From Pelagibacterium limicola (GTDB lineage: Bacteria > Pseudomonadota > Alphaproteobacteria > Rhizobiales > Devosiaceae), in NCBI RefSeq assembly GCF_015694405.1, contig NZ_JADQDB010000012.1, positions 1 through 64,000 of the forward strand: a DNA stretch of 64,000 nt. The letters run 5' to 3'. The notes beneath the pieces are model-generated. The model made no database searches. It saw only the letters and a list, made by a program, of their open reading frames with translations, and was not told the origin of the DNA. Position numbers and translations under genes: made by a program. Shown here piece after piece: positions 1-64,000 of this stretch (within the stretch, counting starts at the first letter, position 1; each line of letters opens with the position of its first letter).

Positions 1-283
1 GAGTGTACCTCAATAGAAAACGTGCACCTGTCAGTCGTATCCGCAATAACCTCCAGCTCGCGCCAAAGGCCAAAACACTTCCCGCAGTCCACGTTTCCCT
101 TTCCAACATAACCAACAATGTCAAATAACGGACGCCTGACGGCGTCAGAAACTTTGCTACTACTAAAAAGCGGCGCAAACTGTTCTATTCCCGGTTTGAC
201 AACCGGCAGTTCCTTGCCGAACTTTTCCTGAAGCTCGCCTCGGCCGCGCCTGTTTCAAGGCACCGCGTCGTCAGCGCTGGGGG
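1..283 (-). other. Probable rRNA operon leader, transcribed leftward
   Basis: No protein gene is visible. The stretch lies directly downstream, on the minus strand, of two tandem strong promoters. Read on the minus strand it contains short blocks (for example TTTGACATTGT and GAAACGTGG) that resemble, from memory, 16S rRNA leaders of Hyphomicrobiales. I infer that an rrn operon starts just left of position 1; the 16S gene itself is not in the window. Confidence 0.6.
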
Positions 284-312
284 TATATAGGGCCGAGGTT
301 TCGACCTGTCAA
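284..312 (-). promoter_or_regulatory. Sigma-70 promoter, rRNA-type, proximal copy
   Basis: On the minus strand there is a perfect -35 box TTGACA (312-307), a 17-nt spacer and TATATA (289-284), followed by a C-rich discriminator (CCCCCAGCGC). A near-perfect -35, ideal spacing and GC-rich discriminator are typical of stringently controlled stable-RNA promoters. It reads leftward out of the window. Confidence 0.75.
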
Positions 313-404
313 CACCCGGTTCTGAAAAAATCGAAACTTCTTTTTTTCCAGATCCTTGGCCGATTTTGCCGGCCTTTGCAGGCCCTGCCGATCAGCGTGA
401 AGGG

Positions 405-433
405 TATATAGGGACGCTCTATTGCCGAGTCAA
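405..433 (-). promoter_or_regulatory. Sigma-70 promoter, rRNA-type, distal copy
   Basis: On the minus strand TTGACT (433-428), a 17-nt spacer and TATATA (410-405) are followed by CCCTTCACGC. It repeats the architecture of the promoter at 284-312 exactly 121 bp upstream, so the two form a tandem promoter pair. It lies 17 bp beyond the stop codon of the NicO gene, which is transcribed in the same direction. Confidence 0.75.
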
Positions 434-449
434 CAGGTCGTTTTTTGAT

Positions 450-2030
450 TCACAGGCTGGCAAACAACAACATAAGCCCAAAACCCATAATCAGCAGGGC
501 CCCGGCCAACTCAAGCCACCAAAGAGCGGAAGCCCCGGCGCTTCCTCCTCCGGCGAGCCGCAAGGCCAGGCCTTTGGCTCCGACGGCAAGCGACGCAAGC
601 GAGGCGACCGTCAGCGCCGTGCCCACCGACATCATAAGCGTCGCAACGATTCCCGCAGCAAGGAGCCCCTGGCTGAGCGAAAAGGCCAAAACGACCAGTG
701 CACCCGAGCACGGCCGCATCCCGACCGAAACGATCACCCCAAGTGCCGCGCGCCAGTCGCCTCCGGTCTGGGACGGTTTGACGACATGGTGTTCACAGCC
801 TTCGCCGTGCCCGTGGGTGTGATCGTGGTGGTGGTGGTGTTCGTGGTGGTGATCGTCCCGTCCGTGATGATGTCGGTGCCCCAGCCCCAGCAGATGCCGG
901 GCGGCCAACCAGGCGCCGAGCAGCGCGATAAGCCCATACGACCCAACGGCCATCCAGTGCGCGGCGTCGCTCATCGCGATTGCAGTGAGCCGCAGCGCCA
1001 GCGCCGCAATGAGCACGAAGCCGATGGCAACGGCAGCCTGCATCATGGAGGCGAGGAAGCTCAGGAGAACGCCCCGCCGCAGTTGCCGCTCGTTCGCGAG
1101 CACGTAAGAAGAGATGACAACCTTGCCGTGCCCCGGTCCGGCGGCATGGAAAACGCCGTAGAGAAAGCTCAGGCCGCCCAGAATCCAGAAGGCATTGCCA
1201 TCCTCATGCAGCGCCGACAGCGCGCCCGTCATCGCCTGGTAGAAGCTGCGCTGCTGCTCGCCAATCCAGCCCAGCAAGCCGCCCTGCCCCGGGGCGATCA
1301 CCGGTTCGGCTGGCGGTGCAGCAAAAGGCGTACGCGGGCGTGCGGGCGTGGTTGCTTCTCCTATGGCATCGAGCGCGGTTTCGGCTTGTTGTAGCGGGCA
1401 GGTAATGACGACCAGATTGGCAAGGCTCCGCGCCGCCTCACGCAACTCTTCGGGCAATTCGGTGACCTCGGGACCCAGAAGCCAGAGTTCCTCCTCGATC
1501 GCCGGATCGACAGGCTCGGGCCCGTGCGCCTCGGCGTAACAGTCGGCCGGTGCGGCACGCAACGTGACGGCATCCGCCCCGGGAAAGGTGAAGGCCGCAT
1601 AGTATTCGGGATCGCCTACTTCGATATCGATGGTCCGGCCAATCGGCCGGGGTTGGGCGAAGCGTACGGTGAAATTCAGGGTAAGTCGGTCGCCATCGAA
1701 CGCCATGCTGGGATTGTCCGCACGCGCAATGGCCAAGGGGTCATCCCACGATCCGGCAAATGTATAGTAATTGTAGAAATCGAGCCCAACGATGTTCTCC
1801 TCGGCGAGGGGCTGCAACTCCTCGGGCGTCAACACCCCATCGCCATCCGCATCAAGGCCTTGAATGGCCCAGGCCGAGAAATAGGGATCGAACATCCAGC
1901 TATGGCGCATCGCCGTGAGGGCGCCATCCTCGAAGATCACTTCGCCCCGTGCGTCGATCCACACATGCGGATGCGCAACCGCGGGCAGCGCAAACAGGCT
2001 GAGCAAGATAACAAGGAAAATACGGATCAT
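450..2030 (-). CDS. DUF1007-NicO fusion, nickel/cobalt efflux permease
   Basis: A 526-residue inner-membrane protein predicted to export Ni2+/Co2+. Residues 1 to about 215 form a DUF1007 domain preceded by a signal peptide ending in ALPAVAHPH. From about residue 250 on there is a NicO/RcnA-type permease with several membrane segments (LSFLYGVFHAAGPGHGK, VGMRPCSGALVVLAFSL). A very His/Asp-rich loop (DDHHHEHHHHHDHTHGHG) between membrane segments is a metal-binding loop typical of RcnA. I chose the ATG at 2030 because it begins the signal peptide and overlaps the LysR stop as ATGA, which implies translational coupling. In many genomes the DUF1007 and NicO parts are separate genes. The metal specificity is inferred from the family. 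Confidence 0.85.
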   Translation of the reverse strand: MIRIFLVILLSLFALPAVAHPHVWIDARGEVIFEDGALTAMRHSWMFDPYFSAWAIQGLDADGDGVLTPEELQPLAEENIVGLDFYNYYTFAGSWDDPLAIARADNPSMAFDGDRLTLNFTVRFAQPRPIGRTIDIEVGDPEYYAAFTFPGADAVTLRAAPADCYAEAHGPEPVDPAIEEELWLLGPEVTELPEELREAARSLANLVVITCPLQQAETALDAIGEATTPARPRTPFAAPPAEPVIAPGQGGLLGWIGEQQRSFYQAMTGALSALHEDGNAFWILGGLSFLYGVFHAAGPGHGKVVISSYVLANERQLRRGVLLSFLASMMQAAVAIGFVLIAALALRLTAIAMSDAAHWMAVGSYGLIALLGAWLAARHLLGLGHRHHHGRDDHHHEHHHHHDHTHGHGEGCEHHVVKPSQTGGDWRAALGVIVSVGMRPCSGALVVLAFSLSQGLLAAGIVATLMMSVGTALTVASLASLAVGAKGLALRLAGGGSAGASALWWLELAGALLIMGFGLMLLFASL

Positions 2031-2935
2031 TTGGTGAGCGATCCGACCGGGTTCTTTTCGAACCAATCGACAAGAAAATCGATGAGGGCGCGCACCTTGC
2101 CCGAAAGGTGCCGCCGGTGCGGATAGACGGCCTGCAGGAATGGCCTATAGGGCAGATAGTCGGCAAGAACGGACACAAGCTCTCCCTTTTCAACAATGTC
2201 GTCGGCAAGAAAGCTGGGCACCAGGGCGAAACCGAGGCCCTTTTGCGCCGCGACCAGCGCTCCTTGTGGGGAATTGACGCGAACAGGGCCATCAACGTGC
2301 ACCGATATGGTCCGGTTGCCATCTGAAAACTGCCAGTTCGCCTGACCCGAGAAATTGGTATCGATGACGCACGGCAATCCCCGCAAGGCTTCGGGAGTCT
2401 GCGGCATGCCATATGCCTTGATCACCGAAGGCGCGGCGCAGGCGAGGACGGAAGTCTCGGCGATCTTGCGGGCAATCAGCGAGGAATCGGCCATCTTGGA
2501 AATACGCAGCGCCACGTCGAACCCCTCCTCGACAAGATCCACCATGCGATCCTCGAGGCGCAGATCGAGAGTCACGTCGGGATGAAGTTTCACGAAATCG
2601 AACAGGGGATCGAGCAAACTTGCCTCCCCAAAATTTCGCGGAGCGGAAACCCGCAACATGCCGCGCGGCGCCGCCGTCTGCTCGGAAATAGTCGCATCCA
2701 GATCATCGAGCTGAGATAGAATCTGGCTCACCTCGCGGTAATAGGCTTCACCCGCTTCCGTGAGGCTCAGCTTGCGGGTCGTGCGGTTCATAAGCCTGAC
2801 CCCCAGATAATCCTCGAGGTCGGTGACATATTTGCTCAGCAAAGCCTTCGAGCGCCCGTGAACGCGCGCTGCCGAGGAAAACCCACCTGCATCGAACACC
2901 TGTACGAAAGCCCTGATCCGCGCCAGATCCTGCAT
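2027..2935 (-). CDS. LysR-family transcriptional regulator
   Basis: 302 residues, normal LysR length. The N-terminal winged helix-turn-helix is at about residues 1-60 (ARIRAFVQVFDAGGFSSAAR) and a LysR effector-binding domain follows (SAPRNFGEASLLDPLFDF and onward), of the AaeR/CrgA type. SD AGGGGA lies 9 nt upstream of the ATG. The gene starts 12 bp after the creatininase-family gene and overlaps the NicO gene by 4 bp, so the three are probably one operon. A regulator between two structural genes of the same operon is unusual for LysR proteins, which are normally divergent from their target. Confidence 0.9.
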   Translation of the reverse strand: MQDLARIRAFVQVFDAGGFSSAARVHGRSKALLSKYVTDLEDYLGVRLMNRTTRKLSLTEAGEAYYREVSQILSQLDDLDATISEQTAAPRGMLRVSAPRNFGEASLLDPLFDFVKLHPDVTLDLRLEDRMVDLVEEGFDVALRISKMADSSLIARKIAETSVLACAAPSVIKAYGMPQTPEALRGLPCVIDTNFSGQANWQFSDGNRTISVHVDGPVRVNSPQGALVAAQKGLGFALVPSFLADDIVEKGELVSVLADYLPYRPFLQAVYPHRRHLSGKVRALIDFLVDWFEKNPVGSLTK

Positions 2936-2947
2936 TAGCGTGTTCCC

Positions 2948-3742
2948 CTATGTCAGCCAGTCGAGATCGAAATTTGTGACCTCTCCAACCAGAGCTGCAA
3001 ACCCTTTGAGAATATGATCGGCATGAATTGCGCCTTTTTCAGCGCTGCCAAGCCGCGCATCTCCGACGACACCTGCGGCATTAAGATCGCCCGAGAGCCA
3101 ACCGAATCGGTGCGGCCCATAGCCGGAAAGGTAATGCATGCGACTCTCGATCCCTTCCAGCCGCGAAACAAAGTCATCCACTTCACCGTTGACCACGGCA
3201 TCAGAACGATAGTGCAACATCAGCGATGTTTCGATGGCGCCGCCATGAATGCCGAATTTCTTCTCGCGCGGAGGATAAAGATCTTCGGGAAATCCGAAGC
3301 GCATCCAAGCCGTGCCCACCGCAAGAAGCCCCAGTTCGGCACGTGCCCTGAGAATAACGGTATCGACGGCAGCCGTGTTGCCGCCGTGGCTGGAAACGAT
3401 GACCAGCCGCCGACAGCCCGCCGCAGCGACTCTCTTTGCAATCCCGAACCATCGCTCGATCAGCGCTGCCGCTGGCAGGCTTTCGGTTCCCGCAAACCGG
3501 GAATGCTCCTGGGAGGCGCCGATCCGTTCTATGGGCAACGCCACCGCATCGATGGTATCGTCGAGATAGGCCTCGAGCGCTTCTATATGACCTTGCGCAA
3601 TATCGCTGTCGGTCGACAATGGAAGATGCGGCCCATGCGCTTCAGTGGCGGCGACCGGCAGAATCACGACCGTGCGTTTGGACAGCGTCGCATCATCGAG
3701 CCTATCGAGCGTCTCAAGGGACCTGAGGGGCAATACGGGCAT
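2948..3742 (-). CDS. Creatininase-family amidohydrolase
   Basis: About 264 residues. The family signature is visible: VILPVAATEAHGPHLPLSTD near the N-terminus (metal-binding Glu, His and Asp), SSHGGNTAAV in the middle, and IHGGAIETSLMLHY with further metal ligands. Members hydrolyse cyclic amides (creatinine, or formamides in riboflavin/F420-type pathways), so the substrate is not fixed by family. Start: ATG at 3742 (MPVLPLRSL); a TTG two codons upstream is an alternative. It is the first gene of the leftward operon with the LysR and NicO genes and is divergent from the MarR-like gene at 3872. Confidence 0.85.
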   Translation of the reverse strand: MPVLPLRSLETLDRLDDATLSKRTVVILPVAATEAHGPHLPLSTDSDIAQGHIEALEAYLDDTIDAVALPIERIGASQEHSRFAGTESLPAAALIERWFGIAKRVAAAGCRRLVIVSSHGGNTAAVDTVILRARAELGLLAVGTAWMRFGFPEDLYPPREKKFGIHGGAIETSLMLHYRSDAVVNGEVDDFVSRLEGIESRMHYLSGYGPHRFGWLSGDLNAAGVVGDARLGSAEKGAIHADHILKGFAALVGEVTNFDLDWLT

Positions 3743-3871
3743 CTCCGTCAATACCGCTTGGACGGTGAGGTTTAGCTTGTGCGCTCGAAACGAACAACCA
3801 CGCGTCTCCCGGTTAACTTTGCCACTATCGGTGATTCGACCTTTCCATCGCGATCCTCTATCTCTCGTTCC

Positions 3872-4297
3872 ATGTCGAAAAACCCGTCCGCATCCACGCT
3901 CTATCGCCTGATCGAAGCCGGTCATCTGGCCCGGCAGGCCCTGCTCGCCCCCCTTACGGCACGCGGGCTCGAGGCAGGCGACGATGCGGTTCTGCTGGGA
4001 CTGGCCGAGGCGGGCGGGGAAACGGTGGATGCACTCGCCGAATTTACCGGTCTCGATGCCGAAGCGCTCGATGCCATCCTGCGCCGGCTCGAAGACAAGG
4101 CTCTGCTGCTACGCCTTGCCGTGGGCCCGGAGATGGAAGCGGGTGCGCGGCTTTCCCAGCAGGGGCACCTCGTCCGCCAGGCCATCGAAGAACATTGGCG
4201 GCATCTCGAAGCGACGCTTGCCCAAGACCTCGGAGAGAAGCGCCATCGTCATCTGCGCAAAGGCCTCAAGCGCATTATTGCGCTCCTTGATTTCTAG
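3872..4297 (+). CDS. MarR-like winged-helix regulator
   Basis: A 141-residue protein whose middle reads as a winged helix-turn-helix: ETVDALAEFTGLDAEALDAI as the HTH, followed by LRRLEDKALLLR and a wing (GPEMEAGARLSQQG). Flanking helices (LYRLIEAGHLARQALL and HWRHLEATLAQDLG) would form the MarR-type dimer interface. The similarity is weak, so this may be a divergent or degenerate member. The ATG at 3872 begins the conserved part (MSKNPSAS). It is divergent from the creatininase-family operon with about 130 bp between starts, so it may control that operon, or the MFS gene downstream. Confidence 0.6.
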   Translation: MSKNPSASTLYRLIEAGHLARQALLAPLTARGLEAGDDAVLLGLAEAGGETVDALAEFTGLDAEALDAILRRLEDKALLLRLAVGPEMEAGARLSQQGHLVRQAIEEHWRHLEATLAQDLGEKRHRHLRKGLKRIIALLDF

Positions 4298-4368
4298 CTC
4301 GAAAGCGGCCGGGCAAAATTTCAGTACGACTTGTCGGAATGCCCGTTCCACGATCGTCCTCGTTCCGA

Positions 4369-4397
4369 TTGCGCATTGATAACGCCTCGCATATTAT
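4369..4397 (+). promoter_or_regulatory. Sigma-70-like promoter of the MFS gene
   Basis: TTGCGC (4369-4374), a 17-nt spacer and TATTAT (4392-4397) lie 26 bp before the ATG of the MFS transporter at 4423. The match to consensus is good at -10 and moderate at -35. Confidence 0.5.
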
Positions 4398-4422
4398 TCG
4401 CGGCCGTTTTTGGACATAATAA

Positions 4423-5772
4423 ATGAAGCCCTTTCATCTCATTCTCGGCAACAATCTCGTTGCCAATGTGACCAACTTTACGGCCTGGTTCGCCATAACC
4501 TTCTGGATCTTCATCGAGACCCAATCGGTCTTCGCGACCGGCATGGTGGCCGGCGTCTATCTGGTCTTCACCGCCGCCTTCGGATTTTGGTTCGGCGCGA
4601 TCATCGACCACAACGGCCGCATCCGCTCGATGCTGGGTTCGAGCGCTGTATCCCTGCTGTTCTACGCTGCTGGGTTCGTGATGGTTCTGGTTGAACCGGA
4701 AGGCGCCTTCCAGAACCCCTATGGGCCCTATCTTTGGGTCTTTGTATTGCTGGTTATGCTTGGCGTGATCGCGGGCAATATACGCATGATCGCGCTCCCA
4801 ACGCTTGTGACCATTCTCATCCCCGAAGGCGAGCGCGACAAGGCCAACGGCCTCGTAGGCATGGTTGGCGGGATCGGGTTTCTCATTACTTCGGCGATCT
4901 CGGGTTTCCTGGTCGCCTGGGGTGGCATGTACCTGACGCTGATCGTGGCGCTGGTCGCGACATCGATTGCCTTTGGCCATTTGAGCCTCGTTCGGATCGA
5001 CGAGGGCCGCCCGGTCCCTGTCGAGGGTGAACCGGCTCAAAAGCAGAGTATCGACATAGCGGGCACCATTCGCGTCATCGCCGCCGTGCCGGGGCTGTTT
5101 GCGCTCATATTCTTTGCCACCTTCAACAACTTCCTCGGCGGCATCTTCATGGCGCTGCTCGATGCCTATGGGCTATCGCTGGTGTCTGTCGAAATATGGG
5201 GGCTGACCTTTGCAGTTCTGTCCACCGGCTTCATCATCTCGGGCATCGTCATTTCGCGGTTCGGACTGGGCAAAAATCCGCTCAAGACGCTGTTGACGGT
5301 CAACCTCATTGCATGGGCCGTGTGCTGCGTGTTCACGATCCAACCTTCGTTCTGGCTGCTGGTTGCCGGCTGTTTCGTCTGGATGCTGCTCTCGCCTGCC
5401 GCCGAGGCGGCAGAACAGACCACGCTTCAGAAGGTGGTCCCGGTCGAAAGGCAGGGGCGTGTCTTTGGTTTCGCCCAGTCGATCGAGCAGGCTGCTTCTC
5501 CGCTGACGGCCTTCCTGATCGGCCCGTATACCCAGTTTGTCGTCATCCCCTTCATGACTGACGGCGCGGGTGCACGGACCATCGGGGGCTGGTTCGGCAC
5601 CGGCCCGGACCGGGGCATCGCACTCGTCTTTACGGTCGCGGGTATCGTGGGCGTGATCGTGACGCTCCTGGCCTTCGCCTCGAACGCCTATCGCAGGCTT
5701 TCAGCTGTATATCTCAATGAGAACGCGGAAAGCGAAGAGGCTGCCGAGGTGGCTCCGGGCACTACCCCTTGA
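4423..5772 (+). CDS. MFS transporter, exporter-like
   Basis: 449 residues with about 12 hydrophobic segments; two six-helix halves are separated by a hydrophilic loop near residue 200 (DEGRPVPVEGEPAQKQS). The motif-A-like loop is GAIIDHNGRIRSMLG, where a conserved acidic residue and basic residues follow helix 2. The pattern suits drug- or siderophore-type exporters (MFS_3), but the substrate cannot be read from sequence. Its 3' end overlaps the convergent KDPG aldolase gene by 11 bp, with no terminator between them. Confidence 0.8.
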   Translation: MKPFHLILGNNLVANVTNFTAWFAITFWIFIETQSVFATGMVAGVYLVFTAAFGFWFGAIIDHNGRIRSMLGSSAVSLLFYAAGFVMVLVEPEGAFQNPYGPYLWVFVLLVMLGVIAGNIRMIALPTLVTILIPEGERDKANGLVGMVGGIGFLITSAISGFLVAWGGMYLTLIVALVATSIAFGHLSLVRIDEGRPVPVEGEPAQKQSIDIAGTIRVIAAVPGLFALIFFATFNNFLGGIFMALLDAYGLSLVSVEIWGLTFAVLSTGFIISGIVISRFGLGKNPLKTLLTVNLIAWAVCCVFTIQPSFWLLVAGCFVWMLLSPAAEAAEQTTLQKVVPVERQGRVFGFAQSIEQAASPLTAFLIGPYTQFVVIPFMTDGAGARTIGGWFGTGPDRGIALVFTVAGIVGVIVTLLAFASNAYRRLSAVYLNENAESEEAAEVAPGTTP

Positions 5773-6397
5773 GCGTGGCAGCGCCTGCGGCAAGCTTCTG
5801 AATCTTGTCAAAATCCCCCGCCTTGATCGCCGCGTCGGGCACGACCCAGGACCCGCCGACGCAAATAACGTTCGGCAGGGCGAGATAGGTCTTGGCCTTC
5901 TCGATATCGATACCGCCGGTCGGGCAGAAGGTAAGATCCGGTAACGGGGAGGCAAAGGATTTGAGCACCGGCGCACCGCCCATCGCTTCAGCGGGGAAGA
6001 ACTTGAGATATGCGTAACCCATGAGCGAAGCAGTCATCGCCTCGGTGGGCGAGGCGATACCCGGCAGCAGCGGGATGGAAACCTGCTCGGCCGCTTCGAG
6101 CAGCTTGACCGGCGCGCCGGGCGACACCATGAACTGGCAGCCGGCGTCCTCGGAGGCCTTCAAATCGTCGAGCTTGCGGCACGTCCCCGACCCGACCACC
6201 GCGCCCGGAACCTTTGCCATTTCGGCCATGACCTTGAGCGCATTGGGCGTTCTCAGTGTCACTTCAAGATTGGCCAGCCCGCCTGCAACCAGGGCCTCGG
6301 CGAGCGCCCGGGCGGTTGAAACATCGTCATGGACAATGACCGGCACCACCGGGGCAGAGGAAAGAATGGTTTTGAGCCTTTGTGCGTCCTGCGCCAT
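5762..6397 (-). CDS. eda: KDPG/KHG aldolase
   Basis: 2-keto-3-deoxy-6-phosphogluconate aldolase, 211 residues. It cleaves KDPG to pyruvate and glyceraldehyde-3-phosphate in the Entner-Doudoroff pathway. Class I aldolase residues are visible: Glu45 in NLEVTLRTP, the Schiff-base Lys132 in AYLKFFPAE, and the phosphate-binding CPTGGI loop. ATG at 6397 is preceded by GGGAGA at proper spacing. It stands alone rather than beside edd or zwf. It may also act on 4-hydroxy-2-oxoglutarate, as many Eda proteins do. Confidence 0.92.
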   Translation of the reverse strand: MAQDAQRLKTILSSAPVVPVIVHDDVSTARALAEALVAGGLANLEVTLRTPNALKVMAEMAKVPGAVVGSGTCRKLDDLKASEDAGCQFMVSPGAPVKLLEAAEQVSIPLLPGIASPTEAMTASLMGYAYLKFFPAEAMGGAPVLKSFASPLPDLTFCPTGGIDIEKAKTYLALPNVICVGGSWVVPDAAIKAGDFDKIQKLAAGAATLKG

Positions 6398-6531
6398 CTG
6401 CCGGTCTCCCAAGTCAGTCGAATGCGATATGGCTCCCTCTAGCACGCGCTTTATTGAATTGGGAACCGAAACTGCCTAAGTACGGTGCCGGTCGCGCGTG
6501 CGGCTGATCGTTTGCTCGTCGGGGACCGAAG

Positions 6532-7599
6532 ATGATCCAGCAGATCAACGCCATAACGCCGATGGAGGAGGCTCGCGCGGTACTCGCCAATGCCTTCGAG
6601 CTCAAATTCTCCAAGGCTGTCGAGAAGGCGACGCGCCCGGTCTTCGAGAAGGTGCGCGACCGCATCCCCGAGATCGAGTGGCCGTTCTATGCCCCGCTCA
6701 TTTTCCAGATCAACCGGCTCAAGAAGGAAAAGAACGCGGTCATCCTCGCCCACAATTACCAGACCCCGCAGATCTATTACGGGGTGGCCGATGTCGTAGG
6801 TGACAGTCTGCAACTGGCCATCGAAGCCACGAAAGTCGAGGCCGATACGATCGTCCAGTGCGGCGTGCATTTCATGGCCGAGACCTCCAAACTCCTGAAT
6901 CCCACCAAGACGGTTCTCATCCCCGACAGCCGCGCGGGGTGCTCCCTGGCCTCCTCGATCACCGCCGACGACGTACGTGCCATGCGCGCGCAATATCCTG
7001 GCGTGCCGGTGGTGACCTATGTGAACTCTTCAGCCGCCGTGAAGGCGGAGACTGATGTGTGCTGCACGTCCTCGAACGCCCTCCAGATCGTGGAAGGTGT
7101 CGAGGGCGATACCGTGATCATGATCCCGGACCAGTATCTGGCACAGAACACGGCAAAAAGGACCAAAAAGAAGATCATCACCTGGGCGGGAGCCTGCGAA
7201 GTACACGAGACCTTCACAGCCGCAGATATCGCCGAGTTGCGGGCCGCCTATCCGGGCGCCAGGATCATCGCTCATCCCGAATGCCCGCCTGAAGTGATCG
7301 ATGCCGTCGATTTCGCCGGCTCGACGTCGGGCATGATTGCCTGGGTGAAGTCGGAAAGGCCCGCCAGGGTCGTAATGGTCACCGAATGCTCGATGAGCGA
7401 CAACGTGGCCGCCGAAACCGAGGGCGTCTCATTCTTGAGGGGCTGCAACATCTGCCCCCATATGAAGCGCATCAACCTCGAAAATATCCTCTGGAGCCTG
7501 CACACTGGCACCGAGGAAGTGACGATCCCCGAGGAACTGGTCGAACCCGCGCGGGCCTCGGTCGAGCGGATGATTGCAATGTCGGCGGCCGGGCGTTAA
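6532..7599 (+). CDS. nadA: Quinolinate synthase A
   Basis: 355 residues. It condenses iminoaspartate with dihydroxyacetone phosphate to quinolinate in de novo NAD synthesis. Three 4Fe-4S ligands are recognisable: Cys110 ([10 protein letters not shown]), Cys222 (GACEVHE) and the CxxC at 305-308 (RGCNICPHM). The active-site motif AHNYQTP is near residue 73. SD-like GGGGACCGAAG precedes the ATG. It works with nadB at 8047 on the same strand, but a convergent VOC gene lies between them. The stop codon overlaps the VOC stop within GTTAAC. nadC is not nearby. Confidence 0.95.
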
Positions 7600-7988
7600 C
7601 TCGTTGGCGTAACCAGCATGACGATATTGCCGTCGGGATCGCCCACAAACGCCACACGTTCGCCCCAGGGCTGGTCTTTCGGGCTAGCCAAGACCGGTGC
7701 ACCGTCCTGCTCCAGTTCAGCCATTGCCGTGTCGACGTTATCGACATAGATGCACAACTCAATTCGGTGGCCTCGCGCCGGCCGCTGCGCCTGTCCGTGC
7801 ATCGGCGCCTCATTGACAAGCCCGAACCCGATCTCGCCGGTACCGAAGCCAAGGACGACAAATTCCGGCTCGCCTTCTGGCGGGAACTGGTAATTTTGCA
7901 CGCCGCCCAGCCGGTCCCGGTAAAATCGCATGGATTTTGCGAAATCGTTGACCGACAGCATTGGCATGATGCTCGTTGCCTTCGCCAT
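7596..7988 (-). CDS. VOC/glyoxalase-family protein
   Basis: A small 130-residue single-module protein of the vicinal oxygen chelate fold: [18 protein letters not shown] at the start, [10 protein letters not shown] in the middle, and [13 protein letters not shown] at the end, a typical VOC terminus. The substrate is unknown; such proteins include bleomycin-resistance-like and glyoxalase-like members. The ATG at 7988 follows GGAGGG at 4-5 nt, better than the upstream GTG at 8000. It is inserted antisense between nadA and nadB, overlapping the nadA end by 4 bp. Confidence 0.8.
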
Positions 7989-8046
7989 TTGACCCTCCAC
8001 AATTCATCCGTAGTCACGTAATAACGCCGCACGAGTGGGGAACACG

Positions 8047-9636
8047 ATGGAAATCTTCGACAATACGCTCAACGCCGAAGGCGTTGTGATCGTCGGCGCC
8101 GGGCTGGCGGGGCTCTTTTGCGCGCTCAAATTGAGCCCAAGGCCCGTCACAGTGCTCTCGCCCATGCCGCTGGGCAATGGCGCGTCCTCGTCCTGGGCAC
8201 AGGGTGGCGTGGCGGCAGCCGTCGGCAAGGGCGATTCGGCAACGGCACATGCCCGCGACACCGAAATGGCGGGCGCAGGGATTGTCGATCACGGCATCGC
8301 CGAGTCGGTGACCGCGGAAGCCGCCGCGCGCATCGACGATCTGGCCCGCTGGGGCACCCCTTTCGATCGCGATTCCCTGGGCGAGTTCGTCCTGTCCCGC
8401 GAGGCGGCGCACTCGGCCAGCCGCGTGGTGCGCGTTTCGGGCGATCGGGCCGGGCACGCCATCATGCAGGCAATCATCGCCAGGGTGCGTGCGACTCCCT
8501 CGATCCGGGTCGTCGAGGGGATCACGGCCGTCGATCTCGCCCGCGCCGACGGGCGCGTGGTCGGCGTTTTCTGCCGCAAGCTCGGCGACCGTTATGTGGA
8601 GCCCGTTTTCATCCGCGCCCGCGCGACCGTCCTCGCCGCCGGTGGCTTGGGCGGGCTTTATGCGGTGACCACCAACCCGCCCTCGGTGCGCGGGCACGCG
8701 ATGGGCATGGCGGCGCGCGCCGGGGCGATCATCGCCGATCCCGAATTCGTCCAGTTCCACCCGACCGCGATTCTGACCGGCAAGGATCCCGCTCCTCTCG
8801 CCACTGAAGCCCTGCGCGGAGAAGGCGCGATCCTCGTCAACGATCTTGGCGAGCGCTTCATGACGAACATCCATCCGGACGCCGAGCTCGCCCCCCGCGA
8901 CATCGTCGCCCGCGCCAATTTCCGCGAGATCAAGGCGGGCAGGAAGGTCTTTCTCGATACACGCGAAGCGCTTGGCGCGCGCATTCTCGAGGCCTACCCA
9001 ACGGTCGTGCAATATTGCCAGGAAGCCGGCATCGACCCTGTGACCGAGCCTATTCCCGTTACCCCGGCAGCCCATTACCACATGGGCGGCGTGAAGGTGG
9101 ACCACGACGGCCGCTCCTCATTGCCCGGTCTGTGGGTTTGCGGAGAGGCTTCTTGTACGGGCCTGCACGGCGCCAACCGGCTGGCGTCGAACTCGCTGCT
9201 CGAAGCGATCGTCTATGGCGCGCGCATCGCAGAGGATATTTCCGGCCTGGAGCCGGTCAAGGCCGCATTGCCGCCATTCGATGGGATCGGCTGGGACCCC
9301 CAGAAAGGCGCCGAGGCTGAAAAGGTGCTGCGCGATCTGAAAGCGGTGCGCGACCTGCGCTCGGTGATGAGCGCCTATGTTGGGGTCGAGCGGGACAGAA
9401 AAGGGTTGCGGACGGCGCTCCGCACCATCCTCGATCTGGAACGGACCGCACAAGGCGTAACCCGCGCCTATCTCAATATGACGACATCGGCGACGCTCGT
9501 TGCGGCTGGCGCGCTGAAACGCACTGAAAGCCGCGGCGGCCATTTCCGTACCGATTTCCCGGCAACCGACGAGACCTGGCAGACCCATACCGAAATGACG
9601 CTCGACGAGGCGCTGGCAATTAGGGCGGAAGCCTAG
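8047..9636 (+). CDS. nadB: L-aspartate oxidase
   Basis: 529-residue flavoprotein that oxidises L-aspartate to iminoaspartate for NadA. The FAD-binding dinucleotide fold is at the N-terminus (VVIVGAGLAGLFCALKL), followed by SSSWAQGGVAAA. The substrate region includes QFHPTAI and the HYHMGGVKVD motif of the succinate dehydrogenase/NadB family. A helical C-terminal domain follows. ATG at 8047 has GGGG upstream; a GTG at 8035 is less likely. The last four bases overlap the convergent cytochrome gene. Confidence 0.94.
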   Translation: MEIFDNTLNAEGVVIVGAGLAGLFCALKLSPRPVTVLSPMPLGNGASSSWAQGGVAAAVGKGDSATAHARDTEMAGAGIVDHGIAESVTAEAAARIDDLARWGTPFDRDSLGEFVLSREAAHSASRVVRVSGDRAGHAIMQAIIARVRATPSIRVVEGITAVDLARADGRVVGVFCRKLGDRYVEPVFIRARATVLAAGGLGGLYAVTTNPPSVRGHAMGMAARAGAIIADPEFVQFHPTAILTGKDPAPLATEALRGEGAILVNDLGERFMTNIHPDAELAPRDIVARANFREIKAGRKVFLDTREALGARILEAYPTVVQYCQEAGIDPVTEPIPVTPAAHYHMGGVKVDHDGRSSLPGLWVCGEASCTGLHGANRLASNSLLEAIVYGARIAEDISGLEPVKAALPPFDGIGWDPQKGAEAEKVLRDLKAVRDLRSVMSAYVGVERDRKGLRTALRTILDLERTAQGVTRAYLNMTTSATLVAAGALKRTESRGGHFRTDFPATDETWQTHTEMTLDEALAIRAEA

Positions 9637-10496
9637 TCTTCGTCCAGCAGATAGGCTGCAACTGCCGTGATGTCCTCTGCGGTCCAGTGCATCGTGCCCT
9701 CAGAAATGACCTCCGCCATTTCCTTGCCGGGGATGTCGAACTCCGGGGTTACCCCGCCCGTGAGGACGTCCTCGAGCCATGCCCGGTCATAGCCGAGTTC
9801 CTCGAGCGCCTCGGCGGTAATCGCCGGCGCAATTCCTCCCGATAGCGGCGCTCCGTCGGTAGCCCCGATCGCGTTGCGCGGCGTATGGCAGGCACCGCAA
9901 TGCGCCGGGCCCGTTACAATATAGGCTCCCCGGTTCCAGAGATCGGACCGCGTGGTATCGGGCGCGAATCGCACTGGTTCAAAGAACATGGTCTTCCAGG
10001 CCGCAACGCCCAAGCGAACCGAAAACGGAAAGCCGAGCCGATGTGGCGGGTTGGACGACTGCACCGCCGGAACCGCCATCAGCCCCGCGTAAAGGTCCAC
10101 GATGTCCTGGTCGCTCATCCGCGTATAGAAATCATAGGGGAAAGCAGGATAAAGATGCTCGCCCTGCCGCCCGACACCGTCGCTGAGCGCGCGGGAAAAT
10201 TCCTCAAGCGTCCAGGCGCCGATCCCTGCCTGCGGGTGCGGAGTGATATTGGGGGCAAAGAAGGTCCCGAACGGTGATTCAATCGGCGCGCCGCCGGCGA
10301 GGAAGGCGCCGTTGTTCTGCGTATCGGTATGACAGGCAACGCATCCGCCTAACCGTAAAAGGTATTGGCCATGCTCGGCATCCGGTGTGAGGGCCAGATC
10401 GCGGCCTGGCCCCGGTTGCGGCGAAAGCAACCATGCTGCGATCCCCACCCCGGCTGCCGCCAAAGCCGCCAGACCTATGAAAATACGCCGTCCCAT
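9633..10496 (-). CDS. Membrane-anchored diheme cytochrome c
   Basis: 287 residues with an N-terminal membrane anchor (IFIGLAALAAAGVGIAAWLL) and two c-type heme motifs, CVACH at residues 52-56 and CGACH at 200-204. The layout resembles the cytochrome subunits that accept electrons from membrane-bound alcohol or aldehyde dehydrogenases, and diheme cytochromes of other periplasmic oxidases. No partner dehydrogenase is adjacent, so the donor is unknown. ATG at 10496 is preceded by GAGAGGGG. It is convergent with nadB. Confidence 0.85.
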   Translation of the reverse strand: MGRRIFIGLAALAAAGVGIAAWLLSPQPGPGRDLALTPDAEHGQYLLRLGGCVACHTDTQNNGAFLAGGAPIESPFGTFFAPNITPHPQAGIGAWTLEEFSRALSDGVGRQGEHLYPAFPYDFYTRMSDQDIVDLYAGLMAVPAVQSSNPPHRLGFPFSVRLGVAAWKTMFFEPVRFAPDTTRSDLWNRGAYIVTGPAHCGACHTPRNAIGATDGAPLSGGIAPAITAEALEELGYDRAWLEDVLTGGVTPEFDIPGKEMAEVISEGTMHWTAEDITAVAAYLLDED

Positions 10497-10607
10497 GTTG
10501 CTGCCCCTCTCCCGCCCTGCACAATCAAACGCGGTCGCTATCGATTTGGCAACATAACACAAGGCCGTTTCAAGATATGAAGCCGATCCCGAGTCTACGC
10601 AGGAAAG

Positions 10608-11567
10608 TCAGAACTGCCCGAGAACGGCTTCGACTTCGCCTCGCGTGGGCGGGTGGCAGCCGATATGGGCGCAGTTGAGGCCCGCGGTTGCGGCACCGAA
10701 CTTCAGCACCGCTTCGAGCGCCTCCGCATCCAGCGCGCCGATTGCACCTTTTCCGAGTGCGCCCCGGTCGGCCAGGGCGGTCAATATTCCTGCCATGAGA
10801 CTGTCGCCGGCCCCGACCGTATCTCCAAACACCGGCGGAGCGTAGACAGGCACCCGCGCGCGCGCCATGCGGGTAAAGCCCTGCGAACCGTTTTCACCGA
10901 ACGTGACGACTACCAATTCGACATTGGGTCGGGCGAGGAGCCCCGCGACATGCTGCTCGACACTCAGCTCGGGATCGAGATAACCGAGATCCTCGTCGGA
11001 CACCTTGACGATATGGGCGAGGTCGAGAAAAGCCGAAAGTCGGGCCTTGTAGCCTTCGAAATCGGGAATGAGGCTCGGGCGCACATTGGGATCGATCGAG
11101 ATGACGACGCCCGCCGCGGCAACCCCGGCGACGACCTCGCTCCAGACTGCGAAATCCTCGGCCTCGATGGGCAGGAACCCCCCGATCTGGAGGAGATCGA
11201 ACCTGCCGGGAAGCGCTGCTTTCAACCCTTCCACCGAGATGTCGCGCTCGGCTGTTCCCTGCCGGTAAAAGGCATAGGAGGGCAGCCCCCTTGCGTTACG
11301 CGTGACGACCGCCAATGTCGTGTTCGCGGTCGAACGTTCTGCGATCAACTGGGTAACGCCAGCAGCCTCGAGCGGCTCCGCCAGCAGGTCTCCGAACGTG
11401 TCGGTCGAGATCGGGCAGAGAAAGCCACTTTCGTTCCCAAGCTGCGCCAGCGCAATGGCGCAGTTATAGGGCGAACCGCCAGGATGCGCGCTCATGATCA
11501 GAGGCTGTCCCGCCTCCTGGGGCGCAGCCACCAGATCGACCAGACTTTCCCCTGCCACAACGAACAT
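10608..11567 (-). CDS. PfkB-family carbohydrate kinase, fructokinase-like
   Basis: 319 residues of the ribokinase/PfkB fold. The N-terminal sugar-binding motif is GGSPYNCAIALAQLG. The C-terminal ATP/anion-hole signature is GDTVGAGDSLMAGIL, with the catalytic Asp in GAGD. The length and GGSPYN motif favour a fructokinase or 2-keto-sugar kinase, but the substrate is not certain. ATG at 11567 follows GGGGG. It is monocistronic between the cytochrome gene and slyX. Confidence 0.85.
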   Translation of the reverse strand: MFVVAGESLVDLVAAPQEAGQPLIMSAHPGGSPYNCAIALAQLGNESGFLCPISTDTFGDLLAEPLEAAGVTQLIAERSTANTTLAVVTRNARGLPSYAFYRQGTAERDISVEGLKAALPGRFDLLQIGGFLPIEAEDFAVWSEVVAGVAAAGVVISIDPNVRPSLIPDFEGYKARLSAFLDLAHIVKVSDEDLGYLDPELSVEQHVAGLLARPNVELVVVTFGENGSQGFTRMARARVPVYAPPVFGDTVGAGDSLMAGILTALADRGALGKGAIGALDAEALEAVLKFGAATAGLNCAHIGCHPPTRGEVEAVLGQF

Positions 11568-11702
11568 TCGCCAGCCCCCTTGTTGGATAGCGCGATCTAA
11601 CGCAGGCGCGAGCATTCGCCAAGCCTTGTGGCAAATGTTTATGCGACAAAGGAGGTTTTCCTGCGCTAAACGGTGTACCGAACCTGCCCAAAAAGGAATT
11701 TC

Positions 11703-11924
11703 ATGATGCCGGAAGCAGGCGATCTTTCAAGCCGCATCGAAGCCCTCGAAATCCGCGCCATCCACCAGGAGCGCACCATAGAGGAACTCAATACCCTGGT
11801 CACAGAGCAGTGGCGCGAGATCGACCGGCTCAAGCGTCGCCTGACAATGATCGACGACGAGCTCGCGGCCGTCGAGAACCTGGCGCGCAGCGGTACGAAA
11901 GAGCCGCCTCCACCCCATTATTGA
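11703..11924 (+). CDS. slyX: SlyX-family protein
   Basis: 73-residue all-helical protein: a long amphipathic coiled coil (LSSRIEALEIRAIHQERTIE and onward) ending in the family's diagnostic tail PPPHY. The function of SlyX is not established. AAGGA precedes the start; ATG at 11703 and ATG at 11706 are both possible. It is convergent with the nuclease gene that ends at 11929. Confidence 0.85.
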   Translation: MMPEAGDLSSRIEALEIRAIHQERTIEELNTLVTEQWREIDRLKRRLTMIDDELAAVENLARSGTKEPPPPHY

Positions 11925-11928
11925 GAGC

Positions 11929-12474
11929 TTATCCGCACCAGCTCCGCCGTCCGCCGTCCCAGACCCTCGCTAGACCCTCGGCGACCAGAGTCATGCCGAG
12001 AGAATGCCCGTCGCGTTCGAGGATCCGTAGTTTGCGGCCATAGACATCTTCGTCGCGCTCATAGGACGCGAGAACGAAAGGTCCCTCGTTGAGAAGCGTG
12101 ACCATCCTTGCGGTTGCCGCCCGGCCCAGTGCCAACTCCTCGGGACAGCCATAGTTCCTGACTTCAGGCGCATCGATATCGGCGATGCGGATGCTCATCC
12201 CATCCACCCGGATCGTATCCCCATCGATAACGCAGGTGCCCCCCGGGCCGGCACATACCGCAAAACGAATGCCGACGACATCAGCGCCCCCAACCGACCG
12301 TCCAGCCTCCAGTCCAGATAGCGGCAGACTGACATAACCACGATCGATCGCGACATAGGCAAGGAGGCCGACGGCCAGAAATGCCATCGCAAATTCGAAA
12401 ACCGGCCGCCGGGGACGCAACGCACCGGCAGAGGCGCCATTCCGCTGCGCTCGTCCAAAACGTGTTCTGCTCAA
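11929..12474 (-). CDS. Exported thermonuclease-like (SNase) protein
   Basis: 181 residues. An N-terminal hydrophobic segment (FEFAMAFLAVGLLAYVAID) acts as signal anchor. The SNase fold follows: CVIDGDTIRVDG, IRIADIDAPEV (catalytic Arg/Asp region), and SYERDEDVYGRKLRIL with the second catalytic Arg. It probably cleaves nucleic acid in the periplasm. I chose the TTG at 12474 because a strong SD GGGAGGA lies 4 nt upstream; the first internal ATG would remove part of the signal anchor. The protein ends with a Cys (SWCG). Confidence 0.8.
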   Translation of the reverse strand: MSRTRFGRAQRNGASAGALRPRRPVFEFAMAFLAVGLLAYVAIDRGYVSLPLSGLEAGRSVGGADVVGIRFAVCAGPGGTCVIDGDTIRVDGMSIRIADIDAPEVRNYGCPEELALGRAATARMVTLLNEGPFVLASYERDEDVYGRKLRILERDGHSLGMTLVAEGLARVWDGGRRSWCG

Positions 12475-12661
12475 GCCGTCCTCCCGGCAAATCGACGCCG
12501 GACGGTAGGAGGGCTGGCCTAACAAATCGTAAGTAGCGAATAGAAGATTGACGCGAATGCAGCCCACAGATTGCTGGACAGAAAAGTGGTCCGGCAATTC
12601 GATATGTGGTATATGCATTGGTGAGGTCGAGCAGACCGCTGGAATTCTGAGTTGGGGGCTC

Positions 12662-13423
12662 ATGAACGCCAATACCGATCCCTACGATTTTCTAGAGCGT
12701 CCCATTCATATGCCGCGCGGATCGTTGGCCAGCCACGTTGCCGACCAGTTCCGCCACGCAATCGTGACGCTCAAGCTCACGCCAGGTACCATGCTCGACA
12801 AGAGCGAGATCTGCGCGCGGCTCGGCGTGTCGAGGTCTCCCGTCGCCGAAGCCATGGCGCGCCTCAAATCCGAAGGACTGATCGACATCCTGCCGCAGCG
12901 GGGAACGGTGGTGTCACCCGTCTCGCTCAGCGCGGTCGAAGAGTATATTTTCGTGCGCAGGGGCCTCGAATGCGAGACCGTCAGGGCGCTCGCCAGATCG
13001 CGGCCGGAGGGCATGGTAGAGGCGCTACGCGCCAATCTGGAGCGACAGCAGCAGGTGGTGGAAGCCGACGACACCGTAGCCTTCCATCCCCTCGATCTCG
13101 AGTTCCACGAAATCCTGCTCAAAAGCACGGGCTATCCCCGCATGAAGGCGATGGTGGACACCGCGCGCAACAACCTCGATCGCGCACGCCAGCTTACCAA
13201 CTCCAAGCGCCGAATAACCGAGGGGCTCTACCAGCATATGGCCATTACCGAGGCCATCGAACATGGCGACGGGGATATGGCAGCGCGACTGATGCGCAAG
13301 CATCTGGACGACGTCGTCACCGAGGTACGCCAGCTCGCGAGTGAAAGCCCCCACCTGTTCAATGGTGGCATCATCGTCTTTGATGCGATCGCTCCGAAAT
13401 TGCAGGACCGACCGCCGTCCTGA
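12662..13423 (+). CDS. GntR-family regulator, FadR/FCD type
   Basis: 253 residues. The N-terminal winged HTH is at about 20-85 (LASHVADQFRHAIVTLKLTP, GVSRSPVAEAMARLKSEGLI). A C-terminal FCD domain carries Asp/His metal or ligand residues (FHPLDLEFHEILLKSTGYPR, HMAITEAIEHGD). FCD regulators usually respond to organic acids. It precedes a catechol-dioxygenase-like gene on the same strand (13568), a plausible target. It is divergent from the nuclease gene, with 187 bp between starts. Confidence 0.9.
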   Translation: MNANTDPYDFLERPIHMPRGSLASHVADQFRHAIVTLKLTPGTMLDKSEICARLGVSRSPVAEAMARLKSEGLIDILPQRGTVVSPVSLSAVEEYIFVRRGLECETVRALARSRPEGMVEALRANLERQQQVVEADDTVAFHPLDLEFHEILLKSTGYPRMKAMVDTARNNLDRARQLTNSKRRITEGLYQHMAITEAIEHGDGDMAARLMRKHLDDVVTEVRQLASESPHLFNGGIIVFDAIAPKLQDRPPS

Positions 13424-13567
13424 GCGTCGGGATCGGGGTCCCGCACCTTCCATTGTTGCAGCCTGAGAGAACGGACCGTTGCTGTCTGTCCTCTTAATGG
13501 AAACGTCGTGAGCGACTATCTTGTCCATCAAGGCCGGAACGGTTTTCCGGACAGGAAGGACAAGACC

Positions 13568-14479
13568 ATGCTCGATGCAAAAGCCGGGACGATCGCGACG
13601 CCTCTGCGCCTCCCCACGTCCACGCGACTGGGGCCAATCCATATCAGGGTGACCGACGTTGCCCGCGCGCTGGCGATTTGGCGCGACGTCGTTGGACTGG
13701 CGCTGCTTGCCTCGGACAATGGCAAGCTTGTGCTCGGCGTGGGGACGACCCCCCTCGTCGTCCTCTATCCGGGAGCGGACGCACCGGTCACGGCGAATAC
13801 GCTCGGGCTCTATCACGTCGCAATCCACGTACCGACACGGCGCGACCTTGCACGTGCGCTAAACCGCGCCGCCTATGCCGGCGTTCGCGTCTCTCCTACC
13901 GACCATCTGGTATCCGAAGCCCTGTATCTGTGGGACCTCGATGGGAACGGTATCGAAATTACCTTCGAGACGCCTTGGCGCGGTCGGTTCGTCGAGAATG
14001 ACGAGTTGATGGCCATAACGACCGACGGCAAACCCCATTCCGGCCGTGAGCCCATCGACATTTCGGGCCTTCTTGCCGAATTGGACGACGATGCAGACCC
14101 GCTCGGTGTCATGCCCGAAGGAACCCGGATCGGCCATGTCCACGTGCATGTCGACGATCTCGATGCAGCCATGCACTTTTATCGCGACCAGTTGGGCTTT
14201 GCCGGCCAGCTTCTTTCGCGCCGCTATGGCATGGGCGACGTCGCTCTCGACTATGCCCCCCATATCCTGGCCTTCAACATTTGGGCAGGCCGCAACGCCC
14301 CCCGGCCCGCCGACCGGGCCGCAGGATTGCGTTGGTACGAAATCATCCTGCCGGACGACATAACGCTGAACGAAGTTGTCTCCCGGCTAGAAACTGCCGG
14401 CACCGCGGTGGAGCGGATCGATCAAGGCATCGCGACGCAGGATCCGGCTGGGAACGCCCTGAAAATTCTCGTGGGGTAA
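13568..14479 (+). CDS. Two-module VOC protein, catechol 2,3-dioxygenase-like
   Basis: 303 residues with two VOC modules: LGPIHIRVTDVARALAIWRD at the N-terminus and RIGHVHVHVDDLDAAMHFYRD near residue 195. Extradiol-type metal ligands fit the His of GPIHI and GHVHV and the Glu of GNGIEITFE. It resembles the CatE family of Bacillus-type extradiol dioxygenases; aromatic ring cleavage is inferred from family only. ATG at 13568 follows AGGAAGGA. Placed 144 bp after the GntR gene, on the same strand. Confidence 0.8.
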   Translation: MLDAKAGTIATPLRLPTSTRLGPIHIRVTDVARALAIWRDVVGLALLASDNGKLVLGVGTTPLVVLYPGADAPVTANTLGLYHVAIHVPTRRDLARALNRAAYAGVRVSPTDHLVSEALYLWDLDGNGIEITFETPWRGRFVENDELMAITTDGKPHSGREPIDISGLLAELDDDADPLGVMPEGTRIGHVHVHVDDLDAAMHFYRDQLGFAGQLLSRRYGMGDVALDYAPHILAFNIWAGRNAPRPADRAAGLRWYEIILPDDITLNEVVSRLETAGTAVERIDQGIATQDPAGNALKILVG

Positions 14480-14482
14480 CCC

Positions 14483-14878
14483 TCAGGGACGCCGGGCGAT
14501 AAGGTCGATCTCGACCAGCGCGCCGACGGCCAGCCCTGTGACCCCGATCGTCGTGCGCGCCGGCAGCTTGCCTTTCTCAAAGTAGGTGAGATAGGTGGCG
14601 TTCATCGCCGCGTAGTCCCGATCGAAGTGCGTCAGATAGATGCGGGCCATGGCAATGTTCTCGAACGAAAGTCCGATACCACCCAGCACGATGGTCAGGT
14701 TGTCGAGCACACGGCGCGTTTGCGCCTCGATGCCTTCGGGCAGAGGCGCGTCGGGTGCATCGGGATCGGTGGGCATCTGTCCTGTCACAAATATCCATCC
14801 ATCTGCTTCCACGGCATGCGAAAACGGCGCGACGGGACGCGGTCCGCGCTCGATCATGTGATGGACAGGAAGTGGCAT
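14483..14878 (-). CDS. RidA-family enamine/imine deaminase
   Basis: 131 residues. RidA proteins hydrolyse reactive 2-aminoacrylate and related imines. The signature is visible: PFSHAVEADGWIFVTGQ near the start, Arg108 in LPARTTIGV (the substrate carboxylate contact) and VEIDLIA at the end. The trimer-forming fold length is normal. It is convergent with the VOC gene (3-bp gap) and divergent from the GNAT gene. Confidence 0.9.
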   Translation of the reverse strand: MPLPVHHMIERGPRPVAPFSHAVEADGWIFVTGQMPTDPDAPDAPLPEGIEAQTRRVLDNLTIVLGGIGLSFENIAMARIYLTHFDRDYAAMNATYLTYFEKGKLPARTTIGVTGLAVGALVEIDLIARRP

Positions 14879-14952
14879 TGCGATAGGCTCCGGGTTGTAT
14901 TCGACCTATATCCACAATGACATGCCGAACGGCAATTGACGAGCAGGACCCG

Positions 14953-15246
14953 ATGATGACCACCGACTCCCAGATTGAACACTCAGGCAACGAGCTTCAC
15001 GGCCGTTATGCGATGGCGCTTGGCGAAGGCTACGAGGCTGAACTGACCTATGTCTGGCGCGGAGAGGTGATGGTGATCAATCACACCGGTGTGCCCAAGG
15101 CCTTCGAGGGCCAGGGGATTGCCTTAAAGCTCGTGAAGCGCGTTATCGAGGACGCGCGCAGCGGCGGTTTTCTTATCGAGCCGCAATGCCCCTATGTCGC
15201 GCTGCAATTCCGGCGTCATCCCGATTGGAACGATCTGCAGGCCTGA
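14953..15246 (+). CDS. Small GNAT-type acetyltransferase (YidJ-like)
   Basis: 97 residues, the minimal GNAT fold seen in YidJ/Gcn5-like proteins. The acetyl-CoA loop is in TGVPKAFEGQGIALKLV (Q/RxxGxG/A-like), and the family's terminal motif CPYVALQFRRHPDW follows. The acceptor is unknown. The start is ATG 14953 or 14956, after AGGA. The stop lies 9 bp from the end of the convergent diguanylate cyclase gene. Confidence 0.8.
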   Translation: MMTTDSQIEHSGNELHGRYAMALGEGYEAELTYVWRGEVMVINHTGVPKAFEGQGIALKLVKRVIEDARSGGFLIEPQCPYVALQFRRHPDWNDLQA

Positions 15247-15255
15247 GGGGATCGT

Positions 15256-17088
15256 TTATCCGTTCGTCCCCCGCCAGGCAGCTGATTCCGCGCTCTCGCG
15301 TTCTGCTTCCGAATGGTCCGTCGCCCCTGCCGGTTCTTCAACCAGTTCGGGTTCGGGGGAGCTATCGCCGAAAAAGACCAAACGGTCGCGTCCATTTTCC
15401 TTGGCAGCATAAAGAGCGGCATCCGCCATTTCAGTGGCAACGTCGAGTGTATCTGTGGGCTCCACGATCGCCGCGCCGATGCTGACCGTAACGGGAACTT
15501 CCGTGCCATCGCCGACGGTAACCGGAAAGCGTCGCATCATCTCAAGCAAGGCCATACCGACCTTCCTGAGCCCCTCCGAATCGCATTCTCGGATCAGGAC
15601 AACGAACTCGTCGCCACCCCATCGTGCGCACACATCGCCCCGCCGGAGCGCCGCGCCCAATCGGCGGGCGATCTCGATAGCCACCACATCCCCGACACGG
15701 TGACCGTATCTGTCGTTGATATCCTTGAACCGGTCGATGTCGATGAACATGATCCCGTTCGTCCACCCGTGCTCCTCGGCGCGCTCCCGATGCGTCTTGA
15801 ACGCGGTGACAAAACCGCGGCGATTGTAAATCCCGGTCATGGCATCGAGGTTGGCAAGCGATTGCAGTTCCTCGGTCTGCTCGCGCACCTGCGTTTCGAG
15901 GTCGATTCGTGCATGGCCTATGGACTTGGCCATGTCTATCAATGTGCGCGACAGCCGCCCGATCTCGTCGTCGCGAGTGTCGGGTGCGATTCGCGCCGTG
16001 CGTCCGTCGCGGATGGCTCCGAGCCCTCTTTCGATCTGCGCGAGCCGGTCGAGCACCATGACGCGGAAGATCCAGGAGAGGACGAATGCGGCTGCGACCA
16101 CCAATGCCCCCAGCAACATCGCCACGGGCAGGAACAGCGAACGGTCGACGATCGCGTCGATATCCATCAGGGTGACGTTATACCAGCCGATGCGGTCCAT
16201 GAACCCGACTCCGGCCAGCACCCTGTGCCCGTCCACGTTCAGATAACCTGTGTAGACACCGTGGGGGTTGGCAAACGCCGCATTCATCAGCGAGCGCAGC
16301 AGGGCAACGTCGGTTTCCTTGCCGAGCATCGAAAAGATGGTGATCTTTTCACCCGCTTCCTTGGTCAGCGAATGAAAGTCGACCAGCGAGGCGTCGCGGT
16401 GCGCCTGCACCGCGCCGGAGTGATCCACGAACATGGCCGTAACGCCGGGCTCTGCGACATCGACGACCTCGCGGATAAAGGCTGAGAGATCAAGTCCTGT
16501 TCCGGCCATCCCGAGGACCTGACCTTGCTGCGATACAATGCAGTTGATCCAGACCTTGGTGACGCGCAGCACGTCGTCGTGATCGACATTGGCAAAGCAC
16601 CCCTGGCGGCGGGCCTTGGTCGCGAAATACCATCCGTCGCGCGGATTGTCGGACCGCACCATATAGCGATAGGGATCGGTGCCGTAGCTGTCCTGTGCAT
16701 CGTTGTAGTAATACTTGCCCGAGGCATCGATGATGACGAATGCGCTCTGGTCGTGGAAGGAACGGCGATAATGCTCCATTTCGGCCAGCCCGCGCGCGGC
16801 GACGTCGGGATCGTTTTCGTCGCGTGTCCAGGCGATGATCGCGGGCGCGCGGGACATGGTTTCGGCCAGTGCAATCTCGCTCTTGAGCGTTTCAAGGCCG
16901 CGATACCGATCATATTGAACTTGCCGTTCGGCGATCTTGCTGCCGAAATCGAGGACGAGATTGTCGACCACGTGATTAAATGCCAGCCATGCCGGACCGG
17001 CCAGCATAGCTAGCGCCGCCGCAATTACGAGCAGGACGCGCGTATGCAGGCTGGATCCGATCATGCGACGAAGCACGCGAGATGCCAT
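15256..17088 (-). CDS. Diguanylate cyclase with periplasmic Cache sensor
   Basis: 610 residues: one N-terminal membrane segment (VLLVIAAALAMLAGPAWLAF), a periplasmic Cache-type sensor of about 270 residues (SAFVIIDASGKYYYND, YMVRSDNPRDGWYF), a second membrane segment near 330, HAMP, and a GGDEF domain. The active-site motif is intact (RWGGDEFVVL). The allosteric I-site RRGD is at the right spacing upstream, so feedback inhibition by c-di-GMP is expected. No EAL domain. The Cache type suggests sensing of a small organic ligand. Confidence 0.92.
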   Translation of the reverse strand: MASRVLRRMIGSSLHTRVLLVIAAALAMLAGPAWLAFNHVVDNLVLDFGSKIAERQVQYDRYRGLETLKSEIALAETMSRAPAIIAWTRDENDPDVAARGLAEMEHYRRSFHDQSAFVIIDASGKYYYNDAQDSYGTDPYRYMVRSDNPRDGWYFATKARRQGCFANVDHDDVLRVTKVWINCIVSQQGQVLGMAGTGLDLSAFIREVVDVAEPGVTAMFVDHSGAVQAHRDASLVDFHSLTKEAGEKITIFSMLGKETDVALLRSLMNAAFANPHGVYTGYLNVDGHRVLAGVGFMDRIGWYNVTLMDIDAIVDRSLFLPVAMLLGALVVAAAFVLSWIFRVMVLDRLAQIERGLGAIRDGRTARIAPDTRDDEIGRLSRTLIDMAKSIGHARIDLETQVREQTEELQSLANLDAMTGIYNRRGFVTAFKTHRERAEEHGWTNGIMFIDIDRFKDINDRYGHRVGDVVAIEIARRLGAALRRGDVCARWGGDEFVVLIRECDSEGLRKVGMALLEMMRRFPVTVGDGTEVPVTVSIGAAIVEPTDTLDVATEMADAALYAAKENGRDRLVFFGDSSPEPELVEEPAGATDHSEAERESAESAAWRGTNG

Positions 17089-17222
17089 CGCCCGAAAGCT
17101 CCTACAGGGCTCTGTCTCCGGTGCGGCCTTTCAGGAAGGAAGGCCGGCCCGCAGGCAAAGCCAAACCTAACGGGCCAGACGTTTAGAGTGCATTAACGCT
17201 AAAACATTTCGTCCGTACTGCC

Positions 17223-17825
17223 TCACTGTCCGGCGAGAAATGCGGCAATCCCTCGCAATTCTTCGGGTCTGACCTCATGACCGCCCGGATGCCACAGGGT
17301 TTCGACATTGGCGCCCTGCGCCTCGAGATAGTCAGCCAGCGCCCGCGTTTGCGGTGCGGGACAAATAGGGTCGCGCTCCCCGGCAGTGATGAGAATGTTG
17401 CGGCCCCGAAAGCCTTGCACCGGCCCGGGCGTCCACGGAATGAGCGGATGCATCAGGACTGCCGCATCAAAGAGTTCGGGGGCCTCGAGTATGACGGAGG
17501 CGAGTATGTTCGCGCCGTTGGAATAGCCCAGTCCGAATATCTTTCCGTCACCTTTGGTGGCGGCAACGAAGGCTGCCATCGCCTCGGTCCGCCTTGCGAG
17601 GTCGTCCATATCGTAGACCCCTTCTCCCCTGCGGCGGAAGTATCGTAAGGCACCGCCTTCCGAAACGTCGCCGCGCGGGGCGACGATCCGTGCATCCGGT
17701 CGAAGTTGCCGGGCGAACTCGAAGAACTGGTTCTCATCGCCCCCCGTTCCATGAAACGTGAACAAGGTTGGTGCGCCGGGGTCGTGCTGATCGAGAACCC
17801 GATGGATATAGCTGTCCTTGCTCAT
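17223..17825 (-). CDS. mhqD: Alpha/beta hydrolase, MhqD-like carboxylesterase
   Basis: 200 residues of the phospholipase/carboxylesterase family. The catalytic triad is visible: Ser102 in GLGYSNGAN, Asp152 in AGERDPICP, His183 in HPGGHEV; the oxyanion loop is FHGTGGDEN. Its ATG overlaps the stop of the ring-cleaving dioxygenase by 4 bp. This pairing matches the MhqO-MhqD quinone-detoxification modules of Firmicutes. The symbol is by context; the substrate is not shown. Confidence 0.8.
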   Translation of the reverse strand: MSKDSYIHRVLDQHDPGAPTLFTFHGTGGDENQFFEFARQLRPDARIVAPRGDVSEGGALRYFRRRGEGVYDMDDLARRTEAMAAFVAATKGDGKIFGLGYSNGANILASVILEAPELFDAAVLMHPLIPWTPGPVQGFRGRNILITAGERDPICPAPQTRALADYLEAQGANVETLWHPGGHEVRPEELRGIAAFLAGQ

Positions 17826-18760
17826 GGCACGTCCCTGATTTCCGGTAGATGGGTTTCGAGCCAGGCTCGCAAATGCTCGTGCTGGGCGGGTAGCTTGAGC
17901 GCCTCGCCCAAATGTGCGCGATCCTCGTCCCGTTCAAAGCCAGGCTCGTTGGTCGCGATTTCAAAGAGCACACCTCCCGGCGTACGAAAATAGATCGCGA
18001 GAAAGTAGTCACGATCGATGACCGGGGTCACATTGTGTCCGGCATCGATCAGCGCCTTGCGCATTTCGAGCTGATCGGCCCGTGTTTCGACGGCAAAGGC
18101 GATGTGATGCACAGAACCGGCGCCCAGTTCTCCTCGCGGCATGTTGGGCAGGGTTTCGATATCGATGATATCGGCGCCGTTGCCGCCGGTCAGCGCAAAC
18201 CGCTTGATCCCCTTTTCGGTATCGACGGTTTCATAACCCATGAACTTGAGGAGTGCCTCGGTCGGGCCGCTATCGCGCAAGCGCAATGTTGCGCCCTGGA
18301 AACCGCGAATGGCTTCGTCGCCGGCAATAGCGCCCCCGGTCCATGCGGCGCGCGGATCGTTGGCTATCTCGGCGATTGCGAAGAAGTCTCCATCGACCGC
18401 CTTGAACCGTAGACGCTTTTCACCGAAACGGTCCGCGGCTGCTAGACCTTCGACACCTTCAGCGGCCAGCCGGTCGCGCCAGAACTGCAGACTCCCCTCA
18501 GGTACCGAAAAGACCGTTTCCCCGACCTCGCCGGTTCCCGGACGGCCCCGGATGATGTGGGGAAACGGAAAATAGGTCATCACCGACCCGGGCGTGCCCG
18601 CCTCGTCGCCATAATAGAGGTGATAGACCGAAGGCTCGTCGAAATTGACCGTCGTCTTGACCCTGCGCAGTCCGAGCGTGCGGGTGAAGAAGCGGTTGTT
18701 GGCGTCTGCATCACGCGACATGGCTGTGACGTGGTGCAGACCCCTGATCAGTCCGGTCAT
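17822..18760 (-). CDS. mhqO: Ring-cleaving dioxygenase, MhqO-like
   Basis: 312 residues, two VOC modules: IRGLHHVTAMSRDADANNRF at the start and GSVHHIAFAVETRADQLEMR near residue 215. Ligands likely include the His pairs and the Glu in GGVLFEIATNEPGF. The full-length family pattern fits MhqO/LinE-type hydroquinone dioxygenases. ATG at 18760 follows AAGGAGC. It is the first gene of a two-gene operon with the esterase, and a perfect palindrome about 100 bp upstream (18861-18875) is a candidate operator. Confidence 0.85.
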   Translation of the reverse strand: MTGLIRGLHHVTAMSRDADANNRFFTRTLGLRRVKTTVNFDEPSVYHLYYGDEAGTPGSVMTYFPFPHIIRGRPGTGEVGETVFSVPEGSLQFWRDRLAAEGVEGLAAADRFGEKRLRFKAVDGDFFAIAEIANDPRAAWTGGAIAGDEAIRGFQGATLRLRDSGPTEALLKFMGYETVDTEKGIKRFALTGGNGADIIDIETLPNMPRGELGAGSVHHIAFAVETRADQLEMRKALIDAGHNVTPVIDRDYFLAIYFRTPGGVLFEIATNEPGFERDEDRAHLGEALKLPAQHEHLRAWLETHLPEIRDVP

Positions 18761-18860
18761 CGGATTGCTCCTTGAACATCGGCCCTTTTTGAAGGCCCTT
18801 TCAAGGGACAATATAGACCGGGCGCAATTGCCGATAACCGGCACAGAATTTCCCAGATTA

Positions 18861-18875
18861 TTCGATATTATCGAA
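18861..18875. promoter_or_regulatory. Palindromic operator candidate upstream of mhqOD
   Basis: The perfect inverted repeat TTCGATA-T-TATCGAA lies between the mhqO start (18760) and the stop of the upstream regulator gene (18879). Its position suits control of the dioxygenase/esterase pair. The protein that binds it is unknown; the neighbouring SufR-like regulator is one candidate. Confidence 0.45.
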
Positions 18876-18878
18876 CGA

Positions 18879-19535
18879 TCACGCCGCACGAATGCGATAG
18901 GCGCAGCGCCGGGCGCCTGCAACGATATGTTCTATGCGCTCGACCTGAGCCCCAGGACCGAGGACGTCGCGGAAAACGGAGATCTCCGCCCGGCAGAACT
19001 TCTGGCACGCCGTGGCTGCCGCGCAGATCGGGCAGTGATTCTCGAAAAGCATGTAGCCTTCATTGTCCGCCGCCCAATCGGCCATATAACCTTCCGCGCT
19101 GCGCAATTGTGCAAGCCGCGCCACGCGCGCGCCAAGATCACCGCACGGCTCAAGCGCGGCCCGGTAGGCGGTGCGCGTTTTGGCTTCCCGCGCATCGATC
19201 AGTTTCTCGAGCGTGGAATCACCGAGTTCGTCCCTGACCATGGCGAGAAGATCGACGGTGAGTGCAGCATGGGTATCGGGGAACCGCGTCTGGCCTTCCG
19301 TCGTCAGCCGCCAGAACTGGGACGGTCGCCCGACACCGCTTGCCTGCGACCAGCTCTCGACCAGTCCTTCCTCGGACAATCGCACCAATTGCTGGCGTGC
19401 CGCCTCACCCGAGGTGCCGAGCGCCCTGCCGAGTGCGGACGCAGTTTGGGGACCCTGCATCTTGAGCCGGAACAAGATGCGTTCCGCGGCGCTGCGCGGG
19501 GTCCATCCGGTATTTATCGTGGCGCTGCTTGACAT
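18879..19535 (-). CDS. SufR-like winged-helix regulator with Cys cluster
   Basis: 218 residues. The N-terminal winged HTH (AERILFRLKMQGPQTASALG, RALGTSGEAARQQLVRLSEE) is followed by a helical linker and a C-terminal Cys-rich region: HCPICAAATACQKFC and later ARRCAYRI. This arrangement matches SufR/DeoR-like repressors that bind an Fe-S cluster. Redox or iron sensing is therefore likely. ATG at 19535 is 88 bp from the divergent flavin reductase, and mhqO lies immediately downstream on the same strand. Confidence 0.8.
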   Translation of the reverse strand: MSSSATINTGWTPRSAAERILFRLKMQGPQTASALGRALGTSGEAARQQLVRLSEEGLVESWSQASGVGRPSQFWRLTTEGQTRFPDTHAALTVDLLAMVRDELGDSTLEKLIDAREAKTRTAYRAALEPCGDLGARVARLAQLRSAEGYMADWAADNEGYMLFENHCPICAAATACQKFCRAEISVFRDVLGPGAQVERIEHIVAGARRCAYRIRAA

Positions 19536-19623
19536 GGCTCCAAGGCGACATTTAGAAAGCACTGACTTGGAAAATACAAGGGCCGGGCCGCGAGATCAAG
19601 CCTTGTGCCCGGAAAGCAGATCC

Positions 19624-20190
19624 ATGCCCCCAGACGAGGTCCGCAAGTCTGCCGCGGACGACCGCCCGGCAGCTCATGCCGAAGTCTCGCCCGCCGCCGC
19701 CGATGTTCCCGGCGCACTCGACTTTCCCCACTTTGCCGACACCATGTCGACACTGGCCGCTACCGTTTGCATTGCCACGGCTGCCGCAGGCGATAGGCGA
19801 CTGGGTCGTACGGTCACCGCGGTGACCTCGCTCTCGGCCCAGCCGCCATCACTTCTCGTCTCGATCACCAGGGGAAGCGACCTTGAGAAACTGATTGCCG
19901 AAACCGGGCGCTTTTCGCTCAACCTTCTTGCTGAGGGCCAGGAGGCGATCGGGGATGCCTTTGCAGGCAGGAGTCCGGTGGCTGAAAGGTTCTCCGTAGG
20001 GATCTGGGAGAAGTGGGCATCCGCCCAGCCTCGGCTTGCGGGCGCCGCGACCAATATCGACTGCCGCGTTGCCGCTTGCATCGAAATGGACACCCATTGC
20101 CTTTTCGTCGGCGTGCTCGTCGCATCGGAAATCAGCGACCGGCGCCCCCTGCTCTGGTATCGGCGCGGTTATCGCACGCTGAGCGACTGA
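19624..20190 (+). CDS. Flavin reductase-like FMN-binding protein
   Basis: 188 residues of the flavin reductase (DIM6/NTAB, HpaC-like) family: FADTMSTLAATVCIATAAAG, TVTAVTSLSAQPPSLLVSIT with the typical flavin loop, and GRFSLNLLAEGQEAIGDAFA. Such proteins supply reduced FMN/FAD to monooxygenases or reduce quinones. ATG at 19624 follows GGAAAG. It is divergent from the SufR-like regulator, which fits redox-responsive control of this gene, although that is inference. Confidence 0.85.
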   Translation: MPPDEVRKSAADDRPAAHAEVSPAAADVPGALDFPHFADTMSTLAATVCIATAAAGDRRLGRTVTAVTSLSAQPPSLLVSITRGSDLEKLIAETGRFSLNLLAEGQEAIGDAFAGRSPVAERFSVGIWEKWASAQPRLAGAATNIDCRVAACIEMDTHCLFVGVLVASEISDRRPLLWYRRGYRTLSD

Positions 20191-20199
20191 GCGTAGATT

Positions 20200-22125
20200 T
20201 CAGGCTCTTTTTGCCCGGTCATCGTTTGCAGCCTCGGGCTTGACCGGCGAAACGGATTCTTCCCGAGAGTGTTCCGCCTCGGCTTTAAGCGGTGTTGTCT
20301 CTTTGGGGCGATCCGGCCGCCTCCGTTTGCGCCATCGCACTATTTTGCCCTTTATCAACTGGATCAGTTCGCGGCCGTTGAGGAAGATCGGTACGCGCGA
20401 AGGCTGCGCCTCCTGGTCGAAGGCTAGCCCCACATCCGTGATGTCGCCATCGACGTTGACCGCGTGAACGATCAATTCGATCGGCCCGATCGAAACGCGA
20501 TCCCCCTCCTCCGCGGTCCCGCCGAGTCGCTCGCGCATATAATCGGCAATCGTGCGGTCCGATGGCATGTTGGGTGGGATGGTCGCGTCGTAGGCGTCCT
20601 TGAGCGCAGATAGCGGGCGCGTCGGGTTGATACGAAACTCTCCAAAAAACTCCTTGTCGTCCTTCTCCACCCGCACCGGGCTGGCAAACAGCCGGTCAAG
20701 CAGCCGCGCATAGCGGGGCGCAATGAACATATAGATGTAGTCGCCCGGCTTTATGCGCCCGGCATATTGATAGCGCATCGAATGTCCGTCGCGCACGATG
20801 AGCGAAGGACGCGCCCAGCGCGGCAGCCTCTCGCCCTCGGTCACGGGACTTCCGGCCACAGCCCGGTAAACGATCAACTCGTGATGGGCATTGCCCGGCA
20901 ACTCCAGCCCCACGCGCTCGACCGGCCCAATACGCTGCGGCGTGATGAGGTTGAGCCACTGGGCCATCGGCCGGATCGTCCAGCCCTGCACAAGCAGCGA
21001 GGTCAGGACAATGATGAACGCGACATTGAACATCGTCCCACCATTGGGGAGCATTGCAATGAGCGGCAGAATGGCGAGCAGGATCGATACCGCGCCACGC
21101 AGGCCCACCCAGGAGACGAAGGCGATCTCGTCTCGCTCGTAGCGGAAGGGCAGCAGGCACAGCCAGACGGCCACCGGCCGGGCAATGAACATCAGGAACA
21201 ACGCCAGGGCTATCGCCGGCAATGCGACAGCGCCGAACTCGGATGGATTGGCAAGAAGCCCGAGAATGAGAAACATCACAATCTGCGCAAGCCAGCTCAT
21301 GCCATCCTGGAACCGCGTCAAGCTGGTCTTGCCTTTGACCCGGCGGTTGCCCGCATAAAGCCCTGCGACATAGGCCGCGAGCGGCCCGGACCCGCCAAGA
21401 GCACCCGTCAATGCGAAAAGGCAGATCGCCAGACCCAGTACAAGAATGGGATAGAGCGCACCTTCAAGCTCGATCCTGTTGATGATCTGAACGATGACGA
21501 TGCCGCCAGCGAGCCCGGCAACAAGCCCGAGCCCCATCTGGAAGCCGAAGCCGATAAGCAGGTCCGTGGTCATGCCGCCGAGCCCTGCGCCACTGGCGAC
21601 CAGTTCCACGAACATGATGGTAAGGAAGATCGCCATCGGGTCGTTCGAGCCCGATTCCACTTCGAGCGTTGAACGCACCTTCTCTCGGATGGTGATTCCG
21701 CCCACGCGCAACAGAAAAAATACCGCCGCCGCGTCAGTCGAAGAAACGATGGCCCCAATCAGCAATGCCTCGGGCCAATCGAACCCCAGGACAATTCTCA
21801 CTGCGACCGCGAGGATGGCAGTGGTGAGCAGAACGCCGACGGTTGCTAGAACGATCGATGGCCCTGCAGCCTGGCGGAAGGATTTGGAGGGCGTACCGAA
21901 CCCCGAATCAAAGAGAATAACCGCCAACGCCAGAGAACCGACGAGATAGGCCGTGCCCGCGTCGTTGAACTCGATCCCCAACCCATCAGACCCGGAAACG
22001 AGGCCGATGCCCAGAAAGACCAAAAGCAGCGGCGCCCCGAAGCGGAAAGCCACTTGGGTCGTGAACACCGAAACAACGATAAGGCCCGCTCCCACAAAGA
22101 TCAGCGGGTAAATCCAGTCGATCAT
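20200..22125 (-). CDS. K+/H+ antiporter, CvrA/NhaP2 type
   Basis: 641 residues. The CPA1 exchanger domain fills about residues 1-400 with roughly 12 membrane segments, including the ion-site helix LIGAIVSSTDAAAVFFLL and ESGSNDPMAIFLTIMF. A cytosolic TrkA-C/RCK-type domain follows (EGERLPRWARPSLIVRDGHS), then a CorC/HlyC-like C-terminal domain (DRTIADYMRERLG). This matches CvrA (YcgO, NhaP2) in length and order. The role is K+ or Na+ extrusion in exchange for protons. The charged tail is strain-variable. Confidence 0.88.
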   Translation of the reverse strand: MIDWIYPLIFVGAGLIVVSVFTTQVAFRFGAPLLLVFLGIGLVSGSDGLGIEFNDAGTAYLVGSLALAVILFDSGFGTPSKSFRQAAGPSIVLATVGVLLTTAILAVAVRIVLGFDWPEALLIGAIVSSTDAAAVFFLLRVGGITIREKVRSTLEVESGSNDPMAIFLTIMFVELVASGAGLGGMTTDLLIGFGFQMGLGLVAGLAGGIVIVQIINRIELEGALYPILVLGLAICLFALTGALGGSGPLAAYVAGLYAGNRRVKGKTSLTRFQDGMSWLAQIVMFLILGLLANPSEFGAVALPAIALALFLMFIARPVAVWLCLLPFRYERDEIAFVSWVGLRGAVSILLAILPLIAMLPNGGTMFNVAFIIVLTSLLVQGWTIRPMAQWLNLITPQRIGPVERVGLELPGNAHHELIVYRAVAGSPVTEGERLPRWARPSLIVRDGHSMRYQYAGRIKPGDYIYMFIAPRYARLLDRLFASPVRVEKDDKEFFGEFRINPTRPLSALKDAYDATIPPNMPSDRTIADYMRERLGGTAEEGDRVSIGPIELIVHAVNVDGDITDVGLAFDQEAQPSRVPIFLNGRELIQLIKGKIVRWRKRRRPDRPKETTPLKAEAEHSREESVSPVKPEAANDDRAKRA

Positions 22126-22262
22126 CGCCCTGAACCCAAATGAATGAAAAACGGCGGCAGGCGAGAAAACCGCCAGCCAGAGAATGGTGCAATAGAGTTA
22201 AAGAAATGCGGCACGAATGGGCCGAACCCGTTGCTGCGGCGACAATATTTGCATTGGGTCCG

Positions 22263-22589
22263 TCACTTGGGCTGCTGATGCGTTTCCGCCATCAACCAGC
22301 CAAGATAGGCATCATGCACCCGATCCGCCGTCACCGCAATAATCTCGGGCACCTCATAGGGGTGAAGCGACAGGACTTCGGCCTCCAGTGTGGTGAAAAG
22401 ATCGACGCGCGACTTGATCAGCAGGAGGACCTCGTCGGCGCGTTCGATGGCGCCCTCCCACCGATAGGTGCTCGCGATCGGAAGCGCCTGCACACAGGCG
22501 GCAAGCCTCTTTTCCACCAAGGCGCGCGCCATCGGTCCGGCTTTCTCGGGAGGTACTGCCACCATTACGAGGGTTACGTTGTCATCCAT
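22263..22589 (-). CDS. cutA: Divalent-cation tolerance protein CutA
   Basis: 108 residues, the normal size of the trimeric CutA1 family. Signature stretches: EKRLAACVQALPIASTYRWE, VLLLIKSRVDLFTTLEAEV, and HPYEVPEIIAV near the C-terminus. Members bind copper; the physiological role is poorly defined. Convergent arrangement does not apply: it is divergent from nasT, with about 110 bp between starts. Confidence 0.93.
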   Translation of the reverse strand: MDDNVTLVMVAVPPEKAGPMARALVEKRLAACVQALPIASTYRWEGAIERADEVLLLIKSRVDLFTTLEAEVLSLHPYEVPEIIAVTADRVHDAYLGWLMAETHQQPK

Positions 22590-22700
22590 CAGATATCCCT
22601 TCCGCTCAAAACTATCATCAACCCTTCACCGGGAAACCCTCGGTAACGCGGCTGTGTGCGACGGATTGCCCGAACGCGCAAACCCGGTCATAACGTCGCC

Positions 22701-23288
22701 ATGTCAGGTCAACTCTCGATACTGGTGGTAGACGAAAACCGCATCCGCGCTTCGATTATCGAAGACGGATTGCGCGAGGCCGGCCATGAGAATGTGCATG
22801 TCATCGTCGGTATAAACGAGGTGGCCGCACAGATCGGGCAGATCGCGCCGGATGTGGTGATCATCGATCTGGAAAACCCCAACCGCGACGTGCTCGAACA
22901 TTTCTTCACGCTCTCGCGCGTCCTGCAACGCCCCATCGCCATGTTCGTCGATCGGGCAGACCCCGGCTCGATAGAAGCGGCGGTCGATGCCGGCGTCTCG
23001 GCCTATGTGGTCGACGGGTTGAAAAAAGAGCGCATCAAGCCGATCCTCGACACTGCAATTTCGCGCTTCCGCGCCTTTTCACGGCTGCGCAACGAACTGG
23101 CCAGCGCAAAATCCGAGCTCGAAGACCGCAAGACCATCGAAAAGGCCAAGAGCATCCTGATGCGTACGCGAGGAATGAGCGAGGACGAGGCCTATACGCT
23201 TTTGCGCAAGACGGCCATGAACCAGAACCGCAAGATCGTCGAGATTGCGCAAAGCCTGATCACTGCGGCGGGCTTGCTAGGGGGCTGA
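22701..23288 (+). CDS. nasT: ANTAR-domain response regulator NasT
   Basis: 195 residues: an N-terminal receiver-like domain (SILVVDENRIRASIIEDGLR) and a C-terminal ANTAR domain (EDRKTIEKAKSILMRTRGMS, AYTLLRKTAMNQNRKIVEIA). NasT binds hairpin pairs in leader RNA and prevents termination when released from NasS by nitrate or nitrite. The gene is immediately followed by nasS (1-bp gap). Two matching target RNAs are found at 24712 and 28123, which supports the assignment strongly. Confidence 0.93.
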   Translation: MSGQLSILVVDENRIRASIIEDGLREAGHENVHVIVGINEVAAQIGQIAPDVVIIDLENPNRDVLEHFFTLSRVLQRPIAMFVDRADPGSIEAAVDAGVSAYVVDGLKKERIKPILDTAISRFRAFSRLRNELASAKSELEDRKTIEKAKSILMRTRGMSEDEAYTLLRKTAMNQNRKIVEIAQSLITAAGLLGG

Positions 23289-23289
23289 T

Positions 23290-24522
23290 ATGGGACTGAC
23301 GCAAATCACCGTGGGATATGTCGCCCTGCTCGATGCCGCCGTGCTGATCGCCGCAGAGGAACAGGGCTTTGCCGCCGCAGAAGGGCTCGAGCTCAATCTC
23401 GTGCGCGAAACCTCTTGGGCCAATATCCGCGACCGCGTGGCGATCGGGCATTTCGATGCCGCCCATATGCTCGCGCCAATGCCGCTAAGCGCCAATCTCG
23501 GATTGACCCCACTCGACGTAGCCATGATTGCGCCTATGGCATTGGGGCTCGGTGGCAATGCCGTGACCGTATCCAGTGCTGTCTGGGCGGAAATGCGCGA
23601 GCACGGCGCAACGGGCGGCGTGGATGCGCGCGCGGCAGGAATAGCGCTTGCCGGCGTGATTGCCGAACGCAAGCGCAACGATGCGCCGCGTCTCAAATTC
23701 GGCGTCGTCCATCCAGAGAGCGGACACAACTACGAATTGCGCTATTGGCTGGCCGCGTCCGGTATCGTGCCGGACAGGGATGTCGAAATCATCATCGTGC
23801 CGCCGTCCTATCAGCCCGACGCCCTCGCCGCCGGCCGTATCGACGGCTATTGCGTCGGTGAGCCGTACAATTCCGTCGGCGTGGCCCGCGGGGTGGGACG
23901 GATTATAACGACCAAGTCCTCGATATGGCGTTCGAGCCCGGAAAAAGTGCTCGGCACGCGGGTAGAGTGGGCCAATCGGTATCCCGAACGTCTGGGCGCG
24001 CTGATCCGCGCCGTGACCCGTGCCGCCCGATGGTGCGGAGACCCCGCCAACCACGGGGCGCTTGCACGGCAACTCTCGAGCGCCAACCGGCTGGGCGTTG
24101 CCGAACCGCTGCTAATGCGGGCATTGACCGGAGAACTGCTGCTTGGGGATGGCGATGTACTCAACGTGACCGACTTCTTCGTGCCGTTCAACCACGCCGC
24201 AAACTTCCCCTGGCAGAGCCATGCGCTATGGTTCTATGCGCAAATGGTGCGGTGGGGGCAGGCGCGGCACTCGGCCGGTAACGTTGAGAAGGCCCGGCAG
24301 GCATACCGACCGGACCTCTATCGCGCAGCACTGAAAGGGATGGGAGTCGCGGTCCCGGCCGCAAATGCTAAGATCGAAGGCGCGTTGACCGAGCCGACCG
24401 CCGTGGGTGCCAGCGGTGGCAGGCTGACGCTCGGACCGGACGGGTTCTTCGACGGAACTCAGTTCGATCCCGACAATGTAGAGGCGTATATCGCCGCGCA
24501 GAAATCGATGCACCATATTTAG
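23290..24522 (+). CDS. nasS: Nitrate/nitrite sensor NasS
   Basis: 410 residues of the NrtA/CmpA periplasmic-binding-protein family but without a signal peptide, the hallmark of cytosolic NasS. Family stretches: ITVGYVALLDAAVLIAAEEQ, GHFDAAHMLAPMPLSANLG, and GRIDGYCVGEPYNSVGV. NasS holds NasT inactive until it binds nitrate or nitrite. SD AGGGGG precedes the ATG. It is homologous to the exported NrtA encoded next door, the usual paralogous relationship. Confidence 0.92.
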   Translation: MGLTQITVGYVALLDAAVLIAAEEQGFAAAEGLELNLVRETSWANIRDRVAIGHFDAAHMLAPMPLSANLGLTPLDVAMIAPMALGLGGNAVTVSSAVWAEMREHGATGGVDARAAGIALAGVIAERKRNDAPRLKFGVVHPESGHNYELRYWLAASGIVPDRDVEIIIVPPSYQPDALAAGRIDGYCVGEPYNSVGVARGVGRIITTKSSIWRSSPEKVLGTRVEWANRYPERLGALIRAVTRAARWCGDPANHGALARQLSSANRLGVAEPLLMRALTGELLLGDGDVLNVTDFFVPFNHAANFPWQSHALWFYAQMVRWGQARHSAGNVEKARQAYRPDLYRAALKGMGVAVPAANAKIEGALTEPTAVGASGGRLTLGPDGFFDGTQFDPDNVEAYIAAQKSMHHI

Positions 24523-24660
24523 GCATGTATTAAAAGTGATCAACATTTAGCCGTACTGCGCGCAGCTTAGCCGCGGCGGCGCCCCGGCCCATAATATGCC
24601 AGTGGGCCGCAATTTCTCTATCCTGTTGATATATATTCTTATTCTCCTGACGGCGGGAAT

Positions 24661-24675
24661 TGGCACGCTTTATGC
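24661..24675 (+). promoter_or_regulatory. Sigma-54 promoter of the nrt operon
   Basis: TTGGCACG with N4 and ATGCA gives the -24/-12 pattern TGGCACG-CTTT-ATGC. GG and GC have the required 10-nt separation; one base differs from the TTGC consensus. It lies 37 bp upstream of the first ANTAR hairpin, so the transcript would contain the whole element. Control by NtrC under nitrogen limitation is the expected pathway. Confidence 0.7.
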
Positions 24676-24711
24676 AAAGTCTGCTCCAGGCGCTCTGGCG
24701 CTAAACTATCC

Positions 24712-24809
24712 GGCGTCCAAAGGCGGGCGTCCCCCGAAATGGCAAGGCTGCCAACCGGCTGAAGCGTCCTCGCGAAGACGCTGATGAGGTTGGCGGCTTT
24801 TGTTTTTTT
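24712..24809 (+). ncRNA. ANTAR-type antiterminator RNA and attenuator, nrt leader
   Basis: Three structures are visible. Hairpin P1 (24712-24731): GGCGTCC, hexaloop AAAGGC, GGGCGTC. Hairpin P2 (24740-24753): TGGC, hexaloop AAGGCT, GCCA. Both hexaloops have A at position 1 and G at position 4, the ANTAR recognition pattern. The intrinsic terminator pairs GCTGCCAACC (24747-24756) with GGTTGGCGGC (24788-24797) and is followed by TTTTGTTTTTTT. The terminator's 5' arm overlaps P2, so binding of NasT to P1-P2 should block termination. The terminator loop holds its own hairpin (AGCGTC/GACGCT). Confidence 0.85.
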
Positions 24810-24881
24810 GAGAAGGGGACGGTGCAACCGGCTCGGGCCGCTCAGGATCAATGTGGTGCAAACACTGGAGAACCAGAAAAT

Positions 24882-26189
24882 ATGACGACCTGGACCAAGT
24901 CCTCGCATACGACCAGCCGTCGCAACTTCTTAAAGAGCGCCTCGGCAACGGCGGCAACGCTGCTCGCGGCCAAGGCGCTCTTTCCGTCCGGCGCCTTTGC
25001 GCAAGGGGCGGGACCGGAGGTGACCGGCTGCAAGCTGGGCTATATAGCGCTCACAGATTCCGCTCCGCTCATCATCGCCAAGGAAAAGGGCATCTTCGCC
25101 AAATACGGCCTGCCAGACGTCGAGGTCGAAAAGCAGGCGAGTTGGGGCGCAACGCGCGACAATATGTTCCTGGGCGGCGGCTCCGGGGGGATCGACGGCG
25201 GCCATATCCTGCGGCCCAAGGCCCATCTTTATTCCTCCGGTGCGGTCATGCAGAACAACGTGCCGCTGCCGATGTACACGCTTTTGAACCTCAACGAGGA
25301 CTGCCAGGGGCTTTCAGTAGCCCAGGAATATGCAGAAACCGGCGTAAATCTGGATTCCTCGCCCCTCAAGGATGCTTTTGCCGCCAAAAAAGCCGCCGGC
25401 GGCGAACCAACTGCAGCCATGACCTTCCCCGGGGGCACCCACGATCTTTGGCTACGCTACTGGCTGGCGGCCGGCGGCATCGTACCGAACGTCGATGTCA
25501 ACGTTATCGTCGTCCCGCCCCCGCAGATGGTCGCCAACATGAAGGTCGGCAATATGGACGCCTTCTGCGTGGGCGAACCGTGGAACGAACAGCTCGTCAA
25601 CCAGGGGATCGGTTTCACCGCCGCAACAACGGGCGAGGTCTGGTTCAAGCACCCAGAGAAGATTCTCGGCATGCGCGCACAATGGGTGGACGATAACCCG
25701 ATCGCTACCAAGGCCCTGCTGATGGCCGTCATGGAAGCCCAGATCTGGTGCGACGACATGGCCAACAAGCAGGAAATGGCCGAGATCGTGGGCCGGCGCC
25801 AGTGGTACAACGTCCCGGTCGCCGACATCATCGGCCGCATCAAGGGCGACATCAACTACGGTAATGGCCGGACGGAAACGGGCACCGACCTCTACATGAA
25901 ATTCTGGGGCGAGAGCGGGGAGGTTTCCTACCCCTGGAAGAGCCTCGACACATGGTTCCTGACCGAGAATATCCGCTGGGGCTACTTCCCCGGCGACATG
26001 GATATCAAGACGATGGTCGACAACACCAACCGCTCCGATCTCTGGCTCGAAGCAGCAGGGGAGCTTGGACTTTCCAACCTGCCAACGGGCGACAGCCGCG
26101 GTGCCGAGACCTTCTTCGACGGCAAGGTCTTCGACCCCGCCGATCCGTCCGCATATCTCGATAGCCTCGAAATCAAGGCGATGGTCTGA
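24882..26189 (+). CDS. nrtA: Nitrate ABC transporter, substrate-binding protein (Tat-exported)
   Basis: 435 residues. The N-terminus carries a twin-arginine signal (SRRNFLKSASATAATLLAAK) with cleavage near AFAQG. The NrtA/CmpA fold follows: CKLGYIALTDSAPLIIAKEK, WGATRDNMFLGGGSGGIDGG, and GNMDAFCVGEPWNEQL. It captures nitrate or nitrite in the periplasm and delivers it to NrtB. ATG at 24882; the GGAG is 11 nt upstream, a long spacing. It is the first gene of the attenuated operon nrtABC. Confidence 0.9.
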   Translation: MTTWTKSSHTTSRRNFLKSASATAATLLAAKALFPSGAFAQGAGPEVTGCKLGYIALTDSAPLIIAKEKGIFAKYGLPDVEVEKQASWGATRDNMFLGGGSGGIDGGHILRPKAHLYSSGAVMQNNVPLPMYTLLNLNEDCQGLSVAQEYAETGVNLDSSPLKDAFAAKKAAGGEPTAAMTFPGGTHDLWLRYWLAAGGIVPNVDVNVIVVPPPQMVANMKVGNMDAFCVGEPWNEQLVNQGIGFTAATTGEVWFKHPEKILGMRAQWVDDNPIATKALLMAVMEAQIWCDDMANKQEMAEIVGRRQWYNVPVADIIGRIKGDINYGNGRTETGTDLYMKFWGESGEVSYPWKSLDTWFLTENIRWGYFPGDMDIKTMVDNTNRSDLWLEAAGELGLSNLPTGDSRGAETFFDGKVFDPADPSAYLDSLEIKAMV

Positions 26190-26241
26190 GGGGGATTTCC
26201 CCCCAGACTTTCCTTTCAACTTCAGAAAAAGGGTACGCTCC

Positions 26242-27132
26242 ATGACCCTCCCCGCCACCAATGACGAACCGGTTGCCACCCTGCCCCAAAAGTCGGCGAC
26301 CGTCATCGCGCTCAAGCGCGCCATGCCAAAAGGGTTCGACGCCAAGGCTTTCCTCGCCAGGGCGGCGGCCAACATTCTCCCGCCGCTGATCGTCATCGCG
26401 GTCATCCTGGTCGTTTGGCAAATTGCCTTTTCCTCGCCAAGGGCGTCCCTGCCACCCCCGACGGAAGTTTGGGCGCAGAGCTGGGATCTCATCATCGATC
26501 CCTTCTTCGTTTACGGATCCCAGGATATCGGCCTCGGCCTGCGCGTCCTCGTCTCGCTCGAACGCGTCGCCTATGGTTTCGGGCTTGCTGCCATTTGCGG
26601 CGTGCTTGTCGGTGCGGTGATCGGACAGTCGATCTGGATGATGCGGGGCCTCGACCCTGTATTCCAGGTGTTGCGCACCGTGCCGCCGCTCGCTTGGCTT
26701 CCGCTATCGCTCGCCGCCTTCATGGACTCGGCCCCCTCGGCTATCTTCGTGATCTTCATCACCTCGATCTGGCCGGTCATCATCAATACCGCCGTCGGCA
26801 TCCGCAACATCCCCCAGGACTACCGGAACGTCGCGCTGGTCCTTCGGCTCAACCAGATCGAATTTTTCTTCAAGATCATGGTGCCGGCGGCCGCGCCCTA
26901 CATTTTCTCGGGTCTGAGAATCGGTGTCGGACTTTCCTGGCTCGCCATCGTCGCCGCCGAAATGCTGACCGGCGGCGTGGGCATCGGATTCTTCATATGG
27001 GATGCGTGGAACTCGTCCCGCCTGACCGATATCATCGTGGCGCTCATCTATATCGGCCTTGTCGGCTTCATGCTCGACAAGCTCGTGAGCTTTGTCGGCG
27101 CCATCGTCACCCGCGGCACAACCGCCAGCTAA
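26242..27132 (+). CDS. nrtB: Nitrate ABC transporter, permease
   Basis: 296 residues, about six membrane segments in a typical NrtB/SsuC permease: LPPLIVIAVILVVWQIAF at the N-terminus and the EAA-like loop region (LRLNQIEFFFKIMVPAAAPY, with the usual G to the end of the loop). ATG at 26242 (52 bp after nrtA) begins the conserved sequence; the preceding frame is not protein-like. It forms the transmembrane channel with NrtC. Confidence 0.92.
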   Translation: MTLPATNDEPVATLPQKSATVIALKRAMPKGFDAKAFLARAAANILPPLIVIAVILVVWQIAFSSPRASLPPPTEVWAQSWDLIIDPFFVYGSQDIGLGLRVLVSLERVAYGFGLAAICGVLVGAVIGQSIWMMRGLDPVFQVLRTVPPLAWLPLSLAAFMDSAPSAIFVIFITSIWPVIINTAVGIRNIPQDYRNVALVLRLNQIEFFFKIMVPAAAPYIFSGLRIGVGLSWLAIVAAEMLTGGVGIGFFIWDAWNSSRLTDIIVALIYIGLVGFMLDKLVSFVGAIVTRGTTAS

Positions 27133-27144
27133 GGGAGAACGCCA

Positions 27145-27936
27145 ATGTCCGCCTATCTCAAACTCGATCACATCGGCAAGACCTTCACCCGCGGCATGGC
27201 CACGACGGAAGTCCTGCGCGATATTCGACTGACCATCGACAAGGGAGAATACGTATCGATTATCGGCCATTCCGGCTGCGGCAAGTCTACGCTCCTCAAC
27301 CTCATCGCCGGTCTCACCGAAACAACCGTCGGCGGGGTGCTGCTCGAGAACAAGGAAGTGACCGGACCCGGCCCGGATCGCGCCGTGGTTTTCCAGAACC
27401 ACTCTCTGTTGCCTTGGCTCACTGTCTACGACAACGTCAAGCTGGCCGTGAACAAGGTGTTCAAAAACAAGTCGCGCGCCGAGCGCCATGACTGGATCAT
27501 GGAGAATCTCAATCTCGTTCAGATGGCGCACGCCAAGGACAAGCGGCCGGGCGAGATTTCGGGCGGCATGAAACAGCGCGTCGGCATCGCCCGTGCGCTG
27601 GCGATGGAGCCCAAGATCCTGCTGCTGGACGAACCGTTTGGGGCGCTCGACGCCCTGACCCGCGCGCATCTTCAAGACCAGATGATGGACATTCATTCCA
27701 GGCTGGGCAACACCATGATCATGATCACCCACGACGTGGACGAGGCCGTATTGCTCTCGGACCGTATCGTGATGATGACCAACGGTCCCGCCGCGACCAT
27801 TGGCGAGGTGCTGGATGTGCCCCTCGAACGTCCGCGCAAGCGGATCGAATTGGCCTCGGATCGCACCTATCTCAAATGCCGCGAGGCCGTGCTCAAATTC
27901 CTCTACGAACGACACCGTTTTGTGGAAGCAGCATAG
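27145..27936 (+). CDS. nrtC: Nitrate ABC transporter, ATP-binding protein
   Basis: 263 residues. Walker [11 protein letters not shown]-loop ([12 protein letters not shown]), signature [14 protein letters not shown], Walker [13 protein letters not shown], and the H-loop ([16 protein letters not shown]). It is a single-domain ATPase like NrtD, not the fused cyanobacterial NrtC with a NrtA-like C-terminus. It starts 12 bp after nrtB. Confidence 0.92.
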
Positions 27937-27965
27937 GGTGCCTAAATTTTACCCAACACTCAGAG

Positions 27966-27982
27966 TGCGCAAACTTTACGCA
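27966..27982. promoter_or_regulatory. Possible NtrC enhancer site
   Basis: The imperfect inverted repeat TGCG-N9-CGCA (TGCGCAAACTTTACGCA) lies about 110-125 bp upstream of the sigma-54 promoter at 28091. The spacing suits an enhancer for NtrC, whose sites have TGC/GCA outer arms. The match is only partial. Confidence 0.3.
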
Positions 27983-28090
27983 TCTTGCCAATGAAATGAC
28001 CCTGAATGCGCCCTTCTGCCAAGAAACGGCAAAAAGGTGTTGATCGCGTAAGCCACTGAAACGAAAACAGTATTCGGATAGCCCTCTAGT

Positions 28091-28105
28091 TGGCACGAAT
28101 TCTGC
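28091..28105 (+). promoter_or_regulatory. Sigma-54 promoter of the narK-nirBD-nasA operon
   Basis: TTGGCACG-AATT-CTGCA is a near-consensus -24/-12 element (TGGCACG-N4-YTGC), with GG and GC 10 nt apart. It lies 18 bp before the first ANTAR hairpin at 28123. The first sigma-54 element of this window (24661) has the same layout. Confidence 0.8.
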
Positions 28106-28122
28106 AAGAGACACAACCGACA

Positions 28123-28223
28123 GCGGCGTCCAAGGACGGGCGCCGCGAACTACGGCAACGCCGCCAACGGAAATATGCGCGCCAACTCTGGCTTCGCATA
28201 TCTCGGTTGGCGGCTTTTTGTTT
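28123..28223 (+). ncRNA. ANTAR-type antiterminator RNA and attenuator, narK leader
   Basis: Hairpin P1: GCGGCGTCC (28123-28131), hexaloop AAGGAC, GGGCGCCGC (28138-28146), nine pairs with one G-U. Hairpin P2: GGC (28154-28156), hexaloop AACGCC, GCC (28163-28165). Both loops have A1 and G4. The terminator pairs GCCGCCAAC (28160-28168) with GTTGGCGGC (28206-28214), followed by TTTTTGTTT, and overlaps P2. The terminator loop holds a second hairpin (ATATGCG/CGCATAT). P2 is short and would need the protein to form stably. Confidence 0.83.
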
Positions 28224-28257
28224 CCAGATGCAACTCGTGAGTATGGAGTTCTTGCTC

Positions 28258-29523
28258 ATGCCCGGACCACAAAGCGCGCAGCCCTCCCCCAACCGCGCCC
28301 TCGGCATGTCCACCGTCGCCTTTACCGTGTGTTTTGCGGTCTGGACGATTTTTTCGATCATCGGCGTGGCGCTCAAGGACGAACTGGGGCTCAGCGAAAC
28401 CCAGTTTGGCCTGCTGGTCGGCACCCCGATCCTTACCGGTTCTCTCGTGCGCGTGGCGCTCGGCATCTGGACCGACCGGTTCGGAGGGCGGCTGGTCTAT
28501 ACGCTCACCATGCTCGGCGCAGCCCTCGCGACCTTCGCGCTCGCCTTCGCCCAGACCTATGAGCAACTGTTGCTCGCTGCCCTCGGCGTAGGGCTGGCGG
28601 GCGGCGCGTTCGCTGTGGGCGTCGCCTACGTCTCGCGCTTTTTCCCGGCAAACAAGCAGGGCACTGCACTGGGCATTTTCGGGGTTGGCAATGTCGGCGC
28701 GGCGGTGACCAAATTCGCCGCTCCCTTCGTCATGCTCGCCTGGGGCTGGCAGTCGGTGGCTGTGATCTGGGCCGCGGGTCTCGTCGTGATGGCCGTAATC
28801 TTCTGGTTCACCACCAGCGACGATCCAGTCATCGTCGCGCGCCGCCAGAACGGGAGCAAGCCCGCGAGCCTCGGCACGGAGTTCGCCGCGCTCAGGAATG
28901 TGCAGGTCTGGCGTTTCGCGCTGTATTACTTCTTCGTCTTCGGCGCCTTTGTTGCGCTGGCCCTCTGGCTGCCGCGGTACCTGATCGGAGTGTACGGCTT
29001 CGATATTGCGACGGCCGGCCTGATTGGCGCCGCCTATTCGATACCGGCCTCGATATTCCGTGCCTATGGTGGCGTACTGTCCGACCGGGTGGGCGCGCGA
29101 ACCATCATGTACTGGACATTCGGCATCTCGGCAGTCGCAACCTTCATCCTCGCCCTGCCGCCCGCCGATTTCATCGTACGCGGCATCGAAGGCTCCCTCG
29201 CCTTCCATTTCGAGATCGGGCCGCTGACCTTTATCGCCGTTGCCTTCATTCTCGGCTTCATGATGAGTCTCGGCAAGGCGGCGGTCTATAAGCACATCCC
29301 CGTCTATTACCCCAACAATGTTGGCGCTGTCGGCGGGCTCGTCGGGATGATCGGCGGGCTGGGCGGTTTCCTGCTGCCGCTGTTGTTCGGAGTGCTCAAC
29401 GACCTGACCGGACTTTGGAGCAGCTGCTTCATGGCCCTTTTTGTCCTCGTTGTCGGCCTGCTGGTGTGGATGCACCTGGCGATCGGGCGCATGGAGCGCC
29501 GCCCGGTTCCCCAGCCGGCCTGA
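28258..29523 (+). CDS. narK: Nitrate/nitrite MFS transporter
   Basis: 421 residues, about 12 membrane helices. The nitrate-nitrite porter signatures are clear: GIFGVGNVGAAVTKFAAP in the first half and GLVGMIGGLGGFLLPLLFG in the second, plus conserved Arg residues in helices 2 and 8 (GSLVRVALGIWTDRFGG; SIFRAYGGVLSDRVGAR). ATG at 28258 has GGAG 9 nt upstream; ATGs at 28228 and 28243 are weaker. It gives a second, low-energy nitrate uptake route beside NrtABC. Confidence 0.9.
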   Translation: MPGPQSAQPSPNRALGMSTVAFTVCFAVWTIFSIIGVALKDELGLSETQFGLLVGTPILTGSLVRVALGIWTDRFGGRLVYTLTMLGAALATFALAFAQTYEQLLLAALGVGLAGGAFAVGVAYVSRFFPANKQGTALGIFGVGNVGAAVTKFAAPFVMLAWGWQSVAVIWAAGLVVMAVIFWFTTSDDPVIVARRQNGSKPASLGTEFAALRNVQVWRFALYYFFVFGAFVALALWLPRYLIGVYGFDIATAGLIGAAYSIPASIFRAYGGVLSDRVGARTIMYWTFGISAVATFILALPPADFIVRGIEGSLAFHFEIGPLTFIAVAFILGFMMSLGKAAVYKHIPVYYPNNVGAVGGLVGMIGGLGGFLLPLLFGVLNDLTGLWSSCFMALFVLVVGLLVWMHLAIGRMERRPVPQPA

Positions 29524-29551
29524 AATTTCCTAGTGAAGTGGAATTAGACCC

Positions 29552-31999
29552 ATGAAACAGCGTTTAGTCGTCATCGGTGCCGGAATGGCCTCGGGGCGTA
29601 TGCTCGAGCATCTGTTCGAGGCAGATCCCGGCGCGTTCGAAGTGACCCTTTTCGGCGCTGAGCCACGCGGCAACTACAACCGTATTATGCTCTCTCCGGT
29701 GCTCTCGGGCGAAAAGACCTATGACGAGATCGTCACCCACGATGCCGATTGGTATCGCGACAACAACGTCAACTGCCGCTTCGGCGAAACCGTCACCGCA
29801 ATCGACCGCAAGCGCAAGGTGGTGATTTCGAAGGATGGCGAGACAGCTTACGACAAGCTCCTGATCGCCACAGGTTCGGCGCCGTTCATCATCCCCGTCG
29901 CGGGCAAGGAACTGCCCGGTGTCATGGCCTTCCGCGATCTCGACGACGTCAACAACATGGTCGCCGCCGCCGGAAAGCCTGGGGCCAAGGCTGTCGTGAT
30001 CGGTGGCGGCCTGCTCGGCCTCGAAGCCGCCGCGGCCCTGCGTCTGCGCGGCATGGAAGTCGTGGTGCTCCACCTGATGGGCCACCTTATGGAACGCCAG
30101 CTCGACCCGGCGGCCGGATACCTATTGCAAAGGGAGCTCGAATCCCGCGGCATCAAGGTTCACTGCAAGGCGCAGACCAAGGCCATCCTCGGCAATGACC
30201 GCGTCGAAGCCGTAGCGCTCGATGACGGGACGGTCTATCCCGCCGACATCGTCGTGATGGCCGTCGGCATCCGCCCCGAAACGCGCATCGCTACCGATAG
30301 CGGGCTGCATGTCGAACGCGGCATCATCGTTTCCGACCAGATGGTGACCTCGGACCCGGATGTTCTGGCCATTGGTGAGTGTGTCGAGCATGAGAACGTC
30401 GTCTACGGCCTCGTCGCCCCGCTCTACGACATGGCCAAGGTAGCGGCCCGCACGCTGCTCAAGCAAGACGCGGCTTTCCGCCCCGTTCAGACGGCTACCC
30501 AGCTTAAGGTAACCGGGGTTTCCGTCTACTCGGCCGGTGATTTCGCCGACGCCGAGGATCGAGAGGAAATCGTCCTGCGCGACGCGAGCGCGGGCGTCTA
30601 CAAGCGTCTCGTCTTGAAGGACGATCGACTGATCGGTGCCGTACTCTACGGCGAAACCGGTGACGGCTCCTGGTTCTTCGATTTGATGAAGCGCGGTGCC
30701 GAAATCTCCGAGATGCGCGATACGCTCATCTTCGGACAGGCCTACCAGGGGGGTGCCCAACTGGACCCTATGGCGGCCGTTGCAGCCTTGCCGGATGATG
30801 CAGAAATCTGCGGCTGCAACGGCGTATGCAAATCAACGATCACCGGCGCGATCGTTGGCAAAGGCCTGACCTCGCTCGACGACGTCCGCGCCCACACCAA
30901 GGCTTCGGCGAGCTGCGGGTCATGTACCGGGCTTGTCGAAAAGCTCCTCGCCTCCACTCTGGGCGATGCCTATAACCCCGCCGCGATCCAGCCGATCTGC
31001 CCCTGCACCGATCTCGGCCATGACGAAGTTCGCCGCCTGATCGTCGCCAAGGGCCTCAAGTCCATCCCAGCCGTCATGCAGGAGCTTGAGTGGAAGACGA
31101 GTTGCGGCTGCGCCAAGTGCCGCCCCGCGCTCAACTACTATCTGCTCTCCACCTGGCCCGGCGAATATGAGGACGATAACCAGTCCCGCTTCATCAACGA
31201 GCGCGTCCACGCCAATATCCAGAAGGACGGCACCTATTCGGTCGTCCCGCGCATGTGGGGCGGGATCACCAATCCGCGCGAATTGCGCGCCATCGCCGAT
31301 GTCGCCGACAAGTTCGCCATACCCACCATCAAGGTGACAGGCGGCCAACGCATCGATTTGCTCGGCGTCAAGAAGGAAGACCTGCCCGCCGTCTGGGCCG
31401 ACCTCAATGCCGCCGGCATGGTCTCGGGCGCCGCCTATGCCAAGGGCCTGCGTACGGTCAAGACGTGTGTCGGCTCGGATTGGTGCCGCTTCGGGACTCA
31501 GGACTCGACCGGGCTTGGTGTCAGGATCGAGAAGTTCATGTGGGGAAGCTGGACGCCGGCCAAGGTCAAAATGGCCGTATCGGGCTGCCCCCGCAATTGC
31601 GCTGAGGCGACCTGCAAGGACGTGGGCGTCATCTGCGTCGACTCCGGCTATGAGATTCACTTTGCCGGTGCGGCGGGGCTCGACATTAAGGGTACCGAAG
31701 TCCTCTGCCACGCCAAGACCGAGGACGAGGCGCTCGAAATCATTGTCGCATTGACCCAACTCTACCGCGAACAAGGGCGTTATCTCGAGCGCATCTATAA
31801 ATGGGCCAAGCGGGTCGGCTCGGATTCGATCAAGGCCAATATCGTCGAGGACCTCGAAAAGCGCCGCTACTATTTCGAGCGCTTCGTCTATTCGCAGAAA
31901 TTCGCGCAAGTCGACCCCTGGGAGGAGCGCGTCAACGGCAAGGACGCTCACGAATTCGCGGCAATGGCCGAATTCGGCTTTCCCCAGGCGGCGGAGTAG
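29552..31999 (+). CDS. nirB: Assimilatory nitrite reductase, large subunit
   Basis: 815 residues. Domains: FAD/NAD-binding pyridine nucleotide disulphide oxidoreductase (LVVIGAGMASGRMLEHL, AVVIGGGLLGLEAAAALRLR), BFD-like [2Fe-2S] domain (ICGCNGVCKSTI, SCGSCTG) near 420-480, a second Cys-rich stretch (CGCAKCRPAL), then sulphite/nitrite reductase half-domains. The siroheme-[4Fe-4S] ligands are CVGSDWC and CPRNCAEATC. It reduces nitrite to ammonium with NADH. It forms the operon narK-nirB-nirD-nasA; no siroheme synthase gene follows. Confidence 0.95.
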   Translation: MKQRLVVIGAGMASGRMLEHLFEADPGAFEVTLFGAEPRGNYNRIMLSPVLSGEKTYDEIVTHDADWYRDNNVNCRFGETVTAIDRKRKVVISKDGETAYDKLLIATGSAPFIIPVAGKELPGVMAFRDLDDVNNMVAAAGKPGAKAVVIGGGLLGLEAAAALRLRGMEVVVLHLMGHLMERQLDPAAGYLLQRELESRGIKVHCKAQTKAILGNDRVEAVALDDGTVYPADIVVMAVGIRPETRIATDSGLHVERGIIVSDQMVTSDPDVLAIGECVEHENVVYGLVAPLYDMAKVAARTLLKQDAAFRPVQTATQLKVTGVSVYSAGDFADAEDREEIVLRDASAGVYKRLVLKDDRLIGAVLYGETGDGSWFFDLMKRGAEISEMRDTLIFGQAYQGGAQLDPMAAVAALPDDAEICGCNGVCKSTITGAIVGKGLTSLDDVRAHTKASASCGSCTGLVEKLLASTLGDAYNPAAIQPICPCTDLGHDEVRRLIVAKGLKSIPAVMQELEWKTSCGCAKCRPALNYYLLSTWPGEYEDDNQSRFINERVHANIQKDGTYSVVPRMWGGITNPRELRAIADVADKFAIPTIKVTGGQRIDLLGVKKEDLPAVWADLNAAGMVSGAAYAKGLRTVKTCVGSDWCRFGTQDSTGLGVRIEKFMWGSWTPAKVKMAVSGCPRNCAEATCKDVGVICVDSGYEIHFAGAAGLDIKGTEVLCHAKTEDEALEIIVALTQLYREQGRYLERIYKWAKRVGSDSIKANIVEDLEKRRYYFERFVYSQKFAQVDPWEERVNGKDAHEFAAMAEFGFPQAAE

Positions 32000-32005
32000 G
32001 ACCCC

Positions 32006-32341
32006 ATGAGCAACTGGATCGCAATTGGATCGATCAACGATATCCCCAGGCGCGGCGCACGCTGCGTCAAATCCCCCATCGGCACCATTGCGGTGTTCCG
32101 CACAGCCGAGGACGAGATCTACGCCATAGAGGATCGCTGTCCGCACAAGGGCGGGCCGCTCAGCCAGGGCATCGTACATGGCGCGCAGGTAACGTGCCCG
32201 CTGCACAATTGGGTGTTCTCGCTAGAAACCGGCGAGGCGCAAGGGGCCGACGAAGGACGCGTCCGCACCGTCGCGCTCAGGCTCGATGGTGAAACCATTC
32301 TGATGGATGCCGACCTCGTCATGGCCATCGCAGCCGAGTAG
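32006..32341 (+). CDS. nirD: Nitrite reductase, small Rieske-type subunit
   Basis: 111 residues, Rieske fold. Both [2Fe-2S] ligand pairs are present: CPHKGGPLS and CPLHNW, so this NirD should carry a cluster, unlike E. coli NirD. It starts 6 bp after nirB. Its stop codon abuts the GTG start of nasA. Confidence 0.92.
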   Translation: MSNWIAIGSINDIPRRGARCVKSPIGTIAVFRTAEDEIYAIEDRCPHKGGPLSQGIVHGAQVTCPLHNWVFSLETGEAQGADEGRVRTVALRLDGETILMDADLVMAIAAE

Positions 32342-34984
32342 GTGCTTGATTTGACATCCCCCGTCAAAACCACCTGCCCTTATTGCGGCGTCGGCTGCGG
32401 GGTAATTGCCACCCCCCAAGCCGATGGAAGCGTCGCTATCGCAGGCGATCCCGATCACCCGGCAAATTTTGGGCGATTGTGCTCGAAAGGTTCGGCGCTC
32501 GGCGAAACGATTTCGCTCGAAGGGCGCCAGCTTTTTCCGATGATCGATGGACGGCGGGTGGGCTGGAACGAGGCACTCGACGCTGCGGCGGCGCGCCTGA
32601 AAAGCGTGATCGACGAGCACGGTCCCGACGCGATGGCGCTTTATGGCTCGGGGCAATTGCTGACCGAAGACTATTACGTCGCCAACAAGCTGATGAAGGG
32701 GTTCATCGGCACGGCCAATATCGATACCAATTCACGCCTGTGCATGGCGTCTTCGGTAGCCGGTCACAAGCGCGCCTTCGGCACCGATACGGTCCCCGGA
32801 TGCTATGAGGATCTCGAGCTGGCCGACCTCATCGTCCTGGTCGGCTCCAATCTCGCCTGGTGCCATCCGGTGCTCTATCAGCGCATTCTCGCCGCGCGCG
32901 AAAAGCGGCCCTCGATGCGCATCGTGGTCATCGATCCCCGTCGCACCAATGCGGCCGAGACCGCAGATCTTCACCTGCCCATAGCAACCGATGGCGACGT
33001 GGCGCTGTTTTCGGGCCTTTTTGCTCATATGCACAACGCCGGCGCGTTCGCTTCGAACTATATCGCTACCCATACCTCCGGGTTCGATGACGCGCTCGAT
33101 GCCGCCGAAGGCTGGACTATTGCCCGCACCGCAGAAGCGACCGGGCTGGACGCCGCAGAGGTCGCGGCGTTCTTCGATATGTTCACAGCGACGGAAAAGA
33201 CCGTGACGGTCTTTTCCCAGGGGGTTAACCAATCCACCTCGGGGACCGACAAGGTCAATGCCATTGTCAATTGCCACCTCGCCACCGGCCGCATCGGCCG
33301 CCCCGGCATGGGGCCGTTTTCGGTAACCGGTCAACCTAACGCCATGGGCGGGCGCGAAGTGGGCGGGCTTGCCAATATGCTCGCGGCGCATATGGATTTC
33401 GACAAGGCCGAGCTTGTCGCCCGCTTCTGGAATGCCGCGCGCATTGCGACCACGCCGGGCCTCAAGGCGGTCGATCTTTTCAAGGCCATCGCAGCTGGCC
33501 ACATCAAGGCCGTCTGGGTGATGGCGACGAACCCAGTCGTTTCGCTCCCGGATGCCGACGCGGCGCGCTCAGCGCTCAGGGCCTGCGATACGGTGATCGT
33601 TTCGGACATGTTCGCCACGACCGATACAGCCCGCCAGGCCCATATCTTTCTGCCTGCCGCTGGCTGGGGTGAAAAGAACGGCACGGTGACCAATTCCGAG
33701 CGCACCATTTCCCGCCAGCGTCCGTTCCTTGCTCTTCCCGGCGAAGCGCGACCGGATTGGTGGATCATCTGCGAGATCGCGAAGCGCCTGGGTTTTGACG
33801 GCTTCGATTTCAGCTCGCCCGCCGAAATCTTCGCAGAATATGCCGAATTGACCGGGTTCGAGAACAACGGCAGCCGCGATCTCGATATTTCCGGCCTCGC
33901 CGGACGCGACTACGAAACGCTCTCTCCAGTCCAATGGCCGATACCGGCCGCAGGCGGGCGGCGCAGACGCTTCTTCGCCGGCGGTGGATTCTATACGCCC
34001 GATGGCAAAGCCCGGTTCGTGCCCCTCACGCCCCCGCCCCCGCGAACATCGGAGCCCGGCCAATTGTTGCTCAACACCGGTCGGGTTCGCGACCATTGGC
34101 ACACTATGACCCGAACAGGCCGGACCCCGCGCCTTTCGGCACATTACGCCGAACCGTTCGCCGAAATTCATCCCGAGGATGCCGAACACTTCGCCATCAG
34201 ACGCACCCAGCTCGTACGGCTTGAAAATCGCTTCGGTAGCGCCGTCGTCCGCGCGCTTGTCACGGAACGCCAGCAAAAGGGTTCGGTATTCGTGCCCATG
34301 CACTGGACAGGGGAAACCGCCCCTACCGGGCGGGTCAACGCCCTGATCCCGCCCCATATCGACCCGGCATCGGGACAGCCTGGTCTGAAGATGGGCCGCG
34401 CCAGCATGAGCCCTGTCGATGTCGCCCTTTACGGATTCGCCGTGTCCCGCGAAAAGCCGCTTCTCGCCGGAGCCGATTACTGGGCCTTGGCGCCGGCCGA
34501 CAGAGGATGGCGGACCGAACTGGCATTTTTCCAGCGGCCGGGCGACGTCCTCTCCCTTGCAAGGTCCATGTTCGGCCTTCCCGAAAACGTGACACTGACC
34601 ACATCGATCGACGCACGATCCGGCCGTATTTCCATTGCCCGCTTCGATCTCGACCGCCTGACCTTTGCATTTTATCTCTCGCCCGACCCGGTCCTCGTAT
34701 CGCGGCAATGGGCCGCCGGGCAGCTGAGCGAGACCCACGCCGATCCCCTGCAGAGGACGCGCATATTGTCTGGCCGCCCGGGCTCCGACCGCCCCGACCC
34801 CGGACCGTTGGTCTGCTCGTGCTTCTCGGTGGGCGCCAACCAGATCGCCGATGCGGTGACGAGCGAAGGCTGTGTTACGGTAGACGCTGTGGGCGCGGCG
34901 CTGGGCGCCGGCACCAACTGCGGCTCATGCCGAACCGAAATCCGGCGCATCATTGAAGCTCATCGCCTCGCTGCAGCGCAGTAG
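32342..34984 (+). CDS. nasA: Assimilatory nitrate reductase, catalytic subunit
   Basis: 880 residues. N-terminal [4Fe-4S] motif CPYCGVGCGV with a further Cys in GRLCSKGSALG; molybdopterin oxidoreductase domains follow with bis-MGD contacts (SRLCMASSVAGHKR, GVNQSTSGTDKVNAI); MopB C-terminal domain near 590-720. The C-terminus has a BFD-like [2Fe-2S] domain (LVCSCFSVGANQIADAV, TNCGSCRTEIRRI). It reduces nitrate to nitrite in the cytoplasm. GTG at 32342 directly follows the nirD stop; TTG at 32351 is an alternative. Confidence 0.94.
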   Translation: MLDLTSPVKTTCPYCGVGCGVIATPQADGSVAIAGDPDHPANFGRLCSKGSALGETISLEGRQLFPMIDGRRVGWNEALDAAAARLKSVIDEHGPDAMALYGSGQLLTEDYYVANKLMKGFIGTANIDTNSRLCMASSVAGHKRAFGTDTVPGCYEDLELADLIVLVGSNLAWCHPVLYQRILAAREKRPSMRIVVIDPRRTNAAETADLHLPIATDGDVALFSGLFAHMHNAGAFASNYIATHTSGFDDALDAAEGWTIARTAEATGLDAAEVAAFFDMFTATEKTVTVFSQGVNQSTSGTDKVNAIVNCHLATGRIGRPGMGPFSVTGQPNAMGGREVGGLANMLAAHMDFDKAELVARFWNAARIATTPGLKAVDLFKAIAAGHIKAVWVMATNPVVSLPDADAARSALRACDTVIVSDMFATTDTARQAHIFLPAAGWGEKNGTVTNSERTISRQRPFLALPGEARPDWWIICEIAKRLGFDGFDFSSPAEIFAEYAELTGFENNGSRDLDISGLAGRDYETLSPVQWPIPAAGGRRRRFFAGGGFYTPDGKARFVPLTPPPPRTSEPGQLLLNTGRVRDHWHTMTRTGRTPRLSAHYAEPFAEIHPEDAEHFAIRRTQLVRLENRFGSAVVRALVTERQQKGSVFVPMHWTGETAPTGRVNALIPPHIDPASGQPGLKMGRASMSPVDVALYGFAVSREKPLLAGADYWALAPADRGWRTELAFFQRPGDVLSLARSMFGLPENVTLTTSIDARSGRISIARFDLDRLTFAFYLSPDPVLVSRQWAAGQLSETHADPLQRTRILSGRPGSDRPDPGPLVCSCFSVGANQIADAVTSEGCVTVDAVGAALGAGTNCGSCRTEIRRIIEAHRLAAAQ

Positions 34985-35051
34985 ATCGGATAATCGCAGC
35001 TCGATAGCATCGTACGGCCGGCAGAACCATCGAAGGCGGACATCGCGCACC

Positions 35052-35876
35052 TCAGCCTTTGACCGCGCCCTGCATGAGCGCCGCGACGAACTGGCGCTGG
35101 AAGATGAGGAATATGACAATCGTGGGGGAGAGGATCAGCAGCGCCCCGGCACAAAGCAGCGGAATGTCGGTACCCCATTGGCCCTGAAAGGCGCCAAGTG
35201 CCCCCGCCATTGTCCGCTGCATGGGGTCTTGCACCAGCACGACAGGCAGGAGAAACTGGTTCCAGGTCCAGAGAAACAATAAAATTGTGAGCGACATGAT
35301 CGCCGGGCGCGCAAGCGGCACCTGAACCAGCCAGAACTCTGTCCAGCGCGTCGCGCCATCGAGTTGGGCCGCTTCGGAGAGGTCGTGCGGCACATTGAGG
35401 AAATGGGCGCGCATCCAATAGACGCCGAAGGGCATATAGAGGCCGATCAGAGGCAGAATGATAGCAAAGCGCGTGTTCAGCAGCCCCATCGCTCGCACCT
35501 CATAATAAAGCGGTGTGATGACGGCCTCGAAGGGCAGGGTCAGCCCGAAGACGAAGACGAGATAGAGCCACCGGTACCTGTCGGTGGTGAGCTTGGCCAG
35601 ACCATAGCCTGCCATGGTTGCAATCAGAACCGAGACCGGCACGACACCCAGCACGATAAGGGTGCTCGAGAGCAGCAGCTGGTCCATCCGGGCAACCTCA
35701 AAAGCCCGGACGAAATTGCCCCATTGCGGATCGGCAGGCCATTGCAGCCCATTCGGATACGTGCCTTGGGGTGCCAGAGCGGCCGAGAACATCGACAGAA
35801 ACGGCAGGATGGTGACGATCATCAACAGCACGACCAGTCCGCGCGCCACCAGACCATTGGCGGGGGCAAGCCTCAT
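35052..35876 (-). CDS. Sugar ABC transporter permease, MalG type
   Basis: 274 residues, six membrane segments and the EAA loop (EAAQLDGATRWTEFWLVQVP). MalG/CUT1 family. Its ATG at 35876 overlaps the stop of the MalF-type permease by 4 bp. It ends the operon with the binding protein and MalF-type gene. No ATPase gene is in this cluster, so a shared MsmK/MsiK-like ATPase elsewhere is expected. Confidence 0.88.
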   Translation of the reverse strand: MRLAPANGLVARGLVVLLMIVTILPFLSMFSAALAPQGTYPNGLQWPADPQWGNFVRAFEVARMDQLLLSSTLIVLGVVPVSVLIATMAGYGLAKLTTDRYRWLYLVFVFGLTLPFEAVITPLYYEVRAMGLLNTRFAIILPLIGLYMPFGVYWMRAHFLNVPHDLSEAAQLDGATRWTEFWLVQVPLARPAIMSLTILLFLWTWNQFLLPVVLVQDPMQRTMAGALGAFQGQWGTDIPLLCAGALLILSPTIVIFLIFQRQFVAALMQGAVKG

Positions 35877-36796
35877 TTCTTTTCCCGCGAAAGCCACTGG
35901 ATCGGGGCGATGGAAATCAGCACGAGGACCATCAGAACGATGGCAAGCGCCGACGCCAGCCCGACCTGGCGGTGAGCGAAGGCCAGGCGATAGATTTCGA
36001 GGCCGGGCACGGTCGTCGAGATTCCCGGGCCTCCAAGCGTTGAAATATAGACGATATCGAAACTTGCGAGCGCCGAAATCACCGTCAGCGTCACGCAGAC
36101 ACCGAGCTCCTGCCGCAGGCCCGGCAGGGTAATGTAGCGAAATTCATGCCAGGGATTGGCACCGTCGAGCCGGGCGGCTTCATAAAGGCTGGGATCGATC
36201 TTGGTGATGCCGGTGACCAGCAGCATGGTGCACAGGCCCAGCAAGACCCAGGCACCGATTAACCCGACGGCGGGCAGAGCCCACACGAAGTCCCCCAGCC
36301 ATCCGCGGGCCCATTCGGACATGCCGATGGCGCGCAATCCCTGATTGACGACGCCGGTCGAGGCGAACATCCAGCTCCAGGCAATGCCCGCCGCAACCAG
36401 TGGGATAACTTGCGGAAGGAACAGCACGGTGCGCGTTACCGTTCCGAACGCCCCGGCCATATGGCCACGAATGACGGAAGCTACGGCCAATCCAAGCGCG
36501 ACGGGGATGACGGTGAAATATCCCACAAGCTGGAAGGCGTTGCCAATGATCTGCAGCAGCTTTGGGTCGGTCAGGACCGTGACGTAATTGGTGAGACCAT
36601 GAAAACGCGCCTCTCCGATCCCGTCCCATCGCAAGAAGGAATAATAAAAGCTCATTGCCAGCGGCACGAGCACGAAAGCCGTATAGGCAAGGGCAGCCGG
36701 CGCTATAAAGAGCCACGCGGCCAGTTTGCCCTTGTTGCTCGCCCCTCTTGGGGAGAGCTGCTTTGCTTGCCGCTGCGCGGCAGGAGTCGAGGTCAT
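35873..36796 (-). CDS. Sugar ABC transporter permease, MalF type
   Basis: 307 residues with six membrane segments and the EAA loop (EAARLDGANPWHEFRYITLP). The N-terminus is cytosolic and basic (RQAKQLSPRGASNKGK). ATG at 36796 starts the family-like sequence (MTSTPAAQ). It lies 46 bp after the binding-protein gene and overlaps the next permease gene. Confidence 0.88.
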   Translation of the reverse strand: MTSTPAAQRQAKQLSPRGASNKGKLAAWLFIAPAALAYTAFVLVPLAMSFYYSFLRWDGIGEARFHGLTNYVTVLTDPKLLQIIGNAFQLVGYFTVIPVALGLAVASVIRGHMAGAFGTVTRTVLFLPQVIPLVAAGIAWSWMFASTGVVNQGLRAIGMSEWARGWLGDFVWALPAVGLIGAWVLLGLCTMLLVTGITKIDPSLYEAARLDGANPWHEFRYITLPGLRQELGVCVTLTVISALASFDIVYISTLGGPGISTTVPGLEIYRLAFAHRQVGLASALAIVLMVLVLISIAPIQWLSREKK

Positions 36797-36842
36797 CGCG
36801 GTGTCACTATCTCTCGAACAGCAGTCGCGCAGGAATATGGCC

Positions 36843-38144
36843 TCAGCGCGAAAGCTGGGTTTCGTACTCGCGCTGGACGGCTTCGAGCAGCCCCACGGGG
36901 GTCTGCTGTCCTCCAGCCATCTTCTGCAGTTCGGGTGTCCAGCCGGCCGCGAATATGGCACCGGTAGCGTTCGCGATGAAGTCCATCGCGCCATTGTCCT
37001 GTGCAAGAATGGCGCCTGCAGCAAGGGACTGTTCGGTCACAGATCCGGGCTCGACGGCGGGCATGGCCAGATCGGTCGGCCCGCCCGGGTTCGAACCGCC
37101 CACGGCGACGTTGATCTTACGGGCCGCCTGGTTGCGCGCAACCCAATCGAGAAAGAAGGCGGCGCATTCGGGATTGTTTGCCTTGGCGCCGATCCCGTAG
37201 GTGAGCGGTGCCGACATGGAGGCGTGACGTCCTCCATCCTCAAGGCTCGGCATGATGAAAAAGCCGAACTTGCCCGGGGCATTGCCATCGAGATTGCCCG
37301 ATTCCCAGTCGCCGTTGAACATGAACAGGCCTTCGCCACCCATAAAGCGGCTCATCATCTGGAAATATTCAATGGCGTTGGCGTCAGAAGGGAAATAGCC
37401 AGCCTCGATCCACGCGTTCAGGTGCTCTGCGGCTTTGAGGTTGTCTTCCGTGTGGATGGTCGCGCCATCCTTCTGGAAGATCCAGTCGTTGATCGGCTCT
37501 GGAGGGCCATAGGCTCCCATCAGGTTCTGCAGAGGAAAGGCAAAGCCGGCGGTACCCTTGTTCCACTGCATGATGGGCTGAATGCCAGCCTGCTTGGCGG
37601 CCGCCATTATGGCGTCCAATTCCGCCAGCGTCGACGGGGGCTCGGCCATCCCGATCTGGGCGGCCAGTTCCCTGTTGTAGAACACGCCAGTCATTGAATA
37701 GTTGAGACCCATGCCATAGAGCGATCCGGTCCCACGGGGGCGTCCACCCTCCTCGACGCGCAGCTGCACCAGCTGTCCCGCTGGAAACTGATCCCAGCCC
37801 AATGCCTCAAAGTATTCATCGAGATTCATGAGCAGATTGTTGGCCACCAGATCGGTGATGGACGGCAAGCGGATCAGGTCCGGTGCGTTGCTTTCGGAAA
37901 GTATGCGCGGGGAGTTCTCCATCATGTTGGCGAACTGGTCTTCCTTGATGTCGAAGGTGACATTGGGAAACTGACGCATGAACTCCTCGGCCAACCGCGT
38001 GGGCAGCGGAAAGCCGGTTTCGAAATAGGCATTGAGCGCAATGGGGTCCGTACCGCAACTAGGCGCAGCAATGGCTGTGCCGGTTGTGGCGGCCACCGAA
38101 AGCACCAAGGCAACACGAAGTGCATGGAATGAACGAGTTTTCAC
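36843..38144 (-). CDS. Sugar ABC transporter, substrate-binding protein
   Basis: 433 residues, CUT1 (family 1) solute-binding protein. Signal peptide with cleavage near GTAIAAPSC. Fold markers: ALNAYFETGFPLPTRLAEEF and MGGEGLFMFNGDWESGNL. The GTG at 38144 is chosen because GGAGGAGG lies 5-6 nt upstream and the product starts MKTRSFHALR. A palindrome of the LacI type (38189-38204) lies 45 bp upstream. It binds an unknown sugar, possibly the same glycoside handled by the GH32-like enzyme nearby. Confidence 0.9.
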   Translation of the reverse strand: MKTRSFHALRVALVLSVAATTGTAIAAPSCGTDPIALNAYFETGFPLPTRLAEEFMRQFPNVTFDIKEDQFANMMENSPRILSESNAPDLIRLPSITDLVANNLLMNLDEYFEALGWDQFPAGQLVQLRVEEGGRPRGTGSLYGMGLNYSMTGVFYNRELAAQIGMAEPPSTLAELDAIMAAAKQAGIQPIMQWNKGTAGFAFPLQNLMGAYGPPEPINDWIFQKDGATIHTEDNLKAAEHLNAWIEAGYFPSDANAIEYFQMMSRFMGGEGLFMFNGDWESGNLDGNAPGKFGFFIMPSLEDGGRHASMSAPLTYGIGAKANNPECAAFFLDWVARNQAARKINVAVGGSNPGGPTDLAMPAVEPGSVTEQSLAAGAILAQDNGAMDFIANATGAIFAAGWTPELQKMAGGQQTPVGLLEAVQREYETQLSR

Positions 38145-38188
38145 GACGACCTCCTCCAAGGCAATTACAATTGGCGATACTTTCCTTT

Positions 38189-38204
38189 GCTAAATGGATT
38201 TAGC
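38189..38204. promoter_or_regulatory. LacI-type operator upstream of sugar ABC operon
   Basis: The perfect 16-bp palindrome GCTAAA-TGGA-TTTAGC. On the minus strand a TTGACA (38227-38222) precedes it by 17 nt, so the operator would cover the -10 region. The same arms occur at 40381-40396, next to the LacI gene. Confidence 0.7.
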
Positions 38205-38255
38205 GCATGGCTCGAATTGTCTGTCAATATATTCGCCTCCTGCCATTCGCATCGA

Positions 38256-39419
38256 CTATACCACAGCGTGCAGCGCCTCTATGATTGAGGTAGCCCGCCT
38301 ATCTTCCGGCCCCATCATCCAATTAGTGACGAAGCCGAAACCAATCTGGCGGGTCGGATCGGCAAAACCGACTTGCCCGCCAGCGCCATCATGCCCGAAA
38401 CAGCCGCCCCCAAGGTAGCGCCGCGCGTCGGATTCAAGCTGGAAGCCATACCCCCAGCGGGCATATGGAGGCTCGCCACCAAAAACGGACGCACCCTCGC
38501 TCTGGGTACGCGTTGCGTCAGCGATGACTCGCTCGCCCAGTAGACGTACCCCCCGAGTCTCGACGACCGTGGCCGACCACATGGCCGCCAGGGCTTCGGC
38601 CGTGGCGATGCCTCCGGCACCGGGGATTTCGGCCGACCGGATACGTTGCTTGTTGAAGCCACCCTCTTCGGTGACGAGGTCGGCCGGTAAAGCCGAGCCA
38701 AGGGTCATCGCCTTGAAAGGCCAGTTGGGCTCTGGCTTACGCCCCTCCTCCGCCCAAAGCGCGGAAAGCGCGGGATCGACCTGCAGATGAGCTGGACGCC
38801 CGGACAGCGCTTGGGGCAGGCCTATCCAGGCATCGACACCGAGGGGCGCCGCGATCTGTTCGCTGAAGCAGCGCCCAACGGGCTGGCCGGTTACACGCCG
38901 CAGGACTTCGCCGACGACCCACCCATGCGTCAGGGCATGATAGGCGTAACCCTCCCCCGGTGGCCAAAGTGGGGCCTGCGCGGCGAGCACATCGACCATG
39001 CGGTCCCAATTGACGATGTCGTCTTCATCGAGATCCCTCCGCGGCGCCGAAAGACCCGCCTGATGGGCCAACGCCTGGCCGACAGTAACCTCGTCTTTGC
39101 CCTCGGCGGCAAATTCCGGCCAATAGTGGCTCACCGGCGCGTCGTAGGCGATGCGCCCCTCCTGAACGAGACGGGCAACAAGGATCGAAACCAGACCCTT
39201 GGTACAGGAAAAGATGACCGACGGCGTATCCCGCTCCCATACCCGTCCGATCCGCGCATCGGCAACACCGCCCCAGAGGTCGACGACGCTTTCTCCGCCT
39301 ATGAATACATGGAGCCCGGCGCCCATGGTCGGACGGCCTTCGAATGCGCGCGTGAAGGCATCCGCCAACGGCTCGAAACCGGAATGGACCGTTCCTTCAA
39401 CACTCACCATTCTGGTCAC
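38256..39419 (-). CDS. Serine hydrolase, beta-lactamase/EstB-like
   Basis: 387 residues, the class C beta-lactamase/DD-peptidase-like esterase fold. The nucleophile motif is SCTK (Ser71, Lys74), with a Tyr-containing YAYH motif near 158-161 and a C-terminal HDGAGGQVGFADP in place of KTG. Without a signal peptide it is likely a cytosolic esterase. GTG at 39419 overlaps the upstream glycosidase stop by 4 bp (GTGA); ATG at 39410 is an alternative. It is co-transcribed with the glycosidase and may remove acyl groups from the sugar. Confidence 0.8.
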   Translation of the reverse strand: MTRMVSVEGTVHSGFEPLADAFTRAFEGRPTMGAGLHVFIGGESVVDLWGGVADARIGRVWERDTPSVIFSCTKGLVSILVARLVQEGRIAYDAPVSHYWPEFAAEGKDEVTVGQALAHQAGLSAPRRDLDEDDIVNWDRMVDVLAAQAPLWPPGEGYAYHALTHGWVVGEVLRRVTGQPVGRCFSEQIAAPLGVDAWIGLPQALSGRPAHLQVDPALSALWAEEGRKPEPNWPFKAMTLGSALPADLVTEEGGFNKQRIRSAEIPGAGGIATAEALAAMWSATVVETRGVRLLGERVIADATRTQSEGASVFGGEPPYARWGYGFQLESDARRYLGGGCFGHDGAGGQVGFADPTRQIGFGFVTNWMMGPEDRRATSIIEALHAVV

Positions 39420-40375
39420 GCTCGCATCTGCAAATAGCCATCGGCCCCCGTCACGATCTGCATGGGATCGGACACGCCGCCTGAAAACCTACCGTCGTCG
39501 CCCGTATTATTGAAGGCCAGCAGCCACGGCTGCCCCTGCCGGTCCTTAGCGATCCTCCCCCCATAGAGCCGCTCGTTCACAAGCAGCCGCGCCAGGCTGA
39601 AATCAATACGCCCGGGCATCTTTCCAACGGGAAGGGTCCATACGCCGCCGGTCTGCCCTGTCCGTGGTCCGCAGAGCTTGGCCGTATCGCAGGAGAAAAC
39701 CAGATGGTTGCGTCCGCCCATGTCCACCAGTTGGAATACCTCAAGGTGCGCGAAACCGCTACCCGCCGCGCTGAGGGGCGGCTGCACTGTCCAACTGAGG
39801 AGATCGGTAGAGGTGGCATGCGCCATGACGCCGCGATCAGGCTCCACTCCGCCCTTGCTGCGCGCGGTGATCAGCATATGCCAGAGGCGGTCGTCGATGT
39901 CGTAAAAAACCCAAGGGTCGCGCCATGCCTCTTCCGGCCAGGACGAGGTGCCCAGAGTCTCATAGAAGCGGCTATCGGCAGCACAGACCACCCCGGGCGC
40001 TTTGTTCCAGGCAAAGAGATCGGTCGATGTGGCGAGGCCCACCGCTTCGATATTGGCGAGACTGTCCTGCGAAAGAAAGCGCGCGCCGGTATAGAACATG
40101 TGCCACACGCCGGCGGAGTCCTTTACGATGCTGCCCGTCCAGGTAGCACTCCCATCGAAACTTCCCGCGGCACCTGCCGGGATCGATTGCCCGTGATCGA
40201 GCCAATCGGTCAGATTGGAGGAAGTGGCGTGGCCGATCCGTGCATTGCGGTGTCTGAGATCGGAATTGCCCAAAGCCTTGGGCGCATGAAGATAGAAAAG
40301 GTGGAAGTGCTCGCCATCGTCGGCAAACCAGAAATCCCAAACCCAATGATCGGGTAGATCGAAAGCCACGTCCAA
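39416..40375 (-). CDS. GH32/GH43-like five-bladed propeller glycosidase
   Basis: 319 residues with motifs of the beta-fructosidase superfamily: WDFWFADDGEHFHLFYLHAP near the N-terminus with a candidate nucleophile Asp, WRDPWVFYD (RDP motif) and HLEVFQ with a candidate acid Glu. There is no signal peptide, so it would act on imported oligosaccharide. The C-terminal GH32 sandwich domain is missing, so it is shorter than typical GH32. Substrate unknown; a fructoside is a guess. Confidence 0.75.
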   Translation of the reverse strand: MDVAFDLPDHWVWDFWFADDGEHFHLFYLHAPKALGNSDLRHRNARIGHATSSNLTDWLDHGQSIPAGAAGSFDGSATWTGSIVKDSAGVWHMFYTGARFLSQDSLANIEAVGLATSTDLFAWNKAPGVVCAADSRFYETLGTSSWPEEAWRDPWVFYDIDDRLWHMLITARSKGGVEPDRGVMAHATSTDLLSWTVQPPLSAAGSGFAHLEVFQLVDMGGRNHLVFSCDTAKLCGPRTGQTGGVWTLPVGKMPGRIDFSLARLLVNERLYGGRIAKDRQGQPWLLAFNNTGDDGRFSGGVSDPMQIVTGADGYLQMRA

Positions 40376-40380
40376 TCCTC

Positions 40381-40396
40381 GCTAAAACCATTTAGC
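40381..40396. promoter_or_regulatory. LacI-type operator at the glycosidase promoter
   Basis: The perfect 16-bp palindrome GCTAAA-ACCA-TTTAGC lies 5 bp before the glycosidase start on the minus strand and about 100 bp before the divergent LacI gene. TTGACA (40424-40419) is upstream on the minus strand. The arms are identical to the site at 38189. Confidence 0.7.
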
Positions 40397-40492
40397 TATC
40401 GCTTCGGCGCACCCCTGTTGTCAAGCGGTGGCTGCATGGCTAATGAGGAATGGAGGGCATGGCCGCGGAAGCGGCGAAAGTGGGGGGAAGTC

Positions 40493-41506
40493 TTGGCAAA
40501 GAAGCGCGTAACTTTGGCCGATGTCGCCCGCCTGGCCGGCCTTTCCACCACCGCGGCATCCATGATCCTGACGGGGCGTCCCGACACACGCCTTTCAGCC
40601 GAGGCTCACGCCAAAGTCCACGCCGCCGCCGCAAGCCTTGGGTATCGTCCCAATATCGCTGCGCGGGCGCTGCGCACCGACAAGACCCGGACCATTGCCT
40701 TCATTTCCGATTATGTTGCCACCACCCGCTTTGCCAGTGGGCTTATTCGGGGGGCTCTGGCGGGAGCCGAGCAGGCCCAGCACGTAATGTTGGTGCTGGA
40801 AACTGGCGGCGAGCCGGCGCGTGAAATCCAAGCCATCGAGGCGGCGCTCGACCGGCAGGTCGATGGGCTGATTTTCGCGGCTATGCGCGCCCGCGAAGTA
40901 TTTGTGCCCGACATCGCCATCAACGTGCCAACCGTAATGCTCAACGGCACATCTCCGCGCTTTCCGGTTTCGATCCTTCCCGACGAGTACCGGGGCGGCC
41001 GCGCCGCCGTCGAACTCCTGGCCGGGGCCGGCATCCGCGAGGGCATCGTGCTCCTGGGCTATAATGAGAAGGAAGAAACGGGCCTCTTTCGCTCCGAAAC
41101 CGTCACCAACCGGTTGGCCGGCATCCGCGACGCCATGGCGGCTGCCGGCACAACCTTTGTGGCCGAACTCAGTTGCTGGAACTGGGAGCCGGACCATGGC
41201 TACGACCTCACCCGGACCGTTCTGAAGTCCCTTAAACCCCGCGCGCTGCTGTGTCTGAACGACCGGTTGGCCTTCGGGGCCTATCAGGCACTTGACGAAG
41301 CAGGCCTCGCGATCCCCGAAGATGTCGCGCTGGTTTCATTCGACAACGACGAGATCGCCTCCTATCTCCGCCCGGGGCTAACGACGATCGGGCTCCCCCA
41401 TGAGGAAATGGGGCGAATGGCGATAAGCCTGCTGCTCGGAACGCCCACACCGGCCAGGGTCCTTGTCGAAATGCCCGTGGTCCTTCGGGGCTCCCTGCCC
41501 CGTTAG
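40493..41506 (+). CDS. LacI-family regulator of the sugar cluster
   Basis: 337 residues: N-terminal HTH (VTLADVARLAGLSTTAASMI, with the hinge ARALRTDKTRTIAFI) and a periplasmic-binding-like effector domain. TTG at 40493 yields the canonical start MAKKRVTLADV and has GGGGGGAAG directly upstream; an upstream ATG at 40436 would add an unlikely leader. It is divergent from the glycosidase operon and likely controls both palindromic sites. Confidence 0.85.
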   Translation: MAKKRVTLADVARLAGLSTTAASMILTGRPDTRLSAEAHAKVHAAAASLGYRPNIAARALRTDKTRTIAFISDYVATTRFASGLIRGALAGAEQAQHVMLVLETGGEPAREIQAIEAALDRQVDGLIFAAMRAREVFVPDIAINVPTVMLNGTSPRFPVSILPDEYRGGRAAVELLAGAGIREGIVLLGYNEKEETGLFRSETVTNRLAGIRDAMAAAGTTFVAELSCWNWEPDHGYDLTRTVLKSLKPRALLCLNDRLAFGAYQALDEAGLAIPEDVALVSFDNDEIASYLRPGLTTIGLPHEEMGRMAISLLLGTPTPARVLVEMPVVLRGSLPR

Positions 41507-41528
41507 CGTGCCGGTGACTGTGTCGCTG

Positions 41529-41556
41529 GGTGCCTGACTATTCGGCACCTTTTATT
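41529..41556 (+). terminator. Intrinsic terminator after LacI gene
   Basis: Stem GGTGCC (41529-41534), 9-nt loop and GGCACC (41544-41549) followed by TTTTATT. It lies between the LacI gene and the convergent Na/Pi transporter gene, whose stop overlaps its tail. Confidence 0.6.
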
Positions 41557-43207
41557 GATCCTCCACGGGAGACCGCAGCCGGGTTTCGCGCAACGCCCCC
41601 ATGTCGTTGAGGATCGGATAGGCCACGGAGATCAAGTGGGCGTTGACGCGTTTGAGATCGCGCAGGATGTCCAGATGCAGACCCGATGTCTCTATCGTTT
41701 CGGTGCGCTGTTCGCGCAGCCGCTCAAGGTGTCGCTCGGCACTTTCCGCTTCCAGCCGTCGCACGTCCGATTTGCAACCCGCCAGTTGCCGCGCCAATTG
41801 GGGATCGCGCGAGAGGAACACGGATTGCGCCATTTGCAGGATTTCGAATGTCCGGTCATAGAACTTGAGAATTTCCGCAAGCCCCTCGGATGAAAACGTC
41901 ACCCTACGCTTTGCCTTTTTGACCGCCATCTCGGAAAGTCCGCTGTCGATGATATCCCCGGCGTGTTCGAGATTGACCGCATAGGACATGATTTCGGCTG
42001 CCCGTTGCGCGTCCTCCTCATCCATCTCCTCACGCCCCAGGCGGGAGAGGTAGGATTTGATGCCGCTGTGGATGCGGTCGATGTCATTCTCGATTGCCCC
42101 TAATTGCGAACGCACACTGGTATCAGCGCTCGCGAGAGTGGTCTTCGATGCTTCCAGCATATCGCGCACCATGTCGCCCAGCAGAAGAGTCTCACGCGCC
42201 GCCGCCGCCAACGCGATTGCTGGGGTCGAAAGCGCGCTTTCGTCGAGATAGCGCGGACCCGGCCGCGCTCCGGCGGCCTCGGGCATCAGCTTTTCTCCCA
42301 GGCGCACGATGGGGCCGAGAAGGGGAAGGAAAATCACCAGCAAGACAAAGGAGAAGCCGATATGGGCGGTCAGGGCCAAGGTCCCGGTATCGGGAACAAA
42401 ACCCATCAGCCACGGCGCGATAAGACCGGCCGCAAAGGTAAGGATGATAGCCCCGACCGCCCTGATTGCCAGGTTGATCAAGGCCAATCGCCGGGCTTCG
42501 ATGCCCTCCGCAAGCACGGCAAGATAGGGCGGAATCGCCCCACCGAGATTAGCTCCCGCAACCAGCACCAGAGCTAGTTCCGACGGGATCACCCCTGCCT
42601 GCCCGAGCAAGACGACAAAGAGCACCACGGCAAGGCTCGACGAGGCCAGAAAGGCCATCCCTGTTGCGAACAATAACGCAAAGATGGGAGCACTGGAGAG
42701 ACCGGTGAGGATCAGGATAACGGTTTCGGACGCCCTCACCGGCTCGGTTGCCTGCCCCAGCAGCGTAAGGGCCAAAAGCATCAACCCCAGCCCCAGGACA
42801 GCGCGGCCAACACCCTTGCCCGCCGCGTGCTTGGAGCGGGAAAACGTGACGACGCCCGTAAGGATCAGCACGGGCGACAGCCAACGCAGATCGAGCGAAA
42901 GCACGAGCGCGGCAAGGCTCGTGCCGACATTGGCCCCCAGCATGATTGCCTGTGCCATAAGGCTCGAAACGAGATCGCGTGCCACGAAGGACGCCGTGAT
43001 CACCGCTGTCGCGGTGCTCGACTGTACGGCAAGGGTGGCGAACATGCCCACCGCCGCGGCCATCAGACGATTGCCGGTGCTCCGCCCGATCCACATGCGC
43101 AACGATGTTCCGAAGGCGCGGAGCATCCCGGTCTTGATCAGCCGCAAGCCCCAAATGAGCAATGCACCGGCGCCTAGAAGATCGATCAGAACCAGAGTCG
43201 AGGAAAT
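41552..43207 (-). CDS. Na/Pi cotransporter-family protein with PhoU-like tail
   Basis: About 551 residues. Two Na/Pi repeats with the QSSTATAV motif (near residue 60) and GLSSAPIF/LASSSLAVVL in the second repeat; the C-terminus from residue 330 is a helical PhoU-like domain (EHAGDIIDSGLSEMAVKKAK). Such proteins move phosphate. Start: GTG at 43270 sits inside an operator palindrome without SD. ATT at 43207 has GGGAGGGG 7 nt upstream and gives a family-like N-terminus (SSTLVLIDLLGAG), so I prefer the ATT start, with caution. Confidence 0.82.
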   Translation of the reverse strand: MSSTLVLIDLLGAGALLIWGLRLIKTGMLRAFGTSLRMWIGRSTGNRLMAAAVGMFATLAVQSSTATAVITASFVARDLVSSLMAQAIMLGANVGTSLAALVLSLDLRWLSPVLILTGVVTFSRSKHAAGKGVGRAVLGLGLMLLALTLLGQATEPVRASETVILILTGLSSAPIFALLFATGMAFLASSSLAVVLFVVLLGQAGVIPSELALVLVAGANLGGAIPPYLAVLAEGIEARRLALINLAIRAVGAIILTFAAGLIAPWLMGFVPDTGTLALTAHIGFSFVLLVIFLPLLGPIVRLGEKLMPEAAGARPGPRYLDESALSTPAIALAAAARETLLLGDMVRDMLEASKTTLASADTSVRSQLGAIENDIDRIHSGIKSYLSRLGREEMDEEDAQRAAEIMSYAVNLEHAGDIIDSGLSEMAVKKAKRRVTFSSEGLAEILKFYDRTFEILQMAQSVFLSRDPQLARQLAGCKSDVRRLEAESAERHLERLREQRTETIETSGLHLDILRDLKRVNAHLISVAYPILNDMGALRETRLRSPVEDQ

Positions 43208-43265
43208 GTCAGTGCCCCTCCCGAAGGTCCATCGTCTTGCCGCTCCTAACGGTCCCGGAGAATCT

Positions 43266-43279
43266 TGCACGCCTGTGCA
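43266..43279. promoter_or_regulatory. Operator, second LacI regulon, site 1
   Basis: TGCAC-GCCT-GTGCA, arms perfectly inverted. It lies about 60 bp upstream of the preferred Na/Pi transporter start, on the side facing the divergent LacI gene. Confidence 0.65.
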
Positions 43280-43380
43280 GGACCGTCAACCCGAACCCCG
43301 GAAGGGCTCCGATGGTTCCTCGGCAGTGTCGTTTGTCGCGCCGAATAATCGGAGCCGGCAAAAGCACTCTTGCAACCGCC

Positions 43381-43394
43381 CGCACACCTGTGCA
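43381..43394. promoter_or_regulatory. Operator, second LacI regulon, site 2
   Basis: CGCAC-ACCT-GTGCA, one mismatch in the left arm compared with site 1. It lies 36 bp before the LacI start at 43430, so autoregulation is likely. Confidence 0.6.
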
Positions 43395-43429
43395 ACGTTT
43401 TCCAGCGCCATCGACTAGGCAGGGATACC

Positions 43430-44455
43430 ATGAAAACCCCAGTCCGGGCTCGGGGGAAATCCTTCGTCTCGGCCCAGCAGGTCGCCGAACGCGCCGGCGT
43501 GTCCCGCTCGGCGGTTTCGCGCACGTTTACCGACGGCGCCAGCGTTTCTCCCGCCACCCGAAAGCGTGTACTCGAAGCCGCCGAGGCCTTGGGCTACCAC
43601 GTCAATCATCTGGCACGCGGCCTCATCCACGACAGCTCCAATATCGTCTGCGTGATCGGCACCGACATCGCAACGCCCCATCAATCCCGGATGATAGACG
43701 CTCTAACGAGACATCTGCAGGCGGCGCAGAAGGTGGCGATGCTCATCAATACCTCGGGTGAAAGCGCCGCCGTAGAAGCTGCCCTGCGCCAAGCCCTCCA
43801 CTACCGCGCCGACGCTACGATCGTATTATCCGGCCAACCCGCAGCTTCGCTGATCGAAACGTGCCTCAACAATGGCCAGCACGTCATCCTCGTAAATCGC
43901 GACGATCCGGTGCCCGGCCCCGAAACGGTCGTCGTCACCAACCGCACTGCAGCGCGCCAGGCTTTCGACATGCTCCGCCGCGCGGGTTGCCAAAAGTTTG
44001 CCGTAGTGACTTCGACCGTCGGCACGGCCTCTCTTGTGGCGCGCGAAACGGCGTTCCTTGAAGCGGCCCGGAGTGCCCAGTTCGACGCCAGCGTCATCCG
44101 CCTGGGTCCCACCGCCTACGCATCGGGCGCCGAAGCCGCACGCCAGGTGCTTGTCAGCACCAGCCGTCCTGACGGGGTATTCTGCGTCACCGACCTTCTC
44201 GCATGCGGATTTCTCGACGTCGCGCGCACCGAATTCGGACTCGTCGTCCCGGACGAAGTCTGCGTTGTCGGGTTCGATGATATCGAGCAGGCTGGCTGGT
44301 CCTCCTATCAGCTGACCACTTTTCGCCAGCCGGTCGACCAGATCGCCGATCACGTGGTCGGGCTCCTCCATCACCAACCGGCCGTCCATACCATCCAGCC
44401 TCCCACGCGCTTTTCTGCCGAACCTGTCTGGCGCAAAACCGTCCGCCCGCGATGA
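43430..44455 (+). CDS. LacI-family regulator of the Na/Pi-ABC locus
   Basis: 341 residues. HTH: SAQQVAERAGVSRSAVSRTF; hinge NHLARGLIHDSSNIVCVI; effector domain of the periplasmic-binding fold. ATG at 43430 follows AGGGA. Divergent from the Na/Pi gene and co-directional with the ABC operon at 44586. Three TGCAC-N4-GTGCA sites flank the gene, so it probably controls both neighbours and itself. Confidence 0.88.
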   Translation: MKTPVRARGKSFVSAQQVAERAGVSRSAVSRTFTDGASVSPATRKRVLEAAEALGYHVNHLARGLIHDSSNIVCVIGTDIATPHQSRMIDALTRHLQAAQKVAMLINTSGESAAVEAALRQALHYRADATIVLSGQPAASLIETCLNNGQHVILVNRDDPVPGPETVVVTNRTAARQAFDMLRRAGCQKFAVVTSTVGTASLVARETAFLEAARSAQFDASVIRLGPTAYASGAEAARQVLVSTSRPDGVFCVTDLLACGFLDVARTEFGLVVPDEVCVVGFDDIEQAGWSSYQLTTFRQPVDQIADHVVGLLHHQPAVHTIQPPTRFSAEPVWRKTVRPR

Positions 44456-44491
44456 TCAGGCCGCCTCGTACACCGTCCGTCTCAACCGTCT

Positions 44492-44505
44492 TGCACAGCC
44501 GTGCA
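44492..44505. promoter_or_regulatory. Operator, second LacI regulon, site 3
   Basis: TGCAC-AGCC-GTGCA, arms perfectly inverted, 80 bp before the ABC binding-protein start (44586). A TTGCAC overlaps it as a possible -35 box. Confidence 0.65.
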
Positions 44506-44585
44506 CAAATGCTAAGCTCGTCACATCGCTGTCACACGCGAACACTAAGCCGGAACCAATACCGGACATAAACGGGAGAAACATC

Positions 44586-45611
44586 ATGATCCGCACACTG
44601 GCCACTGCCGGCCTCGCCGCCGCATCCCTCATGGGCATGGGAGGTGCAGTCAACGCCCAATCGGGTGAAGTCGTACTCTATTGCGCCGCCGATGAAGCCA
44701 TCTGCCGCCTTCTTTCCGAATCCTTCCAACGCGAAACCGGCATCAATGTCCTGATGACCCGTAAGTCGTCGGGCGAGACCTATGCCCAGATCAAGGCCGA
44801 GGAAGGCCAGCCACGCGGCGACGTATGGTGGGGCGGCACGGGCGATCCGCACCTTCAGGCGGCCCAGGAAGGCCTGACCTCCGTCTACCAGTCTCCAATG
44901 CTCTCCGAACTTCAGGACTGGGCTGTCCGGCAGGCCGAAACTGCAGAATACCGCACTGTTGGCGTTTACGCCGGTGCACTGGGCTTTGGCTACAACACCG
45001 ATATGATCGATCCCGCGGGCGAAGACGCTCCAACCTGCTGGGCCGACTTGCTCGACGAACGTTACCGCGACGAAATTCAGGTCGCCAATCCCAACTCCTC
45101 GGGAACCGCCTATACGCTGCTCGCAACACTGGTGCAGATCATGGGCGAAGACGAAGCCTTTGAATATCTCGCTGCTCTTGACGACAACGTATCCCAATAC
45201 ACGAGCTCGGGCTCGGCGCCGATCCGCGCGGCGGGCACGGGGGAAACCTCTATCGGGATCGTCTTCATGCACGATGCCGTCGCCCAGGCCGTTCAAGGCG
45301 CACCGATCCACGTCGTCGCCCCCTGTGAGGGCACCGGTTACGAAGTGGGCTCAATGAGCCTCATCGAAGGTGGTCCCAATCCGGAAAATGCCAAGCTCTT
45401 TTACGACTGGGTCCTGACCCCGGCCGCGCAGGAACTCGGCGCACAGGCGAACTCGTTCCAGGTACCCTCGAACGTTAACGCGGCAACGCCCGAACAGTCG
45501 CCCAATCTCGAGGACATCAAGCTTATCGATTACGATTTCGCGCTTTATGGTTCTTCGGACGAACGCGGCCGGCTCCTTGCCCGCTGGGATAGTGAAATCG
45601 GCGCGCGGTGA
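44586..45611 (+). CDS. ABC transporter binding protein, FbpA/AfuA type
   Basis: 341 residues with a signal peptide (cleavage near AVNAQSGEV). Family stretches: VVLYCAADEAICRLLSESF, DVWWGGTGDPHLQAAQEGL, and SGTAYTLLATLVQIMG. The Fbp/Afu family includes ferric, sugar-phosphate and phosphonate binders; Tyr pairs used for ferric binding are not obvious. With a Na/Pi transporter under the same regulator, a phosphorylated organic solute is more attractive than iron. SD GGGAGA. It overlaps the permease gene by GTGA. Confidence 0.82.
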   Translation: MIRTLATAGLAAASLMGMGGAVNAQSGEVVLYCAADEAICRLLSESFQRETGINVLMTRKSSGETYAQIKAEEGQPRGDVWWGGTGDPHLQAAQEGLTSVYQSPMLSELQDWAVRQAETAEYRTVGVYAGALGFGYNTDMIDPAGEDAPTCWADLLDERYRDEIQVANPNSSGTAYTLLATLVQIMGEDEAFEYLAALDDNVSQYTSSGSAPIRAAGTGETSIGIVFMHDAVAQAVQGAPIHVVAPCEGTGYEVGSMSLIEGGPNPENAKLFYDWVLTPAAQELGAQANSFQVPSNVNAATPEQSPNLEDIKLIDYDFALYGSSDERGRLLARWDSEIGAR

Positions 45612-47812
45612 GGCACGTCCTCGCCGGAATGAACCGGCTCGGCGGCCTGTGGCTCCTGTTGGGGTTGGCCGCCGTTCTCGTCTTGCCCTGGTACAAGGTG
45701 GCCGCGCCCCACACCGGTGAGGGCGTGGCGCTTTGGGGTTCGGCCGCCGGCCAAGTGCTGGCCGGCCGCATCTGGCTCTTGCCTCCGGTGCTGGCCATGC
45801 TGGCCTTTTCGCTCGTCCGCCTTCGTTCGGATGAACGCTGGCAAAGCCACCCTTCGATTCTGTGGATCGCTGGCGCCGCGGCGGGCCTTTTCCTGCTGCA
45901 AGCCTTTGCCATCGGACTGCGGGGGCCGGCATTCGACGCTGTCGGTCAAGTCTTTCCCCTGGCGACGATGGGACAGCCCGGCCTCGGCCTGGGCGGATTT
46001 CTCTTTGGCATTGCCATTACCGGGATCATTGCCGACGCGCTGGCGGCGCGCGGCTTCTGCCGCGGCGAGCGATTTGCCGCCAATGCAGTCATATTTGTCG
46101 TCGCGCTGCTGTCGCTCTTTGTCTTCTTCCCGATCCTGCGCCTGGGCGGAGCAGCGCTCTTTACCCCCGAAGGGGTCTTTCAGCCCGGCGTTTTCGTCAC
46201 GCGCTTTACAGCGCCCGATCTTTGGGGCCTCGGATGCTTTGTCGGCCAAGGCCGCTGCGGCGTGGTGATCAACACGCTCATCCTCGGCATTTCGTCGGGC
46301 GTACTCTCGACCCTTCTGGGTCTAGCGCTTGCGCTGCTCGTCGCGCGCACCGGCTTCCGCTTCAAAGGGGCGTTGCGGGCCATTTCGATCCTACCGATCA
46401 TCACTCCTCCTTTCGTGGTGGGCGTCGCGATCATCGTTCTTTTCGGGCGCACCGGATTGGTGACCGGTTGGCTCGAATACCTCTTTGACATTCCGCGCAC
46501 CCGTTGGATCTATGGGTTGCCAGGTATCCTGCTTGCGCAGGTTCTGGCCTTCGCGCCGATTACCTTTCTTGTGCTCCTCGGAACGATCGAAGCGATCAAT
46601 CCAACGCTCGAGGAGGCCTCAAAGACGCTCGGCGCCAAGCCGCTCAAGACCTTTCAAAGCGTCACCTGGCCCTTGCTGCGTCCCGGATTGGCCGCAGCGT
46701 TCCTTCTCGCCTTCATCGAAAGCCTCGCCGATTTCGGCAACCCCATCGTGTTGGGCGGGGGCTACGACGTGCTCTCGATCAGGATCTTTTTCGCCGTAGT
46801 TGGCGCGCGCTATGATCTGGGCAATGCGGCCGTACTCTCGATCATCCTGTTGTCCCTGACGCTAGGCGCATTCTGGCTCCAGACCCGCTGGCTGGGCCGC
46901 AAATCCTACGTCACCATAACCGGAAAGTCCGACGCCGGGCTCGTAGCGCCACTGCCCGGCCCCTTGAAGGGTGCAGCTTATGCGGCGGTGGTTCCCTGGG
47001 TCGTTTTCACGCTCGGCGTCTACGCGATCATCCTGATCGGCGGAATTGTCAATGACGTGGGCCGCTGGGACCTCACGCCGACCTTTAGACACCTCCTGAC
47101 TGCCTTCTCTCTCGAGATTGGCCCCGATGGTGTGCAGTTTTTTGGGTCTGCCTGGAATTCGCTGCACACCACGCTTCTCGTTTCGGCAATCGCTGCCCCC
47201 CTTACCACCGCGATTGGCATTCTTACCGCCTGGCTCATCTCGCGCCAGGATTTCGCCGGCAAGCGCAGTTTCGAGTTCGGCACCATGCTCAGCTTTGCCG
47301 TTCCCGGCACCGTGGTAGGCGTTTCCTACGTGGCCGCCTTCAATGTGCCGCCAGTCGACATTACGGGCACAATGGCGATCCTCGTCATCTGCTTCATGTT
47401 CCGCAATATGCCCGTGGGCCTGCGCGCAGGTATTGCCGCGCTCTCCCAGATCGACCGTTCGATGGAGGAGGCCAGCCAGACGATGGGCGCCAACGGGCTT
47501 TCCACCCTGCGCACAGTCGTGCTGCCGCTGATCCGCCCCGCGATCTTCACCTCGATGGTCTATGCTTTCGTCACCGCAATGACAGCGGTTTCGGCGGTGA
47601 TTTTCCTCGTCAGCGCCCGCCACAACATGGCGACAGCCTATATCATGGGCCGGGTTGAAAACGGGGAATATGCGCTGGCCATTGCCTATTCGGCGGTTCT
47701 GATGCTGATCATGATCGCCTCGATTGCGCTCATCGGTCTTTTGATCGGCAAGCGCCAACTTGGCCGCCGCACACAGCTGCAGAATACCGCTCCCGCCCTG
47801 CCCACCGCCTGA
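45608..47812 (+). CDS. ABC transporter permease, FbpB type, fused double unit
   Basis: 734 residues: a long N-terminal region of extra membrane segments followed by two permease units, each with an EAA loop (EEASKTLGAKPLKTFQSVTW, and EEASQTMGANGLSTLRTVVL). About 12 or more membrane segments. This is the FbpB/AfuB fused layout. GTG at 45608 overlaps the binding-protein stop. It forms the channel with the ATPase encoded next. Confidence 0.88.
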   Translation: MRHVLAGMNRLGGLWLLLGLAAVLVLPWYKVAAPHTGEGVALWGSAAGQVLAGRIWLLPPVLAMLAFSLVRLRSDERWQSHPSILWIAGAAAGLFLLQAFAIGLRGPAFDAVGQVFPLATMGQPGLGLGGFLFGIAITGIIADALAARGFCRGERFAANAVIFVVALLSLFVFFPILRLGGAALFTPEGVFQPGVFVTRFTAPDLWGLGCFVGQGRCGVVINTLILGISSGVLSTLLGLALALLVARTGFRFKGALRAISILPIITPPFVVGVAIIVLFGRTGLVTGWLEYLFDIPRTRWIYGLPGILLAQVLAFAPITFLVLLGTIEAINPTLEEASKTLGAKPLKTFQSVTWPLLRPGLAAAFLLAFIESLADFGNPIVLGGGYDVLSIRIFFAVVGARYDLGNAAVLSIILLSLTLGAFWLQTRWLGRKSYVTITGKSDAGLVAPLPGPLKGAAYAAVVPWVVFTLGVYAIILIGGIVNDVGRWDLTPTFRHLLTAFSLEIGPDGVQFFGSAWNSLHTTLLVSAIAAPLTTAIGILTAWLISRQDFAGKRSFEFGTMLSFAVPGTVVGVSYVAAFNVPPVDITGTMAILVICFMFRNMPVGLRAGIAALSQIDRSMEEASQTMGANGLSTLRTVVLPLIRPAIFTSMVYAFVTAMTAVSAVIFLVSARHNMATAYIMGRVENGEYALAIAYSAVLMLIMIASIALIGLLIGKRQLGRRTQLQNTAPALPTA

Positions 47813-47820
47813 GGATCTCC

Positions 47821-48849
47821 ATGACCGATACCGCCATTGAATTCGTCGACGTGGTAAAGTGTTACGGGGCGGTGACCGCTGTCGATACGATCAATTTTTC
47901 CATATCGCGCGGTGAGCTCGTCACCTTCCTCGGTCCCTCCGGCTGCGGCAAGACCACCTCATTGCGCCTGATCGCTGGCCTCGAACTCCCGACCTCTGGC
48001 ACGGTCCGCATTGCAGGCGAGGACGTTTCCACCCGCGCCGCGCCGGACCGCAATGTCGGCATGGTGTTCCAGTCTTATGCGCTCTTTCCCCATATGAGCG
48101 TTATCGAGAATGTAGCCTACGGTCCCACCATTCGCGGCAGCGACAAGAAATCGGCAATCGCGCGCGGCCACGAAATCCTGTCCATGCTGGGCCTCGAGGG
48201 GCTGGGCAAGCGCCTTCCTTCCGAACTGTCCGGCGGGCAGCAACAGCGTGTAGCGGTCGCCCGCGCCATCGTGCAGCAGCCCGACGTGCTCCTGTTCGAC
48301 GAGCCCCTCTCCAACGTCGATGCCAAGCTGCGCCGCCGTGTCCGTGAGGAAATTCGCGATCTCCAGCGTCGGTTCAACCTGACGGCGGTTTATGTGACTC
48401 ACGACCAGGAAGAAGCCCTGGCCGTGTCCGACCGCATCATTGTCATGAGCAACGGCAAGATCGCCCAGATCGGCACCCCGCGGGAACTCTACGAAAGCCC
48501 AAGCTCGCGCTTCGTCGCCGACTTCATCGGCGATGCCAATCTTATCGAGGGCCAGATAGAGAACGGCGCCTTCCGCGCGCCCGGCCTTTCGCTTCCGCTC
48601 CCCGCGACGTCCCGGACGGGCCCGGCCGTGATCTCGATCCGTCCCGAGCGGATCGTTCTGAAAAAATCGGGATCGGACGGCAAGGTCAAGTCGGCCAGCT
48701 ATCTCGGTTCGCGCCGTGAATACCGCGTCGAGACCGCCTACGGCACGCTGCTGGTATCCGCCCCCATTTCCGCTCCGGCGCTAGAGCCGGGTGAAGAAAT
48801 ATCCGTCATTCTTTCACCCGGCGGCTACACGCTTCTTTCCGATGCGTGA
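47821..48849 (+). CDS. ABC transporter ATP-binding protein, FbpC/PotA type
   Basis: 342 residues: Walker A GPSGCGKTTS, Q-loop GMVFQSYALFPHMS, signature LSGGQQQRVAVARAI, Walker B VLLFDEPLSNVD, H-loop YVTHDQEEALAVSD, then a C-terminal TOBE/MOP-type domain from about 240. It starts 8 bp after the permease stop. Ends the Fbp/Afu-type operon. Confidence 0.92.
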   Translation: MTDTAIEFVDVVKCYGAVTAVDTINFSISRGELVTFLGPSGCGKTTSLRLIAGLELPTSGTVRIAGEDVSTRAAPDRNVGMVFQSYALFPHMSVIENVAYGPTIRGSDKKSAIARGHEILSMLGLEGLGKRLPSELSGGQQQRVAVARAIVQQPDVLLFDEPLSNVDAKLRRRVREEIRDLQRRFNLTAVYVTHDQEEALAVSDRIIVMSNGKIAQIGTPRELYESPSSRFVADFIGDANLIEGQIENGAFRAPGLSLPLPATSRTGPAVISIRPERIVLKKSGSDGKVKSASYLGSRREYRVETAYGTLLVSAPISAPALEPGEEISVILSPGGYTLLSDA

Positions 48850-48904
48850 ACCACCCCAAAGTGCCACGAAGACCAAGCGACCGAAATTGGCGAGAGGTGG
48901 GCGG

Positions 48905-49288
48905 TCAGCTTTTTGTAGCGAGGGCTAATAGGCGCGAATCTTCATCTATCACGTTTTCGGCCAACCGGGCCGCAGCAACGACAGGAAGCCACACCAGGAT
49001 TCGTTCGGCTGGCCATCCGCTCGCCTGCGCGTAAGCGGCGAGGTACTGATCCGCTAACCAGGGTTCGTGATGCAGCGCCAGCAAGTATGTGCGGCATGCA
49101 TCTGCCTGCGCCGGCCCCGACGTGGCATCGAGCCAGTCGACGATAAACGGCTCCGCTTCGCTGCCCAGGATGTTCCCGGGATGAAAGTCGCCGTGGCAGA
49201 GCCTATCGTCGTTCGAAAGGCTCTGGAGCCGGGAGAGCAGATTGATACGATCCTGAGCGCTCAACTGCGTTGCGCTTTTGATGTTGCT
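48905..49288 (-). pseudogene. Truncated aminoglycoside phosphotransferase-family gene
   Basis: Only the C-terminal half of an APH/choline-kinase-like protein is present: Brenner motif HGDFHPGNIL (catalytic Asp and Asn) and the metal-binding Asp in FIVDWLDA, then a C-terminal helical tail. An in-frame stop (TGA at 49291-49289) lies just upstream, and the N-terminal about 150 residues including the ATP-binding lobe are missing. The first possible start is a TTG at 49264. It probably is a broken gene cut near the beta-lactamase gene. Confidence 0.7.
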
Positions 49289-49335
49289 TCATTAGACCGT
49301 TTCCGCAGCGGCAGGAATTCGCTTGATCTTCTGTC

Positions 49336-49352
49336 GAGCCGAAGATCGGCTC
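49336..49352. promoter_or_regulatory. Perfect inverted repeat before the beta-lactamase gene
   Basis: GAGCCGA-AGA-TCGGCTC, 7-bp arms and a 3-nt loop, ends 12 bp before the ATG at 49364. It could be an operator, an RNA hairpin or the scar of an old terminator. No clear sigma-70 promoter is seen around it. Confidence 0.4.
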
Positions 49353-49363
49353 TGTATGCCTAG

Positions 49364-50251
49364 ATGAGGAAGGCCTTGAGGTTGCGGCGTTTTCTGACAG
49401 TCGTGTTTAGCATTTTCTGCGTGGTTCATGCTCCGTCTGCCTGGGCTGTCGAGGATACAATAATTGAGGCGGCCCGGCAGGCCGAGATCGCGCTTGATGC
49501 CCGGGTCGGGCTTGCTATCCACGATACCGGCAGCGGTCAGCGCTGGCTCTACAACGCCCATGAGCGGTTCCCGATGGCCAGCACGTTCAAGGTCCTCGCA
49601 TGCGGGGCACTGCTTGCGCGTATTGATGCGGGTGAGGAGGATGGAAGTCGATTGATCCCGATCAATCCGTCAGATCTCGTCACCTATTCCCCCGTGACCG
49701 AAGGGTGGGTAAACGAGGAAGCAACGCTCGACGACCTTTGCGCGGCCACGATGCGCACGAGCGACAACACGGCAGTGAACAAGGTGCTTGAGGCACTCGG
49801 TGGACCAGAGGCGCTGACATCATTCATGCGGTCCCTGGGCGATGAGGTTACACGACTGGATCGCTGGGAGACAGAGCTCAACCAGGCCACGCCGGGTGAT
49901 CCACGCGACACGACCTCGCCGGCAGCTATGGTGAATTCACTTCAGGCTCTGGTTCTCGGCGACGTATTGACCGCAACCTCACGCGAGACGTTGACGGAAT
50001 GGCTCGTGGCCAACGAGGTGGGCGGACCGCCGCTGCGAGCGGGCATACCCGACAACTGGCGTATCGGTGACAGGACAGGAGCGGGAGGGCACGGCACGCG
50101 CGGAATAACTGCCGTCATCTGGCCACCGCAACGCGATCCCCTCATAGTCGCGATCTATATCACCGAGACCGAGGCAGAAATGGATAAGCGCAACGAGGCG
50201 ATTGCCGGTATTGGCCGGGCGCTGGCGGATTGGGTAAGAGCTGCGCCGTAA
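49364..50251 (+). CDS. Class A beta-lactamase, RTG (carbenicillinase-like) type
   Basis: 295 residues with signal peptide (FLTVVFSIFCVVHAPSAWA). Active-site motifs: Ser73-Thr-Phe-Lys76 (STFK), Ser133-Asp-Asn, Glu169 (WETELN) and Arg237-Thr-Gly in place of the usual Lys-Thr-Gly. The Arg at this point is typical of the CARB/RTG subgroup. Cys80 and Cys126 could form the class A disulphide. ATG at 49364 has no SD; TTG codons at 49376 and 49382 follow AGGAAGG and may be the real start. Periplasmic penicillin hydrolysis is expected. Confidence 0.9.
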   Translation: MRKALRLRRFLTVVFSIFCVVHAPSAWAVEDTIIEAARQAEIALDARVGLAIHDTGSGQRWLYNAHERFPMASTFKVLACGALLARIDAGEEDGSRLIPINPSDLVTYSPVTEGWVNEEATLDDLCAATMRTSDNTAVNKVLEALGGPEALTSFMRSLGDEVTRLDRWETELNQATPGDPRDTTSPAAMVNSLQALVLGDVLTATSRETLTEWLVANEVGGPPLRAGIPDNWRIGDRTGAGGHGTRGITAVIWPPQRDPLIVAIYITETEAEMDKRNEAIAGIGRALADWVRAAP

Positions 50252-50666
50252 CCAAGGCTTCGTCCACGGTGGCCCAAATATTGGGGCGTTGGCGCGCTTT
50301 GCGCCGACCCCCCATTTTGAGATATGTCCCGCGCGCGCTCTTTACTCTTAAACAGATTTCGCAGCCGGGAATTGCGTGGTCGATGAAGCCCCAAAGCTTG
50401 AGTTCGACATCGCCGGGTGTCGGGACCGAAATTATCTTGGCGGGTCGAACTTTTCAGACCGCAGATCGTCATTTGGGTCATCGGCAGAGGATGCTGGACA
50501 ACAGCAGATCTAGCGCAGTACGGAGACCCCGGTCCCTCATGAGCGCCGACCCGATTGTTTGTTCCGCAAAGGCAATCCAGCGTTATCTCAGGAGCTGAAG
50601 GACGTGGGTTCGGCTTGACGACGGACCAGCTTCCCGCTCGAGGTAGAAGCCGGGGAGAAGTGCCGC
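50252..50666. other. 415-bp gap with a degenerate coding-like stretch
   Basis: No intact gene. On the minus strand, about 50250-50453 reads as a short open stretch downstream of an in-frame stop (50456-50454), with protein-like sequence (KIISVPTPGDVELKLWGFID, RVKSARGTYLKMGG) but no start codon. I do not recognise it. It may be remnant DNA of the event that brought in the beta-lactamase gene. Confidence 0.4.
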
Positions 50667-51899
50667 CTAGCGTTCCACCTGCAAGGTGCGTGTTCGCACA
50701 AAGCCCAGCAAGCACCCGCCCAAGACCAGGATTAACCCGAAACCTGCTATCACGGACACGTAAGAACCTGTGAAATCATATGAATAGCCTGCAATCATGG
50801 GTGCTGCCATGGTCCCGGGCACCTGCAGCATCATCAAGCTACCCTGGACAGTCGCAAACTGCCCATCGCCAAAAAGTCTCGAGCACAGCACGAGAACCAG
50901 CAGTGTTGGCGCGCCTGCCGAAATGCCCAGGGCGAACACCACGATCAGCATTGCACCAAAACCCGGTGCAAGCGCGAAGCTACCGATCGCCAGCCCTTCC
51001 AGCACCAGAAGACCTCCAAGGATGAACGGCAGAATCTGGGCATCCACTCGATCGGCAACAAAACCACTCAGCAGCCGCACGGGGATCGAAAGCAGGATCA
51101 TTGCGCCGAACAGAGACCCCGCAAATACCGGATCAAGCCCATAATCGGTCATCAAAGGCACAAGGTGAATGGAAAGTCCCGTGGTCACCGCCGCCTGGAC
51201 GGCAAAAGCGACGGCAACGATCCAGAATGCCGGCCGGCCCAAGATGGTGCGCATCCTCTGCCGGTCGGGAACCGGAACGGGTTCGAGGTCAGGGGCCGTC
51301 CGCCCGGGCACAGGCGGCGGGATCAGACGTTCGGCACGAAACCAGATGAGAGGAACCGGCACGAGCAAGGCCATAAAACCCGCCCAGGCAAGGCAGGTCT
51401 GTCGCCATCCGATTGTTTCAACCATGACCGTAACGACGGGAACCAGTAGTGAACTGACCACTGCCGCGATAGAAAACCGTACAGCTAGCGCCATGCCACG
51501 TTTGTGTTCGACTGCAGCGACCACCAGCTTGTCGAGCGCCACGGTAAACCCCACAGCGACGCCTGCGGACAGCAGCAGCGACCACGCCAGATAGAGCCCG
51601 ACCTCGTTCTGTACGAACCCGAGGGCACCAAGTCCGATCGTGGTGAGGACCATGCCCGCAGCAACGATCCAACGCGGTCCAGAGGCATCGGTGATGCGTC
51701 CGACAATTGGGGACGATATTCCGGCGACTAGCCGTCCCAGACCAATGGCGGCGGAGACCGTTCCTCGACTGGTATCAAGATCGACCGCGAGCGGCTTGAG
51801 CAGAGCGGAAACCGCAAAGGCCGCAAACCCGTGCCCAAAACCTGTAAGCGCCCCCGTGGTTGCGACCAGCCCCCATGGGGTTCTCTGCTGTCGGCTCAT
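50667..51899 (-). CDS. MFS transporter, monocarboxylate-type
   Basis: 410 residues, about 12 membrane helices. Motif A-like loops: GRITDASGPRWIVAAG and GFVADRVDAQIL. The layout (GALTGFGHGFAAFAVSALLK) resembles the oxalate/formate and monocarboxylate porters. The ATG at 51899 overlaps the TRAP large permease stop by 4 bp, so it is the last gene of the CoA-transferase/TRAP operon. Organic acid transport is inferred from family and context. Confidence 0.78.
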   Translation of the reverse strand: MSRQQRTPWGLVATTGALTGFGHGFAAFAVSALLKPLAVDLDTSRGTVSAAIGLGRLVAGISSPIVGRITDASGPRWIVAAGMVLTTIGLGALGFVQNEVGLYLAWSLLLSAGVAVGFTVALDKLVVAAVEHKRGMALAVRFSIAAVVSSLLVPVVTVMVETIGWRQTCLAWAGFMALLVPVPLIWFRAERLIPPPVPGRTAPDLEPVPVPDRQRMRTILGRPAFWIVAVAFAVQAAVTTGLSIHLVPLMTDYGLDPVFAGSLFGAMILLSIPVRLLSGFVADRVDAQILPFILGGLLVLEGLAIGSFALAPGFGAMLIVVFALGISAGAPTLLVLVLCSRLFGDGQFATVQGSLMMLQVPGTMAAPMIAGYSYDFTGSYVSVIAGFGLILVLGGCLLGFVRTRTLQVER

Positions 51900-53191
51900 A
51901 GATTGGGCAGCCACAGCACCAATATCGGGAAGGCAATCAGAAGTCCGACATGAAGCACATCGGCAGCAACAAAAGGCAAGGCGCCCTTGAATATCTTGTC
52001 GAGCGGGATGTCCTTGGCCACGCCTGACAAAATGTAGACGTTCATCCCCACGGGTGGCGTGATCAGCGCGATCTCGGTCATGCGGACCACCAGGACACCA
52101 AAGAGGACCGCGTCAAAACCGATTGTCGTGATGAGGGGGAAAAATAGCGGAATCGTCAGCGTCATCATCGCCGATGCATCCAGCACCATTCCCAGAACCA
52201 GATACACGCCAAGCACCAAAAACAGGACCACCATTGGAGAGAACCCGCCATCGGTGACGAAATTGACGATGTGCATCGGGATCGTGCTGGCCGTTATGAA
52301 GCTGTTGAACACCAGCGCCCCGAATAGAATGCCAAAGATCATCCCGGTGGTCTGGAGGGTCGCATATATGGCTTGCTTGGCCGTTGCCCAGTTCAACCGG
52401 CCACGTGCGACCGATACGATGATCGCGCCGAAAGCTCCGATCGCTCCTGCTTCAGTGGGTGTAAACCATCCCAGAACGATCCCGCCCATGACGAGCCCGA
52501 ACAAAAAGATCACTTCCCCGGTACTCCGTAGCGCCCGGACCTTTTCCATGAAGGTGAATTTTGGTCCGCGCGGCCCGGCATTAGGATCGAGCCGGCACCA
52601 AATTGCGATGGTGACGATGTAGAACAGGGCCAGCAGGATGCCCGGTACGATGCCGGCGGCAAACATCGCCCCGATCGAGGTCTCGGTGAGTATGCCGTAA
52701 ATAATGAACATCCCGCTAGGCGGGATCAGCGCACCAATGGTACCGCCAGCCACGACGCTGCCCGAGGCCAACGACACGTCGTAGTTATGCTTGCGCATTT
52801 CAGGCATGGCGACCAGCCCCATGGTAGCGGTCGTAGCCAGAGAAGATGCGGAGACTGCAGCAAACCCCGATGAAGCCCCAATGGTGGCCATCGCCAGTCC
52901 CCCACGTCGGCGGCCAAGCCATTTTGCGGCGAAATCATAAAGATCGCGACCGATCCCGGAGGCAAACAAAAGATGTGCCATAAACAGGAACAGTGGAATT
53001 GTGCCGATGGCGTGATTGGTGGCCAGATTGAATGTGGTGACCCCGATGCGCACGATTGCCGCATCGAAGCTGACTAGAAAGGCAAAACCGGCAAATCCCA
53101 CGAGTCCCATGGCAAACCCGATGGGCATGCCGAATCCGATGAGCGAAAACAGGATCGCAAGCCCCAGAAAGCCGACGGTGACTGATGTCAT
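51896..53191 (-). CDS. dctM: TRAP transporter large permease, DctM type
   Basis: 431 residues, many hydrophobic segments, with the DctM signature (GASSGFAAVSASSLATTATMG, LIPPSGMFIIYGILTETSIG, LVLGMVLDASAMMTLTIPLF). It is the Na+-coupled transmembrane part of a TRAP carboxylate transporter. It overlaps both neighbours by 4 bp (ATGA). Confidence 0.92.
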   Translation of the reverse strand: MTSVTVGFLGLAILFSLIGFGMPIGFAMGLVGFAGFAFLVSFDAAIVRIGVTTFNLATNHAIGTIPLFLFMAHLLFASGIGRDLYDFAAKWLGRRRGGLAMATIGASSGFAAVSASSLATTATMGLVAMPEMRKHNYDVSLASGSVVAGGTIGALIPPSGMFIIYGILTETSIGAMFAAGIVPGILLALFYIVTIAIWCRLDPNAGPRGPKFTFMEKVRALRSTGEVIFLFGLVMGGIVLGWFTPTEAGAIGAFGAIIVSVARGRLNWATAKQAIYATLQTTGMIFGILFGALVFNSFITASTIPMHIVNFVTDGGFSPMVVLFLVLGVYLVLGMVLDASAMMTLTIPLFFPLITTIGFDAVLFGVLVVRMTEIALITPPVGMNVYILSGVAKDIPLDKIFKGALPFVAADVLHVGLLIAFPILVLWLPNL

Positions 53192-53706
53192 AATTTAGTA
53201 TCGAGCCTCTTGGATTGATCCTGGAGTTCTTTTCCGCTCAAGAGCTTGATGCCCTGCCAGACCAGAACGATCACCAGCAGCACAATCGCAGCGGCCATGG
53301 TCCAGCGGAATGGCGCGACCGGCACATTGATGATTGGGGACAATTCGCCTTGCGCACCGCGGCGGATGGCTTCCCGGATCGTTGCCCAGGCAACGAAAAC
53401 CCAGAACAGCGAGCCAACGATCAGCATGAGGGCATTGATCGCATGTCGGAGCCGAACATTTGCGATTCTATCGACAAACAGAACTACCCTTGTGTGCTCG
53501 TTCTGCATAGCCGCATATGCCAGCGAGAGCGAGACCGCAGGAATAAGCAGGAGTTCGGACAGCGAATATGTGCCCGGGAATGCGATCGACAGCGCGCGAA
53601 ACACCACAGTCGTGACCGTCAGGGCCATTAACGCGAGAATGCTGGCTACCCCGAGAATTCCGGCACCCTGACATATGCGCGTGAGTATCGTATCGAACCG
53701 CTGCAT
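53188..53706 (-). CDS. dctQ: TRAP transporter small permease, DctQ type
   Basis: 172 residues with four membrane segments and the DctQ motif near the middle (QNEHTRVVLFVDRIANVRLR). ATG at 53706 follows GGAGG. It partners DctM and overlaps it by 4 bp. Confidence 0.88.
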   Translation of the reverse strand: MQRFDTILTRICQGAGILGVASILALMALTVTTVVFRALSIAFPGTYSLSELLLIPAVSLSLAYAAMQNEHTRVVLFVDRIANVRLRHAINALMLIVGSLFWVFVAWATIREAIRRGAQGELSPIINVPVAPFRWTMAAAIVLLVIVLVWQGIKLLSGKELQDQSKRLDTKL

Positions 53707-53768
53707 GAGCGCCTCCGCTCCCGTAGCCGCCCCTGGCACACAAATGTGCGAGGGGCGGACATTTGGTG

Positions 53769-54782
53769 TCAGTCTTCGATAGCCGAGCGAATTCTGGCGA
53801 GAATTTCAGTTCCCGGCAGCCCGATTGAATCAAGTTGTTCCGCCGTGGCCCGGGCGGCTGGCACGAAGGCCTCGGAATACTCGGCGATAACGACAGGATC
53901 GACCTCGTTGAATATCACACCCTGCTCTTCACCATATCGGCGGCCCGCATCCTCGGACTCCTGAGCATAGTCGAATGTGGCGCGTGTCCACCATTCGATA
54001 TTGTCATCGAATACCTGCTGGATATCTTCAGGCAGGCTGTCCCAGACATTCGCATTGATCGCGCGGGACGGATAAGCCCCACGCGAGTGCGGCAGCTCGG
54101 AATAATAGCTGATCACCTCAGCAAAGCTGAGCGAGCGAAGCGCTTCGTATGGCGCGATCACGCCATCGAGAACCCCGCGTTGGAGCGAAGGATAAGTGTC
54201 GGTCATTGGCATGGTGACGCCTTCCGCTCCATGTGCGGCCAAAGCGCCAATATAGTCGACCGCCGAGCGGATACGCAGGCCCTGGAGATCGGAAATCTGA
54301 GTGAACGGTCCATCACGCAGCATCAGATGCATAGGCGTGCCCACATTGTAGGCAAGCACCTTCACCCCCTCAAGTTCCTCGGCAAACTGGGGATAGTCCT
54401 CCCAAAGCCCGAGATAGACGTCGAGCACTTCGAGCGCGTCGTCATATCCATAAAAGAATTGCGGGGTCAGTCGACTTAAGTCGTACCCCGAACTGGCATA
54501 GATAGGCGCGATGAAAGCGATATCGGCAACACCTGCCGCCAACTCGTCCACACCTTCACGCGAATTGATGAGCGCACCGCCCCAGAAAGGGGTGATCTTC
54601 ACACGCCCATCGGTCTGCGCGTGAATACGCTCGATCCACTCTTCATCGGCCTGCCCATAGGGGTGGGTCGGAGAATACGTGGTCGAATAGGTCAATTCGA
54701 ATTCAGCGGCCGTAACCGCATTTGCCGCGAGCGAAAGCCCGGTGGCAGCAAGCAAGGTCAGTGAAAGTTTTCTTATAGTCAT
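53769..54782 (-). CDS. dctP: TRAP transporter substrate-binding protein, DctP type
   Basis: 337 residues with signal peptide (LTLLAATGLSLAANAVTAAE). The DctP fold: ELTYSTTYSPTHPYGQADEE, conserved Arg region LRIRSAVDYIGALAAHGAEG that binds the ligand carboxylate, and AINANVWDSLPEDIQQ. ATG at 54782 follows GGAGGAG. It delivers the substrate, likely a carboxylic acid, to DctQM. It lies 48 bp after the CoA-transferase gene in the same operon. Confidence 0.9.
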   Translation of the reverse strand: MTIRKLSLTLLAATGLSLAANAVTAAEFELTYSTTYSPTHPYGQADEEWIERIHAQTDGRVKITPFWGGALINSREGVDELAAGVADIAFIAPIYASSGYDLSRLTPQFFYGYDDALEVLDVYLGLWEDYPQFAEELEGVKVLAYNVGTPMHLMLRDGPFTQISDLQGLRIRSAVDYIGALAAHGAEGVTMPMTDTYPSLQRGVLDGVIAPYEALRSLSFAEVISYYSELPHSRGAYPSRAINANVWDSLPEDIQQVFDDNIEWWTRATFDYAQESEDAGRRYGEEQGVIFNEVDPVVIAEYSEAFVPAARATAEQLDSIGLPGTEILARIRSAIED

Positions 54783-54830
54783 GAGGTCTCCTCCCAATTT
54801 TCAAAGACCGGTGAAGAGCAAGGCACTCCC

Positions 54831-56000
54831 TTATGCGCCCTGCCCGGAAAGTTGCTTGATCTGTTCGGTGTCAAGCCCGATACCTGACAGAATATCGATC
54901 GTGTCCGCACCGGGCGCCCGGCCCAGATTGGCGATTCTCGTCTCACCGCCTACGCGGACCGGTTGACCCAACTGGCGTATCGCGCGTCCATCCGATCCTG
55001 GATGCGAGATCACCATCCCGCGTGCTTGGTTGTGAGGGTCGGTGAGCGCTTCGGCTACCGAAAGCACCGGGGCGAACTGGGTGCCCGCGGCTCCCAAAAT
55101 TTCGAGCCATTCTGCTCGATCTTTCGAGGCGAAAATCTCTTCGAGCGCGCTCCGGATTTCGGCACGCCGCTCGGTGTTGTGCTGCTCGGGTATAAGATCG
55201 GAACGCCCCACGGCCTCGCAGAACTTTGCCCAATAGCGCGGCTCCATATCGGTGGTACAAAGGAAGGAGCCATCCCGAGTTTTCCAAAGCCCCATGTCCG
55301 CGCGGCGCGACCCACGAGGGGGAATTTGAGAAACGTCGGGATGGCGGGAGAGTACATTAACCAGCAGGCTCATTGCGCAGTCGCTCATGGCCACATCCAA
55401 ATGCTGGCCATGCCCGGTCATTTCGCGCGCGCGCAAGGCCGCGAGTATGGCAAACGCAGCGTGCGTCCCGGTGATCACGTCGGCGGCAGGAATACCGGCG
55501 AAGTTCGGGGCCTCGGGATCTTCGCCGACACGCGACTGCACTCCCGCGATTGAAAGGGCGATAGGGTCGTGACCGGGCTTGTCTCGGTAAGGCCCCGATT
55601 GCCCGCACAACGTCAGTGAGGCATAGATCAGACGCGAATTGTCGGCGCTTAATGCGTCGTATCCCAACCCCAGTGACGCGAGAACTCCCGGACGATAATC
55701 CTCGACCACGATATCGGCTGTCGCGACCAGCGCCTTGATTGCTTCGAGCGCCTTGTCATCCCCGATTTCAAGCATGATGGAACGCTTATTGCGTGCCAGA
55801 ATGTCGGTCTCGCGCAAGCGAAGGCGTTCCTGGTCCGAGAGCCTATCCCAACCAAAGACTTTCGCCTGTTTGGCGATTTCACGCGGGTTCTCGATGCGGA
55901 TAACGTCCGCGCCCATATCGGCCAATAACCACGTACAATACGGACCCGGCAGGAACTTGGAAAAGTCAATGACGCTCAGGCCTTCAAGCGGCAAGCTCAT
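54831..56000 (-). CDS. Family III (CaiB/BaiF) CoA-transferase, copy A
   Basis: 389 residues. LSVIDFSKFLPGPYCTWLLA and ADVIRIENP near the start; the catalytic Asp is Asp174 in GIPAADVITG, and GHGQHLDVAM follows. The ATG at 56000 overlaps the copy B stop (ATGA). It transfers CoA between acids; the substrate is not known. The operon order is C-B-A-dctP-dctQ-dctM-MFS. Confidence 0.9.
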   Translation of the reverse strand: MSLPLEGLSVIDFSKFLPGPYCTWLLADMGADVIRIENPREIAKQAKVFGWDRLSDQERLRLRETDILARNKRSIMLEIGDDKALEAIKALVATADIVVEDYRPGVLASLGLGYDALSADNSRLIYASLTLCGQSGPYRDKPGHDPIALSIAGVQSRVGEDPEAPNFAGIPAADVITGTHAAFAILAALRAREMTGHGQHLDVAMSDCAMSLLVNVLSRHPDVSQIPPRGSRRADMGLWKTRDGSFLCTTDMEPRYWAKFCEAVGRSDLIPEQHNTERRAEIRSALEEIFASKDRAEWLEILGAAGTQFAPVLSVAEALTDPHNQARGMVISHPGSDGRAIRQLGQPVRVGGETRIANLGRAPGADTIDILSGIGLDTEQIKQLSGQGA

Positions 56001-57091
56001 CGCCCCCCCCATCCTTCAAACTGCGATGCGGGAATCGGGGCCTTCAAGACACGTTCCGACCCATCCATGGCGTCACAATGAAACATCGGGCCAGGTAGAT
56101 TGATCACCTTGCCGGTCTGCTCGTCAGTTACAGGCACAAACAGCCCGCGCACCTTGAGATGCTCGCTTTCGCGCACGTCACGCGGCTCGGCAATTACGGA
56201 AAGTCCCCAGCCCTTCTCAAGCGACCAGGCGCCAAGTTGCTGCCTTGTGTTTTCCGCAAAGAATGCGCCAACAATCGCTTGCCAGCGCTCGATCGTTTCC
56301 TGGGGCGTGTCGGCAACAAGGGTATTGTCCCAATCAATGTCGCTTAGCTCGCCTGAGCAGCCTTGGTCGGCCATTACCGAAACCAAGGCTCGCATCATCG
56401 AGGGGTTGTCGATCATGGACCAGGTAACGTGCCCGTCCTTGCATGGCCAGATCTGGCGCACACCGGACTTCCCCCGCACCAGCATGTTGCCTTGGCGGCG
56501 ACCGATTCGGCCGGTCCATTCATACATGACCGCTTCGCGATAATTGGCAAGCGTCGCGCTCTGGAACGCCGAAAGACTCGCCTGCTGGCCGTGGCCCGTA
56601 GCGCGGCGAGCATACAGCGCCAGAAGAGCAGCGGTGGCGGCCTGAATTCCCGTCAGCACATAAGCTTGCCGGCCTGGAAACTTGAGCGGAGGACTTTGCG
56701 GATCACCTGTCACGTGCATGAGCCCGGAGAGTGCAAATAGCGTTAGATCTGTTGCCGGGCGCCGGGCGTAAGGACCTTCGCTCGAAAACGGGGTAACCAG
56801 AACATGAATGGTTTCCGGGTTGCCGCTCAGCGCCTCGGCAAGGCCGAACTTGTCTCCCAGCCGCTGTCCATCGAGAACGATGTCGGCTTGTCGTGCCAGG
56901 GCCACAATGGCATCCCGGGAGTCGGCATTTATGCGCGTCTTGCCGTGATGGATAGCAATGTCGGCCTCCGGTCGACTTCCGCTCACCGAAACGGAAACGA
57001 CGTCGGCCCCCATCTCGGACAGCATCCGGCCCCCGAAATCGGTCAACCCGTCCGCAATTTCCAGAACCCTGATTCCCTCGAGCAGATTCAT
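55997..57091 (-). CDS. CaiB/BaiF family protein, copy B, lacking catalytic Asp
   Basis: 364 residues, shortened N-terminal domain. The fold is kept (LEIADGLTDFGGRMLSEMGA, ALLALYARRATGHGQQASLS), but where the other copies have the catalytic Asp (GIPAADVITG in A) it reads GRQAYVLTG: Tyr144 replaces Asp. It is thus likely inactive as a classical CoA-transferase and may be a structural or partner subunit of A or C, as in the heteromeric family members. It overlaps both neighbours (ATGA). Confidence 0.85.
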   Translation of the reverse strand: MNLLEGIRVLEIADGLTDFGGRMLSEMGADVVSVSVSGSRPEADIAIHHGKTRINADSRDAIVALARQADIVLDGQRLGDKFGLAEALSGNPETIHVLVTPFSSEGPYARRPATDLTLFALSGLMHVTGDPQSPPLKFPGRQAYVLTGIQAATAALLALYARRATGHGQQASLSAFQSATLANYREAVMYEWTGRIGRRQGNMLVRGKSGVRQIWPCKDGHVTWSMIDNPSMMRALVSVMADQGCSGELSDIDWDNTLVADTPQETIERWQAIVGAFFAENTRQQLGAWSLEKGWGLSVIAEPRDVRESEHLKVRGLFVPVTDEQTGKVINLPGPMFHCDAMDGSERVLKAPIPASQFEGWGGR

Positions 57092-58230
57092 GCCAGGGTT
57101 CCCTCGGCAATGAGGGACTCAATCTCGGATCCATCCAGCCCGAGCATTTCGACAAACACTTCGCGATTATTTGCCCCGAGGAGAGGGGATGGCCCCACGG
57201 ACCAGGGAGTTCTGGAAAGCCTGTAGGGCGGAGCCGGCATATTGGCTTTTCCCAATATGGCGTGATCGGGATTTTGAAAGTGGCCTGCGGCGATCAGCTC
57301 GGCATTATCCTTGATTTCGCGACCGTCCAGAACCGGCCCCGCGGGAACCCCGACTGCCGAAAGGCGATCGAACAGCGCGAACTTGTCAAAAGTGGCGGTG
57401 GCTGAAGCAATCGCCGCCGGGCTCAGCTGATCTGCGGCAATGCCGAGTGCGCTTTCAAGCGCACGGGCCTGCACATCCGTCTCGACAGCAATTGCTATCC
57501 ACTGATCCTCGCCAAAGGTTGGAAAGACCCCATGGACAAGAAATGCAGGATCGTCATTGCCGTTCTTTAGCGGATTGTCCTGGGCGTAAAGATCGCCAAT
57601 GACCTGCACCATCGGCTCGATCTGGGAAACGTCGAGATGCTGCCCCTGCCCCGTTCGCGATCGGAATTCTAGCGCGCCAAGGATAGCAACTGTCAAAAAC
57701 ATTGGCGCAACGACATCGCCATAGGCCAGCGGCGGCATATGGGGATCGCTGTTGGGATAACCTGTAAGAGCAGCGTGACCAGAGTGGGCGGCAGCGGAAT
57801 TTCCGTAGCCTCGAAATCCGGCCATCGGCCCCGTCTTGCCGGCGACTGATACGCTGGCAAGAATGATGTCTGACTTGATGGCCTTAAGCGCTGCGTAGTC
57901 GAGCCCGATCCGCTCCATGAAACCCGGTCCGAAATTTTCGACGACCACGTCGGCCCACCCGACCAGCTTTTTGGCAATTTCGACACCGCGCCGGTCGCCC
58001 AGGTTGATGGTTACCGATTTTTTGGAGGTGTTGGTCTGGGCAAAAAACGCCGAGCCATCGACATCGCTTGGATCGCCCGCGAAAGGAGGAGAACGACGTC
58101 CGAGATCGAGACGTTTGTGCGATTCAATCTTGATCACGGTCGCACCGTTGTCCGCCAGGTCCTTGGTCGCCCGCGGACCGGCTCCAACCCAGGAGAAATC
58201 GGCGATTTTCAAGCCGTCCAGCGCGCCCAT
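57088..58230 (-). CDS. Family III (CaiB/BaiF) CoA-transferase, copy C
   Basis: 380 residues. LKIADFSWVGAGPRATKDLA at the start; the catalytic Asp is Asp172 in PLAYGDVVAP, then GQGQHLDVSQ. RBS GTGGAGG 5-6 nt upstream of ATG. First gene of the seven-gene operon; the promoter TTGACT-N17-TATTAT (58312-58284) and the palindromic operator (58288-58306) lie upstream. Confidence 0.9.
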   Translation of the reverse strand: MGALDGLKIADFSWVGAGPRATKDLADNGATVIKIESHKRLDLGRRSPPFAGDPSDVDGSAFFAQTNTSKKSVTINLGDRRGVEIAKKLVGWADVVVENFGPGFMERIGLDYAALKAIKSDIILASVSVAGKTGPMAGFRGYGNSAAAHSGHAALTGYPNSDPHMPPLAYGDVVAPMFLTVAILGALEFRSRTGQGQHLDVSQIEPMVQVIGDLYAQDNPLKNGNDDPAFLVHGVFPTFGEDQWIAIAVETDVQARALESALGIAADQLSPAAIASATATFDKFALFDRLSAVGVPAGPVLDGREIKDNAELIAAGHFQNPDHAILGKANMPAPPYRLSRTPWSVGPSPLLGANNREVFVEMLGLDGSEIESLIAEGTLA

Positions 58231-58283
58231 CCGGCACCTCCACTTTTATCGCCAGCGTCAGAGCGCCAATCATATTATCTAGA

Positions 58284-58312
58284 ATAATAGTTCAGTAAGT
58301 GAACTAAGTCAA
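58284..58312 (-). promoter_or_regulatory. Promoter of the CoA-transferase/TRAP operon
   Basis: On the minus strand TTGACT (58312-58307), a 17-nt spacer, TATTAT (58289-58284). The operator palindrome at 58288-58306 fills the spacer, so a bound repressor would directly block polymerase. It begins just inside the stop of the dehydratase-like gene upstream. Confidence 0.7.
58288..58306. promoter_or_regulatory. MarR operator, site 1
   Basis: TAGTTCA-GTAAG-TGAACTA, a perfect 7-bp inverted repeat with 5-nt spacer. Identical arms occur at 60744 and 61399. It is located in the promoter spacer of the copy C operon. Confidence 0.8.
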
Positions 58313-59583
58313 TTCTTTTCCGCCAGCACAGCATCGAGCACAGGCGAAATCCGCCCGACCATGGCCTCGCGATCCCAGCGGCGTCGGTCGACCATGTCCG
58401 ACCACACCTCGATGACGCGTATGCCGGCCTCTTCGAGCGCCTTTTTCGCAAACAGCGACCCATGTCCGGAAAATCGGTCGTGCTCGGGAATCAACATCAA
58501 TGCGACGTCGATCCGGTATTTCCTGGCCTGCTCGACCATCCACGCATTGATCCAAGGGGGTTGGTGGAGTTGCTCGTTCATTGCCGACACTCGGGCTGCG
58601 AGCGCGCGAAGCGGATCGCCGTGATCTTTCCGGATATATCCGTCAGCTGCGAAAGGCAGGTACATTGACCAAGCGAATACCGCGCCATGGCTGTCCTCGA
58701 ACGCCGAGTAAAAGCTCGTGTCGAACCATAGCCCTGCGCCGATCCACATCATGCGGATCTTTTCGTTCTCGACCACCGCTTGCCCGGAAATAACCCGCTC
58801 CTCCAATTCGTCTCGAAAACGCGTGGCATGTTCGATGGCCCAGCCCGAACCGCGATGCCACTGGGGGATCATCACATTGGGGATCTGTTCGGAAATGCGG
58901 ATCGGGCAGCGGGGCGCGTTTGCAATGAGATCGCTGGCCTGCTCAAAAATCTGTTCCTGGGCGTTTATCGCTTCCATGTATTGGGAGAAGCTTTGCCTGT
59001 CGAACCCCGCGCCCGTCACCGCTTCGAGTCGATCGATCAGCATTTCGAACTCGGCGACCATGAGATCAAGCCGGTCGCTGCCATAGAGCGTTTCCCAATC
59101 TTCGCGCGCCAACTCCCACCATCGGGGATGAGGGTTCGGCACCCCGGGAGAGGATAAAAGCACCAAAGGAGCGCCTGTCTTTTCTGCCCAAAGACCGAAG
59201 ATTTTCTGATGATCGTCAGCGCTTTGACGCGCACACAAAATGGCGGGTCTGGGCAGACCGCCCCAAGGCTGACGATCGACATTCCCCTCAAGTTCGGCAA
59301 TCAGAGGCAAGCTCGAATACCGGGCCAGTCGGTCGTGAAAACCCAACTCTACCATATGATCGAAATAGAATTCCGAAAGCTGCTTGGCCGAGATGATCGC
59401 GGACCACCACTGGTTGGTCACGATAGGCAACCCGATATGATGGAAAAGCTCGTGCGGGGTATCGGCATTGACGAAGGCGTATCGAGCGCCCGAGGTGATC
59501 TGCGCACGCAACCCCTTGGCCCATTGCCGTTGATAGTCCGTTGCGATTGCGCTCGATTGGAGGGGTTCATAGGTCGGAGTCAT
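58309..59583 (-). CDS. 2-Hydroxyacyl-CoA-dehydratase-like subunit 1
   Basis: 424 residues of the HgdB/BcrC-like family, judged by FVNADTPHELFHHIGLPIVT at the N-terminus and by the C-terminal pattern (KALEEAGIRVIEVWSDMVDR, RRWDREAMVGRI). Only two cysteines stand out (ILCARQ, APRCPIRI), and the family's usual cluster Cys near the C-terminus is replaced (LIPEHDRFSGHG). ATG at 59583 shares a base with the upstream stop (TGATG), with GGAGGG upstream. Function unknown. Confidence 0.65.
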   Translation of the reverse strand: MTPTYEPLQSSAIATDYQRQWAKGLRAQITSGARYAFVNADTPHELFHHIGLPIVTNQWWSAIISAKQLSEFYFDHMVELGFHDRLARYSSLPLIAELEGNVDRQPWGGLPRPAILCARQSADDHQKIFGLWAEKTGAPLVLLSSPGVPNPHPRWWELAREDWETLYGSDRLDLMVAEFEMLIDRLEAVTGAGFDRQSFSQYMEAINAQEQIFEQASDLIANAPRCPIRISEQIPNVMIPQWHRGSGWAIEHATRFRDELEERVISGQAVVENEKIRMMWIGAGLWFDTSFYSAFEDSHGAVFAWSMYLPFAADGYIRKDHGDPLRALAARVSAMNEQLHQPPWINAWMVEQARKYRIDVALMLIPEHDRFSGHGSLFAKKALEEAGIRVIEVWSDMVDRRRWDREAMVGRISPVLDAVLAEKN

Positions 59584-60725
59584 CAGAAACCCTCCAGACT
59601 TGCAGCAATAGCCTTCAAGGACTCTGCCAGCCATTGCTCGTCAGGCTCCGGATCGCGGAAACCGAGATTGATAAATCTCGTTCCACATCGTTCCAACTGC
59701 GCAGCCAGGCTGGGAATCTCCCAGCCGAATGTGTCGTCAGTCTGGGCAAGCTGGCACACCACGATATCGCAGCGCGCGGTTGTCAGAGCCTCAACCAAAG
59801 CGGTGCGATGAAGGCTCGCAGGGGTGATCCGGGGACAGAAGGGATCCGCAGCCAAAGCGGCGAGGATGGCGTCGATCTCTTCCGCTCCAGCCAAATCGAG
59901 CGGCCACATCTGCCCCCAGGGCTGAAGGTCGCAGACAACCGGACCGATACTCTCGAGCATTTCATAGGTCGCGGTCGAAGCTAAAGCTGACCCCACCAGC
60001 CCGATGCGACAACCGCTCGCAGGCGATCGCACCTTGACGCCCTGGGCGCGTTCGAGCAAATCGGCATGCTCGGAGGCAGACATGAACCTTCCCGCGTTGC
60101 GCCATCGCATGGCGGTTCCCCCGGACATCGTATTACCAACAGTTTCCTGAAGGGCGCCCAATAAACGCGATTGACGAGCCTGCTGCTGGCCAGCATGAGC
60201 GAGCGCCAGAGAATCGGGAGGCGTCAATCCAATTTCTTTCAGAAACCCAAATAGTCGGTCGGCCTGCCTGCGGTTGAAATCGCGTACAGGCACTGAGTCG
60301 GTATGCACGAGATTCCAAAGGAACAGAGGCGGCACACCCTTGTCGGCCTGCCCTTGGCGAACCCATTCGGTGGCGTATTGATAGGCAATCAGTGCAGATG
60401 CGTCGTCGCGAGGGAATATAATTGCGCGATAGGGCGAAAACGCACCGTCAAACAGCCTTCTGAGAAACCGACGGACTTCCGCGTCCACAAATGGTTCGAT
60501 CACCTCGTCAATCGGAGAACGCTGCCCTCCAGCGTTTTGGCGAGACCCCATCGCAAGTTGCACCGGGATCGCACCAGCCGCTTCTATAAGAACCTCGGGC
60601 GCGCAATTGCCAAACACGCCAACGCAAGGGGCGCCATGGCGCCCCGCATAAAGATCGCGCTGGTCGAAAGCATCTGATAGCGCTACCGCGGCACCGCTCG
60701 CGTCTGGGGTTACTATAACGGGCAA
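59583..60725 (-). CDS. 2-Hydroxyacyl-CoA-dehydratase-like subunit 2
   Basis: 380 residues. The N-terminal family motif reads VGVFGNCAPEVLIEAAGAIP, where canonical members have a Cys two positions earlier. The C-terminal region (CDIVVCQLAQTDDTFGWEIP) has Thr where the family usually has a Cys before Asp. TTG at 60725 is the start: GGAGG lies 5 nt upstream. First gene of a two-gene operon whose promoter is covered by MarR operator site 2. No activator ATPase gene (HgdC type) is seen in the window. Confidence 0.65.
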   Translation of the reverse strand: MPVIVTPDASGAAVALSDAFDQRDLYAGRHGAPCVGVFGNCAPEVLIEAAGAIPVQLAMGSRQNAGGQRSPIDEVIEPFVDAEVRRFLRRLFDGAFSPYRAIIFPRDDASALIAYQYATEWVRQGQADKGVPPLFLWNLVHTDSVPVRDFNRRQADRLFGFLKEIGLTPPDSLALAHAGQQQARQSRLLGALQETVGNTMSGGTAMRWRNAGRFMSASEHADLLERAQGVKVRSPASGCRIGLVGSALASTATYEMLESIGPVVCDLQPWGQMWPLDLAGAEEIDAILAALAADPFCPRITPASLHRTALVEALTTARCDIVVCQLAQTDDTFGWEIPSLAAQLERCGTRFINLGFRDPEPDEQWLAESLKAIAASLEGF

Positions 60726-60743
60726 TACATCCTCCCTGCCTTA

Positions 60744-60762
60744 TAGTTCATTTTATGAACTA
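60744..60762. promoter_or_regulatory. MarR operator, site 2
   Basis: TAGTTCA-TTTTA-TGAACTA, perfect arms. On the minus strand it covers the -10 box TAAAAT (60755-60750) of a promoter whose -35 is TTGACG (60778-60773), spacer 17 nt. It sits 19 bp before the dehydratase-like TTG and 90 bp before the divergent MarR start. Confidence 0.82.
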
Positions 60763-60778
60763 TCGTGAATGCCGTCAA
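60750..60778 (-). promoter_or_regulatory. Promoter of the dehydratase-like operon
   Basis: TTGACG, 17-nt spacer, TAAAAT on the minus strand, leading to the TTG start at 60725. The -10 box lies inside MarR operator site 2. Confidence 0.65.
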
Positions 60779-60852
60779 GCAGTCCGGAAGCAGGTTTGAC
60801 AGCCCAGCATGCGCACGGTACTCACCGGTGACCGACTGCAAGGGGCAAGGCG

Positions 60853-61374
60853 ATGACCAACGGCGTGCCGGCCGACCGGACAGATACTGTTACGCTAGGG
60901 CCCTTGCGCGAGAACCTACCCTTTCTCACACGAGCGCTGCGGGCCTATATCCGGGCTGAAAACGCCGAATTCTTTGCCGAATTCGAAGCCGAGCAGGGCG
61001 AAATCGTTGTCTTGAGCGTCATCGGGCTCAATCCGGGCATCTCCCAGAACGATCTAGCAGCAATCCTTGTCTTCAAGAAATCCGCCATCACCAAGCTCGT
61101 CAAGGAACTTGAAGCGCGCGGACTCGTGGAACGTGCCAAGGTTGCCGCTGACAAGCGCTACAATGCATTGAAACTCACGGAAGTCGGCGAGGCGAAATAC
61201 AAAGCCATGGGGGATCGTATGGTAGCCCAACACGCTGCCTTTCTTGAGCCTTTTGATGAATCCGAGCGAGCGACGCTTTTTGCCTTGCTTAATCGGCTTT
61301 ACGCCCATTTCGGGGAACGCCATGCAAAGCGGACCGGCACCAGCAGCGCAATCGTCGGCTCCGCAGACGACTGA
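60853..61374 (+). CDS. MarR-family regulator of the CoA-transferase island
   Basis: 173 residues. MarR fold: SVIGLNPGISQNDLAAILVF as HTH helices, KKSAITKLVKELEARGLVER as recognition helix and start of the wing, AADKRYNALKLTEVGEAKY as wing. It lies between two copies of the 19-bp palindrome (60744 and 61399), with a third at 58288; self-control and control of the three operons are inferred. RBS AAGGGG/AAGG upstream of ATG. MarR proteins usually release DNA when they bind a small aromatic or CoA-ester ligand. Confidence 0.9.
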   Translation: MTNGVPADRTDTVTLGPLRENLPFLTRALRAYIRAENAEFFAEFEAEQGEIVVLSVIGLNPGISQNDLAAILVFKKSAITKLVKELEARGLVERAKVAADKRYNALKLTEVGEAKYKAMGDRMVAQHAAFLEPFDESERATLFALLNRLYAHFGERHAKRTGTSSAIVGSADD

Positions 61375-61398
61375 TCGTCTTGACATGCGAGTCTTTAT

Positions 61399-61417
61399 TA
61401 GTTCATTAAATGAACTA
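61399..61417. promoter_or_regulatory. MarR operator, site 3
   Basis: TAGTTCA-TTAAA-TGAACTA, embedded in a longer perfect 27-nt palindrome (61395-61421). It lies 20 bp before the TTG of CoA-transferase D and about 14 bp after a TTGACA (61380-61385), so it would overlap the -10 region, which itself is not well defined. Confidence 0.82.
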
Positions 61418-61436
61418 ATAAAGGGAGGACACATCT

Positions 61437-62606
61437 TTGGCACAGCCCCTTGCCGGTGTTCGCATCGCCGATTTCAGCCATGTTATTGCTGGACCGCTCG
61501 CCACCCATTTCCTGTGCCTACTGGGCGCAGAAGTGATCAAGATCGAACCGCCCAGTGGCGATGTGTTGCGCAATTATACCCAGAATAAGCGGTTGCGGGG
61601 CATGGCAGAGCCGTTTATCGGCGCCAATGCTGGAAAAAAATCTGTCGTGCTCGATCTCAAGTCCGATTTCGGGAAACATGCGGCACGCAAACTGATCGAA
61701 TCCTCGGACATCCTTGTCGAAAATTTCCGGCCCGGGGTCATCTCCCGGCTCGGGCTCGGCTATGAAGATCTAAGCCAGATCAATCCTCATCTCATCTTTT
61801 GTTCGATTTCGGGGTATGGGCAGTTCGGACCGATGCGCGATTATCCCGCCATCGACCAGATCATCCAGAGCGTATCGGGCCTGATGGGGCTTTCAGGCGA
61901 ACCAGGATCCTCGCCGATGCGGGTGGGATTTCCCATAGTGGATACCTACAGCGCGCTTCTGGCCGCCTTCGCCATCCAGTCCGCTTATGTCCAACGCGAG
62001 CGCGACCCTGCGAGGGCCGGCCAGTATATCGACATGTCCATGCTCGATGCCTCGCTCGTCATGATGGCCTCAGTTATCAACCCGCTCGTGATATCGGGTA
62101 CCGAGCCACGTCGAACGGGAAATCGTGGCTTTTCGCTTGCCCCCACAGCCGACACATTCGAAACGGCAGAGAACGCAGTGACCATTGGCGCCGTGCAACA
62201 GAACCAGTACGAGCGCTTGTGCATGGCGCTTGAACGCCCCGACCTTCTGAGTGACCCGCGTTTTTCCGACCCCGACGCCCGAATGGCGCACGACAAGGAA
62301 CTTCAGGGTGAGCTGGCAAAGACATTTAAGACCCGCACCGCGCTCGAATGGGAGTCGATCCTTTCACAAGCCGGGGTTCCCGCTGGTGCGGTGAGACCGG
62401 TGAAAGATGTGCTCGAACTTGCCCAACTGGAAGGGCGCGGCCTCAAGCTGGAAATCGATGTTCCAAATCCCGCTGTTGGACGCACGTCCATCCTCAATGC
62501 AGGGTTTCGGTTCGCCCATGACGGTCCGGGTGTTTCTGCCCCGCCCCCACTATTGGGCGAGCACACCGAGCAGATCCTGGCCGAACTGGGCCTCATGCCC
62601 TCATAG
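61437..62606 (+). CDS. Family III (CaiB/BaiF) CoA-transferase, copy D
   Basis: 389 residues. VRIADFSHVIAGPLATHFLC and AEVIKIEPPSGDVLRNYTQN at the start; the catalytic Asp is at 169 (GFPIVDTYSAL), and GQYIDMSMLD follows. TTG start at 61437 with GGGAGGA 8 nt upstream. Monocistronic, under MarR operator site 3. It is the most canonical of the four copies. Confidence 0.9.
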   Translation: MAQPLAGVRIADFSHVIAGPLATHFLCLLGAEVIKIEPPSGDVLRNYTQNKRLRGMAEPFIGANAGKKSVVLDLKSDFGKHAARKLIESSDILVENFRPGVISRLGLGYEDLSQINPHLIFCSISGYGQFGPMRDYPAIDQIIQSVSGLMGLSGEPGSSPMRVGFPIVDTYSALLAAFAIQSAYVQRERDPARAGQYIDMSMLDASLVMMASVINPLVISGTEPRRTGNRGFSLAPTADTFETAENAVTIGAVQQNQYERLCMALERPDLLSDPRFSDPDARMAHDKELQGELAKTFKTRTALEWESILSQAGVPAGAVRPVKDVLELAQLEGRGLKLEIDVPNPAVGRTSILNAGFRFAHDGPGVSAPPPLLGEHTEQILAELGLMPS

Positions 62607-62984
62607 CCTCCGCTGGCAGCGGAATAACGCCGAGCGGCGCCGTGCTTCGCGATCTTCTTGGATGAACGAGCGTTCTCGTCAAATACACATCATTCGGCAA
62701 AAACCAGGGCCTCCCCTTTTTTACACTCACCGCCATTAGGGATGCGCGTTCGGCAACTAGGCCGATAGAGGGTCGGTCAGCGAACTGTCGAGCGCCGCAC
62801 TGGTGTCCACGGGGAAATGCTGAGGCGGATTCGAGTCTGACTGGTTCTAGTTAGGACGACGCCGTTCCGTTGCCGACGTCCTTGCGGTCGCTCTTGCCCA
62901 ATAGGCGAAATGCCACGGCCTTCCATTCACTGTGGCGGCACTGGCCGCACGCATTGCATTCGAAAGAGATCTATCTGGGAGGAG
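62607..62984. other. Intergenic stretch, no feature seen
   Basis: 378 bp between copy D and the GFA-family gene. A short hairpin (CCGCTGGCAGCGG, near 62608) follows the copy D stop but lacks a T-tract. I see no gene, promoter or repeat that I can support. Confidence 0.4.
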
Positions 62985-63428
62985 TTAACTGGTCCCGCGA
63001 GGTCCAATATGGTCAGGAGCCACTGTGCCGCCTTTCCGGCTTGTCGCATAGCGCGGCAAATTGTCGTGAACTTCAAACCATGCCAGCTTTTCGCTTTCGA
63101 AAACATGACATGTCGGTTCTACGCTATTTGGGTCTAACAGACTGGCGGCATAAAGGTGAATCTCCCCTGGCATTTTCTCACTCTCATAGCTTAGCGGCGT
63201 ACCGCAACTTGGGCAGAACCTCCGTACAACACCAGGCGACGACTCATATTTCGCAGGCTGACCACGCGAGAACGCGAAATTTGAAAATGGAACCGAAATC
63301 CATGTAGTCATCGGGGAGGAGGTGGCCCGTCGACACGTCTCGCAATGGCAGTTGATAATCCAATTTACAGAACCGTTATATTCAAACCCTATACATCCAC
63401 AAAGGCATCTTCCCTCGACTTTACTCAT
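62985..63428 (-). CDS. GFA/CENP-V-family zinc protein
   Basis: 147 residues of the glutathione-dependent formaldehyde-activating (GFA)-like family. Zn-binding cysteines: CLCGCIGF, CHCETCRR and FCPSCGTPLSY. The catalytic identity of the family is mostly unproven. ATG at 63428 begins MSKVEGRCLCG; GTG at 63440 is an alternative. Isolated gene; upstream 400 bp hold nothing recognised. Confidence 0.85.
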   Translation of the reverse strand: MSKVEGRCLCGCIGFEYNGSVNWIINCHCETCRRATSSPMTTWISVPFSNFAFSRGQPAKYESSPGVVRRFCPSCGTPLSYESEKMPGEIHLYAASLLDPNSVEPTCHVFESEKLAWFEVHDNLPRYATSRKGGTVAPDHIGPRGTS

Positions 63429-63836
63429 GACAGCACTCACTCAAAGACGTACATTTTTTGTCAATTCAAATTCCACATGAAGCAGATTCATACTACCTTA
63501 AATCTCAATGAAAGGTATGCCTAGATTCGCACGGAAGCTTTCGACAGCAGGCATCAATAAGCCGTCCGGAAGCTATCCACGCTTGCGGGTGTTCCGCGAA
63601 GGATGTCTCGCCCCCTATGCAACGGCAAATCGGACGTCGAAACGCTCACCCGGTTCTGGGACGACACTCGACTAGCTGACGTTAAGGAACCGGACTCATG
63701 TTGGTCGTTCAGCCAGATCTCCAGCATGTGCGAAAACGGCCACTGTTTTGGAGCATACTGATTGGTCGTTTTCGTCCTTGCCTTTAATAGAAACTCCCAT
63801 TTGGCGGCCCGGTGAGCTCGGCGAATCAGCATATCG
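63429..63836. other. 408-bp stretch without recognised gene
   Basis: The sequence is more AT-rich than its neighbours at 63440-63530 and has no convincing frame, promoter or repeat. A small minus-strand frame at 63554-63874 is not protein-like. Possibly degraded DNA. Confidence 0.35.
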
Positions 63837-64000
63837 TCAGTCGCGATCGCGCCAGGCAAGCAAGCGGAGCGCATTGAACACGACGATCAGGGTCGATCCC
63901 TCATGGAGCGCCACTGCGGGACCAATGCCGAGCCCGAAGATGGTCGCCGGCACCAGCAGGGCGACAACGCCGAGGCTGATGAAGACGTTCTGACGGATGA
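63837..64000 (-). CDS. Heavy-metal P-type ATPase, C-terminal fragment at window edge
   Basis: Partial: 53 residues are visible at the C-terminus, ending in LLAWRDRD and the TGA at 63839-63837. IRQNVFISLGVVALLVPATI and the last helix GPAVALHEGSTLIVVFNALR match P1B-ATPases of the ZntA/CadA type that export Zn, Cd or Pb. The rest of the gene lies right of 64000. Confidence 0.85.
   Translation of the reverse strand, partial: IRQNVFISLGVVALLVPATIFGLGIGPAVALHEGSTLIVVFNALRLLAWRDRD

Follow-up and report, generated by a model that had tools for sequence, protein, structure and literature searches.

An anaerobic dehydratase scaffold apparently reused without its iron-sulfur cluster: a gene pair lacking cluster cysteines and activator

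The 2-hydroxyacyl-CoA dehydratases and benzoyl-CoA reductases form a family whose low-potential radical chemistry needs iron-sulfur clusters, ATP and the absence of oxygen. According to the report on the class I benzoyl-CoA reductase BzdNO (PMC11971306), the catalytic cluster of BzdO is held by Cys95, Cys128 and Cys380, Glu65 and His131 lie at the Fe-bound water, and the thioester oxygen is held by Tyr97, Tyr298 and Gln274; Cys-to-Ala variants of BzdNO are described there as too unstable to study. For 2-hydroxyisocaproyl-CoA dehydratase, HadBC, three cysteines per cluster are reported (PMC11574389). Here we describe a gene pair, A and B, found in a window of 64,000 nucleotides (the whole stretch of DNA that was analysed), a pair that seems to put this anaerobic scaffold to another use, acting on CoA-bound acids without a cluster. 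The explanation we favour, and consider reasonably probable, is that A/B is a cluster-free, redox-neutral acyl-CoA enzyme built on the dehydratase/reductase architecture and working without an ATP-driven activator. No description of cysteine-free members of the family, or of this gene cluster, was found by title or abstract in the open-licence PMC literature.

The two genes are an adjacent pair on the minus strand and, as the sequence-only reading had proposed, they resemble 2-hydroxyacyl-CoA dehydratases. Gene A (59583..60725) encodes 380 aa counted from a TTG codon, a start that is uncertain, and gene B (58309..59583) encodes 424 aa from an ATG at 59583, which is likely its start; within the sequence TGATG the stop codon of A overlaps the start codon of B, and GGAGGG lies ahead of this overlap. 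Both proteins exceeded the cut-off of the HGD-D profile PF06050 (28.4 bits), B at 117.5 and A at 58.8 bits, and nothing else in the 3.47 Mb assembly matched this profile. Against the NCBIfam equivalogs B stayed far under the cut-off (best 31.7 versus 750 bits) and A matched none. At the gene level, an association of A with B is seen in the overlap of the two, in the presence of A at 82 of 85 loci compared (within 400 nt of B in 58), and in a protein from genome G596 that joins both in a single frame.

AlphaFold2 models of the single chains, made from input alignments of 58 (B) and 54 (A) sequences, reached mean pLDDT values of 93.2 and 93.5, respectively. When compared with solved structures (VIA-align), the B model was nearest to HadB (3o3m_A; Z 39.2, rmsd 2.6, 393 aligned), followed by MbdO (Z 36.8), BzdO (36.7) and then HadC (31.1); the A model was nearest to BzdN (8s02_B; Z 37.8, rmsd 2.7, 359 aligned), followed by HadC (37.5), MbdN (35.2) and then alpha-type chains at 27. 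Since by Z score B is nearest to the substrate-binding subunits and A to BzdN and HadC, we classed B as alpha-type and A as beta-type, and the models predict for B the alpha-subunit fold and for A the beta-subunit fold of 2-hydroxyacyl-CoA dehydratases/benzoyl-CoA reductases. The pair thus resembles HadBC (3o3m/3o3n) in both predicted folds and in the HGD-D profile, where 17% and 15% of the structurally aligned residues are identical, and resembles BzdNO (8s02) and MbdON (9g87) in its folds. Unlike HadBC, however, it has neither ligand cysteines in either subunit nor an activator.

The difference from BzdNO lies in the residues that hold the cluster and the substrate. In a profile alignment Cys95, Cys128 and Cys380 of BzdO correspond to Ala87, Ala122 and Asp369 of B. 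The same B positions came out of a second alignment, made with MAFFT and including six canonical sequences (L005, L006, two of L007 and two of L021), all of them Cys at exactly three columns. The only cysteines of B are Cys117 and Cys226. In A the ligand columns hold Asp81, Asp108 and Asp330, the first two placed by one alignment at low identity, and none of 86 A homologues has Cys at any of the three (the first and second columns each have 3 gaps), a pattern beyond chance; the third is Asp in 75 and Glu in 11. Cys exceeds 30% of rows in no column of A. On these alignments, the three cluster-ligand cysteines are missing from the alpha subunit B, and Cys ligands are missing from the beta subunit A. 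The sequence-only reading had expected Gly, Thr and His/Asp at the ligand positions; His/Asp stands (His368-Asp369 in B), and Gly and Thr give way to the two alanines. It had named beforehand a structure-guided alignment with cysteines in the cluster site as a possible refutation, and neither the structure-guided nor the profile alignments placed one there. We also considered a classical dehydratase with misplaced cysteines, and rejected it on the agreement of the two alignments on the B sites.

Around the former cluster, the BzdO acid/base residue Glu65 is replaced by Gln58, so that the acid/base Glu is absent (Gln in 72 and Thr or Pro in 4 of the 76 B rows defined below), Gln274 by Ala283, and His131 is matched by His125. 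The two thioester tyrosines are retained as Tyr89 and Tyr308, in 76 of 76 rows. The argument from these tyrosines is based on BzdO, HadB and MbdO; among the six canonical sequences only one (L007b) has Tyr at both columns, which counts against the explanation we favour. Since the ligands, an activator and the acid/base Glu are all lacking, we did not file A/B as a functional dehydratase or reductase.

That no activator gene lies in the window had been noted from the sequence, and the absence extends to the whole 99.6%-complete assembly, in which the activator profile TIGR00241 had no match. The broader profile PF01869 matched twice. One match adjoins a LacI-type regulator and NanE- and sugar-permease-like genes, the other upp- and zwf-like genes, as we take them to be from their translations, and because of these neighbours we took both matches for sugar kinases; an activator elsewhere in the genome was therefore rejected. 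TIGR00241 had no match in any of five searched genomes carrying a pair without ligand cysteines (G000, the window's own, G009, G012, G022 and G026), and did match in G047 and G055, which carry canonical HGD-D proteins. Among 36 further genomes, those reached through loci being of unstated completeness, an activator exceeded the cut-off in 1 of 15 with zero-Cys pairs (G815), in 2 of 16 with two-Cys pairs (G824 and G826) and in the three-Cys genomes G818 and G819, with weaker matches in G810, G816 and G822; there was no match in G436 (three Cys), G596 (none) or G744 (Cys state not read). The pair plus activator in G815 speaks against an activator-free enzyme. The alphaproteobacterial B of G436 (L114:6165-8024, plus strand) has all three ligand cysteines, yet its genome gave no activator match.

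A scan of genome contigs found 347 relatives of B, of which 80 were kept. In iterated profile searches, which drew in canonical sequences, only B matches above 500 bits were counted. The set of 88 B homologues leaves out L062 (a split frame) and the window's own copies, L001 and L002, so the window is absent from it; removing 13 near-copies and adding the window gave the 76 rows, beside which the six canonical sequences were placed. Three ligand cysteines are present in 2 of the 88 homologues, two in 42 and none in 44. The first column reads C44/A20/P24, the second C44/S24/A15/G5 and the third D44/N22/T11/S8/C2/H1, with Gly at the second site confined to a sister clade (5 of 88). By record title, the three-Cys proteins come from two deltaproteobacterial MAGs (L059 and L060), the two-Cys proteins from sphingomonads, Acidobacteria, Bacteroidota, Burkholderiales and others, and the zero-Cys proteins, where named, from Alphaproteobacteria. 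Genome G022 holds two zero-Cys pairs from different B clades, L009/L017 and L014/L113 (P-G-D and P-S-D at the ligand sites).

Among the 76 rows, 38 have no ligand Cys, 36 two and 2 three. On the B tree these states need 4 changes (shuffled mean 32.4), and the zero-Cys rows fall into two groups, one of 34 and one of 4; because the canonical outgroup branches are saturated (about 10), the root and the order of the Cys losses are unproven. One possibility is that other ligands, for example Asp369, His125 and their neighbours in B and the three Asp in A, allow A/B to go on binding an iron-sulfur cluster or one metal ion. All 44 zero-Cys B sequences have Asp in the column of Asp369, all 86 A homologues have Asp or Glu at the third site, and the four cysteines found in 36 of 36 two-Cys rows, in a C-x-x-C motif (site 1) and a C-x-C motif (site 2), could hold a metal. 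However, the window's B is left with its two cysteines, sites 1 and 2 in zero-Cys B are Ala, Pro, Ser or Gly, and no activator was found in the genome, so we judge retained metal binding to be quite improbable.

What is conserved in B does not follow the cysteines. Fifty columns are invariant across the 76 rows whatever their Cys state, including Tyr89, Tyr308, Arg119, Arg277, Glu296, Arg331, Asn336, Glu337 and His340, and just two of them, Arg277 and Ala329, hold throughout the six canonical sequences as well; the conservation of the family is therefore not tied to the ligands. His125 is found in 31 of the 38 zero-Cys rows and is absent from the residues shown for two- and three-Cys rows; its absence from the other 7 weakens its case as a catalytic residue in the cluster-free enzyme. 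So does the G596 fusion for others: this protein (L112:9760-12159, minus strand, one frame of about 800 codons) also lacks ligand cysteines, with Glu, Thr and Pro at the three sites of its B half, and has Val, Gly, Asp and Arg at 119, 336, 337 and 340. Either these four residues are not needed in every relative or the G596 protein does something else.

Downstream of B on the same strand lie C1 (57088..58230) and C2 (55997..57091), class III CoA-transferases (PF02515) with Glu and Gln, respectively, at the catalytic-Asp column; the start of C2 overlaps the stop of C1 (ATGA). Among solved structures C1 is nearest to chain B of benzylsuccinate CoA-transferase (9fn0; 174.6 bits) and C2 to chain A (78.5 bits), so that the two subunits match two different chains, as in a BbsEF-like pair. 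They differ from 9fn0 in matching it at these scores only and in being one gene in sphingomonads. We had considered C1 and C2 dead for want of the catalytic Asp, a view dropped because 9fn0 chain B also has Glu there. Next come C3, a third CoA-transferase (PF02515) with Asp (54831..56012), and genes for a TRAP substrate-binding protein, DctP (53769..54797; PF03480), a probable small permease, DctQ (53188..53739; assigned by position and by a weak match, E about 6e-6, to the annotated small permeases of L018/L022), a large permease, DctM (51896..53191; 383-393 bits against ORFs that coincide with annotated TRAP large permeases), and an MFS transporter (50667..51914; PF07690), a neighbour conserved in 7 loci, the window included, all on the minus strand. 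No ligand of DctP stood out among its many solved relatives. On the plus strand, beyond A, are a MarR-family regulator (60853..61374; PF12802/PF01047) and C4, a CoA-transferase with Asp (61437..62606; PF02515, 377.8 bits), which scored 356-373 bits against CoA-transferases of sphingomonad and Rhizobium loci.

The linkage to CoA-transferases recurs. A CaiB gene is present in 80 of the 85 loci, a non-Asp CaiB lies within 6 kb in 66 and an Asp CaiB is found in 62, counted without those CaiB matches whose catalytic column is a gap. Sphingomonad loci carry the fused C2-C1 gene between A and B, together with TRAP genes and a C4-like gene. The cluster varies by lineage, which is a point against the pathway we propose: Maritimibacter-type loci have one Asp-type CaiB, with no BbsEF-like pair or TRAP cluster seen, and further neighbours, depending on the lineage, are CapA-like, CocE-type hydrolase, TonB receptor, P450 and MFS genes.

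This close linkage, the non-Asp CaiB nearby, the fused gene lodged between A and B, and the Gln in place of the catalytic Glu65 of BzdO would all suit a non-catalytic A/B, a CoA-ester-binding or regulatory partner in complex with C1/C2. On the other hand, the polar set Arg119, Glu296, Arg331, Asn336, Glu337 and His340, fixed in all 76 rows, looks catalytic, and some lineages have A/B without the BbsEF-like pair. The initial reading had offered two options, a repurposed enzyme without cluster and a protein that binds CoA esters as a partner to the CoA-transferases, and our results support this pair of readings; because the thioester tyrosines are retained and 50 positions are invariant, we favour an enzyme and regard a purely binding role as unlikely.

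The palindrome AGTTCA-N5-TGAACT occurs as an exact match between B and C1 (58289..58305), between A and the MarR gene (60745..60761) and before C4 (61400..61416). Genome-wide, with up to 1 mismatch, it was found at these three places only (a reversed control pattern gave 1), and no further copy marks a co-regulated activator elsewhere, which the sequence-only reading had listed as contrary evidence. At 2 mismatches the window has a fourth site at 38119, at a laxity for which shuffles give a mean of 1.02. Of 117 loci, 24 contain the exact palindrome, mostly at matching places; 15 of these 24 belong to the 80 kept B relatives. It is likely the MarR operator, and the arrangement suggests that A-B, C1 to TRAP and C4 form one unit under MarR.

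Against three relatives, pN is 0.134-0.139 and pS 0.692-0.755 for B, and 0.314-0.33 and 0.712-0.73 for A, with synonymous sites near saturation in both. With pN far under pS, both genes look to be under purifying selection, and on this ground we rejected decay. A relic that lost its cluster would account for the missing ligands and activator and for the presence of HGD-D genes in only 3 of 13 genomes of the same genus; nevertheless the frames are open in many genera, neighbours and palindromes are conserved, and B has its 347 relatives, so a decaying pair is very improbable indeed. In samples of 397 genomes of the order and 385 of the class, 2 and 4, respectively, had a B relative; the pair is rare but widely scattered.

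The cluster-free, redox-neutral enzyme that we favour draws on the predicted folds, the empty ligand sites in both subunits, the lack of an activator match in the pair-bearing genomes G000, G009, G012, G022 and G026, the kept tyrosines and invariant columns, purifying selection, the TGATG overlap and G596 fusion, the CaiB linkage and the three palindromes. In such an enzyme, A and B would form a heterodimer without iron-sulfur cluster or ATP-driven activator. A carboxylic acid imported by the TRAP transporter would be converted to its thioester by the neighbouring class III CoA-transferases, the thioester would enter the ancestral pocket of B, with Tyr89 and Tyr308 on its oxygen, and ordinary side chains could carry out a step free of radicals and of net redox change, for instance a hydration or dehydration, an isomerisation or a lyase-type cleavage. 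Candidate catalytic residues are Asp369 (the former ligand position), His125 (in the place of BzdO His131), Arg119, Arg331, Asn336-Glu337 and His340, and the local MarR protein would control the unit.

We put forward more tentatively, inclining slightly to doubt, that a radical iron-sulfur scaffold has here given rise to a new class of enzyme. The cluster ligands would have been lost stepwise, from three Cys through two (C-x-x-C/C-x-C) to none, and their part taken over by Asp369 and His125, in an ordinary acid/base site or one that holds a single metal. The outcome would be an acyl-CoA enzyme that tolerates oxygen, needs no activator and catalyses a new reaction, encoded together with CoA-transferases, BbsEF-like and other, in a self-contained operon under MarR control. 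A branch that is conserved yet lacks ligands and activator would show this scaffold to be capable of another role, and relatives with three, two and zero Cys offer a series for testing evolutionary cofactor loss, with A/B-type proteins as natural cluster-free forms beside the unstable BzdNO variants. The locus points to an acid uptake and CoA-activation pathway of unassigned role, and records named '2-hydroxyacyl-CoA dehydratase' include ones whose partner A has no ligand Cys at all.

Finally, three smaller observations concern the surroundings of the pair. The CaiB beside two-Cys pairs in Acidobacteria-type loci (L064-L080) has Gly at the catalytic-Asp column, and sphingomonad, acidobacterial and deltaproteobacterial loci (L018, L019, L022 and L059-L080) repeatedly have CapA-like genes (PF09587) next to the pair. 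In the window, the plus-strand ORF at 49364-50251 resembles by eye a class A beta-lactamase-type protein (STFK, SDN).
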